From contig NZ_LQNF01000017.1 in NCBI RefSeq assembly GCF_001618145.1, forward strand, positions 1-64,000: DNA of 64,000 bases, given 5' to 3'. The translations under genes and the position numbers were made by a program. The number at the start of each line of letters is the position of its first letter. The stretch's first letter is position 1. Under the pieces are notes generated by a model. That model was not told the origin of the DNA, did no database searches, and saw only the letters and a program-made list of their open reading frames with translations. Positions 1 through 64,000 of this stretch are shown here, piece by piece. This DNA comes from Oceanobacillus damuensis. GTDB taxonomy: Bacteria; Bacillota; Bacilli; Bacillales; Amphibacillaceae.

Positions 1-35
1 CGTCACAGCTTATTCAAATTAAATTGTAATTAATT

Positions 36-60
36 AAGTTACTTCGCATTTTACATAAAC
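36..60. repeat. Fragment of a composite-repeat terminal motif
   Basis: The motif AAGTTACTTCGCATTTTAC matches the right-hand ends of the composite repeats that end near 34.87, 55.13 and 60.73 kb. Only this edge lies in the window, with no hairpin core beside it. It may be the terminus of a copy outside the window or a solitary remnant. Apart from this, bases 1-251 hold no gene that I can support. Confidence 0.4.
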
Positions 61-251
61 TTCGCGGCTTGGTAAAGCGGCAAAAATCACTAAAACCAGC
101 CTTATTTTGTCAGGTTAGCAAGACGTTTATGTACGACTTTCTAAGTTTATCTCAATTAAACGTTTGATTCTCTCCGAAAGTTAATAATATTAAATACTGA
201 ATTGGGAATATCATGTAAAGCTGAGCTGAGCATCTTGCTTTGGGTTAAAGA

Positions 252-1031
252 TCATAAAGCATCTTTTTTCAAATAAAATATCCCACCATTAATCACATTC
301 ACCGTAATAGTTGGATGATATCTGTTTGTTATTTCATTGATTTCTTTCTCCATCTGGGCATTGCCATCATCGCCTGTATAGAAATGCTTTAATGTCTGGA
401 TTTCTTCTTCCAGTATTTTCCGTGATTTCTCAGCCCAGTCATGTTCCTGATTATTGATGTAGGTTGAAAGAACCTCCTCAATTCTAAGATAGCCACTTTT
501 AAGCTTAATCAAAGGGGAGAGGGTAAAACAATAATCGGATATCGTTGTCTGCAATTTCAATTCTTCTAAAGAATCCATCAAGTCTACCTTCATTTGCCCA
601 TTAACAAGCTGCAATCCGATAGAAAAAATCTCGTCTTTTTTCAGCTGTCCTTGATAACTTATTTTAATATTGGTGACGAGCCACGGGAAAAGAGGGGTTT
701 TATCTGCCTTGTCAACCTTTTGGAACAGTTTCGTAAAACGTTCATTCCTTTTCAGGTTATTCATGATCTGTTGCAGTCTTGGACTTCCGAAATGAATCCA
801 CTCGCCCGGAACATTACGCTTTTCTGGATTTGTAATCAGTGTCAGCTGCATTGGGTCACCATCACGCCCGATTTTTTTAATGTAATGCCAGTAAAATGGT
901 CTGTTCATTAACTCCCTATCCATTTGTTCGTTCAATTGTATTTTTAGCATACCATCACTATTTTCGACGATTGTGCAATTTTTTGCAGTGAAATAGCTGC
1001 ATAAGAATGAATTTAAATCAGTTATTGCCAT
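252..1031 (-). CDS. yqhG: YqhG family protein
   Basis: This 259-residue protein of unknown function matches the B. subtilis YqhG family in length, in sequence feel and in its place directly after the YqhH helicase. I see no catalytic motif, signal peptide or membrane segment. It is rich in charged residues and looks cytosolic. The ATG at 1031 is chosen because a purine-rich GGGGGAGAGG lies four bases upstream; a longer reading from 1052 has no such site. It overlaps the end of yqhH by 14 bases, so the two are almost certainly co-transcribed and translationally coupled. A link to the helicase is inferred from the pairing only. Confidence 0.85.
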   Translation of the reverse strand: MAITDLNSFLCSYFTAKNCTIVENSDGMLKIQLNEQMDRELMNRPFYWHYIKKIGRDGDPMQLTLITNPEKRNVPGEWIHFGSPRLQQIMNNLKRNERFTKLFQKVDKADKTPLFPWLVTNIKISYQGQLKKDEIFSIGLQLVNGQMKVDLMDSLEELKLQTTISDYCFTLSPLIKLKSGYLRIEEVLSTYINNQEHDWAEKSRKILEEEIQTLKHFYTGDDGNAQMEKEINEITNRYHPTITVNVINGGIFYLKKDAL

Positions 1032-2676
1032 ATAACCTCTCCCCCTTGTCATGACTCATCGTTTCATGATTTATAACCGAAGATAAGTTATTCAATTTAA
1101 TTCTTACTTCACCAGAAGAAGTCGATTCGTTATATATGGATTCCATTTCGGACTCAATACTTCGTATATTAAGCTCTGCCAGGATATCGTCAAGATTTCC
1201 GACAACTTTTTCAAACAGGTTTATCTTTTCATATAACAAGTTGATGATATGTTCTTCAATCGTATTTCTGATGACAAGATTATAAATATGAACATCCTTT
1301 TCCTGGCCAAATCGGTGTATACGCCCGATTCTTTGCTCCAGCCGCATAGGATTCCAAGGAAGATCATAATTAATCAAGTGATTGCAAAATTGAAGATTGA
1401 TTCCTTCACCGCCCGCTTCCGTGGCAATGAGCACCTGTGCATGGTCTTTGAATAGCTGTTTCATCCAATCTTTCTTACCGCGTTTGAACCCACCCCTAAA
1501 AGGGACCGATGAAATACCGTGCTGTTTCAGAAACCATTGCAAATAAAATTGAGTAGCACGGTATTCGGTAAAGACGATCACTTTTTCATCACCGAGAGAC
1601 TTAATTAATTCGACAATTTTCTCTGCTTTTACATGATGCGGCAATTGTTCTATTTTTGACAGTAGTGGTTTGGTTGCCTCGTTAAGCTGTTCTTCTGTAA
1701 TTTTTGCCAGTGACATGTAGCAAGCTTCTCGGGAAGAACATATTTCTCTTAGATAGGTGATTTTTGAAAACGTCGACAAACCTGATGAAATATTCACCAG
1801 ATATTCGTATACTTCGCGGCATTCATCAGAAAAATCAAGCCAAATATTTTCTATTATCCGTTTGGATTGAGTAAGCTTCGTTGCCTTTCTTGTATTCCGA
1901 ATCATAACTTTTTGAATTAACTGCTTTAAATATGGATCTTGTTCCAGCTTATGACGATCTTTACCAAACTTCTCGATAAACGAATCATAGCTTCCTAAAT
2001 GTCCCGGTTTAAGAATGGTAATTAAATTGAATATTTCAATCAGACGGTTTTGCACAGGTGTAGCCGTCAGCAGCAGGCAATATTTCTTTTTGAGTTCCCT
2101 GGCAAACTGGTAGTTCTTCGTTTTATGGTTTTTCAGTTTGTGTGCCTCGTCAATAAGAATGAAATCATACTCCATCTCCAGGATCTCTTCCCGATTAGGA
2201 GAACGTTTCGCAGTATCCAGAGAGGATACGATGACCGAATTGTCTTTCCAGCTGTAACTCTTGCGATAAGCTACCGCGGGAATATAAAACTTTTCATTCA
2301 ACTCATTGACCCACTGATTGACAAGAGAAGCCGGTACAAGAATCAGCGCGTTCTTTACCAATCCTCGAATCATATATTCTTTTAAAATAAGTCCAGCTTC
2401 GATCGTTTTCCCTAAACCTACTTCATCAGCAAGAATAGCTCTTCCATTCATTGTTTCAATTGCCTGTTCGGCAACTTCAATCTGATGATCCAGAAATTCC
2501 ATGTGTGGAAGATATGTTAGGGAACGCAGCCCAGTAAATGAAGGGGTAATCGTTGTAAGTTCAGCATGATAAGCCATTGAAAAAAGCCCCCAGTTGGAAA
2601 TCGGCTCATCTTTTTCAATGACTGACTCTAGTTCACTTATAAAAGAAGTATCTTTCTGAATATGAATGGAATCCAT
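1018..2676 (-). CDS. yqhH: SNF2-family DEAH helicase YqhH
   Basis: This is a 552-residue SNF2/superfamily-2 ATPase. It has Walker A GLGKT at residues 87-91, the DEAH box at 176-179 followed by KLKNHKT, and TATPVQN (motif III). The C-terminal helicase lobe holds EAGGEGINLQ and the arginine finger region QRIGRIHRFGQ. Such enzymes use ATP to move along or remodel DNA or protein-DNA complexes. The target of YqhH is not known. It is full length for the bacterial short SNF2 class (B. subtilis YqhH is about 557 aa). It is the first gene of a divergent two-gene operon with yqhG, reading away from the gcv riboswitch. Confidence 0.9.
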   Translation of the reverse strand: MDSIHIQKDTSFISELESVIEKDEPISNWGLFSMAYHAELTTITPSFTGLRSLTYLPHMEFLDHQIEVAEQAIETMNGRAILADEVGLGKTIEAGLILKEYMIRGLVKNALILVPASLVNQWVNELNEKFYIPAVAYRKSYSWKDNSVIVSSLDTAKRSPNREEILEMEYDFILIDEAHKLKNHKTKNYQFARELKKKYCLLLTATPVQNRLIEIFNLITILKPGHLGSYDSFIEKFGKDRHKLEQDPYLKQLIQKVMIRNTRKATKLTQSKRIIENIWLDFSDECREVYEYLVNISSGLSTFSKITYLREICSSREACYMSLAKITEEQLNEATKPLLSKIEQLPHHVKAEKIVELIKSLGDEKVIVFTEYRATQFYLQWFLKQHGISSVPFRGGFKRGKKDWMKQLFKDHAQVLIATEAGGEGINLQFCNHLINYDLPWNPMRLEQRIGRIHRFGQEKDVHIYNLVIRNTIEEHIINLLYEKINLFEKVVGNLDDILAELNIRSIESEMESIYNESTSSGEVRIKLNNLSSVINHETMSHDKGERLYGNN

Positions 2677-2817
2677 ATGATAATTCCTCTTCCTCTTAAT
2701 AAAATTTGGGTTTTACTATAATTTTCATTTATATTATGATATAATTCAAATTGAAAATAGATTTTCTCAGTTACTGCTAGATAGTATAACCAAATATTTA
2801 TTTTTCATCAGCGAATG

Positions 2818-3010
2818 ATTACAGGGGGAGAGCTTACGGAATGTAACGCCGAAGGAGCAAGTTAAGAGCGAATCTCTCAGGCAAACAGACTCTTGTATGA
2901 CGCTACTCTGGAGAGTGTTTACAGTTTATTGTAAACCACCCACGAAGCAAGTATCTGTACGGTGGAAAGCACTTGGTATGGATATGCAACTTTCTGGTAT
3001 AAGGACAGAG
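2818..3010 (+). ncRNA. Glycine riboswitch (tandem aptamer)
   Basis: The leader contains the signature pieces of a glycine riboswitch. GGGGGAGAG, CCGAAGGAGCAA and AATCTCTCAGGCAAA form aptamer one (about 2823-2920). A second aptamer runs to CTTTCTGGTATAAGGACAGAG. The paired-aptamer form binds glycine, and in Bacilli it acts as an ON switch for the glycine-cleavage operon. The gcvT-gcvPA-gcvPB genes downstream fit exactly. The expression platform is the terminator hairpin that begins inside the last bases of aptamer two. Confidence 0.92.
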
Positions 3011-3041
3011 ATTTCTTCCGCAAGGAGAAATCTCTATTTTT
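3007..3041 (+). terminator. Riboswitch expression-platform terminator
   Basis: AGAGATTTC pairs with GAAATCTCT around a short TCCGCAAGGA tip, followed by ATTTTT. The 5' arm overlaps the end of the second glycine aptamer, so glycine binding should prevent terminator formation and let transcription reach gcvT. Confidence 0.85.
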
Positions 3042-3083
3042 GTGCACTTTTTTAGAAAACTTGGCAAATGCCTAATCTCGAAC

Positions 3084-3200
3084 AAAAGCGCAAGCGCCTT
3101 GGTCACCTCCGACAAGCTTAAGTAGAAACAACCAGTGGCGATCTTTGCCACAGGTTGTTTCTACTTAAGACCTCGAGGGGGTAGGCGCTGGAGCTGAACG
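3084..3200. repeat. Long-hairpin intergenic repeat
   Basis: The element is bounded by AAGCGCAAGCGCCT and TAGGCGCTGGAGCTGAA. It contains a perfect 17-bp inverted repeat (3117-3133 with 3153-3169) and an inner GTGGC/GCCAC stem. Elements with AAGCGCAAGCGCC and GGCGCTGGAGCTG ends are scattered between genes of many Bacillaceae (from memory). It lies between the riboswitch terminator and gcvT, so any gcv read-through transcript must carry this hairpin. I see no gene in it. Confidence 0.75.
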
Positions 3201-3337
3201 TGGCTGTTTATGTGAGAGAAATTAATTGCTGCCAAAATTTATACTTTCTTATTTTCTAAGAAAAGTGCCTTCGTTACATTTATAAGATAGGAAAGCTTTA
3301 AACATTTCTACCTAAAAAAGACAGGAGAGTGGATGGG

Positions 3338-4453
3338 ATGAGTGATCTGAAGCGTACGCCTTTATTTCCTGAATATGAAAAACAGGGGGGCAAAACAATT
3401 GATTTTGGTGGATGGGATCTGCCAGTACAGTTTTCCGGCATCAAAAAGGAGCATGAAGCAACCCGAACAAAAGCCGGTCTCTTTGATGTATCCCATATGG
3501 GTGAGATTTCCGTTAAAGGACCTAAAAGCCTGGAATTTTTGCAGTATTTACTAACCAATGATGCTTCCAAGTTAGTTCCCACCCGTGCCCAATATACCAT
3601 CATGTGTTATGAAGACGGTGGTACAGTTGATGATTTAATCGTATATATGCTCGAAGAAGATAACTATCTGCTCGTTGTGAATGCTGCCAACACGGAAAAG
3701 GATTATGAATGGCTTATCCAAAACAATCAATATCCGGATGAACAAGTATCAATTACCAACGTTTCTGAACAATACGTTCAATTGGCTTTGCAAGGACCAA
3801 ACGCAGAAAAGATTTTACAGAAAATTACGGATACTGATTTAAGTGAGATTAAATTTTTCAGGTTCAAAGACGATGTCCGGTTTTCAACTATTACGCATCA
3901 AGCAATCGTTTCTCGTACAGGTTATACAGGAGAAGACGGCTTTGAAATTTATATTGATCAATCGGATGGAGGGAAATTGTGGAACTTAATACTGGATGCC
4001 GGAAAAGACGATGGTATCGAGCCGATTGGACTTGGTGCAAGAGATACACTTCGCTTTGAGGCAAATCTGGCATTATACGGTCAAGAGTTATCGAAGGATA
4101 TTACTCCGGTTGAAGCTGGTCTGTCATTTGCCGTAAAGACGAACAAGGCAGTCGATTTTATCGGAAAGAATGTCTTGAAGGAACAGATTGAAAATGGTTC
4201 ATCAAGAAAGCTTGCAGGAATCGAAATGATCGACAAAGGAATTCCTCGCCATGGGTATTCTGTAATGAAGGATGGAGAAGAGATTGGCTTTGTTACTTCC
4301 GGTACACAATCACCGACATTGAATAAAAATGTCGGACTCGTAATAATCGATTCGAAGTTTGCTAAAGAAGGTACAGAATTGGAGATTCAGGTAAGAAAAC
4401 GAACACTTAAAGCAATTGTAGTGAAAACACCATTTTACAAACGAAGCAAATAG
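3338..4453 (+). CDS. gcvT: Glycine cleavage T protein (aminomethyltransferase)
   Basis: GcvT is the tetrahydrofolate-dependent aminomethyltransferase of the glycine cleavage system. It moves the methylene group from the aminomethyl-lipoyl H protein to folate and releases ammonia. The 371-residue protein has the family N-terminus ([27 protein letters not shown]), DVSHMGEI, and [13 protein letters not shown] in the middle, with the usual C-terminal beta domain. ATG 3338 is chosen because AGGAG lies about nine bases upstream; GTG 3329 would be too close. It is the first gene of the riboswitch-controlled operon, eight bases before the TAGGGGGG leader of gcvPA. Confidence 0.96.
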
Positions 4454-4467
4454 GGGGGTACTTGATA

Positions 4468-5817
4468 ATGGAATTTCGTTATTTACCTATGACAGAGACC
4501 GATAAACAGGAAATGTTTGACGCAATTGGAGTAACGTCAACAGAAGAGCTTTTTTCAGACATTCCTGACAGTGTACGATTCAAAGGAGAATTGAATCTGA
4601 AGAAACCTGTCAACGAGTATGAGTTAAAGAAGGAACTTACAGCAATGGCAGCTAAAAATGCCAGCCTGAAACAGTATAGCTCATTCCTTGGCGCTGGGGT
4701 ATATGATCACTTTATTCCATCTGTTGTGGATCATGTCATTTCAAGATCTGAATTCTATACCGCATATACACCATATCAGCCGGAAATATCACAAGGTGAG
4801 CTGCAGGCAATATTTGAATTTCAAACCATGATTTCCGAACTGACAGGAATGCCGGTTGCAAACTCTTCCATGTATGATGGAGGAACATCACTTGCAGAGG
4901 CAGTCAATTTAAGCGCCGCACAGACGAAAAAGAAGAAAGTTCTTGTATCAAAGGCTGTCCACCCTGAATCGCGGGCAGTAATCGAGACGTATGCAAGAGG
5001 GCAAAATGTGGAAATCGTCGAAATTGGATTAGATAATGGACTGACCGATCTAAATCAATTAGAGGAAGAACTGGACGACACGATTGCCGGGGTAGTAATT
5101 CAATATCCAAACTTTTTTGGACAAATTGAGCCTCTGAAAAAAGTGGAGGAGCTGATCAGTCAGCAAAAGAAAACAATGTTTATCGTTTCAAGCAATCCAT
5201 TGGCACTCGGGTTTCTTACTCCACCAGGTGAGTTTGGAGCAGATATCGTTGTTGGTGATACCCAAGTCTTTGGAATTCCAGCACAATTCGGTGGACCGCA
5301 TTGCGGATACTTTGCCACTACAGAGAAATTGATGCGTAAAGTACCTGGAAGACTCGTTGGTCAGACAAAGGATGAAGATGGGGTCAGAGGTTTTGTTTTG
5401 ACACTGCAGGCAAGGGAGCAGCATATTCGCCGGGACAAAGCTACCTCAAACATCTGTTCCAACCAGGCATTGAATGCACTGGCCAGTTCTGTGGCAATGA
5501 GTTCCATCGGGAAACACGGCCTTAAAAAAATGGCATCGCTAAATATGCAAAAGGCAAGGTACGCAAAATCCCAATTAAAAGAAGCAAAGGTGGAAATTGT
5601 TTCCGAAAGTCCGTTTTTCAATGAATTTGTCGTTAAACTCTCTGATTCTGTTTCTAAAATCAATAAGAAGCTTTTTGAGAAGGGAATCATTGGCGGATAT
5701 GACCTTGCACGCGATTATCCTGAATTGGAAGGACATATGCTTGTTGCGGTAACAGAAATACGTACAAAAGAAGAAATAGATACTTTTGTTAAGGAATTGG
5801 GGGATATCAATGGCTAA
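4468..5817 (+). CDS. gcvPA: Glycine dehydrogenase (P protein) subunit 1
   Basis: This is the N-terminal half of the split PLP-dependent glycine decarboxylase, the P protein. It pairs with GcvPB to decarboxylate glycine onto the lipoyl arm of GcvH. The 449-residue length matches the Bacillus subunit 1. Family motifs include [14 protein letters not shown] at the start, [18 protein letters not shown] and SNICSNQAL. The PLP-binding lysine is in subunit 2. ATG 4468 has a GGGGGG ribosome site; a TTG two codons upstream is less likely. It overlaps gcvPB, which suggests coupled synthesis of the two halves. Confidence 0.96.
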
Positions 5818-7267
5818 TCAGGATTTTCCATTAATTTTCGAACGAAGTAAAGAAGGAAGAACAAGCTACAGTTTGCCGGATCTGGATGTTGAAGAATTTG
5901 ATTTGGATGCTGAATTGGATGATGAATATATTCGCAAGACAGCACCTGACCTGCCAGAAGTAAGCGAACTCGATATCATGCGCCATTACACCGGACTGTC
6001 GAACAGAAACTATGGTGTTGACTCAGGGTTTTATCCGCTTGGATCCTGTACAATGAAATACAATCCGAAAATCAACGAAGATGTCGCACGTTTGGAAGGT
6101 TTCAGTCATATTCACCCATACCAGGATCCAAAGACCGTACAAGGTGCAATGGAAATGCTCTATGATCTGCAAACATCATTGAAGGAAATTACGGGTATGT
6201 ACGAGGTTTCCCTGCAGTCAGCTGCAGGTGCTCAAGGTGAGTGGACCGCATTAATGATGATTCGGGCATATCATGAGGCAAATGGCGACTTTGAAAGGAC
6301 GAAAGTTATCGTTCCTGATTCTGCACATGGGACAAACCCAGCTTCTGCGGCCGTGGCAGGATTCGAGGCTGTTACAGTAAAATCAAATGAGCAGGGACTA
6401 GTGGATTTGGATGATCTGAAGCGTGTTGTCGGGAAAGATACTGCCGCATTGATGCTGACAAATCCCAATACACTCGGTTTATTTGAAAGGGAAATCTTGG
6501 AAATGGCAGATATCGTCCATAGTGCCGGTGGAAAACTCTATTATGATGGAGCCAATCTCAATGCGATTATGGGATACACCCGTCCTGGAGACATGGGCTT
6601 TGATGCAGTACATCTCAATCTGCACAAAACATTTACAGGTCCTCATGGTGGCGGTGGTCCAGGATCAGGTCCGGTTGGTGTTTCCAAAGAATTGGAGCCG
6701 TTCCTCCCTAAACCGGTTATTGCGAAGAAAGATAACGAATTCGTATTTGAAACTGACAGACCACATTCGATTGGTCGAATAAAACCGTATTACGGCAATT
6801 TTGGAATCAACCTGCGTGCCTATACGTATATTCGCACGATGGGTGCAGAAGGATTGAAGAAGGTCAGTGAGTATGCTGTACTGAATGCAAATTATATGAT
6901 GCGTAAATTGGAGAAGGAGTTTGAATTACCTTATCCGCAACACTGCAAACATGAATTTGTATTGTCTGGAAGCAGGCAGAAGAAATTAGGCGTACGCACG
7001 CTTGATATTGCGAAACGTTTGCTGGATTTCAATTATCATCCACCAACAATCTATTTCCCGCTGAACGTTGAGGAAGGCTTGATGATTGAACCTACAGAGA
7101 CAGAATCCAAGGAAACGCTGGATGGTTTTATCGAGACGATGCTCGAGATTGCCGAAGAAGTCAAAAACAACCCTGAAATCGTTCAGGAGGCACCACATCA
7201 TACTATTGTAAAACGAATGGATGAGACGACTGCCGCAAGAAAGCCAGTGCTTCGATATTATAAATAA
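5810..7267 (+). CDS. gcvPB: Glycine dehydrogenase (P protein) subunit 2
   Basis: This is the 485-residue C-terminal half of split glycine decarboxylase, carrying the PLP site. The Schiff-base lysine is K273 in [17 protein letters not shown] glycine-rich loop and the [14 protein letters not shown] motif are also typical. The start at 5810 ([10 protein letters not shown]) overlaps the last three codons of gcvPA. The operon ends at a bidirectional hairpin shared with the convergent yqhL. No gcvH or lpd is present here, so the H protein and its dihydrolipoamide dehydrogenase must come from elsewhere. LpdV at 41 kb belongs to the keto-acid complex. Confidence 0.96.
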
Positions 7268-7287
7268 AAAAGGCGCTATAAATATGA

Positions 7288-7313
7288 AAAGCCCAGGAAT
7301 TTTCCTGGGCTTT
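7288..7313. terminator. Bidirectional terminator gcvPB/yqhL
   Basis: AAAGCCCAGGA and TCCTGGGCTTT form an 11-bp stem with a four-base loop. It lies between the converging ends of gcvPB and yqhL, with A/T tracts on both sides. Confidence 0.85.
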
Positions 7314-7317
7314 AAAC

Positions 7318-7692
7318 TTAATTTTTTGTTTTTATCTTGCCCGTCCATTTTTTAAATCCACCTTTTAACTGGTGGATATCCTGGTAACCTTTTTTATGCA
7401 GTAGCTGTGCTGCTCTCGCTGAGCGAGATCCACCCTGACAATAAAGGTATACGGGTTTATCCTTGCGCAATTCTACAAGGCGCTGGCGCATTTGACTGAC
7501 AGGAATATTTCTTGCTCCAAGAATATGTCCCCGTTCAAATTCCTGCGGTTCTCTAACATCTATAAGCTGTGCTTTTCGGTACCCTTCCCGGAATTGATCC
7601 TCGGTCAGCACCTTTAAGTAATTTCGTTGTCTGTAGTAGCGGAATACACCTACTGCAAGTAAAACGACTAGTGCAATAAATAAAAACTCCAT
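7318..7692 (-). CDS. yqhL: Membrane-anchored rhodanese-like protein YqhL
   Basis: This 124-residue protein has one N-terminal membrane segment (EFLFIALVVLLAVGVFRYY) and a single rhodanese domain facing the cytosol or wall. The active-site loop is CQGGSRSARAA, with the catalytic cysteine present, so sulfurtransferase or thiol chemistry is possible; the physiological donor is unknown. Length and position next to gcvPB match B. subtilis YqhL. ATG 7692 follows GGGGGAACTATA; an upstream in-frame reading to 7758 lacks a ribosome site. Confidence 0.9.
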   Translation of the reverse strand: MEFLFIALVVLLAVGVFRYYRQRNYLKVLTEDQFREGYRKAQLIDVREPQEFERGHILGARNIPVSQMRQRLVELRKDKPVYLYCQGGSRSARAAQLLHKKGYQDIHQLKGGFKKWTGKIKTKN

Positions 7693-7961
7693 TATAGTTC
7701 CCCCGTCTGTCCAAAAATGTACATTATCTATTATATGGCTAGATGATATATTTTTCAAAGTTTTTATTTTGTATGGATCATTTAATGACTAAATCCGTGG
7801 AATCGAGCTATTTGTCGAAACCTGTCGATATCGGGCTGGAATGCAACCCATAAAAAAGGTTGTTTCCGCGATAAAATAGAGACTTCGCTTTAAATATCTC
7901 TCTTTTCCTTCTATAATCATAGAGTATTGGTTGTTGACAAATCGGAATTCTTTCGTTCCGT

Positions 7962-8008
7962 ACACCATATATAGTATTTCTTTTAAATCTAAGCACTATA
8001 TATTGTTT
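7962..8008. promoter_or_regulatory. Tandem NrdR boxes upstream of nrdJ
   Basis: Two 16-bp sites, ACACCATATATAGTAT (7962-7977) and GCACTATATATTGTTT (7993-8008), match the NrdR consensus ACACWATATATWGTGT closely. Their starts are 31 bp apart, about three helical turns, as known for functional NrdR box pairs. NrdR is the ATP/dATP-sensing repressor of ribonucleotide reductase genes, so nrdJ is very likely under its control. The rest of the 388-bp gap (7693-8080) shows a TTGACA at 7934-7939 without a well-spaced -10 box and no gene. Confidence 0.85.
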
Positions 8009-8080
8009 TAATGTATTTTATTGTGGTATTGTATATCTATCAGCTAATATAAGATAGATATATATTAAAGGAGAGATCAA

Positions 8081-8875
8081 ATGTCGATTATTGTAGATTC
8101 GCAAAATAAGCTGGATGTGGATTCGCTAAATGAGGATATTAAGCTGTTCCCCCCGGTACATCCCATAACAGGAGATATGAAACTTACCCATAAGGGCGTC
8201 TCCCGTCTAGTTATGCTGGACCGTTACGCATTCAAGGATACGGAAAAGAAAACATTAAAAGCTGGCGACTTTGTTGTTCTTACAGTAAAGGCAGACCCTA
8301 AGTTTCCTGCAAGGGGACTTGGGTTTGTAAAAGAAATTGATTGGAGCGAGAAAAAAGCCAAGGTTTTGGTTGATCCAGAATTTGTTTCGGTACTTGATGA
8401 TGAAGAGGAAGCAAGCACGGGCATTGTAACACGTTCTCTCGATGTCATTGAGAAGCCTTTAGAGGTTTACTATGAACAAATCGCAAAACGAAATGCAACC
8501 GGACTTTCAACTGTAGAAGAAACGGAAGAACAACGGAACAAATGGTTCGATGAATTCAATAAGGAACTGGCCGATTTAAATTTCATTCCCGCGGGAAGGG
8601 TATTATACGGAGCAGGTGCAGATACAGATGTCACCTATTTCAATTGTTATGTAATGCCTTATATTAAAGACTCAAGGGAAGGTATTTCCGATCACCGTAA
8701 ACAGGTAATGGAAATTATGTCCCGTGGTGGTGGTGTCGGAACAAACGGTTCCACATTGCGTCCAAGAAACACACTGGCTAGAGGAGTTAATGGGAAATCA
8801 TCAGGTTCTGTCTCATGGCTCGATGATATTGCCAAACTGACTCACCTTGTTGAACAAGGCGGTTCAAGACGTGGT
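8081..8875 (+). CDS. nrdJ: Class II (B12-dependent) ribonucleotide reductase, exon 1
   Basis: This is the first of three exons of an adenosylcobalamin-dependent ribonucleoside reductase, which makes deoxyribonucleotides with or without oxygen. Exon 1 encodes residues 1-265, including the redox cysteine in FNCYVMP (C189), RGGGVGTNGSTLRPR and GGSRRG. It ends at the GGT of SRRG. Joining 8081-8875, 9328-9972 and 11165-12286 gives one 853-residue protein, the normal size for Bacillus-type NrdJ. Without splicing, translation runs into intron 1 and stops at 8909-8911. AAAGGAGAG precedes the ATG. In B. subtilis this slot holds lipM, so nrdJ looks like a lineage-specific insertion. Confidence 0.93.
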
Positions 8876-9327
8876 AAAATGATGTGCCTCGTCTATAAAC
8901 AAACCTCGTGAATTGCTGGAAACTCTTTAGATTTCATCAATGAATAATCACCTTAGAAATAATCACTTTGAGGTGGACTGTTCATGAAATCATATGATGC
9001 TAAAAAACCACAGGAATGTAAAATATAGATATCTAAACGATTTCGAAACTGTGGAAAGCATCATATATGACTTGTTGGCTACAACGTAACGGGAAACGGT
9101 AAGCGTGAATGCAAAAAACAACAGGTGGATAAAGACAATCAGCAGCCAAGCTTCTAGATATAAAGAAGAAGGTTCAACGACCATCGAAAACACGTCAAGT
9201 TGACGGAAGTGAGTAGAGTAGAAATCAAGTGATTTCGAAGTGCGAGGACACATAATAATGTGTAAGATATGGTCTGAACTCTAAGGAGACTTAGAGAGTT
9301 GATGTAACGGATCAACGTAACAAACTG
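8876..9327 (+). ncRNA. Group I self-splicing intron 1 of nrdJ (no ORF)
   Basis: The 452-nt insert has the group I core. P1 is formed by exon AGACGTGGT (8867-8875) and guide GCCTCGTCT (8886-8894), with the required U.G pair at the splice site and one U-U mismatch. P4 is GCTG (8915-8918) with CAGC (9140-9143) in the Q-like AATCAGCAGCCAAG. P7 is GACCAT (9179-9184) with ATGGTC (9269-9274) in AAGATATGGTCTGAAC. A P9 hairpin lies at 9279-9296, another stem at 9298-9316, and the last base is G. Splicing joins SRRG to AQMIMLVD in frame. The 220-nt P5 region carries a long hairpin. No homing endonuclease is encoded. Confidence 0.9.
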
Positions 9328-9972
9328 GCACAAATGATTATGCTAGTGGATTCCCACCCAGACATAATCGAATTTATCATTTCAAAAATGCAAAACCCTA
9401 GAATTCTCCGTTATTTGATTGAGAATACAGATGATGAACAAATAAAACGACTTGCTGAAGAAAAATTAAAGTTTACACCTTTAACAGAAACAGAATTCGA
9501 TTTATACCAAAGTGTCGTAAACTACAAACCAATTCAAGGATTGGGAGGATTTACAGAGGCAGCTATTCGTGAAGCGGATGAGAAACTGCGTACTGGTGGA
9601 ACGTATTCCGTTCACAATCCTGAATTTTTGACTGGTGCAAACATTTCCGTATGTATTACAAAGGAATTTATGGAAGCAGTCGAAAATGATGAAGTATATG
9701 AGCTTCGCTTCCCAGATGTGGAAAATTATACAGCCGAACAAATGCAGGCTTACAATGAAAAATGGCATGAAGTTGGCGATGTTCGAAAATGGGAAGAGAT
9801 GGGCTACGGTGTTCGTGTCTATCGTCGGATCAAAGCAAAGGAACTATGGAATTTGATTAATGTTTGTGCGACCTATTCTGCAGAGCCAGGCATTTTCTTT
9901 ATTGATAATGCAAACGATATGACCAATGCCAAAGCATATGGCGATCAGGTAGTTGCAACAAACCCGTGTGGT
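9328..9972 (+). CDS. nrdJ: Class II ribonucleotide reductase, exon 2
   Basis: The middle exon encodes residues 266-480 of NrdJ. It begins AQMIMLVDSHPDIIEFI and ends at TNPCG. It includes NISVCITKEFMEAVEND and the catalytic thiyl cysteine C479. The partner of the Cys-Gly-Glu motif, E481, is the first codon of exon 3. The boundaries were set by the P1 pairings of both introns and by the in-frame protein junctions. An unspliced message would stop eleven bases into intron 2, at 9982-9984. Confidence 0.92.
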
Positions 9973-11164
9973 AAAGTCGCATAGTTTGCCTCACGTAAAA
10001 CATTGCGGGATGAAGCGGGAAGGCTGAGATGCTAATCCGAACCGAAGGCTGAAGGTAAAATTTCAGTCAGGGGCAACGCATAGGTGGTGAACCTCTTGGA
10101 GAATATAATCCACCCACGAGACCGCAACATTACACACACTTAAAATTTTTATGGTATTGGGGGATAGGAATGAATCGCGGATATGCAGGGTTCTATAAAG
10201 GTTATTATTTAAGAAGTTCTTATGAATACGCATATGCTAAATTTCTAGACTATCATTCAATAAGTTGGAAATATGAACTAGACCTATTTGATATCGGCTA
10301 TCGAATATATAAACCAGATTTTTTTCTGTATAACAGTAAAAATGATTTGTATAAAATAGTTGAAATAAAATCAAGAAATGAAATTGAAATGATTAAAGCA
10401 CAGAAAGCTCTACATGCTATTGAAAATCTCTTTGAAATTAAAACTGAACTGATTTCATACAAGGAATTGTTGAAATTGTATAAAGGACTACCTTTTTCAT
10501 TAAATTCGATAATAACTGAGTGGATATCCTCTGAAAACACAACTATTAATAAATCTGCTTTTGGAGAGTTAAACGGCCATTACAACAGGTCCCATACATT
10601 AGAAACCAGGAGAAGAATTGGCAAAAACACAAAAAAACTATGGGCGTCTGATAGTATAGCCAAGCAAAATATGGTTGAAGGATTAAAAAAATCTGGATTG
10701 TCTCAAAAAGGAAAATTAAAAACTCCTAGAGAGACTAGACAATGTATAGAGTGTTCAAAAACATTTATAGTGATGATTTCTTCTACTCAAAAATTTTGTA
10801 GCCAAACATGTGCAGGAAATTCTGCTATCAGAAATGCAACTGTTGCTTATGTAAATAAGCGAAATCAGATAAAAGAGGATATAAAAAATTATATTATCCG
10901 ATGGTCAGAAGAAAACAAAGAGATAGTTTTAGCTGCAACTTTCAATAAGATTAGTCCAACATTAAGTCCGCTACTGAAAGACATTCAAGATCAATTTGGA
11001 GTTAAAGATCTAAGAGTTATTTCCAATGCGGTATTCGGTCAAGATAGAGGACGTAAAGAGCTTTTAAAATTTATGAAAAATGTGTGTAATGAAAAGATAT
11101 GCTGAACTTGCAGGAAGACAACTGTAAGAACTATCGGATAAAAAGCCGATAGGATAACAAATTG
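9973..11164 (+). ncRNA. Group I intron 2 of nrdJ, encoding a homing endonuclease
   Basis: The 1192-nt insert shows a group I core. P1 pairs exon CGTGTGGT (9965-9972) with guide GCCTCACG (9988-9995), with a U.G at the splice site. P3 is TTGCGG (10003-10008) with CCGCAA (10122-10127). P6 is GGCTGAA (10047-10053) with TTCAGTC (10062-10068). P7 is GCATA (10078-10082) with TATGC (10182-10186). GGTGG (10083-10087) with CCACC (10110-10114) forms an extra stem between P7 and P3, as in subgroup IA. A P9-type hairpin lies at 11131-11152, and the intron ends in G. Splicing joins TNPCG to EQPLAPYS. The P7 3' strand lies inside the start of the endonuclease ORF. Confidence 0.85.
10170..11105 (+). CDS. Intron-encoded homing endonuclease, PD-(D/E)xK-like with NUMOD3 and zinc finger
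   Basis: This 311-residue protein is predicted to cut intronless nrdJ and drive intron homing. Residues 1-100 look like a PD-(D/E)xK nuclease: E19 in RSSYEYAYAKFLD, KPDFFLY with D50, and VEIKS with E65 and K67. Residues about 130-156 (HYNRSHTLETRRRIGKNTKKLW) resemble a NUMOD3 DNA-binding module. C192, C195, C210 and C214 form a CX2C-X14-CX3C zinc finger. A basic tail follows. GGGGGATAGGA precedes the ATG. Codons are more AT-rich than in the flanking exons. The fold assignments are motif-based; no HNH, GIY-YIG or LAGLIDADG motif is visible. Confidence 0.75.
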   Translation: MNRGYAGFYKGYYLRSSYEYAYAKFLDYHSISWKYELDLFDIGYRIYKPDFFLYNSKNDLYKIVEIKSRNEIEMIKAQKALHAIENLFEIKTELISYKELLKLYKGLPFSLNSIITEWISSENTTINKSAFGELNGHYNRSHTLETRRRIGKNTKKLWASDSIAKQNMVEGLKKSGLSQKGKLKTPRETRQCIECSKTFIVMISSTQKFCSQTCAGNSAIRNATVAYVNKRNQIKEDIKNYIIRWSEENKEIVLAATFNKISPTLSPLLKDIQDQFGVKDLRVISNAVFGQDRGRKELLKFMKNVCNEKIC

Positions 11165-12286
11165 GAACAACCACTTGCACCTTATTCAGTCTGTAACCTG
11201 GCTGCGGTGAACTTAGCTGAAATGGCTGATAAGGATGCAAAAACAGTTAATTTTGAAAAGCTTAAACAAACGGTTCAGACTGGTGTGAGAATGCAGGATA
11301 ATGTAATCGACGCAACCCCATACTTCCTGGAAGAGAACAAAAAGCAGGCACTTGGAGAACGACGTGTAGGCTTGGGTGTCATGGGAATGCACGATCTGTT
11401 AATCTACTGTGAAACCCCTTATGGATCAAAAGAGGGAAATGAATTGGTGGACAAAGTATTTGAAACCATCGCAACAACTGCTTACCGTACATCCATTGAG
11501 ATTGCGAAAGAAAAGGGAAGTTTCCCATTCCTGATCGGTAATACAGAAGAAGAAACAGCAGAATTGCGAGAAGCATTCATCAATACAGGATATATGAAAA
11601 AAATGCCAGAAGATATCCGACAAGATATCCTTAAATATGGTATCCGAAACTCACACTTATTAACGGTTGCACCGACAGGCAGCACGGGAACAATGGTTGG
11701 AGTGAGCACAGGATTGGAACCGTATTTCTCCTTCTCCTATTTCAGAAGTGGAAGACTTGGTAAATTTATCGAAGTAAAAGCAGATATTGTACAGGAATAT
11801 CTTGATAGAAATCCTGACGCAGATGCGGACAATCTTCCGGAATGGTTCGTTACAGCCATGGATTTGGCACCTGAAGCACATGCAGATACACAATGTGTCA
11901 TCCAGCGCTGGGTCGACAGTTCCATCTCGAAAACCGTAAACGCACCAAAAGGATATACGGTAAATCAAGTAGAAAGTGTTTATCAACGGCTTTACAATGG
12001 CGGAGCAAAAGGTGGAACTGTCTATGTGGATGGAAGCCGTGACTCACAAGTACTGACATTGAAAGCGGAAGAAAATACGGTCGGAGAACAAACAGAATTG
12101 TTTACAGACCAGGAAAAACCGAAAGTCGTTTTAATGGATACAATCCAGGAATTAGGAAAAACAAACGTCACAATCGGTTCAGAAGTCGGAGACACCTGCC
12201 CAGTGTGCAGAGAGGGAAGTGTGGAAGATATCGGTGGTTGTAATACATGTACAAGCTGTGGAGCACAGTTGAAATGCGGATTATAA
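11165..12286 (+). CDS. nrdJ: Class II ribonucleotide reductase, exon 3
   Basis: The last exon encodes residues 481-853. It starts with E481 of the catalytic Cys-Gly-Glu motif, followed by QPLAPYSVCNL with C490, the likely redox partner of C189. VAPTGSTGTM is the phosphate-binding loop. The C-terminus is cysteine-rich (CPVCREGSVEDIGGCNTCTSCGAQLKCGL), resembling the zinc-ribbon or redox tail of NrdJ proteins. A TTG at 11162 gives an apparent start, but it is intron sequence. The gene ends at 12286, just before a strong terminator. Confidence 0.93.
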   Translation, partial: EQPLAPYSVCNLAAVNLAEMADKDAKTVNFEKLKQTVQTGVRMQDNVIDATPYFLEENKKQALGERRVGLGVMGMHDLLIYCETPYGSKEGNELVDKVFETIATTAYRTSIEIAKEKGSFPFLIGNTEEETAELREAFINTGYMKKMPEDIRQDILKYGIRNSHLLTVAPTGSTGTMVGVSTGLEPYFSFSYFRSGRLGKFIEVKADIVQEYLDRNPDADADNLPEWFVTAMDLAPEAHADTQCVIQRWVDSSISKTVNAPKGYTVNQVESVYQRLYNGGAKGGTVYVDGSRDSQVLTLKAEENTVGEQTELFTDQEKPKVVLMDTIQELGKTNVTIGSEVGDTCPVCREGSVEDIGGCNTCTSCGAQLKCGL

Positions 12287-12295
12287 GATAGATGG

Positions 12296-12325
12296 AAAAG
12301 GACCATATTCATGTGGTCCTTTTTC
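12296..12325 (+). terminator. nrdJ terminator
   Basis: AAAAGGACCA pairs with TGGTCCTTTT and is followed by a T-rich run. It lies just after the nrdJ stop codon. Confidence 0.88.
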
Positions 12326-12431
12326 TTCTTCCAACATTATGACTTGAGTTAAGCTTGAATTTCCTGTATCCTCAAAGAATAGAAACAGTTTTGCCCTAGA
12401 CAAAATATTTTTTGAAACGAGGAGATTCCTT

Positions 12432-12851
12432 ATGCCTACACCAAGTATGGAAGATTATATAGAACAAATATATAACCTCATCGAATCCAAAGGATATGCC
12501 AGAGTATCCGATATTGCCGAAGAACTTGAAGTACATCCTTCATCTGTAACGAAAATGGTTCAGAAGCTTGATAAAGACAAATATTTAAATTATGAAAAGT
12601 ACAGGGGCTTTGTTCTTACTGCTAAGGGAAAGAAAATTGGAGAGCGGCTTGTGTTCAGACATGAGCTTCTTGAAGAATTCCTTGAAATCATCGGGGTCGA
12701 GAAAGATAATATTTATCAAGATGTAGAAGGAATTGAGCATCACCTTAGCTGGAATTCCATTGATCGGATAGGAGACGTAGTGAACTATTTTAAATCTGAT
12801 CATGCACGGATCATAGAATTGAAGAAATCAGCGGACGTCAGCGAAAAATAA
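12432..12851 (+). CDS. mntR: Manganese-dependent transcriptional regulator MntR
   Basis: This 139-residue DtxR-family repressor blocks manganese uptake genes when Mn(II) is plentiful. The N-terminal winged helix reads [31 protein letters not shown]. Metal ligands are conserved: D7 and E10 in SMEDYIEQI, and the E/H cluster VEGIEHHLS in the dimerisation domain. It is full length compared with B. subtilis MntR (142 aa). ACGAGGAGAT precedes the ATG. It stands alone between two terminators and keeps the B. subtilis position near gcv. Confidence 0.95.
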
Positions 12852-12860
12852 ACCAAGCTA

Positions 12861-12896
12861 AAACCATACAATTTTTAAACAAATTGTATGGTTTTT
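12861..12896 (+). terminator. mntR terminator
   Basis: AAACCATACAATTT pairs with AAATTGTATGGTTT around a six-base loop, then TTTC follows. It lies ten bases after the mntR stop codon. Confidence 0.88.
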
Positions 12897-13020
12897 CAAT
12901 TGCATTGGTTCTATTTCTAAAAGCCAGTGCTTACATATAGATTAAATCGATTTGTTGGTCATAAAGTAATTTGTTGTTATTCGCATCAAGAAGGGCCAAA
13001 TAAGCATAGGGAGCGATCCT

Positions 13021-13914
13021 GTGAAAATTGATGGGGTATTTTCAGGTGGAGGTGTAAAAGCGTTTGCCTATTTAGGTGTGCTCGAAGTTCTGCAAGAGCA
13101 AAACCTGGAACTGGAAAGGGTAGCAGGCACTTCAGCCGGAGCGATCGTAGCCTCATTAATCGCTGCTGGTTACAATATTGATGAAATGAAAGAACTGATA
13201 AATGAATTGGATTTATCGGTCTTTCTTGACCCGCCCGTACTCACGAAGATACTGCCTGTTTCCAAATGGCTGTTTCTTTATAGTATGCTTGGCATCAACA
13301 AAGGGGCTAAATTGGAAAATTGGCTCGAGAGGATATTGGCGAATAGGGGGATTCACACATTTCACGATCTCAAGCCTGGTTATCTGAAAGTTGTAGTGAG
13401 TGACCTTACATTAGGCAAACTAATCGTGATGCCGGATGATCTGGAAAGGGTGTACGGTATTGATCCATCTTATTTTCCAGTGGCGAAAGCAGTTAGAATG
13501 AGTGCTGGATTTCCTTTCTTTTTTATGCCTAAGAAAATGCCTGGCAGATATAAAAAGAAAAGCATTATGGTGGACGGTGGATTATTAAGTAATTTTCCTT
13601 TATGGATCTTCGATAATGGAACTGATATCAAACAGAGGCCTCTTCTAGGTGTTAAGTTGACAGATGCCACAGACAATGGGATAGGGCCAAGAGACATCAA
13701 GAATGCTCTCGACATGTTCCATGCACTATTCACCACAATGAAGCAGGCACATGATGCAAGATACATATCAAAGAATGATAAGCAGAATATTATATTTGTT
13801 CCTGTTACACATACAGACGCGGTGAATTTTCATATTTCGGAGAAAGTGAAAACCGAACTGATCCAAAGCGGAAAAGAGAATACGGTGAAATTTTTAAGCA
13901 AGTGGAGCAAATAA
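13021..13914 (+). CDS. yqhO: Patatin-like phospholipase YqhO
   Basis: This 297-residue patatin-family acyl hydrolase has the oxyanion loop GGGVKAFAYLG at the N-terminus, the nucleophile elbow GTSAG and the catalytic Asp in MVDGGLLSNFP. Together these make the Ser-Asp dyad. Its substrate is probably a membrane lipid or lysophospholipid, which is inferred from the family. It starts at GTG 13021 behind AGGGAGCGATCC. No signal peptide is seen. It is the single gene between mntR and the convergent yqhP, as in B. subtilis. Confidence 0.9.
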   Translation: MKIDGVFSGGGVKAFAYLGVLEVLQEQNLELERVAGTSAGAIVASLIAAGYNIDEMKELINELDLSVFLDPPVLTKILPVSKWLFLYSMLGINKGAKLENWLERILANRGIHTFHDLKPGYLKVVVSDLTLGKLIVMPDDLERVYGIDPSYFPVAKAVRMSAGFPFFFMPKKMPGRYKKKSIMVDGGLLSNFPLWIFDNGTDIKQRPLLGVKLTDATDNGIGPRDIKNALDMFHALFTTMKQAHDARYISKNDKQNIIFVPVTHTDAVNFHISEKVKTELIQSGKENTVKFLSKWSK

Positions 13915-13915
13915 T

Positions 13916-13953
13916 AAAGACCGTACTTCGTTAAAAAGAAGCCCGGTCTTTTC
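13916..13953. terminator. yqhO/yqhP convergent terminator
   Basis: AAAGACCG and CGGTCTTT flank a longer imperfect loop, with a T-rich tail on the plus strand. The 3' arm overlaps the last codons of the convergent yqhP. Confidence 0.6.
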
Positions 13954-14314
13954 CTTTTTGTTTATTGCCTTCGATGACCTTTAAATGGGATGCGCGTCTA
14001 TTTCTCTTTTTCTTTTGTGGGGTTGAAGTTTTAGAATTCGCTGGTGCGGAAAAATTAACTTGCTTCGGTTGCTTATATTTCATCTTTGATTGTTTGACAG
14101 CCTGTTTGTATTTCTTCATATCATCAGTATTGGATGGACCCCGCTTCCTCAAAACGAAAAAATAAAGTAAGGCGAATATTGCTGCACCAATCCCAAGCAT
14201 GAGGAGAATATTGGTGAGGAAGTTTACTGTATTTCCAAGAAGCTGCGAAATCAACCCGACAACGGCCAAACCAATGATCAGATATATGAAAATAGAAAAT
14301 TTATTGCCTCCCAT
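13931..14314 (-). CDS. yqhP: Small membrane protein YqhP (SA1362-like)
   Basis: This 127-residue protein has two closely spaced membrane helices (FSIFIYLIIGLAVVGLISQLLG and FLTNILLMLGIGAAIFALLYFFV). A long, very basic cytoplasmic tail follows, rich in K, Q and R. The architecture and location match the YqhP/SA1362 family of unknown function. ATG 14314 has AAGGAGG seven bases upstream. It probably has its own promoter in the gap 14315-14625, where I see no other gene. Confidence 0.85.
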   Translation of the reverse strand: MGGNKFSIFIYLIIGLAVVGLISQLLGNTVNFLTNILLMLGIGAAIFALLYFFVLRKRGPSNTDDMKKYKQAVKQSKMKYKQPKQVNFSAPANSKTSTPQKKKRNRRASHLKVIEGNKQKGKDRASF

Positions 14315-14625
14315 ACGATTTCCTCCTTTCACAGTCTTTTTGTTAATACCCCTATTACTAGGCTATACCACTAATAAGGTCTTTTTACCCGTTTTTCACC
14401 AAAATTTTGTATAAAGTTTTCTATTAAAATTGTTTCCATTGACATTGAAAAATATTCATTGTGGATGATTATTCAAAGCAGTTCTTTATTCAACTTCACC
14501 CTTATTCTTATTCTACTAAAATAATCTGTACAGAACTACTATTTTACCTCCTGCACCTAGAAACAGTTAGCTGCTGTAATTTCTTTTTAGGTGTTTGGCA
14601 ATAATAGTGTTGGAGGTGTATTAAA

Positions 14626-15135
14626 ATGACAGCAGAAAAACAAGAAAATGCAGTTCGTTCAGAAGAACAATTATCGATTTTATCACGATCCTTACTCACC
14701 GGATTTATCGGAGGAATATTTTGGAGCAGTATTGGCAGCTTGATGTATTATTTTAATTTCAGTGAAGTGGCACCAAGATCATTTATTTTGAAGTCATGGC
14801 TCTCGGCTCCATGGACAGACAGATGGCTTGGTTTCGTCATAACGATTCTGTTAGCCGGATTAATCTCAATCGGAGCCGCATTCATTTACTACGGCCTTTT
14901 CAAAAAAATTAACTCGATGTGGGTGGGATTATTTTACGGTGCAGCTTTATGGGGTGCTATTATTATACTTATGCAACCTATGTTCCCCAATATACCGGCC
15001 TTTAACGAATTATCCTACAATACAATCATTTCTACGTTATGTCTGTTCATTCTTTACGGAACTTTTATCGGTTACTCCATATCTTACGACTATCATGATA
15101 TGAAGATAAGAGAAATAAAGAAGTCAAAAGAGTAA
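14626..15135 (+). CDS. yqhR: Conserved membrane protein YqhR
   Basis: This 169-residue integral membrane protein has about four hydrophobic helices (around residues 22-45, 67-92, 100-120 and 135-155) and short charged ends. It matches YqhR of the Bacillaceae in size, in the WSSIGSLMYYFNFSEVAPRSFIL region and in its place before yqhT. The function is unknown. GGAGGTGT precedes the ATG. The 310-bp gap upstream (14315-14625) holds nothing else I can support beyond AT-rich promoter-like sequence. Confidence 0.85.
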   Translation: MTAEKQENAVRSEEQLSILSRSLLTGFIGGIFWSSIGSLMYYFNFSEVAPRSFILKSWLSAPWTDRWLGFVITILLAGLISIGAAFIYYGLFKKINSMWVGLFYGAALWGAIIILMQPMFPNIPAFNELSYNTIISTLCLFILYGTFIGYSISYDYHDMKIREIKKSKE

Positions 15136-15242
15136 ATAAGATTTATTGAACAGAATAAATTATTCAAATTTATCCATTTATGATACACTTATTCACAGAA
15201 AATAATTGAAATTGTTACGGAACAAAGGGGGATTACAAGTAA

Positions 15243-16304
15243 ATGGAGAAACTAAAAAAACTGAGAAATAAACTTAAATTGAATAAATTGGATGCAATAT
15301 TAATAACGAGTCCAATTAACAGAAGATACATAACCGGTTTTACCGGAACTGCAGGCGCTGCCATTATTTCCCAAACAGATGCAACGTTCATTACTGACTT
15401 CAGATATACGGAGCAGGCTGCAGAGCAAGCAACGGATTTCAGTATTGTAGAACATAAACAACTAATAGAAGATGGAATTGCTGATCAAATAAAGGCAATG
15501 GGAATCAATCATCTCGGTTTCGAAAAAGACTATGTCACCTATACACAGTTTGAAAACTATAACAAAAAATTCGGTGTTGAACTGATTCCTGTTAGTGGTC
15601 TCATCGAAGAGATTCGGCTTATTAAAACAAGTGATGAACTGAATATCATGAAAAAGGCAGCAAAAATCGCTGACGATGCATTTGAACATATTCAGTCATT
15701 CATTAAACCCGGTGTCAAAGAAATTGATATTTCCAATGAGCTGGAATTTTTTATGCGCAGACAAGGTGCGATATCTTCCAGTTTTGATACTATCGTGGCA
15801 TCCGGCTTCCGTTCCGCTTTTCCGCATGGGGTAGCTTCCGAAAAAGAAATCGGGAATGGGGAGCTTGTGACATTGGATTTTGGTGCACTTTATGAAGGCT
15901 ACTGCTCCGATATTACAAGAACGGTTGCAGTCGGAGAAATTTCAAGCGAATTAAGAGAGATTTATGATATAGTATTAGAGGCAAATCTTCGTGGAGTGAA
16001 CGGTATTAAACCGGGAATGACCGGTATTGAGGCTGATGCGCTGACAAGAGACTATATTACGGAAAAAGGCTATGGAAAAAACTTTGGTCATTCCACTGGT
16101 CACGGATTAGGACTTGAAGTGCATGAAGGTCCTGGATTGTCCTATCGTTCAGATAAAATACTGGAGACTGGCATGGTAGTTACAGTGGAACCCGGCATCT
16201 ATGTTAACGGTCTTGGCGGATGCAGGATCGAAGACGATATCGTAATAACGGATACAGGCAATGAACGCCTGACGTTTGCTCCAAAAGAATTGATACAGCT
16301 TTAA
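15243..16304 (+). CDS. yqhT: M24 family Xaa-Pro-type peptidase YqhT
   Basis: This 353-residue metallopeptidase of the creatinase/aminopeptidase P type removes N-terminal residues next to proline. The N-terminal creatinase domain (1-125) is followed by the pita-bread domain. Its metal ligands sit in [17 protein letters not shown] (two Asp), [10 protein letters not shown] (His), VTVEPGIY (Glu) and CRIEDD (Glu). It is cytosolic, with no signal peptide. ATG 15243 follows AAAGGGGGATTACAAGTAA. The next gene is efp, which needs post-translational modification in Bacilli; adjacency is conserved in this group. The true peptide substrate is not known. Confidence 0.93.
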
Positions 16305-16330
16305 GCTTTCTACATAAGGGAGGAATTATA

Positions 16331-16888
16331 TTGATTTCAGTTAACGATTTTAAAACAGGCTTAACAATTGAAGTGGATAATGACATCTGGCAGGTTTTGG
16401 AATTCCAGCATGTAAAACCAGGAAAAGGTGCAGCCTTTGTCCGTTCAAAGCTTCGTAATTTAAGAAGTGGGAACATCCAGGAAAAAACATTCCGTGGTGG
16501 CGAAAAAGTGAGCAAGGCACATATTGAAAATAAGAAAATGCAATATTTGTATGCCTCTGGGGATACACATGCATTTATGGATACAAACACTTTTGAACAA
16601 ATCGAACTCCAATCCAGTCAGATTGAACAACAGTTGAAGTTCATAAAAGAAAACATGGAAGTATCCGTTATCAGTTATGAAGGTGAAATTTTAGGTGTTG
16701 ACCTGCCGAAGAATGTGGAGCTGGAAGTCGCTGAAACCGAACCTGGCATCAAAGGCGATACTGCGAGCGGCGGTACAAAGCCTGCAACGCTTGAAACAGG
16801 CCATACGCTTCAAGTACCATTTTTCATCAACCAGGGTGATGTGCTGATCATCAATACTTCGGACGGAAAATACGTATCCAGAGCCTAA
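16331..16888 (+). CDS. efp: Translation elongation factor P
   Basis: EF-P is a 185-residue three-domain protein that rescues ribosomes stalled at polyproline stretches. The tip of the N-terminal KOW domain keeps the modified lysine in [12 protein letters not shown]. The two OB domains follow, ending in [22 protein letters not shown]. It starts at TTG 16331 behind AAGGGAGGAATTATA. Known B. subtilis EF-P carries a 5-aminopentanol group on this lysine; whether that holds here is inference. It lies 26 bases after yqhT, so co-transcription is likely, and ends at a clear terminator. Confidence 0.97.
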
Positions 16889-16906
16889 TTGAATATTTCA
16901 GGTTAA

Positions 16907-16933
16907 GCAGTCCTATTAAATAGGGCTGTTTTT
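16907..16933 (+). terminator. efp terminator
   Basis: CAGTCCTA pairs with TAGGGCTG around a TTAAA loop and is followed by TTTTT. It lies shortly after the efp stop codon. Confidence 0.82.
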
Positions 16934-16996
16934 CTTTGGAAAGATTTTGTATACAACTCTTCCATTCCTCAGAATTCATTTCTTCATTATGAGAAG

Positions 16997-17025
16997 GTCA
17001 TAAATTAACCATTACGACATACATT
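16997..17025 (+). promoter_or_regulatory. Sigma-E-type promoter of spoIIIA
   Basis: GTCATAAA (-35) and CATACATT (-10) are separated by about 13 bases. This fits the mother-cell sigma-E consensus (TCATATT and CATACANT). It lies about 37 bases before spoIIIAA, whose operon is a known sigma-E target in B. subtilis. Confidence 0.75.
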
Positions 17026-17061
17026 TACTATAAAGCTACTTCCAAAAAGTGAGGAATCAAA

Positions 17062-18039
17062 ATGGACGAGATTATGCGCTTGTTTCCGGCTGGAATTAGA
17101 CAGGCATTAAAAATGAAAATCGGGGACAGATGGGATTATTTGCAGGAAATCCGAGTTCGTCTGCACCGTCCGTTAGAATTGATTTTTGATGATGGGACGG
17201 AATGGCTGCAATCCTCTATTCCAGGTAATGAAGATGGCATTTATGTAATTAATCAGCTTAGTGAGTTTTCATTATATAGGATGGAAGATGAATTAAGAGA
17301 GGGTTATATAACGATAGAAGGTGGTCATAGGGTCGGGATTGCCGGCAAGGTCATCACTTCAAACAGCAGGGTGAAGGCGATAAAGAATATCACTTTTTTT
17401 AATATACGTATTGCAAAAGAAAAGATAGGATCCGCCTCCTTAATCCTAAGACATGTATTTAAAGAAAAATACTTGAATAGCCTAATCATCGGCCCCCCGC
17501 AAACAGGAAAAACCACCTTGATCAGAGACTTGACCCGATTAATTGCAAACGGTTCAGGAAATATTGAAGCAAAAAAAGTAGGTGTCGTTGATGAGAGATC
17601 TGAGATAGGGGCATCCATAAAAGGCATACCACAGCATAATCTTGGATTGCGGACAGATGTAATGGACGGCTGTCCAAAAGCGGATGGAATGATGATGCTG
17701 ATCAGATCGATGTCTCCGGAGGTTATGGTCGTCGATGAAATCGGAAGCAGACAGGATATTGTGGCGCTCATGGAGGCGGTCAATACAGGGGTTACGATTA
17801 TCTGTACAATACATGGCAGCAATATGGAAGAATTAAAAAGACGCCCTTCATTAAAACCTGTTTTTGAACAACGTATATTTGAACGATTTATCTTATTGGA
17901 CAGGAAAAAGAGGCCTGGACAAGTCGGAAAGATATTTGATCAGAATGAAAATGAATTACTGCAGAAATCGAGGTGTGGAACAGATGAAGTGGATTGGAGC
18001 GCTACTTTTAATAGGCACAGCCACTTTGATCGGGTTTGA
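17062..18039 (+). CDS. spoIIIAA: Stage III sporulation ATPase SpoIIIAA
   Basis: This is the 325-residue secretion-type ATPase of the mother-cell/forespore feeding channel (SpoIIIA-SpoIIQ). It has Walker A GPPQTGKTT, Walker B-like VMVVDEIGSRQD and the conserved GHRVGIAGK loop, as in type II/IV secretion ATPases. It is the first gene of the operon. It is about 18 residues longer than B. subtilis SpoIIIAA, and its end overlaps spoIIIAB by 56 bases. The last residues (CGTDEVDWSATFNRHSHFDRV) look unlike a conserved domain. ATG 17062 follows AAAGTGAGGAATC. Confidence 0.94.
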   Translation: MDEIMRLFPAGIRQALKMKIGDRWDYLQEIRVRLHRPLELIFDDGTEWLQSSIPGNEDGIYVINQLSEFSLYRMEDELREGYITIEGGHRVGIAGKVITSNSRVKAIKNITFFNIRIAKEKIGSASLILRHVFKEKYLNSLIIGPPQTGKTTLIRDLTRLIANGSGNIEAKKVGVVDERSEIGASIKGIPQHNLGLRTDVMDGCPKADGMMMLIRSMSPEVMVVDEIGSRQDIVALMEAVNTGVTIICTIHGSNMEELKRRPSLKPVFEQRIFERFILLDRKKRPGQVGKIFDQNENELLQKSRCGTDEVDWSATFNRHSHFDRV

Positions 18040-18496
18040 ATGGAGTAACCGACTGACAAAACGCCCAAAGCATATTCGCCAATTAAAAAGTGCATTGCAA
18101 ATATTGGAGGCAGAAATTGTTTATAGTCAAGCACCACTGAATGAAGCGTTCCTATCTATCTCCAGAAAGATTCCAGATCCTTTAAAAACCTTTTTTGCCG
18201 TACTGGGAAGCGAAATGAAAAAGGAGCAAGTCGATTTTTTCGGTCTTTGGGAAGCGAAAGTGAATGAGTTGCTAAAGAATTCCACCCTGATAGATACAGA
18301 AAAAGAGATTTTGAAGCAATTCGGCAGAACGCTCGGGCAGCATGATATTTACCAGCAGCAAAAACAGATAAATCTTGCAATCGTTCACCTTGACAGGGAA
18401 TTGGAGGATGCTATCGAGAACAATCATAAGTACGGTAAATTGGCAAAAAGCTTAGGAATTTTAAGCGGGATATTTATTGTATTGCTTCTGATCTGA
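17984..18496 (+). CDS. spoIIIAB: Stage III sporulation protein SpoIIIAB
   Basis: This 170-residue membrane protein of the SpoIIIA channel resembles type II secretion GspF halves. It has an N-terminal membrane helix (WIGALLLIGTATLIGFEW), a cytosolic helical domain and a C-terminal helix (GILSGIFIVLLLI). The motif LGQHDIYQQQKQI is typical. ATG 17984 is chosen because GAGGTGTGG lies just upstream and the protein then has the family length. It overlaps the end of spoIIIAA, implying coupled translation. Confidence 0.93.
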   Translation: MKWIGALLLIGTATLIGFEWSNRLTKRPKHIRQLKSALQILEAEIVYSQAPLNEAFLSISRKIPDPLKTFFAVLGSEMKKEQVDFFGLWEAKVNELLKNSTLIDTEKEILKQFGRTLGQHDIYQQQKQINLAIVHLDRELEDAIENNHKYGKLAKSLGILSGIFIVLLLI

Positions 18497-18578
18497 GAAG
18501 TATTTAGAAAGAAGAAATTCAAGGAAAAATGTTTGCGCGGATTTGCGCTGTTTTTGGACTAGAGAGAGGGGCATAATC

Positions 18579-18779
18579 ATGTTTACTGATGCATCCATTC
18601 TTTTCCAGATAGCTGGAATAGGAATTATTGTGGCAATGATTCATACGATTCTCAAGCAAATGGGAAAGGAAGAAATTGCTCAATTTGCAACACTGATCGG
18701 ATTTATTATTGTACTGGTAATCGTAATAAATGGACTTTCAGATCTTTTTCAGCAAATTAAATCGGTATTTCTGTTCTAG
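18579..18779 (+). CDS. spoIIIAC: Stage III sporulation protein SpoIIIAC
   Basis: This 66-residue protein has two membrane helices (ILFQIAGIGIIVAMIHTILKQMG and FATLIGFIIVLVIVINGL). It is one of the small channel subunits of the SpoIIIA complex, known only in spore formers. ATG 18579 follows GAGAGAGGGGC; an in-frame extension to 18543 lacks a ribosome site and would add unconserved residues. It is followed after 12 bases by spoIIIAD, which is related to it in sequence. Confidence 0.93.
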   Translation: MFTDASILFQIAGIGIIVAMIHTILKQMGKEEIAQFATLIGFIIVLVIVINGLSDLFQQIKSVFLF

Positions 18780-18791
18780 GAGCTAAAAATT

Positions 18792-19184
18792 ATGGATATC
18801 CTTCAGATCGCTACATTAGGGATTGTCGCAAGTATTTTATATATCATTTTAAAAGACATCAACAAGTCATTTGCTTTTTTTCTGATTTTAGTCACTGGTA
18901 TTATTATTTTCCTAGCTGTCGTAAAACAAATAAGTATTATATTTGAAATGATCCAGACATTGGGACAAAAGGCAAATGTTGAAGGACTTTATATCGAGAC
19001 AATTCTGAAGATCATCGGGATTGCTTATATAGCGGAATTAGGTGCCAATTTAACAAAAGATGCAGGACTTGGTTCGGTCGCCAAATATATTGAACTGTCA
19101 GGGAAAATTTTTATTCTTCTGCTGGCGGTACCTATAATAACTGCCGTCATTGAGGCGATTGTCAGCTTTTTACCTACTGTATAG
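18792..19184 (+). CDS. spoIIIAD: Stage III sporulation protein SpoIIIAD
   Basis: This 130-residue integral membrane protein has about four hydrophobic segments. Its N-terminal half resembles SpoIIIAC (DILQIATLGIVASILYIILKDINKS), consistent with a shared origin. The motif IAYIAELGANLTKDAGLGSVAKYIELSGK is characteristic of the family. It belongs to the inner ring of the mother-cell channel machinery. TAGGAGCT precedes the ATG at 18792. Confidence 0.94.
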   Translation: MDILQIATLGIVASILYIILKDINKSFAFFLILVTGIIIFLAVVKQISIIFEMIQTLGQKANVEGLYIETILKIIGIAYIAELGANLTKDAGLGSVAKYIELSGKIFILLLAVPIITAVIEAIVSFLPTV

Positions 19185-19231
19185 TTAACGATTGGTTTGA
19201 TCGATATGGCGGAAGGGAGCAATTGGGGTGA

Positions 19232-20413
19232 ATGAAATTAAAAAATAAAGCTTTTCTGTTTTTTCTTGCATTTGTCATTTTAATAATTGGACAACCTTCC
19301 ATCTCAGCCTCTGCAGCCCCTGACGAAGTTGAAATACAGGATGCCATACTCCAGGAAATTTCGCTTGATGGTGTAAAAGGATACTGGGACAATCTTGCGA
19401 ATGATTATGGCGGATTTTTGCCGGACCTTGAGAAAACATCGATCTATGAATTTATTAAAAGCGAAGATTCATTTTCACTGAAAAACACCACCATTGCATT
19501 TATAGAGTATATGTTGCACGAATTGATCATGAACGGGAAATTACTCGGATCACTGTTCATGCTTACGTTGTTTTCCGTTTTGCTGCAAACGATGCACACT
19601 GCATTCGAATCAAGCGCAGTCAGTAAGATTGCCTACTTTGTCATTTACCTTGTTCTGATATTCATAGCCCTTAACAGTTTCTATTTGGCAGTTTCCTATA
19701 CACAGGAAGCTATTGAAGCAATGAAGGGATTCATGATTGCACTGCTTCCGCTTGTGCTCGGTATGATGTCAACTTTCGGTAATGTGATATCCGTGTCCTT
19801 TTTTCATCCAGTCATTATATTTCTTATAAACTTCAGCGGGATTCTTGTCTCAACCTTTATATTGCCACTATTGTTTTTGTCCGCTCTACTGCTCATTGTG
19901 AGCAGTATGAATGATAATTATAAAGTTACACACTTAGCCAACTTGTTTAGATCCGTGGCTTTAGGAACCCTCGGAGTATTTCTTACCATATTTCTCGGTG
20001 TGATATCGGTTCAGGGCGCAGCCGCAGCAATCCAGGATGGGATAGCCATGAAAACAGCCAAATTTATTACAGGCAATTTTATACCTGTTGTCGGCAGAAC
20101 TTTCACCGATGCCGCAGACACTATATTAAGTGCCTCACTCATACTCAAAAATGCTGTAGGAATGGCCGGCTTATTGATTGTACTCTTCATTGTACTGTTT
20201 CCGGCGATAAAAATAGCGGCAATTGCCCTCATCTATAAATTGGCCGCAGCTGCACTGCAGCCTATTGGTGGCGGACCGGTGATATCAACTTTAAATACGA
20301 TCAGCAATTATATCCTATATATACTAGCCTGTCTGCTGGCTGTATCACTGATGTTCTTATTGGCAATCGTTATTATCGTATCTGCCAGTAATATTACAAT
20401 TCTGATGAGATAG
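19232..20413 (+). CDS. spoIIIAE: Stage III sporulation protein SpoIIIAE
   Basis: This 393-residue polytopic membrane protein begins with a cleavable-looking signal peptide (KAFLFFLAFVILIIGQPSISASA). An extracytoplasmic stretch and about six to seven helices follow. It is the largest membrane subunit of the SpoIIIA complex and is required for the forespore channel. Length equals the B. subtilis protein (399 aa). The motif QPIGGGPVISTLN near the C-terminus is a family signature. The stop is immediately followed by spoIIIAF. Confidence 0.94.
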   Translation: MKLKNKAFLFFLAFVILIIGQPSISASAAPDEVEIQDAILQEISLDGVKGYWDNLANDYGGFLPDLEKTSIYEFIKSEDSFSLKNTTIAFIEYMLHELIMNGKLLGSLFMLTLFSVLLQTMHTAFESSAVSKIAYFVIYLVLIFIALNSFYLAVSYTQEAIEAMKGFMIALLPLVLGMMSTFGNVISVSFFHPVIIFLINFSGILVSTFILPLLFLSALLLIVSSMNDNYKVTHLANLFRSVALGTLGVFLTIFLGVISVQGAAAAIQDGIAMKTAKFITGNFIPVVGRTFTDAADTILSASLILKNAVGMAGLLIVLFIVLFPAIKIAAIALIYKLAAAALQPIGGGPVISTLNTISNYILYILACLLAVSLMFLLAIVIIVSASNITILMR

Positions 20414-20423
20414 GGTGGGAGCA

Positions 20424-21041
20424 ATGGATGTACTAATACAATGGGTAACACAAATCATATTATTTATTGTGATAGCTGCAATCATTGACTTGTTGGTCCC
20501 TGCAGATTCGATGAAGAAGTATATCAAATTAGCCGTGGGATTGATTTTAATACTCATTCTGTTAAAACCTATCTTCCATGTTTTTAATACAGACATGGAG
20601 CAGACGATTGAAACCTCTATTAATCAGCTTGAACAGGAATATAAATTGAATGAAACAATAGAAAATCAGATCGAATTTCAAAAAAAAGAAATACAGGACA
20701 GTCAACATGCATATATTTTAGAACAAATGGCTGTCCAATTGGAAAGTATTGCCGAGGACCCCTTAAAGGAGGAATATCAAGTAGAAATACAGACGATGGA
20801 TTTTATATTTGATAATCCTGAAAATATTTCCTTTGAGGAGCTTGCTGAAGTCATTGTTTATATAAATGAAGCACAAAACGGGGAGGGAGCGGTGAATACA
20901 GTTGAAGATGTAGTAATCAATTCACAACACCAGCAGAATAATCAGGAAAAGGATACATCAGGAATGGAAGTATTGTTAATGGATGTATGGGAACTGACAG
21001 ATAAGAAAGTATCTATCTATTGGGAGGGAGGGACATCTTGA
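20424..21041 (+). CDS. spoIIIAF: Stage III sporulation protein SpoIIIAF
   Basis: This 205-residue protein has two N-terminal membrane helices (QWVTQIILFIVIAAIIDLLVPA and YIKLAVGLILILILLKPIF). An intermembrane-space domain of the ring-forming type follows, with glutamate-rich coiled segments. It is a SpoIIIA channel component. ATG 20424 (MDVLIQW) follows GGGTGGGAGCA, ten bases after spoIIIAE ends. Its stop codon overlaps the TTG start of spoIIIAG. Confidence 0.93.
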   Translation: MDVLIQWVTQIILFIVIAAIIDLLVPADSMKKYIKLAVGLILILILLKPIFHVFNTDMEQTIETSINQLEQEYKLNETIENQIEFQKKEIQDSQHAYILEQMAVQLESIAEDPLKEEYQVEIQTMDFIFDNPENISFEELAEVIVYINEAQNGEGAVNTVEDVVINSQHQQNNQEKDTSGMEVLLMDVWELTDKKVSIYWEGGTS

Positions 21042-21667
21042 AGAATAAAATGGATCATTTCTTTCGACCAAAAACAGATGATGACGGTGTCAAAAAACCA
21101 TCAAGAAAATTAGGGTATCTTATAATACTGGGCCTGACAGGAGTATTCCTGATCATCATCAGCAATATTTTCTCATCAGAGGATGAGCCCGAAATAATGA
21201 TGCAGTCTCAAAATGAAGAAGAACATTCATTGCAGGCTGACAATTCAGCAGAGTCATCTGCTTCAGATATAAATGAAATTGAAAGCAGGTTACAGCAGGA
21301 ACTGGCAGGCATGCTTAATAAAATTCAAGGTTTGACAGAGGCCGAGGTCATGATAAATCTTGATGCAACCAGTGCTAATATTTACAAAGAGAACTTGATG
21401 AGGGGGCAACAGACGACAGACGAAACAGATCAAAATGGCGGCACAAGGAAAATCGAGGACCATACAGAGGAAAATCAGGTTGTGGTTATTCGGAAGGGAG
21501 ATGAGGAAGTCCCTTTGTTAGTTCAGACGAAACAGCCGGAAGTAAGAGGGGTTTTTGTTGTAGCAAAAGGAGCAGATAACCCTTCACTAAAAAATCAGAT
21601 AGTTGAATCTGTTTCACGTTTACTGGATGTTCCAACCCATAAAATTTCTGTAATGCCAAAAAACTAA
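21038..21667 (+). CDS. spoIIIAG: Stage III sporulation protein SpoIIIAG
   Basis: SpoIIIAG forms a large ring in the intermembrane space of the sporulating cell. This 209-residue protein has one N-terminal membrane helix (LGYLIILGLTGVFLIIISNIF), an acidic linker, and the ring-building fold with LTEAEVMINLDATS and VRGVFVVAKGADNPSLKNQIVESVSRLLDVPTHKI split around a variable insert. TTG 21038 is chosen because GGGAGGGAGG lies upstream and the TTGA junction overlaps the spoIIIAF stop. Confidence 0.93.
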   Translation: MKNKMDHFFRPKTDDDGVKKPSRKLGYLIILGLTGVFLIIISNIFSSEDEPEIMMQSQNEEEHSLQADNSAESSASDINEIESRLQQELAGMLNKIQGLTEAEVMINLDATSANIYKENLMRGQQTTDETDQNGGTRKIEDHTEENQVVVIRKGDEEVPLLVQTKQPEVRGVFVVAKGADNPSLKNQIVESVSRLLDVPTHKISVMPKN

Positions 21668-21679
21668 GGAGGATTTTAC

Positions 21680-22237
21680 ATGTTAAAAAAACAAACGGTA
21701 TGGCTTTTGACCATGTTAAGTCTAATGATTGTATTGAGTGTCTATTATATAATCTCCCCAACGAGTGAAGATTTAGCTTATATTGATGATGGACAGGCTG
21801 AAAGTGAAGAAACTTCGACAATTGGAGAGGAAGGCGAGGATACTCTTGAGACTGAGGTTGACGATATTACCAACCTGGGAAAAGATGAACTTTTTACAAC
21901 CATAAGGATGGAAATCCAGGATGAAAGAAGTATGAAAAAAGGAAGATTGACCGATATAGTGTCATCAGCATCCACAAATACAGATGAAAAGGAGCAAGCA
22001 TTAAGAGACATTGACGTATTGGATGAGCTGTCTACAAAAGAGACTATTCTGGAAGAGCAGATTGTTGGGTCCACAGGATACGAAGATGTACTTGTCAGAT
22101 CTGACGGCAATAAAGTACACGTCCATGTAAAGGCTGATCAACTCTCCGAAACAGAGGTTGTCAATATTATGCAAATGGTAAGGGATGAGTTTGGTGATAT
22201 TACCGCAGAAGTAAACTTTCAACCAACAGGGGAATAA
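21680..22237 (+). CDS. spoIIIAH: Stage III sporulation protein SpoIIIAH
   Basis: SpoIIIAH pairs with forespore SpoIIQ across the septal space and zippers the membranes during engulfment. This 185-residue protein has an N-terminal membrane helix (TVWLLTMLSLMIVLSVYYI), an acidic linker and a C-terminal ring-building domain. The domain ends LSETEVVNIMQMVRDEFGDITAEVNFQP. It is a little shorter than the B. subtilis protein (218 aa), with the difference in the linker. SpoIIQ is not in this window. AAGGAGG precedes the ATG. Confidence 0.94.
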   Translation: MLKKQTVWLLTMLSLMIVLSVYYIISPTSEDLAYIDDGQAESEETSTIGEEGEDTLETEVDDITNLGKDELFTTIRMEIQDERSMKKGRLTDIVSSASTNTDEKEQALRDIDVLDELSTKETILEEQIVGSTGYEDVLVRSDGNKVHVHVKADQLSETEVVNIMQMVRDEFGDITAEVNFQPTGE

Positions 22238-22269
22238 TCAAACAGTGAAATGAAATCATAGAGGAAATT

Positions 22270-22297
22270 AATCCAGACGCAGTGACGTCTGGATTTT
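22270..22297 (+). terminator. spoIIIA operon terminator
   Basis: AATCCAGACG pairs with CGTCTGGATT and is followed by TTCTG. It closes the eight-gene operon. Confidence 0.82.
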
Positions 22298-22392
22298 CTG
22301 TTACCTAGCATTTGTCATTCGCCTTGAAAATGTATTACTGGTATAATTAGACTGGAACAAATAGTTCTAATTATTAAAATATGACTGCAGAC

Positions 22393-22449
22393 TTGATGTT
22401 GTACACCCCTTTATCGTAAACTATTAACAGGTGTTATTAGTACCTAATA
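22393..22449 (+). promoter_or_regulatory. Probable accBC promoter with FapR-like operator
   Basis: TTGATG (22393-22398) and TAAACT (22417-22422), 18 bases apart, form a plausible sigma-A promoter. Just downstream lies the perfect palindrome TATTAGTACCTAATA (22435-22449), which contains the TTAGTACC half-site of the FapR operator. FapR represses fatty-acid synthesis genes and is released by malonyl-CoA, the product of acetyl-CoA carboxylase. FapR control of accBC is an inference from the motif. The rest of the 275-bp gap holds no gene. Confidence 0.45.
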
Positions 22450-22512
22450 TAAAACCCTTCCAAATGACTGCACGTATCATGATAAAACATTTCAATTAAG
22501 AGAGGTGCCAAA

Positions 22513-23007
22513 ATGCTGAAAGTACAGGAAATACGAGAAATAATAAAACTGATAGACCAATCAAGCATTAACGAATTTACGTATGAAACAAATGGTACAA
22601 GTATTTCGCTTAAAAAAGATCAAAATGGAACAGCAGCCAAGCAGCCGGCAGCAACTGCACAACAACAAAACGCAGTTGAACAAATACCGCAGCAGCAAGT
22701 TCCAGTGGAACAAGTCCAGACAGAACAAGAGCCGGTTAAGGAAGAAAGTGGAAACAACGCAGACTATGATTATGAGATCGTTTCCCCAATGGTAGGAACC
22801 TTTTATACAGCTTCATCACCGGAAAATGACCCATTTGTTTCAACAGGAAGTTCTGTTCAGCCGGATACAGTCGTATGTATTGTAGAAGCAATGAAATTAT
22901 TCAATGAAATTGAAGCAGAGGTATCCGGAGAAATTGTTGAAATTATAGCTGAAAATGGACAGTTGGTTGAATACGGCCAACCATTATTCAGAGTAAAGAA
23001 GAAGTAA
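22513..23007 (+). CDS. accB: Biotin carboxyl carrier protein of acetyl-CoA carboxylase
   Basis: AccB carries the biotin that shuttles CO2 in the first step of fatty-acid synthesis. This 164-residue protein has an N-terminal helical region and a Gln/Pro-rich flexible linker (about 45-80). The C-terminal biotinyl domain has the biotin-accepting lysine in [25 protein letters not shown] precedes the ATG. It is followed by accC after four bases. The carboxyltransferase genes accA and accD are not in the window. Confidence 0.96.
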
Positions 23008-23020
23008 GGGGATGGAGCAA

Positions 23021-24379
23021 TTGATTAAAAAACTGTTAGTTGCTAACAGGGGAGAGATTGCAGTCCGGATTATCCGAGCTTGTAAAGAACTCGATATAGA
23101 AACTGTGGCGGTCTACTCGGAAGCAGATAAAGAATCATTGCATGTGCAATTGGCTGATGAGGCATACTGCATTGGACCGAAGCTAAGTAAAGACAGTTAT
23201 TTGAACTTCACAAATATCATAAGTGTGGCTTTGTTGACAGGAGTGGATGCGATCCACCCTGGATATGGATTCTTGGCGGAGAATGCAGACTTTGCTGAAA
23301 TCTGCAAGGCATGCAATGTTATTTTTGTAGGACCTACCCCTGAAGCAATTCAAAAAATGGGAATTAAAGATGTTGCAAGAGAAACAATGAAACAAGCAAA
23401 CGTACCTATTGTTCCTGGGTCTGATGGTATCATTGAAAATGAAGAACAGGCAATGGAAGTAGCCAATCAAATTGGCTACCCCGTTATCATAAAAGCAACG
23501 GCCGGCGGTGGAGGTAAGGGTATTCGCGTAGCCAGGACAGAAGATGACCTGATCAAAGGAATTCGGGTAACTCAAAAGGAAGCTGAAACAGCGTTTGGAA
23601 ATCCAGGAGTCTATATTGAAAAATTCATTGAAGATTTCCGACATGTTGAAATCCAAGTATTAGCTGACACTTTTGGCAATACGGTACACTTAGGTGAGAG
23701 GGATTGTACGATTCAACGGAGATTGCAAAAACTGGTCGAGGAGACACCTTCACCGGCCCTGACTCCTGAAATACGTGCCAAGATGGGTGAAGCATCTGTT
23801 AATGCTGCCAAAGCTGTTAGCTACGTTGGTGCAGGTACAATTGAGTTTATTTTTGATAGAAAAAGCAAGGAATTCTATTTTATGGAAATGAACACTCGAA
23901 TCCAGGTTGAACATCCGGTAACAGAAATGGTTACAGGTGTCGATCTGATTAAGGAGCAGATTCGTATTGCCAATGGGGAGAAACTCTCGTTTAAGCAGGA
24001 GGAAATCGAATTTAACGGATGGGCGATAGAATGCAGAATAAATGCTGAAAACCCATATAAAAACTTCATGCCGTCTGCAGGAGAAATTAAAATGTATCTT
24101 CCTCCTGGTGGTTTCGGCGTAAGAGTTGATTCAGCAGCCTACTCAGGATATAAAATCCCGCCTTATTACGATTCGATGATAGCAAAATTAATTACCTATG
24201 CTCCTACCAGGGAAGAAGCTGTAAAGCGTATGAAACGTGCGCTTGATGAATTTGTTGTTGAAGGTGTGCACACCACGATTCCGTTCCACCATCAAATTAT
24301 GGATCATGATGTATTTTTGAAAGGTGACTTCAATACGAATTTCCTGGAAGAAAATCCCATTCTCGAAAAAAAGCATTAA
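23021..24379 (+). CDS. accC: Acetyl-CoA carboxylase biotin carboxylase subunit
   Basis: AccC is the ATP-grasp enzyme that carboxylates biotin on AccB. The protein (452 residues from TTG 23021) starts [23 protein letters not shown]. It has the glycine-rich ATP loop [31 protein letters not shown], the catalytic [14 protein letters not shown] and a biotin carboxylase C-terminal domain. TTG 23021 is favoured because AAGGGG lies nine bases before it and because B. subtilis AccC starts at the same residue; ATG 23012 would extend it by three residues. It could also serve the propionyl-CoA carboxyltransferase at 50.5 kb, which lacks its own carboxylase subunit here. Confidence 0.96.
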
Positions 24380-24403
24380 ATGTATCCGTAAAGGAGTGAT
24401 CGC

Positions 24404-24799
24404 ATGAGTGAACAGCCATTACTGGAAGTAAGTGATAACACTGCTTTAGGAAAAGTGGAAATTGCTCCTGAAGTAATAGAAGTCATTGCGGGAATTTCGG
24501 CTACAGAAGTAGAAGGTATTTTTGCGATGAGAGGTAATTTTGCTTCTGGTGTTGCAGAGCGTCTAGGCAAGAAGGCTCACAGTAAAGGGGTAAAAGTGGA
24601 ATTGACTGATGATGGAGTCATCATAGATATCTTCGTCATTCTTAATTTTGGTGTATCCATTCCGCATGTTGCACAGAAGATCCAGACCAATATCAGACAA
24701 ACACTGGCAACAATGACTGCCATTGAGTTGCAGGAAGTAAATGTCCATGTGGTTGGTATTCACATGGAAGAAAAAGAATACACTGAAACTGAAGAGTAA
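24404..24799 (+). CDS. yqhY: Asp23/Gls24 family envelope stress protein YqhY
   Basis: This 131-residue protein belongs to the Asp23/Gls24 family, with LGKVEIAPEVIEVIAGISATEVEGIFAM at the N-terminus and IPHVAQKIQTNIRQTLATMTAIELQEVNVHVVGI toward the end. In Bacilli yqhY is co-located with accBC, and its loss disturbs acetyl-CoA carboxylase activity. That is known for B. subtilis and is inferred here from the identical order. It is cytosolic, without membrane segments. AAGGAGTGATCGC precedes the ATG. Confidence 0.93.
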   Translation: MSEQPLLEVSDNTALGKVEIAPEVIEVIAGISATEVEGIFAMRGNFASGVAERLGKKAHSKGVKVELTDDGVIIDIFVILNFGVSIPHVAQKIQTNIRQTLATMTAIELQEVNVHVVGIHMEEKEYTETEE

Positions 24800-24809
24800 A
24801 GTCATGTTT

Positions 24810-24846
24810 GCACAGACCGGGTCATTCCCCTTGGTCTGTGCTTTAT
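24810..24846 (+). terminator. accBC-yqhY terminator
   Basis: GCACAGACC pairs with GGTCTGTGC around a 14-base loop and is followed by TTTATT. Confidence 0.8.
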
Positions 24847-24945
24847 TCATTTATATCCACAATGGATAGTTTCTAGCAAAGCCAGGTTAATCATGTTATT
24901 ATTTGTAGGAGCATACTATTGGCAGTTAAAAGGAGTTTTTGATCA

Positions 24946-25326
24946 ATGAAACGACATACAGCAAGAGAAAAAGCATTTCAAATACTTTTCCAGCTTGATA
25001 TAAATGATAATGAACCGCAACAGGCAATCGAAGCGTTTCTGGAATCGGAAGAGAGTGACGAATTTTTGAAAATGCTTGTAGAAGGTGTTACAGAGCATAG
25101 AGAAAAGATTGATTCAATCATATCGGACAATCTTGAAAACTGGACAATCAACCGGATTGCTTCTGTAGAAAGAACAATTCTTAGAATTGCCACGTTTGAA
25201 TTACATTTCATAGAAGAAGTTCCTAAAAATGTTTCAATCAACGAAGCAGTTGAATTAGGAAATACATATGGTGATGACAAATCAGGAAAGTTTATCAATG
25301 GTGTACTATCAAAGATAATCGCATAA
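24946..25326 (+). CDS. nusB: Transcription antitermination factor NusB
   Basis: NusB is a 126-residue all-helical RNA-binding protein. With NusE it binds boxA in rRNA leaders and prevents premature termination. The family start MKRHTAREKAFQILFQLD, the central DNLENWTINRIASVERTILRIATFEL and the end VSINEAVELGNTYGDDKSGKFINGVLSKI are all present. AAAAGGAGTT precedes the ATG. It begins a run of closely packed housekeeping genes (nusB-folD-xseA-xseB-ispA-yqxC-argR-recN). Confidence 0.96.
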   Translation: MKRHTAREKAFQILFQLDINDNEPQQAIEAFLESEESDEFLKMLVEGVTEHREKIDSIISDNLENWTINRIASVERTILRIATFELHFIEEVPKNVSINEAVELGNTYGDDKSGKFINGVLSKIIA

Positions 25327-25341
25327 GGAGGACGTTTGATT

Positions 25342-26199
25342 ATGACAGCTCAAATAATAAATGGAAAAGAATTATCCGCAGACCTCAAGCAGGAAATGAA
25401 AGCGGAAGTTGAAACATTGAAGCAAAAAGGATTGACACCGCATTTGACCGTAATTCTTGTAGGTGATAATCCCGCATCGAAATCCTATGTTAAGGGGAAG
25501 GAGAAAGCTGCTGCTGAAACCGGTATTTCCTCATCACTAATTGAATTGCCGGATTCGACATCAGAAAATGATTTGCTGCAATTGATTAAAGAATTGAATG
25601 AAGATACGTCTGTTCATGGGATTCTTGTACAACTGCCACTGCCCGAACAGATTAGTGAACAGAAGGTGATCGAGACAATCCACCCTGATAAAGATGTGGA
25701 TGGTTTTCATCCGATTAATATCGGTAAGATGATGACTGGTGAAGATACTTTCCTTCCTTGTACACCTTACGGGATTATAACAATGATGAAGTCGAAAAAC
25801 ATACCGCTGGAAGGTAAGCATGCAGTTGTTATCGGTCGCAGCAACATTGTCGGAAAACCTGTCGGACAACTTCTGTTAAACGAAAATGCAACAGTTACCT
25901 ATTGCCACTCAAAAACAAAAAATTTAAAAGAACTTGCAGCAAATGCGGATATTCTTATTGCAGCAATTGGCAGAGCGCACGCGTTAACAGGCGAATATGT
26001 TAAGGACGGTGCAGTTGTCATTGACGTGGGGATTAACCGGCAAGCGGATGGAAAACTAACCGGAGATGTTGATTTTGAGAGTGCAAAGGAGAAAGCATCC
26101 TTTATTACACCAGTTCCCCGCGGAGTGGGCCCTATGACAATCACAATGCTCCTTAAAAATACCATTAAGGCTGCTAAAGGACTGTCTGCTATTGAATGA
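25342..26199 (+). CDS. folD: Bifunctional methylene-THF dehydrogenase/cyclohydrolase FolD
   Basis: FolD interconverts 5,10-methylene-, methenyl- and 10-formyl-tetrahydrofolate using NADP. This links it to the glycine cleavage system, which feeds methylene-THF. The 285-residue protein has VKGKEKAAAETGI with the catalytic lysine, LVQLPLPEQI, the dinucleotide-binding VVIGRSNIVGKPVGQLL, and the end TPVPRGVGPMTITMLLKNT. ATG 25342 is preferred over the TTG two codons earlier because it is the better-spaced start behind AAGGAGG. Its last bases overlap the TTG start of xseA. Confidence 0.95.
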   Translation: MTAQIINGKELSADLKQEMKAEVETLKQKGLTPHLTVILVGDNPASKSYVKGKEKAAAETGISSSLIELPDSTSENDLLQLIKELNEDTSVHGILVQLPLPEQISEQKVIETIHPDKDVDGFHPINIGKMMTGEDTFLPCTPYGIITMMKSKNIPLEGKHAVVIGRSNIVGKPVGQLLLNENATVTYCHSKTKNLKELAANADILIAAIGRAHALTGEYVKDGAVVIDVGINRQADGKLTGDVDFESAKEKASFITPVPRGVGPMTITMLLKNTIKAAKGLSAIE

Positions 26200-27547
26200 T
26201 AAATATTTGACGGTTACTGCGCTGACGAAGTATATCAAACGAAAAATAGATACCGATCCCCATTTAAGCAATATATGGCTGCGTGGGGAAATATCAAATT
26301 TTAAACACCACAGCCGCGGTCATATGTATATGACCCTCAAAGATAATCAGGCAAAAATTCAGGCCGTTATGTTTGCAGGTAACAACAGGAATATGAAATT
26401 CAGGCCTGAAAATGGAATGAATGTATTGATTAGAGGGGAAATAAGCGTATATGAGACCTATGGCCAATATCAGTTGTATATTCAGCAAATGGAACCAGAT
26501 GGTATCGGTGCCTTATACTTGGCCTTTGAGCAATTAAAAGAAAAGTTACATAAGGAAGGTCTTTTTGAAGACAGCTACAAGAAGCAATTACCTCCCTACC
26601 CTGAAAATATCGGAATCATAACATCACCTACTGGGGCTGCTGTAAGAGATATCATTACAACAATTAAAAGAAGATATCCCATTGCTTCTCTAACCGTTAT
26701 ACCCGTATTGGTTCAAGGTCCACATGCCGCTGATTCCATAAAAAATGCGATACAAAATGCCAATGATAACGAGAGGTTCGATACGCTCATCGTTGGTCGT
26801 GGCGGGGGATCAATCGAAGAACTTTGGAGTTTCAACGAAGAAATTGTTGCAAGAGCCATATTTGAGTCAAAGATACCTGTTATATCAGCTGTTGGACACG
26901 AGACAGACGTTACAATAAGTGACTTTGTTGCTGATTTGCGAGCTCCTACACCTACAGGGGCTGCAGAACTCGCAGTTCCATCACAGCAGGAATTGCTGGA
27001 CAGAGTTGATGCAATCAGGAAAACACTCAGCAGGGATCTGGATCGGGAAATCAGCAATCGCAAGCAATATTTGGCACGTCTATTACAGTCTTATGCATTT
27101 CGCTATCCTGAACAGCTAGTGAAACAGAAAGAACAAGAACTGGACAATTACCTGGAAAAGCTTGAACGAAGTATGATAAAAAACAATAAAGATAAAGAAG
27201 CACAATTTACACATCTAATCAGAAGGATAAATTCCCAGCACCCAGAAAAACAGCTTGAGCAGGCGAAAATCAATCTCGATAAAGCAATCAAGCAGCAAAA
27301 CGATTCCATGAAACAGATAATCGAAAGAAAAGCGGTTAAATTGGAAAATAATATGGATAAATTAACGTTGGTCAACCCATTGGAAATAATGAAACGGGGC
27401 TTTGCCTTACCTTATACAGCAGAGGGGAAGATTATAAGATCTGTGAAGAAGGTAAGCCAAAAAGACATGATATCTGTTAATTTGAGCGATGGTAACTTAA
27501 ATTGTCAGGTCTTGACTATTGAGGAGGATCCTACCAATGAAAAATGA
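26192..27547 (+). CDS. xseA: Exodeoxyribonuclease VII large subunit
   Basis: XseA is the catalytic subunit of exonuclease VII, which degrades single-stranded DNA from both ends. The 451-residue protein has an N-terminal OB fold ([23 protein letters not shown]). The central nuclease domain has [27 protein letters not shown] and [30 protein letters not shown] long coiled-coil (about 265-400) and a C-terminal segment follow. It starts at TTG 26192 ([17 protein letters not shown] matches the family N-terminus), overlapping folD by eight bases. It also overlaps xseB. Confidence 0.96.
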
Positions 27548-27770
27548 ACAGATAACTTTTGAAGAGGCAATGGAAAAACTGGAAATGATTGTATCTAAGC
27601 TTGAGGAGGGGGATGTACCTCTTGAGAAAGCAATTAACTACTATCAGGACGGTATGAATCTTTCAAAAATATGTGGCGATAAATTGAAAAATGTTCAGGA
27701 AAAAATGACCCAGATTATGAATGAACAAGGTGAATTGGAACCATTCGATATACAGGAGGAAGAAGAATAA
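27537..27770 (+). CDS. xseB: Exodeoxyribonuclease VII small subunit
   Basis: XseB is the 77-residue helical partner that wraps the XseA coiled coil. The signature [35 protein letters not shown] is complete. The ATG at 27537 follows GAGGAGGATC and overlaps the last codons of xseA, so the subunits are translationally coupled. Confidence 0.96.
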
Positions 27771-27771
27771 C

Positions 27772-28659
27772 GTGAAAGCGAATCTTTCGGACTATATAAA
27801 TAAATATAAAGAAATTATTCAAACGGAATACAATCAACATATACAGGAGTTGGATATACCGGAGCAATTGAAAAAATCGATGCTTTATTCACTGGATGCC
27901 GGCGGAAAAAGACTTCGTCCGGTTTTATTAATAGCAAGCTACGAAGGATATGGAAAAAATAATGTTGATAAAGTTCTATCTTCCGCAATCGCTCTGGAAA
28001 TGATTCACACATATTCTTTAATCCATGATGATTTACCTGCGATGGACGATGATGATTATCGCCGGGGAATGCCAACAAACCATAAGGTATTTGATGAAGC
28101 TACAGCTATACTGGCTGGAGATGCATTACTAACCTACAGTTTCGAACTTATTGCGAACGACCCACTGCTTAATGACAAAGAAAAAGTGAATATTATTCAA
28201 ATGCTCGCTTCCTGCAGTGGTCCAAAAGGGATGGTAGGTGGACAAATTCTGGATATGGAAGCAGAGGATAAACCGGTTTCCCTGGAAGAAATGGAACAAA
28301 TACATGCTTTAAAAACAGGCGAACTTTTGAAATTCGCCATCCATACTGGGGCATATCTAGGAGAAGCAACCAATGAACAACTCCTCCATTTAAAAGAATT
28401 TTCCCATTATCTTGGACTCATTTTCCAGGTGCAGGACGATATTCTAGATGTGACCGGCGAACAGGAAAAGTTGGGAAAACCTGTCGGAAGTGATACAGGG
28501 AATATGAAGAGCACATATCCAAAGCTGCTAGGTATTGACGGAGCCATAAAACAAAAGGAAATCTATGTCGAAAAAGCCAAACAGGCATTAGCTGGAGCAG
28601 GGGCTGCAGATTCTAATTTAAGGGCTTTAACTGACTATTTCAGTAACAGGGATCACTAA
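27772..28659 (+). CDS. ispA: Farnesyl diphosphate synthase
   Basis: IspA condenses isopentenyl diphosphate with DMAPP and GPP to make farnesyl diphosphate for quinones and undecaprenyl carriers. The 295-residue protein has the first aspartate-rich motif in LIHDDLPAMDDDDYRRG, the second in GLIFQVQDDILD, and GGKRLRPVLL near the N-terminus. It starts at GTG 27772 behind AGGAGGAAGAAG, two bases after xseB. In B. subtilis dxs follows ispA; here the next gene is yqxC, so dxs is absent from this cluster. Confidence 0.95.
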   Translation: MKANLSDYINKYKEIIQTEYNQHIQELDIPEQLKKSMLYSLDAGGKRLRPVLLIASYEGYGKNNVDKVLSSAIALEMIHTYSLIHDDLPAMDDDDYRRGMPTNHKVFDEATAILAGDALLTYSFELIANDPLLNDKEKVNIIQMLASCSGPKGMVGGQILDMEAEDKPVSLEEMEQIHALKTGELLKFAIHTGAYLGEATNEQLLHLKEFSHYLGLIFQVQDDILDVTGEQEKLGKPVGSDTGNMKSTYPKLLGIDGAIKQKEIYVEKAKQALAGAGAADSNLRALTDYFSNRDH

Positions 28660-28700
28660 ATCGGGAGAGTTAAAAAAGTTCATAGTAAAGGAAATTTCAA

Positions 28701-29534
28701 ATGAGTAAAAAACGACTGGATGAATTATTGGTCGAAAAACAATTTGTTGAAACGATTGATAAAGCAAAACGCGTGATCATGGCAGGATTGGTTTTCTCGG
28801 AACAGATGCGACTTGATAAGCCTGGAATGAAAGTGGATGAAAATTCTCCAATAGTCGTTAAAGGCAAATCGATTAAATATGTTGGCCGTGGAGGACTGAA
28901 ACTTGAAAAAGCATTGAATTATTTCGGCATATCTGCAAAAGATAAAACATTCATCGATATCGGTTCTTCAACTGGTGGGTTTACTGATTGCGCCCTTCAG
29001 CACGGTGCACGTTTATGCTATGCAATTGATGTCGGTTATAATCAATTGGATTGGAAACTAAGAAATGACGAGAGAGTAGTTGTCATGGAACGTACAAATT
29101 TCCGCCATGTGACTCCAGACATGCTTAAAGACGGAGAGCCAGATTTGGCGTCGATTGATGTTTCATTCATTTCCTTGAAATTGATGTTACCGGTGCTAAA
29201 ACAGCTTTTGGCAGAGAACAGCGATGTGATTGTTCTCATTAAACCACAATTCGAAGCTAAAAAGGAGCAAGTGGGGAATAAAGGGATTGTCCGGGACAAA
29301 TCTGTCCATATTGATGTATTAACCCGAATAATTGCATTCGCTGCAAAAGAGGGATACCAATTCATTAATTTAACCTTCTCTCCTATAACTGGAGGTGAAG
29401 GAAACATTGAATTCCTGGCACATTTCAGATGGGAAAAGAACGTACAGATCAATGAATTTCACGAAATGGATATAACGCAAACAGTGGAGGATGCCCATCG
29501 ATTGCTATATCCTTCTGATCAGCAGCTAAACTAG
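28701..29534 (+). CDS. yqxC: TlyA-family rRNA methyltransferase/hemolysin-like YqxC
   Basis: This 277-residue protein has an N-terminal S4 RNA-binding domain ([29 protein letters not shown]). An FtsJ-like methyltransferase domain follows, with the SAM site [20 protein letters not shown] and the acidic [11 protein letters not shown] region. TlyA proteins 2'-O-methylate rRNA in actinobacteria; the Bacillus substrate is uncertain. The place between ispA and argR is conserved. AAAGGAAATTTCAA precedes the ATG. Confidence 0.92.
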
Positions 29535-29556
29535 GGAATATTTAAGGGGGTGTACC

Positions 29557-30006
29557 ATGAGTAAAATTCAGCGTCATATCAAGATTCGTGAATTGATAAC
29601 AGAAAATGTAATTGAAACACAGGATGAACTCGTCGATGAGTTGAAATCTCTAGGCTACAATGTGACGCAGGCTACGGTCTCCAGAGATATCAAAGAACTG
29701 CAGCTTGTCAAGGTTCCGACTGTAGCCGGTCAGTACAAATATAGTCTGCCTGCCGACCAGCGATTCAACCCTCTTGAAAAGTTGAAGCGTCTCATCATTG
29801 ATGCATTTGTGAAAATTGAGCATGCAAGTCATTTTATTGTTTTAAGAACGTTGCCTGGCAACGCCCATGCCGTCGGTGTTCTCATTGATAATCTCGATTG
29901 GGAGGAAATAATGGGCACTATTTGCGGAGACGATACTTGCCTGATAATTTGCCGGACACCGGAACAGGCAGTAGAAATCAAAAATCGCTTTATTGGAATG
30001 CTGTAA
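29557..30006 (+). CDS. argR: Arginine repressor ArgR/AhrC
   Basis: This is the 149-residue hexameric arginine-responsive regulator. It represses arginine synthesis and activates catabolism. The N-terminal winged helix reads [35 protein letters not shown] without the first residue of the domain. The C-terminal arginine-binding core has [47 protein letters not shown] precedes the ATG. Its place before recN is conserved across Firmicutes. Confidence 0.96.
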
Positions 30007-30039
30007 ACGATATTTTTTATTTTGAGGTGGTGAAAAACT

Positions 30040-31740
30040 GTGCTCACAGAATTGTCTATTCGGGATTTTGCAATTATTGATGAAATATCAATCACATTTA
30101 ATGAAGGTTTGACCGTCTTGAGTGGGGAAACAGGTGCAGGAAAATCCATTATCATTGATGCGATCCAATTGTTGGCTGGCGGCAGGGGTTCTGTAGAATT
30201 TGTAAGACACGAAGCCAAGAAAGCCGAAATAGAAGGGTTGTTCATAATCGGCAATCGAAAGCACCCAATCTATACGGTGGCTGGCCAATATGGAATAGAA
30301 GTACAAGATGACCAAGTAGTCCTGCAAAGAACCATCACTGCATCAGGTAAAAGCATTTGCAGAGTGAACAGCAAACTGGTAACTCTCGCTATATTAAGGG
30401 AATTTGGAAAGACATTGATCGATATCCATAGTCAGCATGAAACACAATCATTAATGAATTCTGATAACCACCTGGATTTTTTGGATATGTATGAACCTAA
30501 ATTAATATCTAAAACAAAAGAAGAATATACGGAGCTCTACAATAAACTCGATACGCTGAAAAAAAGATACCAGAAGCTGAACGACAATGAACAGGAAATG
30601 GCTCATCGACTCGATTTACTCGAATTTCAGATGAGTGAGCTTGAACAGGCCAACCTTACACCAGATGAAGATGACTTGCTGGAGGAAGAGCGAAAATCGC
30701 TTGCGAATTTCGAGCGTGTCCATTCAGCTCTTCAAGACGCATACACTGCGTTGTATGGTGAGCAAAGAGGATTGGAATGGGTAAGTCAGGCCCAGATGTC
30801 CTTACAGGATAATAGCAAATATGATTCATTTATCGCAGAAAAATCAGAAGAAATTTCCAATCATTATTTCTCCCTGGAAGAACTAGCATATGATCTGCGA
30901 AGCCAGATTGACTCACTTCAGTTCGATCCCGGACGCTTAAATGAAATCGAAGCAAGACTGGATGAAATAAACCGCCTGAAGAAAAAATACGGAAATACTG
31001 TAAATGAAATCATTTCCTATTCGGCTAAGATTGAAGAAGAAATCGAGCAAATTACAAATAAAGATTCCCATCTAAATACATTGCTTAAACAAATTGAAGA
31101 AACGGAAAAAGATGCTTTATTGGAAGCCGAGCAACTGCATAATATACGTAAAAAGGCAGCTGAATCATTAACTAAAGAAATTTACACTGAACTGAAAGGA
31201 CTTTACTTGGACAAGGCCTCTTTTTCCATTGAATTTGAGAGGGAAGAAATACAATCCCAGCCGAAACTCCATAAAAATGGTTTTGATCAAATTAAATTTC
31301 TCATATCCACAAACACTGGTGAGCCTTTGAAAGAATTGACAAAAGTAGCTTCCGGTGGAGAACTCTCAAGGATCATGCTTGCCCTTAAGAAAATTTTCTC
31401 GGCACACCATGGAGTCACAAGTGTCATTTTTGACGAAGTCGATACAGGTGTAAGCGGCCGTGTCGCACAAGCAATGGCTGAAAAAATCCATCAAATATCT
31501 AATGATTCACAAGTATTGTGCATTACACATCTTCCACAGGTTGCAGCAATGGCTGATACGCACAAATTTATTGAAAAAAATGAAAAGGACAACCGGACTT
31601 CCACTCACATAAAAGAACTGAACGAAATTGAACAGATTGAAGAATTGAGCAGAATGATAACAGGAACTAAGTTGACGGAGACCGCAAAAGAGCATGCGAA
31701 AGAAATGCTGGAACTTGCTTCTTTATTTAAAACAAATTAA
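30040..31740 (+). CDS. recN: DNA repair protein RecN
   Basis: RecN is an SMC-like ATPase recruited early to double-strand breaks, where it tethers DNA ends. The 566-residue protein has Walker A GETGAGKSIIIDAIQLL at the N-terminus, a long central coiled coil (about 155-390), the ABC signature ASGGELSRIMLALK, Walker B SVIFDEVDTGVSGRVAQAMA and the D-loop region CITHLPQVAAMAD. It starts at GTG 30040 behind GAGGTGGTG. A terminator follows. Confidence 0.97.
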   Translation: MLTELSIRDFAIIDEISITFNEGLTVLSGETGAGKSIIIDAIQLLAGGRGSVEFVRHEAKKAEIEGLFIIGNRKHPIYTVAGQYGIEVQDDQVVLQRTITASGKSICRVNSKLVTLAILREFGKTLIDIHSQHETQSLMNSDNHLDFLDMYEPKLISKTKEEYTELYNKLDTLKKRYQKLNDNEQEMAHRLDLLEFQMSELEQANLTPDEDDLLEEERKSLANFERVHSALQDAYTALYGEQRGLEWVSQAQMSLQDNSKYDSFIAEKSEEISNHYFSLEELAYDLRSQIDSLQFDPGRLNEIEARLDEINRLKKKYGNTVNEIISYSAKIEEEIEQITNKDSHLNTLLKQIEETEKDALLEAEQLHNIRKKAAESLTKEIYTELKGLYLDKASFSIEFEREEIQSQPKLHKNGFDQIKFLISTNTGEPLKELTKVASGGELSRIMLALKKIFSAHHGVTSVIFDEVDTGVSGRVAQAMAEKIHQISNDSQVLCITHLPQVAAMADTHKFIEKNEKDNRTSTHIKELNEIEQIEELSRMITGTKLTETAKEHAKEMLELASLFKTN

Positions 31741-31757
31741 TAAGGATAAAATTCTTT

Positions 31758-31792
31758 AAAAACCGGAAAATAAAGTAACCCCGGTTTTTTTG
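31758..31792 (+). terminator. recN terminator
   Basis: AAAAACCGG pairs with CCGGTTTTT around a 14-base loop and continues into T residues. Confidence 0.85.
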
Positions 31793-31995
31793 TTTACCTT
31801 TTTTAGCAATTTTAGCAAGCTGAATATTTTTTAAACATGGAGAAACAGATACTTATACCAAATTCATCGTAAAAGGTACAGGAAAAGTTACACATATATC
31901 ATAGGTTTCTCCAGTTTATTATATACCTGTCCAGGTCAAATTAGGAGTACGGAAACGGAGATATGTTGTGGGTTGGGAGGAGGAGAGTGATTCGA

Positions 31996-33228
31996 TTGAA
32001 AAATAAAAAAATGAGGAATGTTAAAATATCGCTGAACAGCATACTTTTCATATTACTGTTCGCCTTTTCGATACTTCACTATGAGACGGGACAGATAAGT
32101 TTTGCTTACCAAAGTGACATTTCAGCATTTCAGAATCAATCAAAAATCGAACTTCCAGCAAATGATACCAATATAGATGAAGTGAATGCGATAACTACTC
32201 AATCAACCGTTTTACCGATGAAGAAGGTCAGCAACACGAATCTAAGTGAAATCAGAGTCATTCCGGGTGGACAATCCATCGGTGTGAAGTTAAGTACTCT
32301 CGGGGTTTTAGTCGTTGGACACCATCTAGTCAACAGCGATGAAGGGATGTCATCTCCGGGGGAAGAAGCAAAAATAAATGTCGGTGATGTTATCGTCAAA
32401 ATCAATGGTGATCCCATCAGTGACATGAACGACATAAAATCTTACGTTGAAAAGGCTGGTCAAGATCACAATAAAATCGATTTGACCATTAAACGGGGAG
32501 AGAAAACAATGAACACTTCTCTTGAACCAGTACTCGATGAAAAAGAAAAAGAGTATAAAATCGGTCTATATATACGTGATTCGGCTGCAGGCATCGGTAC
32601 AATGACATTTTACGATCCAAAGTCAAAAAAATACGGAGCCCTCGGCCATGTAATTTCAGATATGGATACGAAAAATCCGATCGAAATTAACAATGGAACG
32701 ATTGTCAATTCTTCTGTAACCTCCATTGAAAAAGGAAATAATGGAGTCCCCGGAGAAAAACAGGCAACATTTTCAATTGAACAAGATAAAATCGGAACCA
32801 TAACCAAAAATACACCCTACGGTATATTTGGCATTCTAGAGGAAAAATTAAAAAACCATAAATATGACAAGCCACTCCCAGTATCCTTATCACATGAAGT
32901 AAAAGAAGGACCTGCAAAAATTCTTACAGTTGTCGAAGATGAGAAAATTGAAGAGTTTGACGTTGAAATAGTTAGCAGTGTTCCCCAAAAGTTTCCTGCA
33001 ACAAAAGGAATGGTTATTCAAATAACAGATCCGAAGTTATTACAAAGTACCGGAGGGATTGTTCAAGGTATGAGCGGCAGTCCAATTATACAAAACGACA
33101 AAATAGTTGGGGCGGTCACACATGTTTTTGTTAATGACCCAACCTCTGGATATGGCGTGCATATTGAGTGGATGTTACAGGATGCAGGGATCATCCAAAA
33201 GAAAAACAACGAAAAAGATGCCGCATAA
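31996..33228 (+). CDS. spoIVB: SpoIVB serine peptidase (S55)
   Basis: SpoIVB is made in the forespore and secreted to the intermembrane space. There it cuts SpoIVFA and triggers pro-sigma-K processing. The 410-residue protein has an N-terminal signal anchor ([19 protein letters not shown]) and a PDZ domain (about 95-180, with [21 protein letters not shown]). The S55 protease domain has catalytic His218 in GALGHVISD and Ser360 in [12 protein letters not shown] 31996 is chosen because GGGAGGAGGAGAG lies upstream; starts at 31963 (ATG) or 31987 (GTG) overlap or crowd that site. Confidence 0.93.
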
Positions 33229-33233
33229 ACGAA

Positions 33234-33269
33234 GCTTGTAGTGGAAAAATCCATTACAAGCATTTTTTT
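33234..33269 (+). terminator. spoIVB terminator
   Basis: GCTTGTAGTGGA pairs with TCCATTACAAGC (one G.U) and is followed by seven T residues. Confidence 0.85.
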
Positions 33270-33318
33270 AGTAGTAATTTTTAAAATATTTGTTATACTA
33301 TATTTATAAGAAATAAAA

Positions 33319-33325
33319 TTCGACA
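33319..33325 (-). promoter_or_regulatory. 0A box upstream of spo0A
   Basis: TTCGACA is the reverse complement of the Spo0A binding consensus TGTCGAA. It lies about 170 bases before spo0A, upstream of the sigma-H promoter, as expected for autoregulation. A partial second match (TATCGAA) lies near 33341. Confidence 0.6.
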
Positions 33326-33422
33326 AATCTTATTTTTTATTATCGAAAATCATCGTAAATTAGAGGAAAACAGAGTAAGTTAAAGAATTACAACTTTTTA
33401 TTAATGTTTTTCTAATAAAAAG

Positions 33423-33447
33423 AGGATATTTCCATTTTTTGTAGAAT
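33423..33447 (+). promoter_or_regulatory. Sigma-H-type promoter of spo0A
   Basis: AGGATATT (33423-33430) and GTAGAAT (33441-33447) match the sigma-H consensus (RNAGGAWWW and RNNGAAT) with usual spacing. It lies about 40 bases before the spo0A start. B. subtilis spo0A is known to have a sigma-H promoter at this place. Confidence 0.75.
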
Positions 33448-33487
33448 AAGTAAGAAGAGGATACCAGCATAAAGGAGGAAACATATT

Positions 33488-34267
33488 TTGGATAAAATTT
33501 CAGTTTGCTTAGTTGATGACAACAGAGAATTAATTCAGTTGATGGGGGAATATTTTGAGGAACAGGATGATATTGAAGTCATAGGAACAGCTTATAACGG
33601 GCGGGACTGTATCACAATGCTCGGGCAGAAGGAGCCAGATGTCTTAATATTAGATATCATCATGCCACACATAGATGGTCTGGCGGTTTTAAATACATTA
33701 CGTACAATGGAATTAAAAAATAAGCCACATGTTATTATGCTTACGGCGTTTGGACAGGAAGAGGTAATGAAAAAGGCTGTGGATCTTGGAGCATCCTATT
33801 TCATTCTGAAACCGTTTGACATGGATAATCTGGCTGACCAAGTGAGACAGGTACAAGGTACGGCTTCAATAAGTCCGAGTATGGGTAAATCATCGAAAGT
33901 GGAAAGAAAGAAACAGGATTTGGAAGCCAATATCACCAACATCATTCATGAAATCGGAGTTCCCGCTCATATTAAAGGATACATGTATCTAAGGGAAGCG
34001 ATTACAATGGTGTATAACGATATTGAGCTGCTTGGTTCGATTACAAAGGTGCTTTATCCTGACATTGCAAAAAAATTCAATACAACAGCGTCACGGGTGG
34101 AAAGAGCGATTCGCCATGCGATTGAAGTCGCATGGAGCAGAGGGAACATTGATTCTATTTCGGCCTTATTCGGTTATACAATTAATATTTCCAAAGCAAA
34201 ACCCACAAATTCCGAGTTCATCGCAATGGTTGCCGACCGCCTGCGCCTGGAGCATAAAGTGAGTTAA
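33488..34267 (+). CDS. spo0A: Sporulation master regulator Spo0A
   Basis: Spo0A is the phosphorelay response regulator that commits cells to sporulation. The 259-residue protein has a receiver domain (1-120) with D10/D11 in LVDDN and the phosphoacceptor D56 in LILDIIMPH, plus K108 in ILKPFD. A short linker follows, then the Spo0A C-terminal DNA-binding domain (about 145-259) with [21 protein letters not shown], the recognition region. It starts at TTG 33488 behind AAAGGAGGAAAC. Promoter and 0A box are described above. A strong terminator follows. Confidence 0.98.
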
Positions 34268-34273
34268 AAAAAG

Positions 34274-34318
34274 AAAAAATATTACCTTATCCAGGGGTAA
34301 TATTTTTTCTTTTTTTTT
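34274..34318 (+). terminator. spo0A terminator
   Basis: AAAAAATATTACC pairs with GGTAATATTTTTT around a short loop and runs into a long T tract. Confidence 0.9.
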
Positions 34319-34359
34319 ATGGCTGAATTGTCTAAATGAGAATGTTTTTATTGGCACAG

Positions 34360-34871
34360 TATATGTGAAATACGACGTAACTGCCTATTTGCGATAAATT
34401 TATAGCTGTTAATGGAAGCAAGCAACTTCGGCGACCGCTCGTGGAAATACACTGCGCACATCCTAAGGCGGCTGGTGAGCCCCTTCAAGAATCACGCATT
34501 TCAGTGTCTCACCTATGCCTCTCTTCCCGTAGGACAAGGAAAGCTTCGGCAGCGCTACATCGCACGCAGAAAAGAAAATGCAGATGCATTTTCAAGGAGT
34601 CTTCGTGTATTTCCCCGTGCTGGTTAGAGGATTGCTTATTATTATTTCATATATAATAGCTAAAATAACATCATACAACCACACCAGACCGGGATTGCTC
34701 CGGGCGGTGACTCCTGCGGGAATAGCACATGTCCGAAGACCCCGCAGAGTGGTTTTCTCGAGGAGGCTGAGGCCGTGCCCGCGGAAAGCATCCGCCCGGA
34801 GTGTTCCCGGACGGCAGCATAAGCACGTTTTTCGGGAATAAATCTACAGTTACTTCGCATTTTATATCAAC
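34360..34871. repeat. Composite hairpin repeat, copy A
   Basis: This 0.5-kb non-coding element has two hairpin modules. The left one is bounded by TGGAAATACACTGCGC and CGTGTATTTCC (about 34442-34618) and contains GGCGGCTGGTGAGCCCC and GTCTCACCTATGCCTCT. An extra segment of about 64 bases interrupts it near 34534. The right module (34688-34825) is a different GC-rich unit with GACTCCTGCGGGAATAGCAC and CGAGGAGGCTGAGGCC. The right end AGTTACTTCGCATTTTATATC is shared with the other copies. Open readings of 71-87 codons here are by-products of the palindromes. Confidence 0.75.
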
Positions 34872-34960
34872 TGTGAAATAAGAAGCATAAAAAGCTTTTG
34901 AAAACAACTCTTTTAGCAGGTAGGGAAGTATAAACTTACCACCCTGCATAAGTGCAACTA

Positions 34961-34990
34961 AGGTTGTCACCGAAAGGCTTGGTGACAACC
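34961..34990. terminator. Hairpin downstream of aspartate kinase
   Basis: GGTTGTCACC pairs with GGTGACAACC around a ten-base loop, about 20 bases beyond the end of the minus-strand aspartate kinase gene. The T-run is weak on the minus strand, so efficiency is uncertain. Confidence 0.5.
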
Positions 34991-35009
34991 AAGTTTTATA
35001 ATAGTATGC

Positions 35010-36356
35010 CTACTCGAAAAAAGACTCATATAAAGCTTGGATGGCATCGTTAATGTCAGATGCATCAATACCAAACATCATGGACACTTCGGAAGAGCCC
35101 TGGTTGATCATTTCTATATTTACATTTGCTTTTACAAATGCCGAAGTAGCCTTTTCTGCCACTCCTATTGTATTGACAAGCCCTTCACCGACAACCATGA
35201 TTACCGCAAGATCCCTATGGATACTGACGGTGTCGACATGTAATTCTTCTTTTATACGATTCACTACGGTATTTTCCTTTTCAGCCGTAAATTGTCTGTC
35301 CCTGAATATTACGGACATGTCATCTATTCCGGAGGGCGCATGTTCAAATGAAATACCTTCATCTTCAAAGATACTTAATAATTTACGACCAAAGCCAATC
35401 TCGCGGTTCATTAGAAATTTGCTTACATATAAACTGCAAAAACCTGTATCACTCGCAATTCCCACGACACACTTTTCATTTGCTTCCTTTTCTGCAACGA
35501 TAAGTGTACCAGGTGCTTCGGGATTATTCGTATTTTTGATGCAGACAGGTATCCTTTCCCTGAATGCAGGAATCAATGCTTCATCGTGAAATACAGAAAA
35601 ACCGGCATAGGAAAGTTCACGCATTTCTTTATATGTTAAGGTAGTAATCTCCTTAGGGTTTTTCACAATTGTAGGGTTGACGGTATAGACGGAATCGACA
35701 TCTGTAAAGTTCTCATACATTTCTGCTTTAACACCAGCAGCTATAATCGATCCGGTAATGTCAGAGCCACCTCTGGAAAAGGTTACTAACTTATCTTCTT
35801 TTGTGTACCCAAAAAAACCAGGGATCACAAGAATTCCATCTTTTTCATGCAAACTGTAAATTTTATCAAAGCTTTCTTTCAGTATTTGTGCATTTCCAGG
35901 TTCATCACTAACAATGATCCCTGCGTCTTTCGGATTGATATAAGATGCAGATACATCTTGTGTATTCAGATAAGCACTAAGTATTTTTGCCGAACTATCC
36001 TCACCGATTGCTTTGATTGCATCCATTTTACTTTCTAAAGACCCTTCATATGCAAGCGCTGATTTAATATTATGCTCAATTTCAGCATACACGGAATCGG
36101 TAATCCCAAGTTCTTCAATAATCTCAGTAAAACGTTCTAAGATAGGTGCTAAATATGCCTCATAAGCATCACCGTTGTGGTAGGCTGTCCCAAGATCAAT
36201 AAGCATATCTGTCATTTTCACATCGCCGCTGAATCTTTTACCAGGCGCAGAAACGACAATGAACTTCCTTTTGGGGTCGCCTTTGATGATATTTCCAACT
36301 TTGATTAACTGTGTTGCATTTGCTACTGAGCTACCCCCAAATTTTGCTACTTTCAT
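35010..36356 (-). CDS. Aspartate kinase (YclM/ThrD type)
   Basis: Aspartate kinase phosphorylates aspartate in the first step toward lysine, threonine and methionine. The 448-residue protein has the substrate/ATP motif KFGGSSVANATQ at the N-terminus, FSRGGSDITGSIIAAG in the kinase domain, and two C-terminal ACT domains (from about 300). It resembles the monofunctional YclM (ThrD) enzyme, not the lysine-sensitive LysC, because no lysine riboswitch precedes it and there is no internal beta-subunit start of the LysC kind. AGGGGGATTTGTA precedes the ATG. It is monocistronic, with a hairpin after it. Confidence 0.93.
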   Translation of the reverse strand: MKVAKFGGSSVANATQLIKVGNIIKGDPKRKFIVVSAPGKRFSGDVKMTDMLIDLGTAYHNGDAYEAYLAPILERFTEIIEELGITDSVYAEIEHNIKSALAYEGSLESKMDAIKAIGEDSSAKILSAYLNTQDVSASYINPKDAGIIVSDEPGNAQILKESFDKIYSLHEKDGILVIPGFFGYTKEDKLVTFSRGGSDITGSIIAAGVKAEMYENFTDVDSVYTVNPTIVKNPKEITTLTYKEMRELSYAGFSVFHDEALIPAFRERIPVCIKNTNNPEAPGTLIVAEKEANEKCVVGIASDTGFCSLYVSKFLMNREIGFGRKLLSIFEDEGISFEHAPSGIDDMSVIFRDRQFTAEKENTVVNRIKEELHVDTVSIHRDLAVIMVVGEGLVNTIGVAEKATSAFVKANVNIEMINQGSSEVSMMFGIDASDINDAIQALYESFFE

Positions 36357-36428
36357 TACAAATCCCCCTGAAACAATAAATTTTTTACTAATATACCATA
36401 TTTAAGCGAAAAATCGTTGAAATATAAC

Positions 36429-36461
36429 AAAAAAGGCGGATATTTTTATCCAACCTTTTTA
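36429..36461 (-). terminator. Terminator after DUF2627 gene
   Basis: On the minus strand AAAAAGG and CCTTTTTT flank a TGGATA/TATCC inner stem. It overlaps the stop codon of the DUF2627 gene and separates it from the aspartate kinase gene. Confidence 0.75.
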
Positions 36462-36704
36462 GTTGCTATTATACTGATTATGATCCTTTGCATGCTTTTG
36501 TTTTTTTCTGTCTCTATAAATTATAAATCCCCCAAGAAAAAGAATGCCGAAAATAAACAGCAGGAGACCAAAAATGAACTGAATACTTGAGTAGAAGAAA
36601 ATCGGATAAAAATCATCAAAAACGGTATCCCGCATTAATTTTATTCCGAAGGCAGCAATGGCACCGGGTATAAATAGTATAAGTAAAGCAATAAATCTTG
36701 CCAT
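36459..36704 (-). CDS. yqzF: DUF2627 membrane protein YqzF
   Basis: This 81-residue protein has two membrane helices (IALLILFIPGAIAAFGIKLM and FIFGLLLFIFGILFLGGFIIY) and a basic cytoplasmic tail (RDRKKQKHAKDHNQ). The sequence and its place beside bkdR match DUF2627/YqzF of Bacillaceae. The function is unknown. Its start faces bkdR, so the two are divergent. Confidence 0.85.
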   Translation of the reverse strand: MARFIALLILFIPGAIAAFGIKLMRDTVFDDFYPIFFYSSIQFIFGLLLFIFGILFLGGFIIYRDRKKQKHAKDHNQYNSN

Positions 36705-36826
36705 TCATTATTCCCCTCTGATAATTAAATCTTATAAGTTGACCGTACAGCTAAGTATACCAAATTATTTCAAAAATAGAAACGGACTTATGTTTGCTAA
36801 TATCTGCATAATTAAGTAAAATAATA

Positions 36827-36844
36827 GCATGCAAATACATGCAA
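36827..36844. promoter_or_regulatory. TGCA-type palindromic motif before bkdR
   Basis: GCATGCAAATA (36827-36837) is followed by CATGCAA. The same 11-mer recurs at 38909-38919, upstream of the sigma-54 promoter of the bkd operon. A role as BkdR binding site and autoregulation is inferred from the shared motif. Confidence 0.4.
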
Positions 36845-36856
36845 GGTGGTGATCTA

Positions 36857-38905
36857 TTGAAACGAGTACTTATTGTCGGTGCGGGCAAGGGAGGGAGTGC
36901 TGTCTTCCATCTCCTGCAAGAAACAGAGCGCATGCAAATTGCTGCTGTCGTGGACATAAATCAACATGCCAAAGGATTGAAACTTGCTTCACAGGCAAAT
37001 ATACCAATAGGTTCTGACTGGGAAACATGGATAGACAGAAAAATCGATATCGTGATTGAAGCGACAGGAGACGAGCGTGTTTTGGAGGATATTATAGAGA
37101 AACGCCCCAGAAAAACGGTAGTTATACCTGGTGCTGTTGCTTATATCATCTCTGAACTACTCTATGAAAAGAACTCTCTTCTCGATCGGCTCAAATACCA
37201 GTCGAGGAGTCAGGAACTGATATTAGATCACATTCATGATGGCATGATAGTTATTGACAGAGATGAAACAATCAACTTTATCAACAAAAGTGCAGCAAAA
37301 ATACTTCATAAAAAAAGAGAACAATTTCAGGGTAAACACATAAAGGAGCTCGTCGATAGCACAAGACTTCCGCATGTCCTGAAGACACAAAGAAAAGAAG
37401 TAAATCAAAAGCTTATCTTTGAGAATGGCAAAAAGGTTATTTCGACAAGAATACCAATCATTAATGAAGTCGGTGAACTGATTGGCGCGTTTGCAGTGTT
37501 CAAAGACATTACAGAAGTCATGAAGCTTGCTGAAGAAAATACGGATCTCAATGAAATAAAAACAATGCTGGAAGCGATCATAAAGTCTTCTGATGATGCA
37601 ATCAGCGTTGTTGATGAAAATGGGAACGGACTAATCATCAATCCTGCATATACCCGTGTCACAGGTCTCCATGAAGAGGATGTTATTGGCCTCCCTGCAA
37701 CTGTAGATATTTCCGAAGGGGAAAGCATGCATATGAAAGTACTCCAAACGAGAAGGGCAGTACGTGGAGCACGCATGAAAGTGGGACCTGCCAAAAAAGA
37801 AGTGATCGTTAATGTGGCCCCAATCATCGTTAACGGAATTATCAAGGGAAGTGTCGGAGTACTGCACGATGTTACCGAAATCCAATCACTCACTAAAGAG
37901 TTAAAAAGAGCCCGGCAAATTATCCGGAATCTGGAGGCCAGATATACTTTCGATGACATTATAGGAAATTCTCCAGAAATGAAGCTGGCGCTGGAACAGG
38001 CTAAAGTTGGAGCAAAAACTCCCGCAACAGTGTTGTTACGAGGAGAGTCGGGCACGGGTAAAGAGTTGTTCGCCCACGCAATACATAATGAGAGTGATAG
38101 AAAACACAATAAGTTTATTAGAGTAAATTGTGCTGCCATTGCAGAATCCCTTCTGGAAAGTGAACTTTTCGGTTATGAAGACGGAGCTTTCACTGGTGCA
38201 AAACGGGGAGGGAAAAAAGGTTTATTTGAAGAAGCAAACCATGGGAGCATCTTTCTTGACGAAATTAGCGAACTATCGATAAATATGCAAGCAAAATTAC
38301 TTCGGGTTTTGCAGGAGCATGAGATTGTCAGGGTTGGCGGATCCGAGCCAATATCCATAGACGTACGTATCATTACCGCAACAAATGTCAACCTCGAAAA
38401 AGCGATTATGAACAACACGTTTAGAGAGGATTTATATTACCGTTTGAACAAAATGCCTATATTTATTCCATCGGTCAAAGAGAGATTGAGTGACTTACCA
38501 GAATTGATTCACCATATTATTCATAAAATCAACGAATCTTATGGCAGGCATGTCCGAACCATTTCAGAAGAGGCATTAACAGAATTAAAAGGCTATACTT
38601 GGCCAGGTAATGTTCGCGAATTGGAAAATGTAATCGGTCGTGCAATGATATACATGGATATGAATGAAGAAGTCATCAAAAAGGAATACTTACCAGAGTT
38701 ACGGGGAACTCCCAAAAAGGAAAACCAAACATCTTACATGGTTTCAGAGCAAAAAACACTTCAGCATGCGGTGGAATCGTTTGAAAAGGATTATATTTAC
38801 CAAATATATAAAGAAAAAGATTTTAATAAAACGAAAACCGCCAAAGCATTAGGTATTTCCATTCGAAATTTATATTATAAGATGACAAAATATAATCTCG
38901 AATAA
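36857..38905 (+). CDS. bkdR: Sigma-54-dependent activator BkdR
   Basis: BkdR is the enhancer-binding protein that activates the branched-chain keto-acid operon with sigma-54. The 682-residue protein starts with a Rossmann-like segment ([19 protein letters not shown]). Two PAS domains follow (about 110-230 and 235-345), then the AAA+ domain with Walker A GESGTGKE (about residue 396), the sigma-54 contact loop GAFTGA (about 446), GSIFLDEI and RVGGSEPI. A Fis-type helix-turn-helix ([17 protein letters not shown]) ends it. TTG 36857 has AAGGTGGTG upstream. The ligand of the N-terminal domains is not visible from sequence. Confidence 0.93.
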
Positions 38906-38907
38906 TC

Positions 38908-38947
38908 TTGCATGCAAATAATTGCATATATGCATTTTATTGCATAC
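38908..38947. promoter_or_regulatory. Candidate BkdR upstream activator sites
   Basis: The stretch holds the palindrome TTGCATGCAA, then ATTGCATATATGCAT and ATTGCATA, all variants of a TGCAT core. It lies about 40-80 bases upstream of the -24 element, a common distance for sigma-54 enhancer sites. It shares GCATGCAAATA with the bkdR leader. Binding by BkdR is an inference. Confidence 0.5.
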
Positions 38948-38987
38948 CGTCTTTCCTGTTAAACCAGCAATTGGACTCAAAAAGATA

Positions 38988-39005
38988 TTGGCATGGGTTT
39001 TGCTA
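38988..39005 (+). promoter_or_regulatory. Sigma-54 (-24/-12) promoter of the bkd operon
   Basis: TTGGCATGGGTTTTGCTA matches the sigma-54 consensus (TGGCAC-N5-TTGCW), with the invariant GG and GC separated by ten bases. It lies about 84 bases before the bcd ribosome site and directly downstream of bkdR, as in B. subtilis. Confidence 0.88.
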
Positions 39006-39088
39006 TATAATTGTGGGGATTTTAACATTCACTCATCACAGAAGAATGCTTTACCAATGTACCATAGATAGATTAGGAGGAGTTCACA

Positions 39089-40181
39089 TGGAAATCTTTA
39101 CTTATCTGGAAAATATGATTACGAGCAATTGGTTTTTTGTCAGGACAAAAACTCAGGATTAAAGGCCATCATCGCAATACATGATACGACACTTGGACCT
39201 GCGCTTGGTGGGACAAGAATGTGGACGTATGATTCTGAAGAGGACGCGATTGTCGATGCACTTCGTTTAGCAAAAGGGATGACTTACAAAAATGCTGCTG
39301 CAGGGTTAAATTTAGGTGGCGGTAAAACTGTAATCATTGGAGACCCGAGAAAAGATAAAAACCCGGAAATGTTCCGTTCATTTGGCAGATATATACAAGG
39401 GTTAAACGGAAGATACATCACCGCTGAAGACGTCGGGACAACTGTCCAGGATATGGACACCATCCATTTGGAAACCGAATTTGTCGCAGGAACATCATCT
39501 TATAACGGGGCATCCGGAAATCCTTCTCCAGTAACTGCCTACGGTGTATACAAAGGGATGAAGGCATCCGTAAAAGAAGCATTCGGCACAGATTCACTGG
39601 AAGGGAAAATCGTTGCAGTTCAAGGGGTCGGAAATGTCGCCTTCGCCCTATGTGAATTTCTCCATAAAGAAGGAGCACAATTAGTAGTTACCGACATTAA
39701 TAAAGATGCGGTTAAACGGGCCGTGGATGCATTTGGAGCAAAAGCCGTCAATCCGGATGATATCTATGATGTGGAATGTGATGTGTACGCTCCTTGTGCA
39801 TTGGGAGCGACCATAAATGATGATACCATTCCGAAATTAAAAGCAAAGGTGATTGCAGGTTCGGCAAATAATCAGCTGAAGTCCACTTCTCATGGGGATA
39901 TCATCCATGAAAGCGGAATAGTGTATGCACCAGATTATGTTATTAATTCAGGTGGAGTAATCAATGTTGCGGATGAACTTACCGGTTATAATGCGGAAAG
40001 GGCAATGAAGAAGGTTGAAACAATTTATGACAGCCTTGAAAGAGTATTCGAAATATCCAAGCGTGACAATATTCCGACTTACGTTGCAGCCGACCGTATG
40101 GCGGAAGAGAGAATTCAATCGGTACGTAATTCAAGAAGCCAATTCTTGCTTAATGAACGACATATTTTGAGCAGAAAATGA
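39089..40181 (+). pseudogene. bcd: Leucine/branched-chain amino acid dehydrogenase, frameshifted
   Basis: Bcd oxidatively deaminates leucine, valine and isoleucine to keto acids. The start with GGAGGAG is ATG 39089 (MEIFTYLEN). After codon 8 the frame breaks: one A appears missing from the A run at 39110-39113. Restoring it gives [39 protein letters not shown], the conserved N-terminus. The rest (GGGKTVI with the catalytic Lys, [17 protein letters not shown] nucleotide fold) is intact to 40181. The broken frame may be a real mutation or a base-calling error. TTG 39129 could restart a 350-residue form but has no ribosome site. Confidence 0.82.
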
Positions 40182-40211
40182 TCTAAAATTACTTGTTCGG
40201 AGGTTAGTGGG

Positions 40212-41300
40212 TTGCAGTCAGACTTTAGAACTTTAATTATCAATCCCGGAGCCGAATCAACGCAAATTGGGATGTTTGACGATGTAAGATGCATTTTTCA
40301 GAAGGAAATATTTCATCCAGCGGAAGAATTGGAAAAGTATAACCGAATTGCGGATCAATTTCAATTTCGTAAAGATCAAATACTTGAACTTTTGGAATAC
40401 GAAGGGATCAACATTTCAAGATTGAACGCTGTATGTGGTAAAGGTGGCTTGCTTCTCCCAATCGAAGGTGGAACCTATAAGGTCAATCAATCCATGCTCT
40501 ATGATTTGAAAACTGAACAATATGGGAAGCACGCCTCAAACCTTGGAGGAATTATCGCACATGCAATAGCATCGGGTCTTAATATAGACGCTTTTATCGT
40601 CGATCCGGTTGTAGTAGATGAGCTCGAAAATATAGCAAGATACTCAGGTATTCCTGAACTCCCCAGGAAAAGTATCTTTCACGCCTTAAACCATAAGGCT
40701 GCAGCAAGAAAAGCGGCAGCCCGCCTGAATTCTTCCTATGAAGAAATTAATCTGATCGTTATCCATGTAGGAAAAGGGATTACAATAGGTGCACATCAGA
40801 AAGGAAAAGTCATTGATGTCAACAATGGTCTTGATGGTGATGGACCATTTACGATGGAGCGTTCCGGAAGCGTGCCGATTGGCGATTTACTGAATCTTTG
40901 TTTTTCGGAAGAATATTCTTACGAGGATTTGTTCAAAAAGGTAGTAGGTAATGGTGGAGCGATGGCCTATCTAGGATCAAAAGATATCGACGAAATAGAG
41001 AGCAGAATCAGATCAGGGGATAGGCAAGCAGAAAACGTATACGAAGCAATGGCCTATCAAATTTCCAAGGAGATTGGCGCCATGAGTACAGTGCTATTCG
41101 GTGACGTCGACGGCATTGTCTTTACAGGGTACCTGGATGAGAAAAATCTGCTCACGGAAATGATTATGAAAAGAATAAACTGGATAGCAGATATAATGAT
41201 TTATCCCGGAGATGATGAGTTACAAGCTCTAAATGAAGGGGTTTTACGAGTACTGAAAAATGAAGAGGATTATAAATCCTATCCTGTTAATGAGGAGTGA
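40212..41300 (+). CDS. buk: Butyrate/branched-chain fatty acid kinase
   Basis: Buk converts butyryl- or branched-acyl phosphate and ADP to the acid and ATP (reversible), an acetokinase-family enzyme. The 362-residue protein has LIINPGAESTQIGMF at the N-terminus, NLIVIHVGKGITIGAHQKGKVIDVNNGLDGDGPFTMERSG in pieces, and GDVDGIVFTGYL near the end. It starts at TTG 40212 behind CGGAGGTTAGTGG. The usual partner ptb (phosphotransbutyrylase) is absent from this operon. Five bases separate its stop from lpdV. Confidence 0.93.
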   Translation: MQSDFRTLIINPGAESTQIGMFDDVRCIFQKEIFHPAEELEKYNRIADQFQFRKDQILELLEYEGINISRLNAVCGKGGLLLPIEGGTYKVNQSMLYDLKTEQYGKHASNLGGIIAHAIASGLNIDAFIVDPVVVDELENIARYSGIPELPRKSIFHALNHKAAARKAAARLNSSYEEINLIVIHVGKGITIGAHQKGKVIDVNNGLDGDGPFTMERSGSVPIGDLLNLCFSEEYSYEDLFKKVVGNGGAMAYLGSKDIDEIESRIRSGDRQAENVYEAMAYQISKEIGAMSTVLFGDVDGIVFTGYLDEKNLLTEMIMKRINWIADIMIYPGDDELQALNEGVLRVLKNEEDYKSYPVNEE

Positions 41301-41304
41301 AAAT

Positions 41305-42726
41305 ATGTCCAAAGAATATGATCTGGTAATATTGGGCGGAGGTACCGGAGGATATGTCGCAGCTATCAGAGCCTCACAGCTCGGAATGAAAGTGGCAATC
41401 GTAGAAAAAGGTGAGCTTGGAGGAACATGTCTTCATCGTGGCTGTATACCTTCAAAAGCTTTACTCCGAAGTGCAGAGGTGTATAGGCAAACATTGAATG
41501 CAACAGATTTCGGCATTGAAACAAGTAATACATTATTGGATTTCACGAAAGTGCAGGAAAGAAAACAGCGTATTGTCCATACATTACATCAAGGTGTAGA
41601 AGGATTAATGAAAAAAGAAAAAATCGAGATTTTCCAAGGATATGGTCGTATTCTCGGACCAAGTATTTTTTCTCCAATGCCTGGCACCATATCGGTTGAA
41701 TATGAGAATGGCAAGGAAAACACAATGATCGTTCCAAAAAATGTCTTAATAGCAACCGGTTCCCGCCCAAAATCACTTCCTGGTCTTGACATTGATGGTG
41801 AATATGTAATGAGCTCTGATGAAGCATTGCAAATGAAGGAATTACCCCAATCCATTTTAATCATAGGTGGCGGAGTGATAGGAATCGAATGGGCTTCTAT
41901 GTTGGCAGACTTTGGAGTAGATGTGACTGTACTGGAGTATTTCAATCAGATATTGCCGACAGAAGATAAAGACATAGCAAAAGAGATGGAACGTTTACTT
42001 AAGAAAAAAGGGATCACGTTTGTTAAAGGTGCTAAAGTGCTGCCTGAGACAGTAAAGAAAGAATCTGGTGTGGCCATAGAAGCAGAAATTGATGAAGAAA
42101 AGCGTACATTCAAAGCAGAAAAGATGCTCGTATCGGTTGGCAGGGATGCAAATACAGCAAATATCGGCATCGAGAATACCGATATCATTCTAAAGAACGG
42201 TTCAATTGAAACCAATAGCAATTATCAAACGAAGGAATCACATATTTATGCGATTGGCGACGTGATTGGCGGAATGCAGCTTGCCCATGTAGCCTCCCAT
42301 GAAGGGATTACAGCTGTAGAGCATATGGCTGACCAGAAACCGCCAAAAATAAACTATGATAATATTCCGACCTGCATCTACTCCAATCCGGAAGCTGCTA
42401 GTGTCGGCCTGAGTGAGGATGCAGCTAAAGAAAAAGGCTATCAAATCAAAACAGGAAAATTTTCTTTCAAAGCTATCGGGAAAGCTCTAGTATACGGAGA
42501 ATCCGACGGTTTCGTCAAAATTGTTGCCGATAATAATACAGATGACTTATTGGGCATCCATATACTTGGCCCACACGCAACAGATATGATTTCAGAAGCT
42601 GGTCTTGCAAAAGTGCTTGATGCGACACCTTGGGAAATCACCCAATCCATCCATCCGCACCCAACGCTGACTGAAATTATAGGTGAGGCAGCTTTGGCAG
42701 TGGAAGGTAAACAAATCCACGGATAA
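41305..42726 (+). CDS. lpdV: Dihydrolipoamide dehydrogenase of BCKDH (E3)
   Basis: LpdV reoxidises the lipoyl arm of the keto-acid dehydrogenase using FAD and NAD. The 473-residue protein has the FAD site VILGGGTGGYVAAIRA, the redox pair GGTCLHRGCIPSK (two Cys), the NAD site ILIIGGGVIGIEWASML, AIGDVIGGMQLAH and the C-terminal catalytic HPHPTLTE (His-Glu). ATG 41305 follows GAGGAGTGAAA. It could also serve the glycine-cleavage H protein, which is an inference. Confidence 0.95.
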   Translation: MSKEYDLVILGGGTGGYVAAIRASQLGMKVAIVEKGELGGTCLHRGCIPSKALLRSAEVYRQTLNATDFGIETSNTLLDFTKVQERKQRIVHTLHQGVEGLMKKEKIEIFQGYGRILGPSIFSPMPGTISVEYENGKENTMIVPKNVLIATGSRPKSLPGLDIDGEYVMSSDEALQMKELPQSILIIGGGVIGIEWASMLADFGVDVTVLEYFNQILPTEDKDIAKEMERLLKKKGITFVKGAKVLPETVKKESGVAIEAEIDEEKRTFKAEKMLVSVGRDANTANIGIENTDIILKNGSIETNSNYQTKESHIYAIGDVIGGMQLAHVASHEGITAVEHMADQKPPKINYDNIPTCIYSNPEAASVGLSEDAAKEKGYQIKTGKFSFKAIGKALVYGESDGFVKIVADNNTDDLLGIHILGPHATDMISEAGLAKVLDATPWEITQSIHPHPTLTEIIGEAALAVEGKQIHG

Positions 42727-42742
42727 ATAGGAGGGATATTAT

Positions 42743-43738
42743 ATGTCAACTTTACGACACACAGATTTAGGCTTATCGGACCAACAGGTTTTGGAAATGT
42801 TTAAAACAATGTTCCTGGCAAGAAAACTTGATGAAAGAATGTGGCTTTTGAATCGGTCCGGTAAAATTCCGTTCGTCATTTCATGTCAGGGTCAGGAAGC
42901 TGCCCAGATAGGAGCAGCTTTTGCGCTCCATAGAGATAAAGATTATGCAGCTCCCTATTACAGGGATATGGGTGTTGTGCTCGCTTTTGGGATGACGGCA
43001 AAAGAACTGATGCTTTCAGCTTTCGCAAAAGCAGAGGACCCTAATTCGGGTGGAAGGCAAATGCCCGGTCATTTTGGACAAAAGAAAAATAGGATTTTAA
43101 GTGGCTCATCACCAGTTACAACCCAGGTACCACATGCAGTAGGTGTGGCACTGGCAGCTAAAATGGAAAAAAAGGATTTTGTTTCTTTCGTCACATTAGG
43201 TGAAGGCTCTTCAAATCAGGGAGATTTTCATGAAGGGCTCAATTTCGCAGGTGTCCACAAATTGCCAGTAATAACAATGGTGGAAAACAATAAATATGCC
43301 ATCTCCGTTCCTTATGAAAGACAGGTGGCCAGCAAGAACGTGGCAGACAGGGCACAGGGGTACGGTATGCCTGGAATTACGGTCGATGGAAATGACCCAT
43401 TAGCGGTTTATAAGGCTGTGAAAGAAGCTAGGAATCGTGCTGTTGCAGGAGAGGGTCCGTCCTTAATAGAGGCGATCACCTATCGACTCACCGCTCATTC
43501 CAGTGACGATGATGATCGGACTTACCGTGAGAAAGGCGAAGTGGAGGAAGCCCGAAAAAACGACTCCATCATTACATTTTCCACTTATTTAAAGGAAGCA
43601 GGCATTCTAACAGATGAAAAGGAACAGGAAATGAACGAAGAAATCAAGAAAATCGTAAACGAAGCAACTGACTTCGCCGAAAACGCGGCATATGCGGAAC
43701 CAGAACAGGCGCTTAAATACGTTTATGAAGAGCAATAG
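42743..43738 (+). CDS. bkdAA: Branched-chain 2-oxoacid dehydrogenase E1 alpha
   Basis: This is the thiamine-diphosphate-binding alpha subunit that decarboxylates branched 2-oxo acids. The 331-residue protein has the ThDP motif LGEGSSNQGDFHEGLNFAGVHKLPVITMVENN (GDG-like to NN), RDMGVVLAFG, GRQMPGHFG and the phosphorylation-loop-like RLTAHSSDDDDRTYR. AGGAGGGATAT precedes the ATG. It lies in the order lpdV-bkdAA-bkdAB-bkdB, as in B. subtilis. Confidence 0.95.
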   Translation: MSTLRHTDLGLSDQQVLEMFKTMFLARKLDERMWLLNRSGKIPFVISCQGQEAAQIGAAFALHRDKDYAAPYYRDMGVVLAFGMTAKELMLSAFAKAEDPNSGGRQMPGHFGQKKNRILSGSSPVTTQVPHAVGVALAAKMEKKDFVSFVTLGEGSSNQGDFHEGLNFAGVHKLPVITMVENNKYAISVPYERQVASKNVADRAQGYGMPGITVDGNDPLAVYKAVKEARNRAVAGEGPSLIEAITYRLTAHSSDDDDRTYREKGEVEEARKNDSIITFSTYLKEAGILTDEKEQEMNEEIKKIVNEATDFAENAAYAEPEQALKYVYEEQ

Positions 43739-43752
43739 GGAGGGGGATATTC

Positions 43753-44736
43753 ATGCCAATAATGTCATATATACAAGCGATAACAACTGCACTTAGAGAA
43801 GAAATGCGACGCGATGGCAACGTGTTTGTTTTAGGGGAAGACGTGGGAAAGAAAGGTGGCGTTTTCAGAGCTACCGACGGTTTGTATGAAGAATTTGGAG
43901 AGGAACGTGTACTGGACACCCCCCTTGCCGAGTCTGCCATAGCCGGAGTCGGTATTGGTGCTGCCATGTATGGTATGCGACCTGTCGCTGAGATGCAGTT
44001 TGCCGATTTTATTATGCCGGCAGTCAACCAGATTATTTCAGAAGCCGCGAAGATGAGATATCGCTCCAATAATGACTGGAGTGCACCAATAACCATTCGT
44101 GCTCCATATGGCGGAGGAGTACATGGCGCGCTGTATCATTCACAGTCCGTAGAAGCAATATTTGCAAATCAGCCCGGACTGAAAATAGTCATGCCTTCCA
44201 CACCATATGATGCAAAGGGATTGCTTAAAGCTGCCATTCGCGATAATGACCCGGTTCTCTTTTTTGAACATAAACGCGCCTACCGTTTGCTGAAAGGCGA
44301 CGTGCCTTCGGAGGACTATGTTCTGCCGATTGGTAAATCGGATGTTAAACGAGAGGGAGAAGATATTACAGTCATCACGTATGGTTTATGTGTTCATTTT
44401 GCATTGCAGGCTGCGGAAAAACTTGCAGAAGATGGAATAGATGCACATATTCTTGACTTACGGACGGTTTACCCGCTTGATCAGGAATCCATCATCGAAG
44501 CTGCCAGGAAAACTGGAAAAGTACTGCTTATTACAGAGGATAATAAAGAAGGCAGTATCATCGGTGAAGTTGCAGCAATCATAGCTGAACACTGTCTTTT
44601 TGATCTGGATGCTCCGATCCAGAGGCTTGCCGGACCTGATGTTCCATCGATGCCTTATGCACCGCCAATGGAGAAATTTTTCATGATGAATCCGGACAAA
44701 GTAGAAAAAGCAATGCGGGATTTAGCGGAATATTAA
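43753..44736 (+). CDS. bkdAB: Branched-chain 2-oxoacid dehydrogenase E1 beta
   Basis: This is the beta subunit of the E1 heterotetramer, completing the ThDP site and the contact with E2. The 327-residue protein has VFVLGEDVGKKGGVFRAT, DTPLAESAIAGVGIGAAM, MQFADFIMPAVNQI, RAPYGGGVHGALYHSQ and the C-terminal transketolase domain with ILDLRTVYPLD. GGGAGGGGGATATTC precedes the ATG. Confidence 0.95.
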   Translation: MPIMSYIQAITTALREEMRRDGNVFVLGEDVGKKGGVFRATDGLYEEFGEERVLDTPLAESAIAGVGIGAAMYGMRPVAEMQFADFIMPAVNQIISEAAKMRYRSNNDWSAPITIRAPYGGGVHGALYHSQSVEAIFANQPGLKIVMPSTPYDAKGLLKAAIRDNDPVLFFEHKRAYRLLKGDVPSEDYVLPIGKSDVKREGEDITVITYGLCVHFALQAAEKLAEDGIDAHILDLRTVYPLDQESIIEAARKTGKVLLITEDNKEGSIIGEVAAIIAEHCLFDLDAPIQRLAGPDVPSMPYAPPMEKFFMMNPDKVEKAMRDLAEY

Positions 44737-44760
44737 CAAATGGATAAGGAGGTAATGGAA

Positions 44761-46032
44761 ATGCCTACTCAAAAAATTACGATGCCACAGCTGGGGGAGA
44801 GTGTGACAGAAGGGACCATAAGTACCTGGCTCGTTAACGTCGGAGATAAGGTCAATAAATATGATCCAATTGCAGAGGTAATGACAGATAAAGTGAATGC
44901 AGAGGTACCGTCCTCATTTACTGGTGTGATTAAAGAACTAACAGCAGAAGAAGGGGAAACCGTTGCGGTGGGTGACTTGATTTGCTATATCGCGACTGAA
45001 AACGCCGAAAGTGAAGAATCCAATACAGAAATCCAACGTGCTGCATCTGAAGATAAAAATAATTCCGCTGTAAAAGGGAATTCTGATAAAAGTGAATCAA
45101 TGAAGAAGAGGTATTCTCCTGCAGTGCTTCGTCTTTCCCAGGAAAATAATATAGATTTAAATGAAGTGACCGGTTCTGGCCGGGGAGGCAGAATTACGAG
45201 GAAGGATCTTGAAAAAATTATTGCATCTGGTGAGATGCCAAAAGCGGCCACCTTCCAAGAAGCAAACAACCACGCTGCGTCCGGTGTATCCATCGAACAG
45301 ACGGCGGAATCTTCCCATCCAGAAACCCAAACAGGTGATATTGAAATTCCTGTGAAGGGTGTAAGAAAAGTTATTGCGCAAAATATGGTTAAGTCAACAC
45401 AGGAGATTCCACATGCCTGGATGACAGTAGAAGTTGATGTGACAGATCTTGTAAGTTATCGAAACAGGATAAAGAATCACTTCAAAGAAACGGAAGGTTT
45501 CGGTCTTACATTTTTTTCCTTTTTTATAAAGGCAGTGTCTCAAGCTTTGAAAGAATATCCTCAGCTGAACAGTATGTGGGCAGGAGATAAAATTATCCAG
45601 AAGAAAGATATCAATTTATCCATTGCTGTTGCGAAGGAAAACGAGCTGTTTGTTCCTGTTATTAAAAATGCAGATGAAAAAACAATAAAGGCGATTGCAC
45701 GCGATATCTATAATCTAGCTAAGAAAGCTCGCAGTGGCCAATTGACTTCCGAAGATATGCAGGGTGGAACATTTACCGTAAATAACACCGGGTCTTTCGG
45801 TTCCATATCATCCATGGGTGTCATCAATCATCCCCAGGCAGCAATCCTTCAGGTCGAATCGATTGTTAAACGACCAGTCATTATTAATGACATGTTCGCT
45901 GCACGGGATATAGTGAATCTATCATTGTCACTGGATCACCGCATACTGGACGGGTTAATTTGCGGGAGATTTCTTTCCCTCGTGAAGGAAATTCTGGAGA
46001 GCATGAATGAGGAAACAATCCAATTGTACTAA
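44761..46032 (+). CDS. bkdB: Branched-chain 2-oxoacid dehydrogenase E2
   Basis: This is the 423-residue dihydrolipoyl acyltransferase core. It has one lipoyl domain (lipoyl lysine K44 in VMTDKVNAEVPS), a charged linker, a peripheral-subunit-binding domain (about 112-150, SPAVLRLSQENNIDLNEVTGSG) and the catalytic domain with LSLDHRILDG (active His). It transfers the acyl group to CoA. ATG 44761 has AAGGAGGTAATGG upstream; an in-frame ATG at 44740 is less well placed. I see no strong terminator before brxB. Confidence 0.95.
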   Translation: MPTQKITMPQLGESVTEGTISTWLVNVGDKVNKYDPIAEVMTDKVNAEVPSSFTGVIKELTAEEGETVAVGDLICYIATENAESEESNTEIQRAASEDKNNSAVKGNSDKSESMKKRYSPAVLRLSQENNIDLNEVTGSGRGGRITRKDLEKIIASGEMPKAATFQEANNHAASGVSIEQTAESSHPETQTGDIEIPVKGVRKVIAQNMVKSTQEIPHAWMTVEVDVTDLVSYRNRIKNHFKETEGFGLTFFSFFIKAVSQALKEYPQLNSMWAGDKIIQKKDINLSIAVAKENELFVPVIKNADEKTIKAIARDIYNLAKKARSGQLTSEDMQGGTFTVNNTGSFGSISSMGVINHPQAAILQVESIVKRPVIINDMFAARDIVNLSLSLDHRILDGLICGRFLSLVKEILESMNEETIQLY

Positions 46033-46153
46033 TTTGCTGTTAAAACATTTTCTGTATTGTGTTTACGTTTCAAACATTATAAATTGAAAATTCTCCCCCG
46101 ACTTGGTAAGCTAAGATTAGAAAGATAATATAATGTAAAGGGATGGATACCAT

Positions 46154-46585
46154 ATGGATTTTAATTTGTTCATGCAGGATGTAGTTGACGCTGCACGTAA
46201 AGATATAAAAGAAGCAGGTTACGAGGAGCTTAAAAGTCCTGAAGAAGTGGATGCAGCATTGACACGGGAAGGCACTACTCTCGTCATGGTCAATTCGACT
46301 TGTGGTTGTGCAGGAGGAATCGCACGTCCGGCAGCCGCCAATTCCATTCACTTTGACAAACGCCCTGATCATCTGGTAACTGTTTTTGCTGGTCAGGATA
46401 GTGAAGCAACTGAGAAAGCCCGTGAATATTTTGAAGGATTTCCGCCATCCTCACCTTCTTTTGCACTAATGAAAGACGGAAAAATAGTTACGATGCTTGA
46501 AAGACACGATATTGAAGGCCATAGTGCAATGGAAGTGACAAGTAAGCTGCAGCACGTTTTCGAGGAACATTGCAACGAATTGTAG
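46154..46585 (+). CDS. brxB: Bacilliredoxin BrxB (YqiW)
   Basis: This 143-residue thioredoxin-like protein removes bacillithiol from oxidised proteins. The active site is [15 protein letters not shown] (CGC motif), typical of the BrxA/BrxB (DUF1094) family. [29 protein letters not shown] follows in the C-terminal half. A TATAAT at 46129-46134 suggests its own promoter, though read-through from bkdB is possible. AAAGGGATGGATACC precedes the ATG. Confidence 0.93.
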
Positions 46586-46618
46586 GATTCAAGTACGTTA
46601 GATAGCATAACCATGATT

Positions 46619-46655
46619 TGAGGCTGCCCATTTAAAAATGTCAGCCTCATTTTAT
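46619..46655 (+). terminator. brxB terminator
   Basis: TGAGGCTG pairs with CAGCCTCA around a loop of about 15 bases and is followed by TTTTAT. Confidence 0.78.
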
Positions 46656-46688
46656 ACATATTATAAAATTATACAAGGGGATATAGAA

Positions 46689-47678
46689 GTGAAGATTGGC
46701 TATCGGACAATAAAGACTGCAATAGGTACACCGGTTTCCATCTCGATTGCACAATTATTTGGATTGACAAATTACGTATCAGCAGGAATTTTAACTATCT
46801 TATGCATTCAGCCATCTAGAAAAAGATCCTTTTATAGTGCCTGGCACCGGTTTCTGGCCTGTATGATAGCAAGCGTTTATGCCCTGGTATTTTTTGAACT
46901 TCTTGGTTACCAGCCGCTTGTTCTCGGTCTGATGCTGATCCTGTTTATACCAACGACTGTTTTATTCAAAATTACTCCCGGCATATCCACCAGTTCTGTT
47001 GTAACCTTAAATTTATACAGTTCCTCCAATATCACATTCGCCACATTAATTGACCAGTTTTTATTGATTATTGTAGGAATTGGCACAGGGCTGCTGTTAA
47101 ATTTATATATGCCCAGCCTGGATAAAAATCTTAAAGCGAAGCAGCAGAAACTGGAACATAACTTCAGCGTCATTCTTTACGAGTATTCTCGTTATCTCAG
47201 ATATAAGGATATCAGCTGGAAGGGGAGCGAAATCACCGAAAGCGAGGATATTCTGCAGGAAGCCATCCGTCTGGTGGAAAGAGACAGGGAAAATCACCTT
47301 CTCAGGAATAAACATCCATATCGGGATTACTTCAGAATGCGCGCCACCCAATTAGAGTTGTTCAAGAAAATGCTTCCTCTCGTTACGAATTTGCCAAACA
47401 CAAATTTAATCTCTGAGAAAATTGCGGATTTCTTTGAAAAATTATCCAACTCCGTTCATCCTGGAAATACAGCTGTAATATTTCTTGATGAATTAAAGGA
47501 ACTGCGAAAAGAATTTAATCAGGTAGATTTGCCGACCACTCAGGAAGAATTTGAAACAAGAGCGAATCTATTTCAGCTGTTGCATGAAATGGAAGATTAT
47601 TTATTGATAAAAAAGAAGTTTAAAGACAGTGATGTTAAACATTCTAAAAGTAAAAAACAAATAAAGACTGGTTCCTGA
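46689..47678 (+). CDS. yqjA: Aromatic acid exporter family membrane protein YqjA
   Basis: This 329-residue protein has four to five N-terminal membrane helices (to about residue 135, including IGTPVSISIAQLFGLTNYVSAGILTILC) and a long soluble helical C-terminal domain. It resembles the DUF939/aromatic-acid exporter (FUSC-like) family, matching YqjA of B. subtilis in length. The substrate is unknown. GTG 46689 follows AAGGGGATATAGAA and lies beyond the brxB terminator; a longer frame from 46638 would start inside that hairpin. Confidence 0.85.
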   Translation: MKIGYRTIKTAIGTPVSISIAQLFGLTNYVSAGILTILCIQPSRKRSFYSAWHRFLACMIASVYALVFFELLGYQPLVLGLMLILFIPTTVLFKITPGISTSSVVTLNLYSSSNITFATLIDQFLLIIVGIGTGLLLNLYMPSLDKNLKAKQQKLEHNFSVILYEYSRYLRYKDISWKGSEITESEDILQEAIRLVERDRENHLLRNKHPYRDYFRMRATQLELFKKMLPLVTNLPNTNLISEKIADFFEKLSNSVHPGNTAVIFLDELKELRKEFNQVDLPTTQEEFETRANLFQLLHEMEDYLLIKKKFKDSDVKHSKSKKQIKTGS

Positions 47679-47695
47679 ATCGACCAGTCTTTATT
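47660..47695. terminator. Bidirectional terminator yqjA/prli42
   Basis: AATAAAGACTGGT pairs perfectly with ACCAGTCTTTATT across a ten-base loop. It sits between the converging yqjA and the small minus-strand gene. Confidence 0.85.
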
Positions 47696-47718
47696 GTCAA
47701 AGATCATTTTATATTTTA

Positions 47719-47856
47719 TTAAATAAAGAATGCCAACCCATACGTAATGGTAGATAAAAGCATTAAGATAATCATTATATACACAATAATCTTATTTCTG
47801 CGTTCGCGTTTCGAGCGTTTTTTCGGAGCAGATTTGTGATTAACATTCGCAGCCAA
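47719..47856 (-). CDS. prli42: Stressosome-associated small membrane protein Prli42
   Basis: This 45-residue peptide starts at TTG 47856, seven bases after AAGGAGG. It reads a basic N-terminus (MAANVNHKSAPKKRSKRERR) then NKIIVYIMIILMLLST and ITYGLAFFI, a single membrane helix. The pattern basic-IIVYxMxxxMLxST-GLxFF(I/L) is that of Prli42, the miniprotein that anchors the stressosome to the membrane in Listeria and has homologues in Bacilli. The assignment rests on this pattern from memory. The role here is inferred, and stressosome genes are not in the window. Confidence 0.75.
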   Translation of the reverse strand: MAANVNHKSAPKKRSKRERRNKIIVYIMIILMLLSTITYGLAFFI

Positions 47857-47987
47857 AACAGGTCCTCCTTTGTACACAATACTTATAGTTCATTCTATCG
47901 TGAAAATTAGTTCTGGACAAGTGTTAAAAAAAGATTGAAAATAGAATTAATATAAAAATTTTAAATTAAACAGAGGGGGTAAGAAAA

Positions 47988-49634
47988 ATGAGCGAAAATA
48001 AGCTGCATTCATCGGAAAAGGTACAATACGAAACTTCCGTATCCAAAATATTAAAGCGCTTTCCCGAAAGACAGCAGCCATTTACTACTTCTTCCGATAT
48101 TGAAGTAAAACGCTTATATGATGCAGACAGTGCTGAAAGCAAATCAAGTTATCCAGGTCAGTATCCATATACTCGAGGTATCCAGCCGACGATGTATCGG
48201 AGCAGATTCTGGACAATGCGACAATATGCCGGGTTCGGTTCTGCGGCTGAGACAAATAAGCGATTTCGATATTTGCTTGAACAGGGTCAAACAGGTCTGT
48301 CGGTTGCTTTTGATCTACCCACTCAAATCGGCTATGATTCGGATGACATAATGTCAGAGGGAGAGGTCGGCAAGGTAGGAGTGGCTATAGATACATTAAA
48401 GGATATGGAACGGCTTCTTGACCAAATTCCCCTTGATAAGGTCAGTACTTCGATGACCATCAATGCTCCAGCTTCCGTTTTGCTATGCATGTATATTGCA
48501 GTTGGTGAAAAACAGGGCGTCCCATTGGAAAAGCTTACAGGGACAATACAGAACGATATCTTAAAAGAATACATTGCTAGAGGGACCTATATTTTCCCAC
48601 CGAAGCCATCCATGCGATTAATCACTAATATATTTGAATACTGCCAAAAATTTGTACCTAAATTCAACACAATCAGTATATCGGGGTATCATATCAGGGA
48701 AGCCGGTTCAAACGCTGTTCAGGAAGCAGCGTTCACAATAGCTAATGGTATTGCCTATGTCGATGCGGCGATTGAATCCGGCCTTGATGTCGATTCTTTC
48801 GCTCCAAGACTCGCATTCTTTTTCAATGCACACAACAACTTTTTTGAGGAAGTGGCAAAATTCCGTGCTTCCAGAAGAATATGGGCAAAAATTATGAAAG
48901 AACATTATCAGGCAAAAGATCCAAAGAGCTGGAAACTGAGATTCCATACCCAAACTGGCGGTTCCACACTGACTGCCCAGCAACCCGATAACAATATTGT
49001 TCGGGTTACATTGCAGGCTTTAGCTGCAGTCATGGGAGGTACCCAAAGTCTGCACACAAATTCACGTGATGAAGCATTATCATTGCCGACTGAGGATTCT
49101 GCGAGAATAGCCTTGCGAACGCAGCAGATCATTGCACATGAGAGTGGAGTTGCTGATACGATTGATCCATTAGGCGGTTCCTATTATGTAGAAGCATTAA
49201 CAGATGAAATGGAAGAAAAAATAAATGAATATCTGGAGCAAATTAAAGAGATTGGCGGCGCCGTGCAAGCGGTAGAAGAAGGCTACATGCAACGCGAAAT
49301 ACACCAAAATGCTTACGAGATACAAAAACGGATTGAGAAAGAGGAAGAGATTATTGTCGGCCTAAACAAGTTCAAGCTGGATGAAGAAGTAAACCCAGAT
49401 TTGTTAAAAGTCGATGAGGCACTTGAAAAAGCTCAGATTGAATCATTACAGTCCATTCGTAAAGAACGTGATCAGAAGGCTGTGGACAAGGCACTATCTG
49501 CACTAAAAGAAAATGCAAAGACTCCGGATGCCAATTTGATTCCCAATATTTTGGATGCTGTTAGGGTTTATGCATCCGTAGGGGAAATCTGTAATGTTTT
49601 ACGGGAAGAGTTTGGAGAATATACAGGTCTATAA
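47988..49634 (+). CDS. Methylmalonyl-CoA mutase large subunit
   Basis: This 548-residue protein is the TIM-barrel substrate domain of a B12-dependent acyl-CoA mutase, without the B12-binding domain. RQYAGF carries Y80, ARGTYIFPP carries R198 and SGYHIREAG carries H235. These correspond, with a constant offset of nine, to Y89, R207 and H244 of Propionibacterium methylmalonyl-CoA mutase. Isobutyryl-CoA mutases have Phe and Gln at the first two positions. So the substrate is probably methylmalonyl-CoA, giving succinyl-CoA. The B12 domain is supplied by the next gene, 11 bases downstream. GAGGGGGTAAGAAAA precedes the ATG. Confidence 0.92.
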
Positions 49635-49645
49635 AGGGGGACAAT

Positions 49646-50470
49646 ATGGTGAGAAAAATACGCGTACTTGTAGCGAAACCAGGTTTGGATGGACATGATC
49701 GGGGGGCATTGATAATTGCCCAGGCACTCAGAGACCATGGCATGGAAGTCATTTATACAGGATTGCGTCAATCACCCGCACAAATTGCCCAGGCGGCCGT
49801 ACAGGAGGATGTGGACGTCATTGGACTTTCCTCCTTGTCGGGAGCTCATCGCACATTGTTTCCAAAGGTGCTTGAGGAGCTGAAACACCGTGATGCCATC
49901 GACATACCTGTTATAGGTGGTGGCGTCATTCCTAGTGAGGATATTCCTTATCTGATCGATCAGGGAATCAGAAAAATATTTACTAGTGGTTCATCAACGG
50001 AAGTTTTGGCCGATTATATTCAGGAACTTATTGACCCTAAAACAAAACCGATTGAAAAACCGAAAAAAATCGCCCATATCGGTATTGCAGTCGAAAATAT
50101 AGACAATAGCCTGTCCTTTTATACGGACGCATTAGGACTTGAACTCGAAGCTGTGGAGCAGGTGGAAACAGAAGGGGTTAAGGTTGCCTTTATTAACCTT
50201 GGCGAGTCAAGGTTGGAGCTGTTGGAACCATTGAATGATACCTCGCCAATCAGAAGATTCCTTGATAAGAAAGGGGAAGGTATTCATCATATCGCATTGG
50301 AAGTGGATGACATCAAAACAAGGCTGGAACAACTGATCAAACAAGGCGTAAAGGTAATCAATGAAAAACCGAAACCTGGCGCAAATAATAGCCAAATAGC
50401 ATTCATTCACCCAAAAGCTGCGAGCGGTGTACTATTCGAAATATGTCAGCACGAAAAGAGTGATAATTAA
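49646..50470 (+). CDS. Fusion of mutase B12-binding domain and methylmalonyl-CoA epimerase
   Basis: The first 130 residues are the cobalamin-binding small domain of the mutase, with [18 protein letters not shown] containing the DxHxxG motif (D15, H17), [12 protein letters not shown] and [12 protein letters not shown]. After a short KPKK linker, residues 140-274 are a vicinal-oxygen-chelate methylmalonyl-CoA epimerase, with [33 protein letters not shown] and VLFEIC (His and Glu metal ligands). One 274-residue chain would thus supply both B12 and epimerisation of the 2S ester to the 2R form. AAAGGGGGACAAT precedes ATG 49646. The stop overlaps the pccB start by one base. Confidence 0.9.
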
Positions 50471-52014
50471 TGGATATGTTCGATAAAATAAATGAATTAT
50501 ACGACAAACGAAGGCAAGTTGAATTAGGCGGCGGCGATAAACGCATTGAAAAGCAGCATGACAAAGGAAAAATGACAGCAAGAGAACGGATTGATTACCT
50601 GCTTGATGCAAGGACTTTTGTGGAATTAAATCCTTTTATTGAAACAAGGGTAACCGATTTTGATATGAGCAATAATGGTAATGGGGAAGGGGTTGTCACC
50701 GGTTACGGCAAAATCAATGGAAAATCGGTTTATTTATTTGCCCAGGACTTTACCGTATATGGTGGGGCATTAGGGGAAATGCACGGTAAAAAAATTGCTG
50801 CTGCCATGGATTTGGCAGCTAAAAATGGTTTTCCTTTTATCGGCTTAAACGATTCAGGAGGAGCAAAAATCCAGGAGGGGGTTTCTTCTTTGGATGGTTA
50901 TGGTCATGTTTTTTACCGCAATTCCATCTATTCGGGCGTCATCCCTCAGATTTCGGTCATTATGGGACCTAGTGCAGGTGGTGCCGTATACTCACCGGCA
51001 ATTACCGACTTTGTCATTATGGTCGAAAAAACTTCCCAGATGTTTATTACGGGACCTAAAGTAATCGAAACCGTAACAGGGGAAAAGATTTCCTCCGAAG
51101 ATCTCGGTGGTGCACATATACATAATTCCAAAAGTGGGAATGCGCACTTTCAGGCAAACTCTGAAGAAGATGCATTGGATACGGTTCGCCAGCTGATTGA
51201 TTATCTTCCTGCAAACCATAACGAAAAATCCGATAAGTTACCATATAAGCCGGAACCTGAATTACGTCCAGAGCTCGCTGATCTCGTGCCATTCAATGCC
51301 ATTAAACCTTACGACGTAAAAAATGTAATCGAGCAAGTAGTAGACAGAGATAGTTTTCTGGAAATTCAACGTAAATTCGCCAAAAATATTGTCGTTGGCT
51401 TCGCCAGAATAAAAGGTGAAACAATCGGTCTAGTGTGCAATCAGCCAAAATACCTTGCGGGCGGACTGGACATCGACTCCAGCGATAAGGCAGCACGTTT
51501 TATCCGCTTCTGTGACTCATTTAATGTACCAATTATTACTTTTGAAGATGTAACTGGATTCTTCCCTGGTGTAAAGCAGGAACATGCGGGTATCATCCGT
51601 CATGGTGCAAAAATCCTTTATGCCTATTCAGAAGCCACTGTACCGAAAATAACGGTTATTACAAGAAAAGCATATGGTGGTGCCTATGTAGCGCTTAACA
51701 GCAAATCCATCGGTGCCGACCTCGTATACGCCTGGCCGAACGCTGAAATAGCCGTCATGGGGCCTGAGGGTGCTGTAAATATAATTTATGCTAAAGAAAT
51801 AGCTGAAAGTGACAATCCGGAACAGTTAAGACAAGAGAAAATTGATACATACCGGGAAAAATTCGCAAACCCTTATGTGGCTGCTGGGCTGGGGATGGTC
51901 GATGATGTGATCGACCCACGGAAAACAAGGATAAAGTTAATCCAGTCTCTCGAGATGCTGCGCAATAAACAGGAGGAGCGTCCAACGAAAAAACACGGAA
52001 ACATCCCACTGTAA
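50470..52014 (+). CDS. Propionyl-CoA carboxylase beta (carboxyltransferase) subunit
   Basis: This 514-residue biotin-dependent carboxyltransferase, YqjD-like, probably forms methylmalonyl-CoA from propionyl-CoA. It has KMTARERIDYLLD at the N-terminus, two crotonase-like domains with GLNDSGGAKIQEGV, IMGPSAGGAVYSPAITD, VTGFFPGVKQEHAGIIRHGAKILYAYSEATVPK and MGPEGAVNIIY. No biotin carboxylase alpha subunit is adjacent, so AccC/AccB may be shared, which is inference. The ATG overlaps the stop of the fusion gene (TAATG). The next gene, yqjE, has its own ribosome site. Confidence 0.9.
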   Translation: MDMFDKINELYDKRRQVELGGGDKRIEKQHDKGKMTARERIDYLLDARTFVELNPFIETRVTDFDMSNNGNGEGVVTGYGKINGKSVYLFAQDFTVYGGALGEMHGKKIAAAMDLAAKNGFPFIGLNDSGGAKIQEGVSSLDGYGHVFYRNSIYSGVIPQISVIMGPSAGGAVYSPAITDFVIMVEKTSQMFITGPKVIETVTGEKISSEDLGGAHIHNSKSGNAHFQANSEEDALDTVRQLIDYLPANHNEKSDKLPYKPEPELRPELADLVPFNAIKPYDVKNVIEQVVDRDSFLEIQRKFAKNIVVGFARIKGETIGLVCNQPKYLAGGLDIDSSDKAARFIRFCDSFNVPIITFEDVTGFFPGVKQEHAGIIRHGAKILYAYSEATVPKITVITRKAYGGAYVALNSKSIGADLVYAWPNAEIAVMGPEGAVNIIYAKEIAESDNPEQLRQEKIDTYREKFANPYVAAGLGMVDDVIDPRKTRIKLIQSLEMLRNKQEERPTKKHGNIPL

Positions 52015-52058
52015 AAAAGACACAACATATAGTAGCCTATATACGGGAGGTTTTTAAA

Positions 52059-53186
52059 TTGACAAACGTTAACCAGGAAAGATTAGTATCAGAATTTATG
52101 GAACTCGTAAAAATCGACTCGGAGACAAAGTTTGAAGCAGAAATTGCTGATGTACTTAAAAAGAAATTTTCAGATTTAGGACTTAACGTATACGAGGATA
52201 ACAGTAAAGAAAAAACCGGACATGGCGCAGGTAATTTGATATGTACACTTCCAGGTAATCTGGAAGGTGCCGATCCAATTTACTTTACATCCCACATGGA
52301 CACTGTAGTACCTGGTAAAGGGATAAAACCTTCCGTAAAAGATGGTATCATTACTTCAGATGGAACAACGATCCTGGGTGCTGACGATAAAGCAGGACTT
52401 TCCGCTATGCTTGAGGCAATCCGCGTTATAAAAGAGAATGGGATCAAGCATGGAGATATTCAATTTGTAATTACTGCAGGTGAAGAATCCGGATTAGTTG
52501 GAGCAAAAGCACTTGACGGGTCACTGATTAACGCTAAATATGGCTACGCACTGGACAGCAACGGAGACGTTGGTGACATTATTGTGGCAGCACCGACACA
52601 GGCCAAAGTATTTGCAGTCGTTAAAGGGAAAACGGCACATGCAGGAGTGGAGCCTGAAAAAGGCGTTTCAGCGATTACACTCGCTGCAAAAGCCATTTCC
52701 AAAATGCCTCTTGGCAGAATCGATGAAGATACAACAGCTAATATCGGCCGGTTCGAAGGTGGAAAACAGACAAATATCGTCGTCGATCATGTTGAAATCA
52801 TTGCTGAGGCTAGATCTCTCGTGCCAGAGAAAATGGAAAAACAAACTGAAAAGATGAAAAACGCTTTCGAACAAACGGCAGAAGCGCATGGCGGGTCTGC
52901 AGATGTAACGATAAAAGTGATGTATCCGGGATATAGTCAAAAAGAGGGCGATCGGGTTGTTGAGGTTGCACGAAAAGCTGCTGGTGCCATCGGCAGGGAG
53001 AGTAAGCTTCTTAAAAGTGGTGGTGGCAGTGACGCAAATGTGATTGCCGGCCTTGGTATCCCTACCGTAAATCTGGCTGTTGGATATGAAGGCATTCACA
53101 CAAAAGACGAGAAAATTGCGGTAAGCGATCTTGTTAAGGTCACTGAGTTAGTAACTGCAATCATAAAAGAAGCAGCAGGATCATAA
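52059..53186 (+). CDS. yqjE: M20 family peptidase T-like protein YqjE
   Basis: This 375-residue zinc aminopeptidase-like protein has metal-binding motifs YFTSHMDTVVPG (His, Asp), GADDKAGLSAML (Asp) and TAGEESGLVGAKAL (Glu pair), and a dimerisation lid in the middle (about 185-285). It resembles tripeptidase T but is the YqjE subgroup; the substrate is not known. It starts at TTG 52059 behind CGGGAGGTTTTTAAA. It is the last gene before a strong terminator. Confidence 0.92.
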   Translation: MTNVNQERLVSEFMELVKIDSETKFEAEIADVLKKKFSDLGLNVYEDNSKEKTGHGAGNLICTLPGNLEGADPIYFTSHMDTVVPGKGIKPSVKDGIITSDGTTILGADDKAGLSAMLEAIRVIKENGIKHGDIQFVITAGEESGLVGAKALDGSLINAKYGYALDSNGDVGDIIVAAPTQAKVFAVVKGKTAHAGVEPEKGVSAITLAAKAISKMPLGRIDEDTTANIGRFEGGKQTNIVVDHVEIIAEARSLVPEKMEKQTEKMKNAFEQTAEAHGGSADVTIKVMYPGYSQKEGDRVVEVARKAAGAIGRESKLLKSGGGSDANVIAGLGIPTVNLAVGYEGIHTKDEKIAVSDLVKVTELVTAIIKEAAGS

Positions 53187-53190
53187 CCCG

Positions 53191-53234
53191 AATACCCGCG
53201 ATAGCGATTGAGCGCTATCGCGGGTATTTCTTTA
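53191..53234 (+). terminator. yqjE terminator
   Basis: AATACCCGCGATAGCG pairs perfectly with CGCTATCGCGGGTATT around a six-base loop, then TCTTTAT follows. Confidence 0.88.
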
Positions 53235-53276
53235 TGTTATAATTGATAAATAAGATACGGAAAGGGTGTAATTTTG

Positions 53277-54530
53277 ATGGGGGCTTCAGAGCGGAAGAAG
53301 GGGCGCGTAATTTTCCATATAGATATGAACTGCTTTTATGCATCTGTGGAAATGGCCTATAATCCGAAGCTGAAAGGAAAACCTTTAGCAATAGCGGGAA
53401 ATCCGGAAGAACGCAAAGGGATTATTGTGACGAGCAGCTATGAGGCAAGAGCAAAAGGAGTCAAGACAACGATGCCGATCTGGCAAGCAAGGAAACTATG
53501 TCCTGAACTGATTGTTATGAAGCCTAACTTTAACCGCTATCGTCAGGCTTCCAAAGAAATCTTTAAGATGCTTTCTGAAATTACCCCATATGTCCAGCCA
53601 GTTTCGATTGATGAAGGTTATATGGATATTACAGATACTGAAAATCTAGGTAACCCATTGGAAATCGCTCAAAACCTACAGCAAAAAATACTCGATGAAT
53701 TGGATATACCTTGCAGTATCGGTATCGCCCCAAATAAATTTTTGGCTAAAATGGCATCCGATATGAAAAAACCATTAGGAATTACGGTATTGAGAAAGAG
53801 AGAAATCGCAAACATCCTCTGGCCATTACCTGTAGGCGAAATGTATGGAGTAGGGGAAAAGACGGCAAAGAAGTTAAATACAATAAACATTCAGACAATC
53901 GGAGATCTGGCAAATAAGGACGTATATGAACTGAAGCAATTACTTGGCATTAATGGCGAAAGATTAAAAAATAGAGCCAACGGGAATGATACGAGACCAG
54001 TGGACCCAGATGCCATCTACGACTTTAAAAGCATTGGAAGTTCACAGACACTTCCAGCGGACACAACAGATTGGGATGAATTAAGCAGTTTAATGAATCT
54101 ATTGGCAGACAATGTCAACAGAAGAATGAAACGAAAGGAAGCAGCTGGAAGAAGTGTCCAAATCACCATTCGATATCACGATCGCAAAACAGTTACAAGG
54201 AGTAAAAAACTTCAAAACTATATAGATGATAAATCAGACATTTTACTGATAGCCAAGGAGCTGCTTCAAAAGCATTGGAATGGGGAACCAGTCCGTCTAT
54301 TGGGTATTACGGTTCAGGATGTCGATGAAAAACGGAACCTTGGGCAGCAGCTCGACATTTTTACTTTCGAAAACGAAGCCAAAAAAGAGAAACTCTATTC
54401 GGCAATCGACTCCCTCTCACAGAAATACGGAAAAAATCCCTTTAAACAATTTAATGAATCGGCCAGAAAAGATTCCGATCAGCCAACAACAAGTTTTCAA
54501 AAGGATTTCCTGGATGACTACAAACGCTAA
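53277..54530 (+). CDS. dinB: DNA polymerase IV (Y family)
   Basis: This 417-residue translesion polymerase bypasses damaged bases with low fidelity. The catalytic palm has HIDMNCFYASVEMAY (Asp) and VSIDEGYMDIT (Asp, Glu), the thumb has GIGVGEK-like MYGVGEKTAKKLNTI, and a little-finger domain follows. QQLDIFTF is a beta-clamp-binding motif. It corresponds to B. subtilis PolY1 (YqjH). ATG 53277 is chosen for the spacing to AAAGGGTG; a TTG one codon upstream is possible. Confidence 0.95.
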   Translation: MGASERKKGRVIFHIDMNCFYASVEMAYNPKLKGKPLAIAGNPEERKGIIVTSSYEARAKGVKTTMPIWQARKLCPELIVMKPNFNRYRQASKEIFKMLSEITPYVQPVSIDEGYMDITDTENLGNPLEIAQNLQQKILDELDIPCSIGIAPNKFLAKMASDMKKPLGITVLRKREIANILWPLPVGEMYGVGEKTAKKLNTINIQTIGDLANKDVYELKQLLGINGERLKNRANGNDTRPVDPDAIYDFKSIGSSQTLPADTTDWDELSSLMNLLADNVNRRMKRKEAAGRSVQITIRYHDRKTVTRSKKLQNYIDDKSDILLIAKELLQKHWNGEPVRLLGITVQDVDEKRNLGQQLDIFTFENEAKKEKLYSAIDSLSQKYGKNPFKQFNESARKDSDQPTTSFQKDFLDDYKR

Positions 54531-54575
54531 TGTCCCACACCATAAAACAATGGCATGGGACATTAGCGTTTATTA
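54525..54575 (+). terminator. dinB terminator
   Basis: CGCTAATGTCCCA pairs with TGGGACATTAGCG, followed by TTTATTATT. The 5' arm contains the dinB stop codon. Confidence 0.85.
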
Positions 54576-54611
54576 TTATATAGCCTATTTTTGTAAACTT
54601 TGTTCATCAGA

Positions 54612-55143
54612 GTTGATATAAAATGCGAAATAACTTCTATTTGTGATAGAGCTTTGGTACGAATAATGGAAGCGAGATACTTCGGCTACCGCTCTGGGAA
54701 ATACACTGCGCTTTTCGCGGGCGGCTGGTGAGCCAACTTGCGCTAAAGCGCTGCGTTGTCTCACCGATGCCTCTGCTCCCGCAGAAGTCTCCGTGTATTT
54801 CCCAGAGCTGGTTAGAGGTTTATTATGTAAAATAACATCATACAGTCCCATTGTCAGGTGAGCTCTTTTTAACTTTTTATAAGAACTCTGAAAGCTAATC
54901 AAATAGCATCGACTGTTCTTGCTTAGAATTCTTTTTCTGAAAAAATTACATACCAGCAGCCCGTATACACGTAGACTCCAGCGGGAGGAAAGGCATAGGT
55001 GAGACCCCGCAGTGCGATAGCACGAGGAGGGCTCACCAGCCGCCCGCGGAAAGCGAAGTGTATACGGGCTGCGGCTGCCGAAGTTACTTGTTACCATCTC
55101 AGAGCTGTGGAAGTTACTTCGTAGTTTACATAAATTATATCAA
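54612..55143. repeat. Composite hairpin repeat with terminal inverted repeats, copy B
   Basis: The 0.53-kb element starts GTTGATATAAAATGCGAAAT and ends with the diverged inverse (GAAGTTACTTCGTAGTTTAC at 55110-55129). The left module (about 54693-54809) is bounded by CTCTGGGAAATACAC and GTGTATTTCCCAGAG. The right module (54957-55072) is bounded by GCAGCCCGTATACA and TGTATACGGGCTGC. It is a homologue of the left one in inverted orientation: its reverse strand reads CGGGCGGCTGGTGAGCCC and GTCTCACCTATGCCT, like the left unit. No gene is seen in it. The layout is MITE-like. Confidence 0.8.
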
Positions 55144-55149
55144 AATGTA

Positions 55150-56520
55150 TTATTTCATTAAATTTTTAACTACCGTTGATGCAAGTTTACTGCCAGGGTA
55201 GCGGAAAGGCAGGTCAAATTTAGTCGTCTGTTTCATGATGCTTTTCCTATGGGTAAACGTATCAAAACTGTATTTTCCATGGTAAGCTCCCATGCCGCTG
55301 TTTCCAACTCCGCCAAAAGGAAGGTGCGGGTTGGCAAGATGGTATAGGGTATCATTGATCGAACCTCCACCGAACGACACATATTCCATAACCTGCTGCT
55401 GCATTTTTTCATTTTCTCCAAAATAATAAAGGGCAAGCGGCTTTTCCATTCTTCTGATTTTATACAGAGCGTCTTCGATATTTGTAAATGACAGAACAGG
55501 TAAAATCGGGCCGAAAATTTCCTCTTTCATGATTGAATCTTCCCAGGTGATTTTATCAAGGATGGTAGGCTCAATCATAAGTGATTTTCTGCTTGTGGCC
55601 CCACCGTGGAGGACAGTACCTTCCAAAAGAAATTTCTCCAGTCGTTCAAAATTCTTCTCATTTATGATTCTTGTATAGTCGTCATTTTCCAGAGGATCTT
55701 TCCCATAAAGTGCTATGATATGTTTTTTCATAGCTTTTAACAGTTTGAATTTTGCCTTCTCGTGTACATAGACATAGTCAGGTGCCACACAGGTTTGACC
55801 CGCGTTCGTAAATTTACCCCATACGATTCGTTTGGCCGTAAGATTGATATTGGCATCCTCATCAACGATTGCCGGGCTTTTTCCGCCCAGTTCCAGTGTA
55901 ACTGGAGTCAAATGCTCACTGGCTGCACGCATAACGATTTTCCCTATATGGGAACTGCCAGTGAAGAAAATATAGTCGAATCGCTGTTTCAACAGTATTT
56001 CACTCGTTTCTTGCCCACCTTCGATTACAGTGATATATGAACTGTCAAATGTTTGTTTAAACATATCCGCCAGTATTGCCGATGTAGTCGACGCATGTTC
56101 TGACGGTTTAATAAGTACGCAATTACCTGCAGAAATTGCACCAATTACAGGAGCAACTGCAAGCTGAAGAGGATAATTCCACGGAGAAATTACAAGTACA
56201 ACCCCAAGTGGTTCCTTCATAATATAGCTTTTAGATCCCTTATGTGTAATGGGCGATTGCACTTTTTCGGGCTCCATCCATCCCCTGAGATTTTTCAGTG
56301 TCAAATCAATTTCAGAATAAAGCAGCCCTAGCTCCGTTGTCAGGGTTTCATGCTTCGATTTATTTAAATCTCTTTTTAATGCACGATAAATCTTATGCTC
56401 ATTATCTTTAAGCATGTCTCTTAGCTTGAGCAATTGTCTTTTGCGGAATTCGTAGTCAACAGTATTGCCATTCATAAAAAATGTCCGCAAATTGGTAACG
56501 ATTGTTTCGGTGTACTCCAT
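55150..56520 (-). CDS. Class 3-type aldehyde dehydrogenase
   Basis: This 456-residue NAD(P)-dependent aldehyde dehydrogenase oxidises medium or fatty aldehydes to acids (substrate inferred). It has the cofactor region PWNYPLQLAVAP, FTGSSHIGKIVM, the general base in TLELGGKSPAIV (Glu) and the catalytic Cys in NAGQTCVAPDYV. The C-terminus is long and hydrophobic-basic, as in class 3/YwdH proteins. ATG 56520 (MEYTETIV) has GAGGAGACATT upstream. It lies 13 bases after rnz on the same strand, so the two may be co-transcribed. Confidence 0.92.
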   Translation of the reverse strand: MEYTETIVTNLRTFFMNGNTVDYEFRKRQLLKLRDMLKDNEHKIYRALKRDLNKSKHETLTTELGLLYSEIDLTLKNLRGWMEPEKVQSPITHKGSKSYIMKEPLGVVLVISPWNYPLQLAVAPVIGAISAGNCVLIKPSEHASTTSAILADMFKQTFDSSYITVIEGGQETSEILLKQRFDYIFFTGSSHIGKIVMRAASEHLTPVTLELGGKSPAIVDEDANINLTAKRIVWGKFTNAGQTCVAPDYVYVHEKAKFKLLKAMKKHIIALYGKDPLENDDYTRIINEKNFERLEKFLLEGTVLHGGATSRKSLMIEPTILDKITWEDSIMKEEIFGPILPVLSFTNIEDALYKIRRMEKPLALYYFGENEKMQQQVMEYVSFGGGSINDTLYHLANPHLPFGGVGNSGMGAYHGKYSFDTFTHRKSIMKQTTKFDLPFRYPGSKLASTVVKNLMK

Positions 56521-56533
56521 AAAAATGTCTCCT

Positions 56534-57460
56534 CTAATTAAGGTTGTCAATTTCAAATTCACGAAAGTCCCTGGCAAGGAATGTTTCTGTGAAAATATTA
56601 CGCGCTTCTGATAATATCCGTTTTTCATCTTCCTCCTGGTAGCGGGAAGAAATATGCGTTAATATCAGTTTTTTAACTCCACCATTGGAAGCCAGGGTAG
56701 CAGCCTGTATGTTAGTCGAGTGAAAATATTCTCTCGCCAGATTCTTCTTGTCATGCATAAATGTGGCTTCATGAATGAGTACATCCGAATTTTCGACGAA
56801 TGATATATGTTCCTCCCGAGTACGAGTATCTCCTAATATGGTAATGACCCTGCCTCTTTTCTCAGCGCCGATGAAATCTTTACTGTAGAGCTGGGTCCCA
56901 TCAGAAGAGACTGTCACTTCATTTTCTTTGATCTCACGGTAAATGGGGCCGGGCAAAATACCAATTTCTTTAAGTCTATCGACAAGCAGCTCTCCCGGCT
57001 TGTCCTTTTCAACGATCCGATATCCAAAACTTTGAATACCGTGATCGAGTTGTTTTGCATAGACAGTAAAGTTATCTTCATCCAAAATCTTTCCATCGGT
57101 TACTTCCACTATTTCCAATGGGTAGGTCAGATAAGTGCCGCTTATTTTAAGACTTGTCGTCACAAACTCCTTTATGCCCACTGGACCATATAAAGTTAAA
57201 AGCTCTTCACCACCCTGAAACGAACGGCTGCTCAATAATCCCGGAAGACCGTAAATATGGTCTCCGTGCAGGTGGGTAATAAATATTTTATTTATTTTTC
57301 TCGGCTTTATGGAGGTCCTTAAAATTTGGTGCTGAGTGGCTTCTCCACAATCAAATAACCATACACTATTTATTTCCTGTAGAAGTGTCAATGCAATAGC
57401 AGAGACATTTCGCTCTTTCGAAGGAACTCCTGCCCCTGTACCAAGAAATATCAGTTCCAT
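56534..57460 (-). CDS. rnz: Ribonuclease Z
   Basis: RNase Z removes 3' trailers from tRNA precursors that lack an encoded CCA. The 308-residue zinc metallo-beta-lactamase has MELIFLGTGAGVPSKERN at the N-terminus, the metal motif THLHGDHIYGLPG, LGDTRTREE, HEATFMHDKKNLA and the C-terminal HISSRYQ. ATG 57460 has GGAGGAATAAT upstream. It is full length (B. subtilis 307 aa) and precedes the aldehyde dehydrogenase gene on the minus strand. Confidence 0.95.
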   Translation of the reverse strand: MELIFLGTGAGVPSKERNVSAIALTLLQEINSVWLFDCGEATQHQILRTSIKPRKINKIFITHLHGDHIYGLPGLLSSRSFQGGEELLTLYGPVGIKEFVTTSLKISGTYLTYPLEIVEVTDGKILDEDNFTVYAKQLDHGIQSFGYRIVEKDKPGELLVDRLKEIGILPGPIYREIKENEVTVSSDGTQLYSKDFIGAEKRGRVITILGDTRTREEHISFVENSDVLIHEATFMHDKKNLAREYFHSTNIQAATLASNGGVKKLILTHISSRYQEEDEKRILSEARNIFTETFLARDFREFEIDNLN

Positions 57461-57499
57461 ATTATTCCTCCATCTGAAAATCAATTCCTTTAATTCCTA

Positions 57500-58225
57500 T
57501 TATAGTATATTTCGATAACGAAGTGCCTTATTTGGCACATCTGTAATTACACCATCACACTCAGCAAAAAAGGAGCGCATAATATGTACAAATTTATTTA
57601 CAGTATATACACGAATCTTCATATTTTCTTCCTTGCATTTCTGGACAAGTGATTTGCTCAATAGTCGATAATTGATATGGATTGCATTGGCTCCAAGTCC
57701 CTTTGTATACCATATAAGATCTTTTCTTTTTCTTGAAGTAAGCAATGCCACCCCGATTTTCTCTCGAAGAGGTTTCATACGTTCGACACTATCATGGTTA
57801 AATGTCGAAAGTGTAGTGCGATTCAAAAGGCTGTAATGTTCAATCATCTCATATACAATCGATTCTATGTTTTTATAGTCAATTCTACTATTTTTCAGCT
57901 CGATATTTAAGTACAACGACTTGTCGTTTGCCCATTCCAGAAAGTTTTGAAGTGAAATAATAGATGTTCCTGAGAATTCACTGGAAAACCATGAACCGGC
58001 ATCCAGCTTTTGCAACTCCTCATAATAATAATCCTTTATAAAACCCCGGCCATTTGTAGTTCGCTTCACATGTGAATCATGAATAAGTACGGGAATCCTG
58101 TCCTTCGTTAAGTGTACATCCGTTTCGATACCTTCCGCTTTCATTTTATACGCGAGTTCAAACGCCGGCATGGTATTTTCTGGAGCATACTTGCTTGCAC
58201 CGCGATGAGCTATGATTTTCGTCAT
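57500..58225 (-). CDS. Glycerophosphodiester phosphodiesterase family protein
   Basis: This 241-residue GDPD-family enzyme hydrolyses glycerophosphodiesters to glycerol-3-phosphate and an alcohol. The TIM-barrel motifs IIAHRGASKYAPENTMPAF, IETDVHLTKDRIPVLIHDSHVKRTTNG (Glu, Asp, His) and LNIELK are present. No signal peptide is seen, so it is cytosolic, unlike secreted GlpQ. ATG 58225 follows GAGGTGGAAAGT. The exact substrate is unknown. Confidence 0.9.
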   Translation of the reverse strand: MTKIIAHRGASKYAPENTMPAFELAYKMKAEGIETDVHLTKDRIPVLIHDSHVKRTTNGRGFIKDYYYEELQKLDAGSWFSSEFSGTSIISLQNFLEWANDKSLYLNIELKNSRIDYKNIESIVYEMIEHYSLLNRTTLSTFNHDSVERMKPLREKIGVALLTSRKRKDLIWYTKGLGANAIHINYRLLSKSLVQKCKEENMKIRVYTVNKFVHIMRSFFAECDGVITDVPNKALRYRNIL

Positions 58226-58396
58226 ACTTTCCACCTCAATTTCAATTGTGTTTTATTTTTTTGGATAAGTCAATAATGCAGGCTGATTTCACCTTTACCC
58301 TACATATATATTGGAATGAATGTACATCTATCCGAAAAAAATGTACAATAAAGTGAATAGTGATTCATTTTTTATACTGAACAAGGAGGAATCTTT

Positions 58397-59359
58397 TTGA
58401 AAATCATCGATGAAAACATCATCCAGCTGACACTGCCAACTCCATTTGCAGTCGGTGATGTCCATGTCTATCTGATGAAAGGTGACACGCTGACATTAAT
58501 CGATGCCGGTGCAAAAACTATACAAGCGAAAGATTCCTTTGTACATCAATTAAAGAAAATAGGCTATGGACTTATGGATATAGAACAAATCGTTCTTACG
58601 CACCACCACCCCGACCACACAGGGTTGATTGAAGAATTCCCCAGGCTCAAACACATTATGGCACATCAGGAAGTAGATTTGTGGTTAACAATGAATTCGC
58701 CATTTCTGAGAAATAACGAGAAATTTTTTGAAGGCTTTTTTATTCTTAACGGCGTACCTGAAAAGTTTCATCCTGCTATTAATGAAATGACGGATGACTT
58801 CGAATATGGCGGCCGGGGGAGCTTGAGCGGAATGCTTAAAGAGAATGACACCATACCGGCTCATCCGGATTGGCGAGTGATTGAAACGAAAGGCCATGCA
58901 CAGACACATTTATCATTCGTAAGAGATAGTGACGGACTAATTATAGGCGGCGACCATCTAATCAAGCATATTTCCCCCAATCCAATGATTGAAGCCCCCA
59001 TTATAGAGGGTGAAGAACGTCAAAGGCCAATGCTTGACTACCGTGACAGCTTAAAGAAATGTTCTAACCTTGAATTAACATCAGTATTGCCGGGTCATGG
59101 GGAAATATTTTCCGGGATAAATGAACTGATCAGCAAACGATTGGTAAGTCAGGAAAAAAGAGCGGAGAAAGTATACCGTCTAATTAAATCAAATAGCCTG
59201 ACTCCATATGAAATCTGTACACAATTATTTCCGAAGTATTATGAGAAGCAGATAAATCTCACTATGTCGGAAACAATTGGCCAACTTGATTATTTATTAG
59301 ATGAAAAACTAATCGACTATTCTATCGAGGATGGGATACTGATCTATTATGCAAAATAA
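58397..59359 (+). CDS. yqjP: Metallo-beta-lactamase fold hydrolase YqjP
   Basis: This 320-residue hydrolase has the metal motif VLTHHHPDHTGLI, the later GHAQTHLSF and GGDHLIKH, and VLPGHGEIF. A C-terminal winged-helix-like segment (about 255-320) follows, resembling the LACTB2/glyoxalase-like group. The substrate is not known. It starts at TTG 58397 behind AAGGAGGAATCTT. It overlaps the next gene, yqjQ, by 11 bases, suggesting a two-gene operon. Confidence 0.88.
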   Translation: MKIIDENIIQLTLPTPFAVGDVHVYLMKGDTLTLIDAGAKTIQAKDSFVHQLKKIGYGLMDIEQIVLTHHHPDHTGLIEEFPRLKHIMAHQEVDLWLTMNSPFLRNNEKFFEGFFILNGVPEKFHPAINEMTDDFEYGGRGSLSGMLKENDTIPAHPDWRVIETKGHAQTHLSFVRDSDGLIIGGDHLIKHISPNPMIEAPIIEGEERQRPMLDYRDSLKKCSNLELTSVLPGHGEIFSGINELISKRLVSQEKRAEKVYRLIKSNSLTPYEICTQLFPKYYEKQINLTMSETIGQLDYLLDEKLIDYSIEDGILIYYAK

Positions 59360-60143
59360 AATCTGCAACAAAAAAATAATTATTACCGGGGCTTCAAGCG
59401 GGATCGGGGAACGGATTTGCTGGCATGTGGCAAAAAGCGGGGGTATCCCGATTATGCTCGCAAGATCCGAGGATAAATTAGTTGCAATTCAAAAACAGCT
59501 AATGAGCGAATTAGAAGCACATAGTTTCATCTATAGGATTGACCTACAAAGGGAAGAGGCACTTGACCCCATTATTGATATGATACTTGCTGACCATGGA
59601 CAAGTTCATGGATTGATCAATAATGCGGGGATCGGTGTTTTTGACTATGTAAAAGATATGAAATGGGATGATATTGCGCAGATGTTCCGACTTAATGTGT
59701 TTGCAGCCATGCAATTATCTCAACGATTTATTCCACATTTTACTGAACATGGAGAAGGACACATTATTAATATCATTTCCCAGGCAGCTAAAATCGCCAC
59801 ACCTAAATCAGCAGCATATGGCGCTTCAAAGCATGCAATACTCGGTTTTACAAATGCCATGCGACAGGAACTCAGCAAGGAAAATATATTTGTAACTGCT
59901 GTTAATCTAGGCCCTGTACGTACAAATTTCTTTTCAGTTGCCGACCCGAATGGTGCATATCAGAAAAACGTCGAGCGTTATATGCTCGACCCTGATAAAG
60001 TGGCCAAAGTTATCGTTGAGAGTCTTTTCAAAAATAAAAGAGAAATAAATATGCCATTCTGGATGGAAATCGGCAGCCGCTTCTACAGCGTATTACCGGG
60101 TTTCATGGAGAAAATATTAAAAGGTCAATTTAACAAAAAATAA
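59349..60143 (+). CDS. yqjQ: Short-chain dehydrogenase/reductase YqjQ
   Basis: This 264-residue classical SDR has the cofactor loop ITGASSGIGERI, NNAGIGVFDYV, and the catalytic Ser/Tyr/Lys in IISQAAKIATPKSAAYGASKHAILGF. An Arg after the second strand (LARSEDKL) suggests NADP preference. A hydrophobic C-terminal segment may associate with membrane. It resembles YqjQ of Bacilli; the substrate is unknown. The start overlaps yqjP, and the pair shares the same order in B. subtilis. Confidence 0.9.
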   Translation: MQNKICNKKIIITGASSGIGERICWHVAKSGGIPIMLARSEDKLVAIQKQLMSELEAHSFIYRIDLQREEALDPIIDMILADHGQVHGLINNAGIGVFDYVKDMKWDDIAQMFRLNVFAAMQLSQRFIPHFTEHGEGHIINIISQAAKIATPKSAAYGASKHAILGFTNAMRQELSKENIFVTAVNLGPVRTNFFSVADPNGAYQKNVERYMLDPDKVAKVIVESLFKNKREINMPFWMEIGSRFYSVLPGFMEKILKGQFNKK

Positions 60144-60204
60144 GATCCTTTGACAACCAGCCATTAAGATTATACCGTTAAAATAAAACTATAAGCTGGT
60201 TTCT

Positions 60205-60735
60205 GTAATTGATGCAATATGTGTAAACTGCAACATATGCAAACTCGGATAAGCTTCTTCGGCGACCGCTCGGGGAAATACACTGCGCTTTCCACGGGCG
60301 GCTGGTGAGCCCCTTCATGCCACGCATTTCAGTGTCTCACCTATGCCTCTCTTCCCGTAGGAGTCTCCGTGTATTTCCCCGAGCTGGATAGAAGAGTGCT
60401 GGCATTTACTGTACTTGCAACAGTTAATGGGGACGTAGGAATCAGTTGTTATAAAAATAGCTGATGCACTGAAAGTAAATCAAATGTATTAATCTTTCAT
60501 GCACAGAATTTTTTGGTGAATTTCCGTATCAGCAGCCCGTATACATGTAGACTCCAGCGGGAGGAAAGGCATAGGTGAGACCCCGCAGTGCGATAGCACG
60601 AGGAGGGCTAACCAGCCGCCCGCGGAAAGCGAAGTGTATACGGGCTGCGGTTGCCGAAGTAACTTGTTAACATTAACAATGCTACAGAGCTAGCATATAT
60701 GTAAGTAACTTCCCATTTTATATCAAATACGAAGA
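60205..60735. repeat. Composite hairpin repeat, copy C
   Basis: This is another copy of the composite seen near 54.6 kb. The left hairpin is perfect for 16 bp: GCTCGGGGAAATACAC (60268-60283) with GTGTATTTCCCCGAGC (60369-60384). The right hairpin is 14 bp: GCAGCCCGTATACA (60532-60545) with TGTATACGGGCTGC (60635-60648). The right module is again an inverted homologue of the left. The ends have CTTCGGCGACCGCTC and GCGGTTGCCGAAGTAACTT, then GTAACTTCCCATTTTATATC. It fills the gap 60144-60772, with no gene seen. Confidence 0.8.
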
Positions 60736-60772
60736 GTGAAAAACAACCAAACTTATGAAAGGAGCATTCATT

Positions 60773-61096
60773 TTGAGATTGACGATTACTCCTGAAGCAG
60801 AACAGCAACTGGGGCAGATGAGGAGAGAAAATGACCGTTATCTTTTGTTATGGTATGACATTGATGACTGTGGCTGTGGTGTGAATGGCCTGCCTACGAT
60901 ACGATTTGTAAGGGAAAAGAAACCTAACTATAGTCAGATGGAAAATGATGGAATCCCGACCTTCATCGATTCGCAACAAGCTGTTTTCTTTGCAGATGAA
61001 ATGATATTGGGTGTCCACAAAGGGGTTTTTCGACTTTCAAGCAAAGAAGGTATATTGAACCCGTTTATTCCGTCACAAAACCTGTTACAGGCTTAA
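60773..61096 (+). CDS. yqkB: HesB/IscA-like family protein YqkB
   Basis: This 107-residue protein has a HesB-type beta fold with RLTITPEAEQQLGQM at the N-terminus, LWYDIDDCGCGVNGLPTIRFV (paired cysteines CGC) and a C-terminal strand-rich half. It resembles YqkB of B. subtilis (also 107 aa). Iron-sulfur scaffolding is suggested by the family, but a full three-cysteine A-type motif is not visible, so the function is open. TTG 60773 follows GAAAGGAGCATTCAT; the ATG at 60755 is part of that ribosome site. Confidence 0.82.
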   Translation: MRLTITPEAEQQLGQMRRENDRYLLLWYDIDDCGCGVNGLPTIRFVREKKPNYSQMENDGIPTFIDSQQAVFFADEMILGVHKGVFRLSSKEGILNPFIPSQNLLQA

Positions 61097-61140
61097 CGGG
61101 CATAATTCTCCGCACATTGATCATTGATGGAAGAAAAGGA

Positions 61141-61184
61141 GAGGTGGGAGCAGCATCCTATCTTTGGATTGCTGCTCCCACCTC
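61141..61184. terminator. Bidirectional hairpin yqkB/yqkF
   Basis: GAGGTGGGAGCAGCA pairs with TGCTGCTCCCACCTC around a 14-base loop. It lies between the converging yqkB and the aldo/keto reductase gene. The T-run is weak on both strands. Confidence 0.7.
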
Positions 61185-61226
61185 ATTATATTGACTGCCT
61201 CTTGTTCCTATAGAGAAGGGGAGACA

Positions 61227-62147
61227 CTATCTATGTTTATCATATTGATTTGATTTTGTGATTTGCTTTAATCTTATATAAAGGTCCTCAGTCATCGGCC
61301 CCGAATGAGCGGATTCAACATTCTCACGAAGCTGTTCCACCGAGCTTGCCCCAAATACTGCAGAAGCGACAGCTGGATGTTTTTGTACATAATTTACTGC
61401 AAGCGCATTTAAGGAATACTCTTCCTGCAAAAGTTTGGAAAGATTTTGTTTGACGTCCTTTAATTCTTGATAAGAATAGTCCAGATAACCTTCTTTTCCT
61501 TTCTCTTCAATAATCTTTTCAGCATGGTTGCTTAATATTCCTTTGGCGAGTGGACCGCGGCTCAACACGCTGATTCGGTTACTATGCAAAAGATCAAGTA
61601 TTTCTTCCTCCGGCCTGCGATCAAGAAGGCTGTACTGTGTCATCACACCATCAATCGTAGAATGCTTTACATATTTGCGGATGACATTCGGTCGAATGGA
61701 GGAAATTCCGTATGCCCTGATATAGCCTTCCTGTTTCAGTAGCTCGAATGCTTCGATTGTTTCATCTATTGGGTCTTCCAATGTCCCCCCGTGCAGCATA
61801 TAGAAATCGATATAATCGGTTTTTAGACGTCTTAGGCTATCCTTTACCGCCTGCATTATATATTCCTTTGAGGGATCCCAGTACCAATCCATGCTTTTTC
61901 TATTGAAATGGTTGCCAACTTTTGTTGTCAGTATGATTTGCTCCCTTTTGTTTTTGATTGCATTGCCGACAATCTCTTCATTCATCCCAAAGTCGTACAA
62001 ATCAGCAGTATCCAAATGGTTTATCCCCGCATCTATTGCATGATCTATAATTTCAATAGCTTTATCCGGGTCTTTCCCAAGTGACATACAGCCTAATGTC
62101 AGCTCGGAAATCATAATATCTGATTTACCTAATTTATTTTTTTTCAT
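61227..62147 (-). CDS. yqkF: Aldo/keto reductase YqkF
   Basis: This 306-residue NADPH-dependent aldo/keto reductase has LGCMSLG, the catalytic DTADLYDFG (Asp, Tyr), TTKVGN with the catalytic lysine, FYMLHGGT and the cofactor-binding ASAVFGASSVEQLREN. Length equals YqkF of B. subtilis (306). The natural substrate is unknown. ATG 62147 follows GGGAGTGCAGAAA; an in-frame extension to 62210 lacks a ribosome site. It is monocistronic, divergent from nudF. Confidence 0.9.
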   Translation of the reverse strand: MKKNKLGKSDIMISELTLGCMSLGKDPDKAIEIIDHAIDAGINHLDTADLYDFGMNEEIVGNAIKNKREQIILTTKVGNHFNRKSMDWYWDPSKEYIMQAVKDSLRRLKTDYIDFYMLHGGTLEDPIDETIEAFELLKQEGYIRAYGISSIRPNVIRKYVKHSTIDGVMTQYSLLDRRPEEEILDLLHSNRISVLSRGPLAKGILSNHAEKIIEEKGKEGYLDYSYQELKDVKQNLSKLLQEEYSLNALAVNYVQKHPAVASAVFGASSVEQLRENVESAHSGPMTEDLYIRLKQITKSNQYDKHR

Positions 62148-62280
62148 TTTCTGCACTCCCTTATCATAATCCTTGTAATTTATTGTAAGGACAGCTAGTA
62201 TGAATGACAACTTTTTAAACGCAGAAAAATGCTGAAATTATGCTAAAATAATTAATAGAATGCAAAGAAGGGTGATAAAT

Positions 62281-62826
62281 TTGAAAAAGTTTGAAGAAAA
62301 AACAGTAAAAAGCGAAAAGATATTCAGTGGGAAAATAATTGACCTGCAAGTCGACGAGGTCACATTACCGAATGGAAAAACATCCAACAGGGAACTGATT
62401 AAACATCCTGGAGCCGTAGCAGTCATTCCAATAACGAAGGATAATAAAATCCTGTTTGTTGAACAATACCGTAAACCATTGGAGAAGTCTCTCATCGAAA
62501 TTCCAGCCGGCAAACTGGATGAAAACGAGAATCCAATTGCTGCTGCAGTCCGTGAACTGGAAGAAGAAACAGGATATACTACCAAAGGTTTATCATTTGT
62601 CACATCCTTCTATACTTCTCCCGGATTTGCTGATGAACTGATACATATTTACATAACAGACCAGTTGGTAAAAATGGAAAATCCACCTGAGGGAGACGAC
62701 GATGAATTTGTGGAATTGCACGAGCTCACCTTGGATGAAGCAAAGCAGTATGTTCTTGACGAGCGAATTCACGATGCAAAAACGAATTATGCAATACTCT
62801 ATTTACATGCATTAGGGAGGATGTAA
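62281..62826 (+). CDS. nudF: ADP-ribose pyrophosphatase
   Basis: NudF hydrolyses ADP-ribose to AMP and ribose-5-phosphate, limiting free ADP-ribose. The 181-residue Nudix protein has VEQYRKPLEKSLIEIPAGKLD, then the Nudix box GKLDENENPIAAAVRELEEETGY with all its Glu and Arg positions. TSFYTSPGFADELIHIY follows the box as in ADP-ribose-specific members. TTG 62281 is chosen because AGAAGGGTGAT lies upstream. The next gene begins three bases after the stop, so an operon is likely. Confidence 0.93.
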   Translation: MKKFEEKTVKSEKIFSGKIIDLQVDEVTLPNGKTSNRELIKHPGAVAVIPITKDNKILFVEQYRKPLEKSLIEIPAGKLDENENPIAAAVRELEEETGYTTKGLSFVTSFYTSPGFADELIHIYITDQLVKMENPPEGDDDEFVELHELTLDEAKQYVLDERIHDAKTNYAILYLHALGRM

Positions 62827-62829
62827 GAT

Positions 62830-63996
62830 TTGAACTCCTATTTTGCTGATATGCATATTCATATTGGCAGGGATATGTACAACAAACCTGTAAAAATAAC
62901 AGCCTCCAACAGTCTTACCTTAACAAACATACTTATGGAATCAAGCAGGAATAAAGGCATTGATTTAATTGGTGTGATTGACTGCCATTCGCCTGCTGTC
63001 CAGCAGGAGATTATACAGTTAATCCGCAATGGTGCGGCATATGAGTTAACTGATGGTGGTATTCGCTTTGAAAAAGTTACATTACTCCCTGGGTCAGAAA
63101 TAGAGATCTATGATGAAAACTGCAATGGACCCATTCATGTCCTTTGTTATTTTCCAACACTTTCCAGTATCGGAGCATTTTCAGAATGGCTGTCAAAGCG
63201 GATGAAAAATATAACGTTAAGCTCTCAGCGCTACTATGGAACAGCAAAGGAGCTCCAGTTTAAAGTAAAAGAGTTAAATGGTCTATTTATCCCAGCCCAT
63301 GTTTTCACCCCTTTTAAAAGTTTATATGGTAAAGGTGTCAAACAAACGATGCAAGAAGTGTTCGATCCGGATTTGATCGATGGCATTGAACTTGGTTTAA
63401 GTTCTGATACGTCGATGGCAGATCAAATTAAAGAATTACACAATTTTACTTACGTTTCAAATTCCGATGCACATTCCCTGGCAAAAATAGCAAGAGAATA
63501 TCAGGAAATTGCAATGGAAGAGCCTTCTTTTAAAGAGTTTAACTGGGCACTGCACAAAGTGGACGGCAGAGAGATCATTCGAAACTACGGGATGAATCCA
63601 CAGCTTGGAAAATACCACACTACTGTGTGCAGCAATTGCCTGACCAAAGTTCCCAATAGTATCGCCGAATGCCCTGAATGTGGTTCACGTAAAATAATTA
63701 AAGGGGTGTTCGACCGTATTCAGGAATTAAAAGGGGATGTAAAGAACAACAGGCATCGCCCACCATATCAATATCAAGTGCCCTTGGAATATTTGCCGAA
63801 GCTTGGACCAAAAACCTTCCAGAAGCTACTCGATCATTTTGGTACGGAAATGAATGTGATTCACCATGTTTCGCTGGAACAATTAATAGAAGTAATCCCT
63901 GAAAAACTAGCACACTCTATTATTCAACTGCGGGAAGGGAAGCTGAAGATCCATGCGGGCGGAGGAGGAAGGTATGGCAGTATAGGGACACCTTGA
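62830..63996 (+). CDS. yqxK: Endonuclease Q family protein (PHP domain, YqxK-like)
   Basis: This 388-residue protein has an N-terminal PHP domain with DMHIHIG, IDCHSPAV, PGSEIEI and VSNSDAHSLAKI (metal-binding His, Asp, Glu). A CX2C-X11-CX2C zinc finger follows (VCSNCLTKVPNSIAECPECGS), and then a helix-hairpin-helix-like end (LPKLGPKTFQKLLDHFG). This matches the EndoQ/TIGR00375 family, which cuts DNA 5' to deaminated bases in archaea and in Bacillus pumilus. Activity here is inferred. It starts at TTG 62830 and is complete, with its stop at the window edge. Confidence 0.88.
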   Translation: MNSYFADMHIHIGRDMYNKPVKITASNSLTLTNILMESSRNKGIDLIGVIDCHSPAVQQEIIQLIRNGAAYELTDGGIRFEKVTLLPGSEIEIYDENCNGPIHVLCYFPTLSSIGAFSEWLSKRMKNITLSSQRYYGTAKELQFKVKELNGLFIPAHVFTPFKSLYGKGVKQTMQEVFDPDLIDGIELGLSSDTSMADQIKELHNFTYVSNSDAHSLAKIAREYQEIAMEEPSFKEFNWALHKVDGREIIRNYGMNPQLGKYHTTVCSNCLTKVPNSIAECPECGSRKIIKGVFDRIQELKGDVKNNRHRPPYQYQVPLEYLPKLGPKTFQKLLDHFGTEMNVIHHVSLEQLIEVIPEKLAHSIIQLREGKLKIHAGGGGRYGSIGTP

Positions 63997-64000
63997 TTGT

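Follow-up and report, generated by a model that had tools for sequence, protein, structure and literature searches.

To our knowledge, I-Ssp6803I is the one characterised PD-(D/E)xK homing endonuclease, and it is reportedly a short enzyme that is encoded in a group I intron and targets a tRNA gene. Compared with that enzyme, the protein described here adds a NUMOD3-like segment, a zinc finger and a helical tail, and it sits in nrdJ. For I-Ssp6803I as an enzyme of this kind, Zhao et al. (2007) is listed by title among the references of PMC10448857. Homing endonucleases form six families, PD-(D/E)xK and EDxHD included (PMC3943268, PMC6083498). The EDxHD enzyme I-Bth0305I has a modular DNA-binding tail (PMC3943268); like it, the protein studied here combines a related fold with a modular tail, but the catalytic motif differs. 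A review of bacterial group I introns names the recA, nrdE, nrdF and flagellin genes, and the word 'nrdJ' is absent from its text (PMC3984707). A survey of introns in Bacillus phages reports endonucleases of the GIY-YIG, HNH, LAGLIDADG and Vsr types, along with a single family in which no domain was recognised (PMC11878797). Among the titles and abstracts surveyed, no endonuclease I-like homing enzyme in nrdJ is described.

Three described proteins are among those closest to the nuclease domain of this protein. It shares the pattern R-S-x-x-E ... P-D-F ... E-x-K with the T7 endonuclease I family (PF05367), and TnsA (PF08722) is its top structural match; unlike the protein in our window, T7 endonuclease I is a junction resolvase and TnsA is a transposase subunit. 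The third is an endonuclease of Bacillus phage SP-15 (YP_009302421), which is annotated as Phage_endo_I, lies between two joined pieces of a capsid CDS, passes the Pfam cut-off and aligns with the family profile of the window protein at E 1.5e-9 in hhalign. Its nuclease domain, however, is C-terminal, behind a weak ROS/MUCR-type match, and the host gene is another one.

The window is the whole stretch of 64,000 nucleotides of Oceanobacillus damuensis that was analysed, and the features of nrdJ and its introns given here are on its forward strand. It contains nrdJ, which encodes a class II ribonucleotide reductase, in three exons, all matched by PRK08115: exon 1 at 8081..8875 (E 5.5e-149), exon 2 at 9328..9972 (E 1.8e-120), which ends ...NPCG, and exon 3 at 11165..12286 (E 7.9e-224), which begins EQPLAP... 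The exons are separated by group I intron 1 (8876..9327), which has no large ORF and matches Rfam RF00028 at 64.8 bits over 8829-9296, and by group I intron 2 (9973..11164, 1192 nt), whose last base is the omega G. The intron ends were taken from exon joining. Excising 8876-9327 and 9973-11164 leaves an uninterrupted 853-residue NrdJ that reads ...ATNPCGEQPLAP..., so the naming of exons 2 and 3 in the preliminary description was right; the open joined frame is consistent with splicing of intron 2, which probably takes place. The insertion point of intron 2 is NPCG|E. Since the joined protein reads NPCGE across this point, the intron splits what we take to be the active-site motif of NrdJ.

Intron 2 is a group I intron with covariation-supported pairing. 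Its helices were counted in 43 of the 45 collected introns (L181 and L006 were left out by the pattern), and the paired cells are not independent because some of these 43 copies are near-identical. P1 (9966..9994) pairs the exon sequence GUGUGGU (9966-9972) with the guide GCCUCAC (9988-9994), with one constant U-U mismatch and 233/271 cells paired. P3 (10003-10008/10122-10127) is paired in 258/258 cells, with changes on both sides at two of its six pairs, and P7 (10078-10082/11098-11102) is invariant and paired in 215/215 cells. Between P7 and P3' lie P7.1 (10083-10087/10110-10114), paired in 215/215 cells with both-side changes at all five pairs, and P7.2, paired in 123/123 cells. P7.1 and P7.2 at this position are a group IA feature. 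P8 (10128-10138/11081-11091) carries the endonuclease ORF in its loop; its first seven pairs are formed in 287/301 cells and show both-side changes at five of the seven. P9 (11107-11113/11122-11128) and P9.1 (11131-11137/11146-11152) are paired in 300/301 and 296/296 cells, respectively, the latter with both-side changes at 7/7 pairs. P10 is paired in 158/172 cells, and the omega G is present in 43/43 introns. A hand-drawn P6 paired in 97/293 cells was in the wrong register and is not used. Only intron 1 reaches the gathering score of Rfam RF00028, intron 2 falling below it; this score sets a cut-off for searches rather than defining the structure. The last codons of the endonuclease ORF overlap P8', J8/7 and P7'. 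In two related introns (L004 and L034) the ORF stops earlier, yet the RNA core is retained, and the RNA therefore constrains the 3' end of the ORF.

The ORF in the P8 loop, here called HEG, starts with ATG and runs from 10170 to 11105, encoding the 311-residue protein reported in the preliminary description. That description had also read an E19...D50...E65-x-K67 pattern in it. We aligned 17 HEG sequences, the window's included, the most divergent being 36% identical, and E19, P49, D50, E65, K67, C192, C195, C210 and C214 are invariant in all of them. In a wider alignment of the nuclease domain (the window protein and 43 relatives), E19, P49, D50, E65 and K67 are invariant in 44/44 sequences. 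The pattern is therefore not a chance one. The reported lack of LAGLIDADG, GIY-YIG and HNH motifs also held: Pfam matches none of the three in the window protein at E up to 10, Pfam and NCBIfam assign it no nuclease family, and NCBIfam gives no match of any kind. Its best match in PHROGs is a phage family of unknown function (residues 8-80, E 1.2e-8). Two HNH-endonuclease families of PHROGs, phrog_1271 (E 1.8e-5, residues 167-243) and phrog_15471 (E 0.0076, residues 168-216), align with the surroundings of the zinc finger and not with the N-terminus. The GC fraction of HEG is 0.304 versus 0.389-0.428 in the nrdJ exons. HEG is under purifying selection in three homolog pairs, with dN/dS of 0.148, 0.142 and 0.11; two of these pairs have dS of 1.4-1.7, and a fourth pair was saturated.

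The nuclease domain comprises residues 1-122 (10170..10535), with E19, D50, E65 and K67 as predicted catalytic residues. Modelled in isolation from the alignment of 44 sequences, it has a mean pLDDT of 93.9 and a pTM of 0.87. The model consists of a helix (17-28), three strands (32-35, 51-54, 60-66), a second helix (71-88) and a further strand (91-95). E19 lies in the first helix and D50 right before a strand, and the strand that follows has E65 and K67 at its end; the core alpha/beta fold of the superfamily is thus found together with the acidic residues and the lysine of its motif. In VIA-align, TnsA is the top structural match (Z 8.4, 114 residues, 3.1 Å), and PD-(D/E)xK nucleases make up most of the assignable top matches. 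Two mitoribosome proteins rank third and fourth (Z 8.1 and 7.6), and the other nucleases, VRR_NUC (Z 7.2), I-Bth0305I (6.8), Vsr (6.5), Hjc (5.8) and FAN1 (5.7), fall in the range below 8, where Z may reflect merely a common arrangement. Foldseek with the domain model gives no match in the PDB at E 0.001 or better. Its leading entries there are Bax1 and R2 retrotransposon proteins, TnsA has a TM score of 0.60, and T7 endonuclease I, at rank 11, superposes poorly (rmsd 20). The comparison with viral models gives 77 matches that pass E 0.001; the best 50 of these 77 include several named endonuclease I, one named 'Nuclease associated modular domain 3' and one named 'Homing endonuclease' (phage Eldridge).

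Sequence profiles lead to the same neighbourhood. When the family profile was compared with PDB sequences, T7 endonuclease I entries came out best, at weak E-values of 0.09 to 0.66, with R-S-x-x-E and P-D-F in register and, in the best entry, E-x-K too. Pfam applied to the 44 domain sequences matches DUF790 in 18, DUF1064 in 11, Phage_endo_I in 8, HSDR_N in 4 and a TnsA-like family in 3; the best E-values over these families range from 1.2e-5 to 0.0066, Phage_endo_I reaching 0.00021. In PHROGs, one Holliday junction resolvase family matches 22/44 of these sequences and another matches 19/44. The window protein itself matches neither Phage_endo_I (PF05367) nor TnsA (PF08722) at the Pfam cut-off. 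Taken together, the model, the structural matches and the Pfam, PHROGs and PDB-profile matches support a predicted PD-(D/E)xK fold nearest to the endonuclease I/TnsA branch. The preliminary description had called the N-terminal domain PD-(D/E)xK-like, and both the structure model, through TnsA and the other assignable matches, and the profile, through T7 endonuclease I, speak for that reading. The name I-Ssp6803I is absent among the PDB matches listed, by sequence or by fold, an absence that excludes nothing.

Behind the nuclease domain, the preliminary description had placed a NUMOD3-like helix and a CX2C-X14-CX3C finger. For the former, residues 128-161 (10551..10652), the best PDB match of the family profile is the I-TevI entry 1i3j (E 0.02), and Pfam NUMOD3 (PF07460) matches 6 of the 17 HEG sequences (best E 0.0049), but not the window protein itself; NUMOD3 is a likely but weak assignment. 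The finger, C192-X2-C195-X14-C210-X3-C214 (10743..10811), is firmer, all four cysteines being invariant in 17/17 sequences, and its region has weak zf-FCS and DUF6076 matches. The C-terminal region (residues 215-311, 10812..11102) is mostly helical and presumably binds DNA: the full-length model, built from five sequences, has a low overall pLDDT of 59.4, with blocks of pLDDT 79-91 over residues 231-310, and predicts helices for most of the tail from about residue 212. Because this model is poor, it is the sequence that carries the assignments of the NUMOD3-like segment, the finger and the tail. Matches of AMP-activated kinase beta to residues 238-281 of the tail (best E 0.03) were judged to be chance. 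The earlier view that the combination of parts is not a standard one needs qualification, as the phage ORFs L194, L195 and L198 carry NUMOD3-like or finger-like parts together with such a nuclease in the reverse order, some of these assignments coming from weak matches.

HEG homologs occur in Neobacillus niacini, Lysinibacillus boronitolerans, Lysinibacillus sp. KCTC 33748 and Alkalihalobacterium chitinilyticum, and in further genomes, and an Aneurinibacillus plasmid also carries one. Twenty of 397 genomes of the order have a HEG match (13 intact, 6 broken and one distant free-standing relative); in a sample of the class, 7 of 398 genomes do. A search of the same 397 genomes with the ribozyme pattern found 41 places in 40 genomes, and none with the reversed pattern as control. 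Thirty-nine of the 41 places are this nrdJ site, with an intact HEG in 12, a broken one in 6 and no match at E 0.01 in 21. The other two (L138 and L183) interrupt a gene that reads as recA; they hold the same ribozyme type without HEG.

Empty sites also occur. A 66-residue stretch of NrdJ across the insertion site was matched unbroken or split in 347/397 genomes, 50 of them, by hand count, with two half matches. The 297 unsplit genomes have a best E of 5.1e-28 or better except one (G034, E 3.0e-10), and the site is uninterrupted in three genomes of the same genus (G001, G006 and G022). The 39 genomes with the ribozyme pattern in nrdJ are among the 50 split ones; one of the remaining 11 (G253) has a split nrdJ with an intact HEG and a variant ribozyme core. 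HEG also lies at the same motif in a divergent NrdJ (L034), and at L037 a 36% identical HEG separates the halves of a monomeric class II reductase (RTPR), the upstream one ending at model position 378, with the reading ...LNPCA, and the downstream one starting at 379. The ORF is thus encoded in an intron whose site is empty, occupied or decayed among relatives, and the side-by-side presence of intact, broken and absent HEGs with empty sites looks like a homing cycle. The homing endonuclease proposed in the preliminary description gains strong context from the group I intron, the empty sites and the decayed copies. In another genome of the same genus (G020, L008 1280-1731), a HEG relic runs into the last 88 codons of nrdJ exon 3; nrdJ is otherwise almost wholly lost there, and the neighbours resemble those in the window. 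Because of this relic, ancestral presence followed by loss competes with recent arrival as an account of the intron's history.

We consider it very probable that HEG acts as the homing endonuclease for a mobile group I intron within nrdJ and that its PD-(D/E)xK domain cuts the intronless allele. The scheme that we infer comprises DNA cutting, metal binding, target recognition by the tail, splicing and homing. The N-terminal domain would cut an intronless nrdJ allele near the NPCGE codons, with D50 and E65 holding metal ions and K67 and E19 assisting. Recognition of a long target surrounding the exon 2-exon 3 junction would fall to the NUMOD3-like segment, the zinc finger and the helices of the C-terminal region. 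When the cut allele is repaired with the intron-bearing copy as template, the intron would be inserted, and this insertion would in turn destroy the cutting target. nrdJ would still work because the intron would remove itself from the RNA.

Three other readings of HEG were weighed against this one. Some intron-encoded endonucleases also act as splicing factors, and the overlap of the ORF end with the ribozyme core would suit a protein that is now mainly a maturase or RNA-binding splicing helper and has lost DNA cutting. We think this highly improbable, as the catalytic residues are invariant in all 44 nuclease-domain sequences and 21 of the 39 nrdJ introns of this type, with both flanking exons matched, have no HEG match. 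With so many introns lacking it, the HEG protein is probably not generally needed for splicing. A structure-specific resolvase of the endonuclease I or Hjc kind, captured by chance and having no site preference, would explain why profiles weakly match T7 endonuclease I and the Holliday junction resolvase families of phages. It would leave unexplained why the zinc-finger tail is conserved across genera, why the intron copies lie at one point of nrdJ and why related nucleases adjoin split inteins at the same motif, and we rate it as very unlikely.

The reading to which we give the least credence places HEG among the EDxHD homing endonucleases, with Vsr-like enzymes and I-Bth0305I. The catalytic domain of I-Bth0305I does match structurally (Z 6.8, 80 residues, 2.9 Å), but the motif of the family is E65-x-K67 in 44/44 sequences, not H-x-D, and the window protein has no Pfam Vsr match. 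A homing endonuclease of the PD-(D/E)xK kind thus remains our preferred reading, and HEG is best seen as a novel, resolvase/endonuclease I-like form of it with a modular tail.

Phages hold relatives of the nuclease. A first viral scan with the single window protein as query found no relative, and in an annotated phage collection it had 16 weak matches (best E 0.007), all of which covered less than 80% of the query. With a query built from the window family, two relatives appeared (L038 and L039), both in ribonucleotide reductase genes that are broken by split inteins. A second scan, with L038 first in the alignment, found 128 relatives, and the 80 that were retained (L040-L119) represent 53 distinct ORFs. 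The loci of 46 of these 53 ORFs were read by eye. In 45 of the 46, the upstream ORF ends in an intein N-half starting NP|C or NPC|C, and in 45 the downstream ORF has the C-half of an intein, with HN|C or HN|S at its end. Both halves are present in 44, the exceptions, L049 and L089, being cut by contig ends. An intein pattern run over all 80 loci found both halves in 58, the downstream half only in 19, the upstream half only in 2 and neither in 1. Since the second scan was ranked by similarity to L038, an intein-site nuclease, the uniform split-intein setting is partly an effect of the search. Of six downstream ORFs tested, every one has a match to class II ribonucleotide reductase models, a weak one in the case of L059, and in five the model of the intein C-terminus matches as well. 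Because the intein halves abut NP|C or NPC|C in reductases, these phage nucleases are at most two codons away from the intron site.

In the split-intein relatives, the nuclease domain is C-terminal, behind a different N-terminal part. The endonuclease family linked to fractured genes is reportedly Vsr-like. As in the fractured genes of Dassa et al. (2009), the phage relatives in ribonucleotide reductases combine split inteins with an endonuclease that stands alone; the element in the window, by contrast, is no intein but a group I intron. The same study is cited for nrdA and nrdJ interrupted by inteins (PMC3653736) and is also referenced in PMC10448857. More distant relatives occur in the SP-15 capsid gene described above, beside a thymidylate synthase gene in HCTV-5 and in ORFs beside helicase genes. 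The free-standing relative counted among the 397 genomes (L027 1402-2262) is a helix-turn-helix protein whose C-terminus holds a related nuclease domain and whose gene neighbourhood is phage-like.

That introns and inteins coincide in genes for ribonucleotide reductase was reported earlier (Derbyshire and Belfort 1998, cited in PMC3653736). The shared nuclease domain is a new addition to this. In a tree of 68 nuclease domains, which has few columns for its rows, 16 intron sequences form one side of a branch (97/63), and 38 intein sequences group together (97/86) with one short Lak phage row inside. The tree does not settle where the intron group stands relative to the intein group, and therefore no common ancestor that targeted ribonucleotide reductase genes is claimed from it. 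The shared targeting could reflect common descent or convergence on a conserved site. As a tentative idea, which we rate as less likely than not, one nuclease lineage with an endonuclease I-like resolvase as its ancestor may have specialised on the NPCxE-coding DNA of ribonucleotide reductase and used two unrelated vehicles that remove themselves, the group I intron of bacterial chromosomes and the split intein of phages, with its DNA-binding modules swapped.

The blade of this element would have the fold of restriction enzymes and resolvases, a type rarely described in such selfish elements. It would represent a second PD-(D/E)xK homing branch, one with a modular tail, carried in chromosomal introns across many families of the order, where intact, decaying and absent copies occur side by side. 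This raises the questions of whether homing endonucleases arise from resolvases, and whether one nuclease lineage can switch between intron and intein vehicles at one target.

Some further observations concern nrdJ and the window. At L034 and L036, an ORF upstream of nrdJ exon 2 matches DUF559 and, weakly, Vsr, which is an EDxHD-like kind. At L137 (about 2196-3038) and L187, nrdJ is interrupted once more, after TVAPTG and close to residue 173 of exon 3; at L137 an ORF in which zinc-finger-like motifs are repeated comes next. In the window itself, a glycine riboswitch (2815-2902, 64.5 bits) lies ahead of ORFs that read as glycine-cleavage genes.
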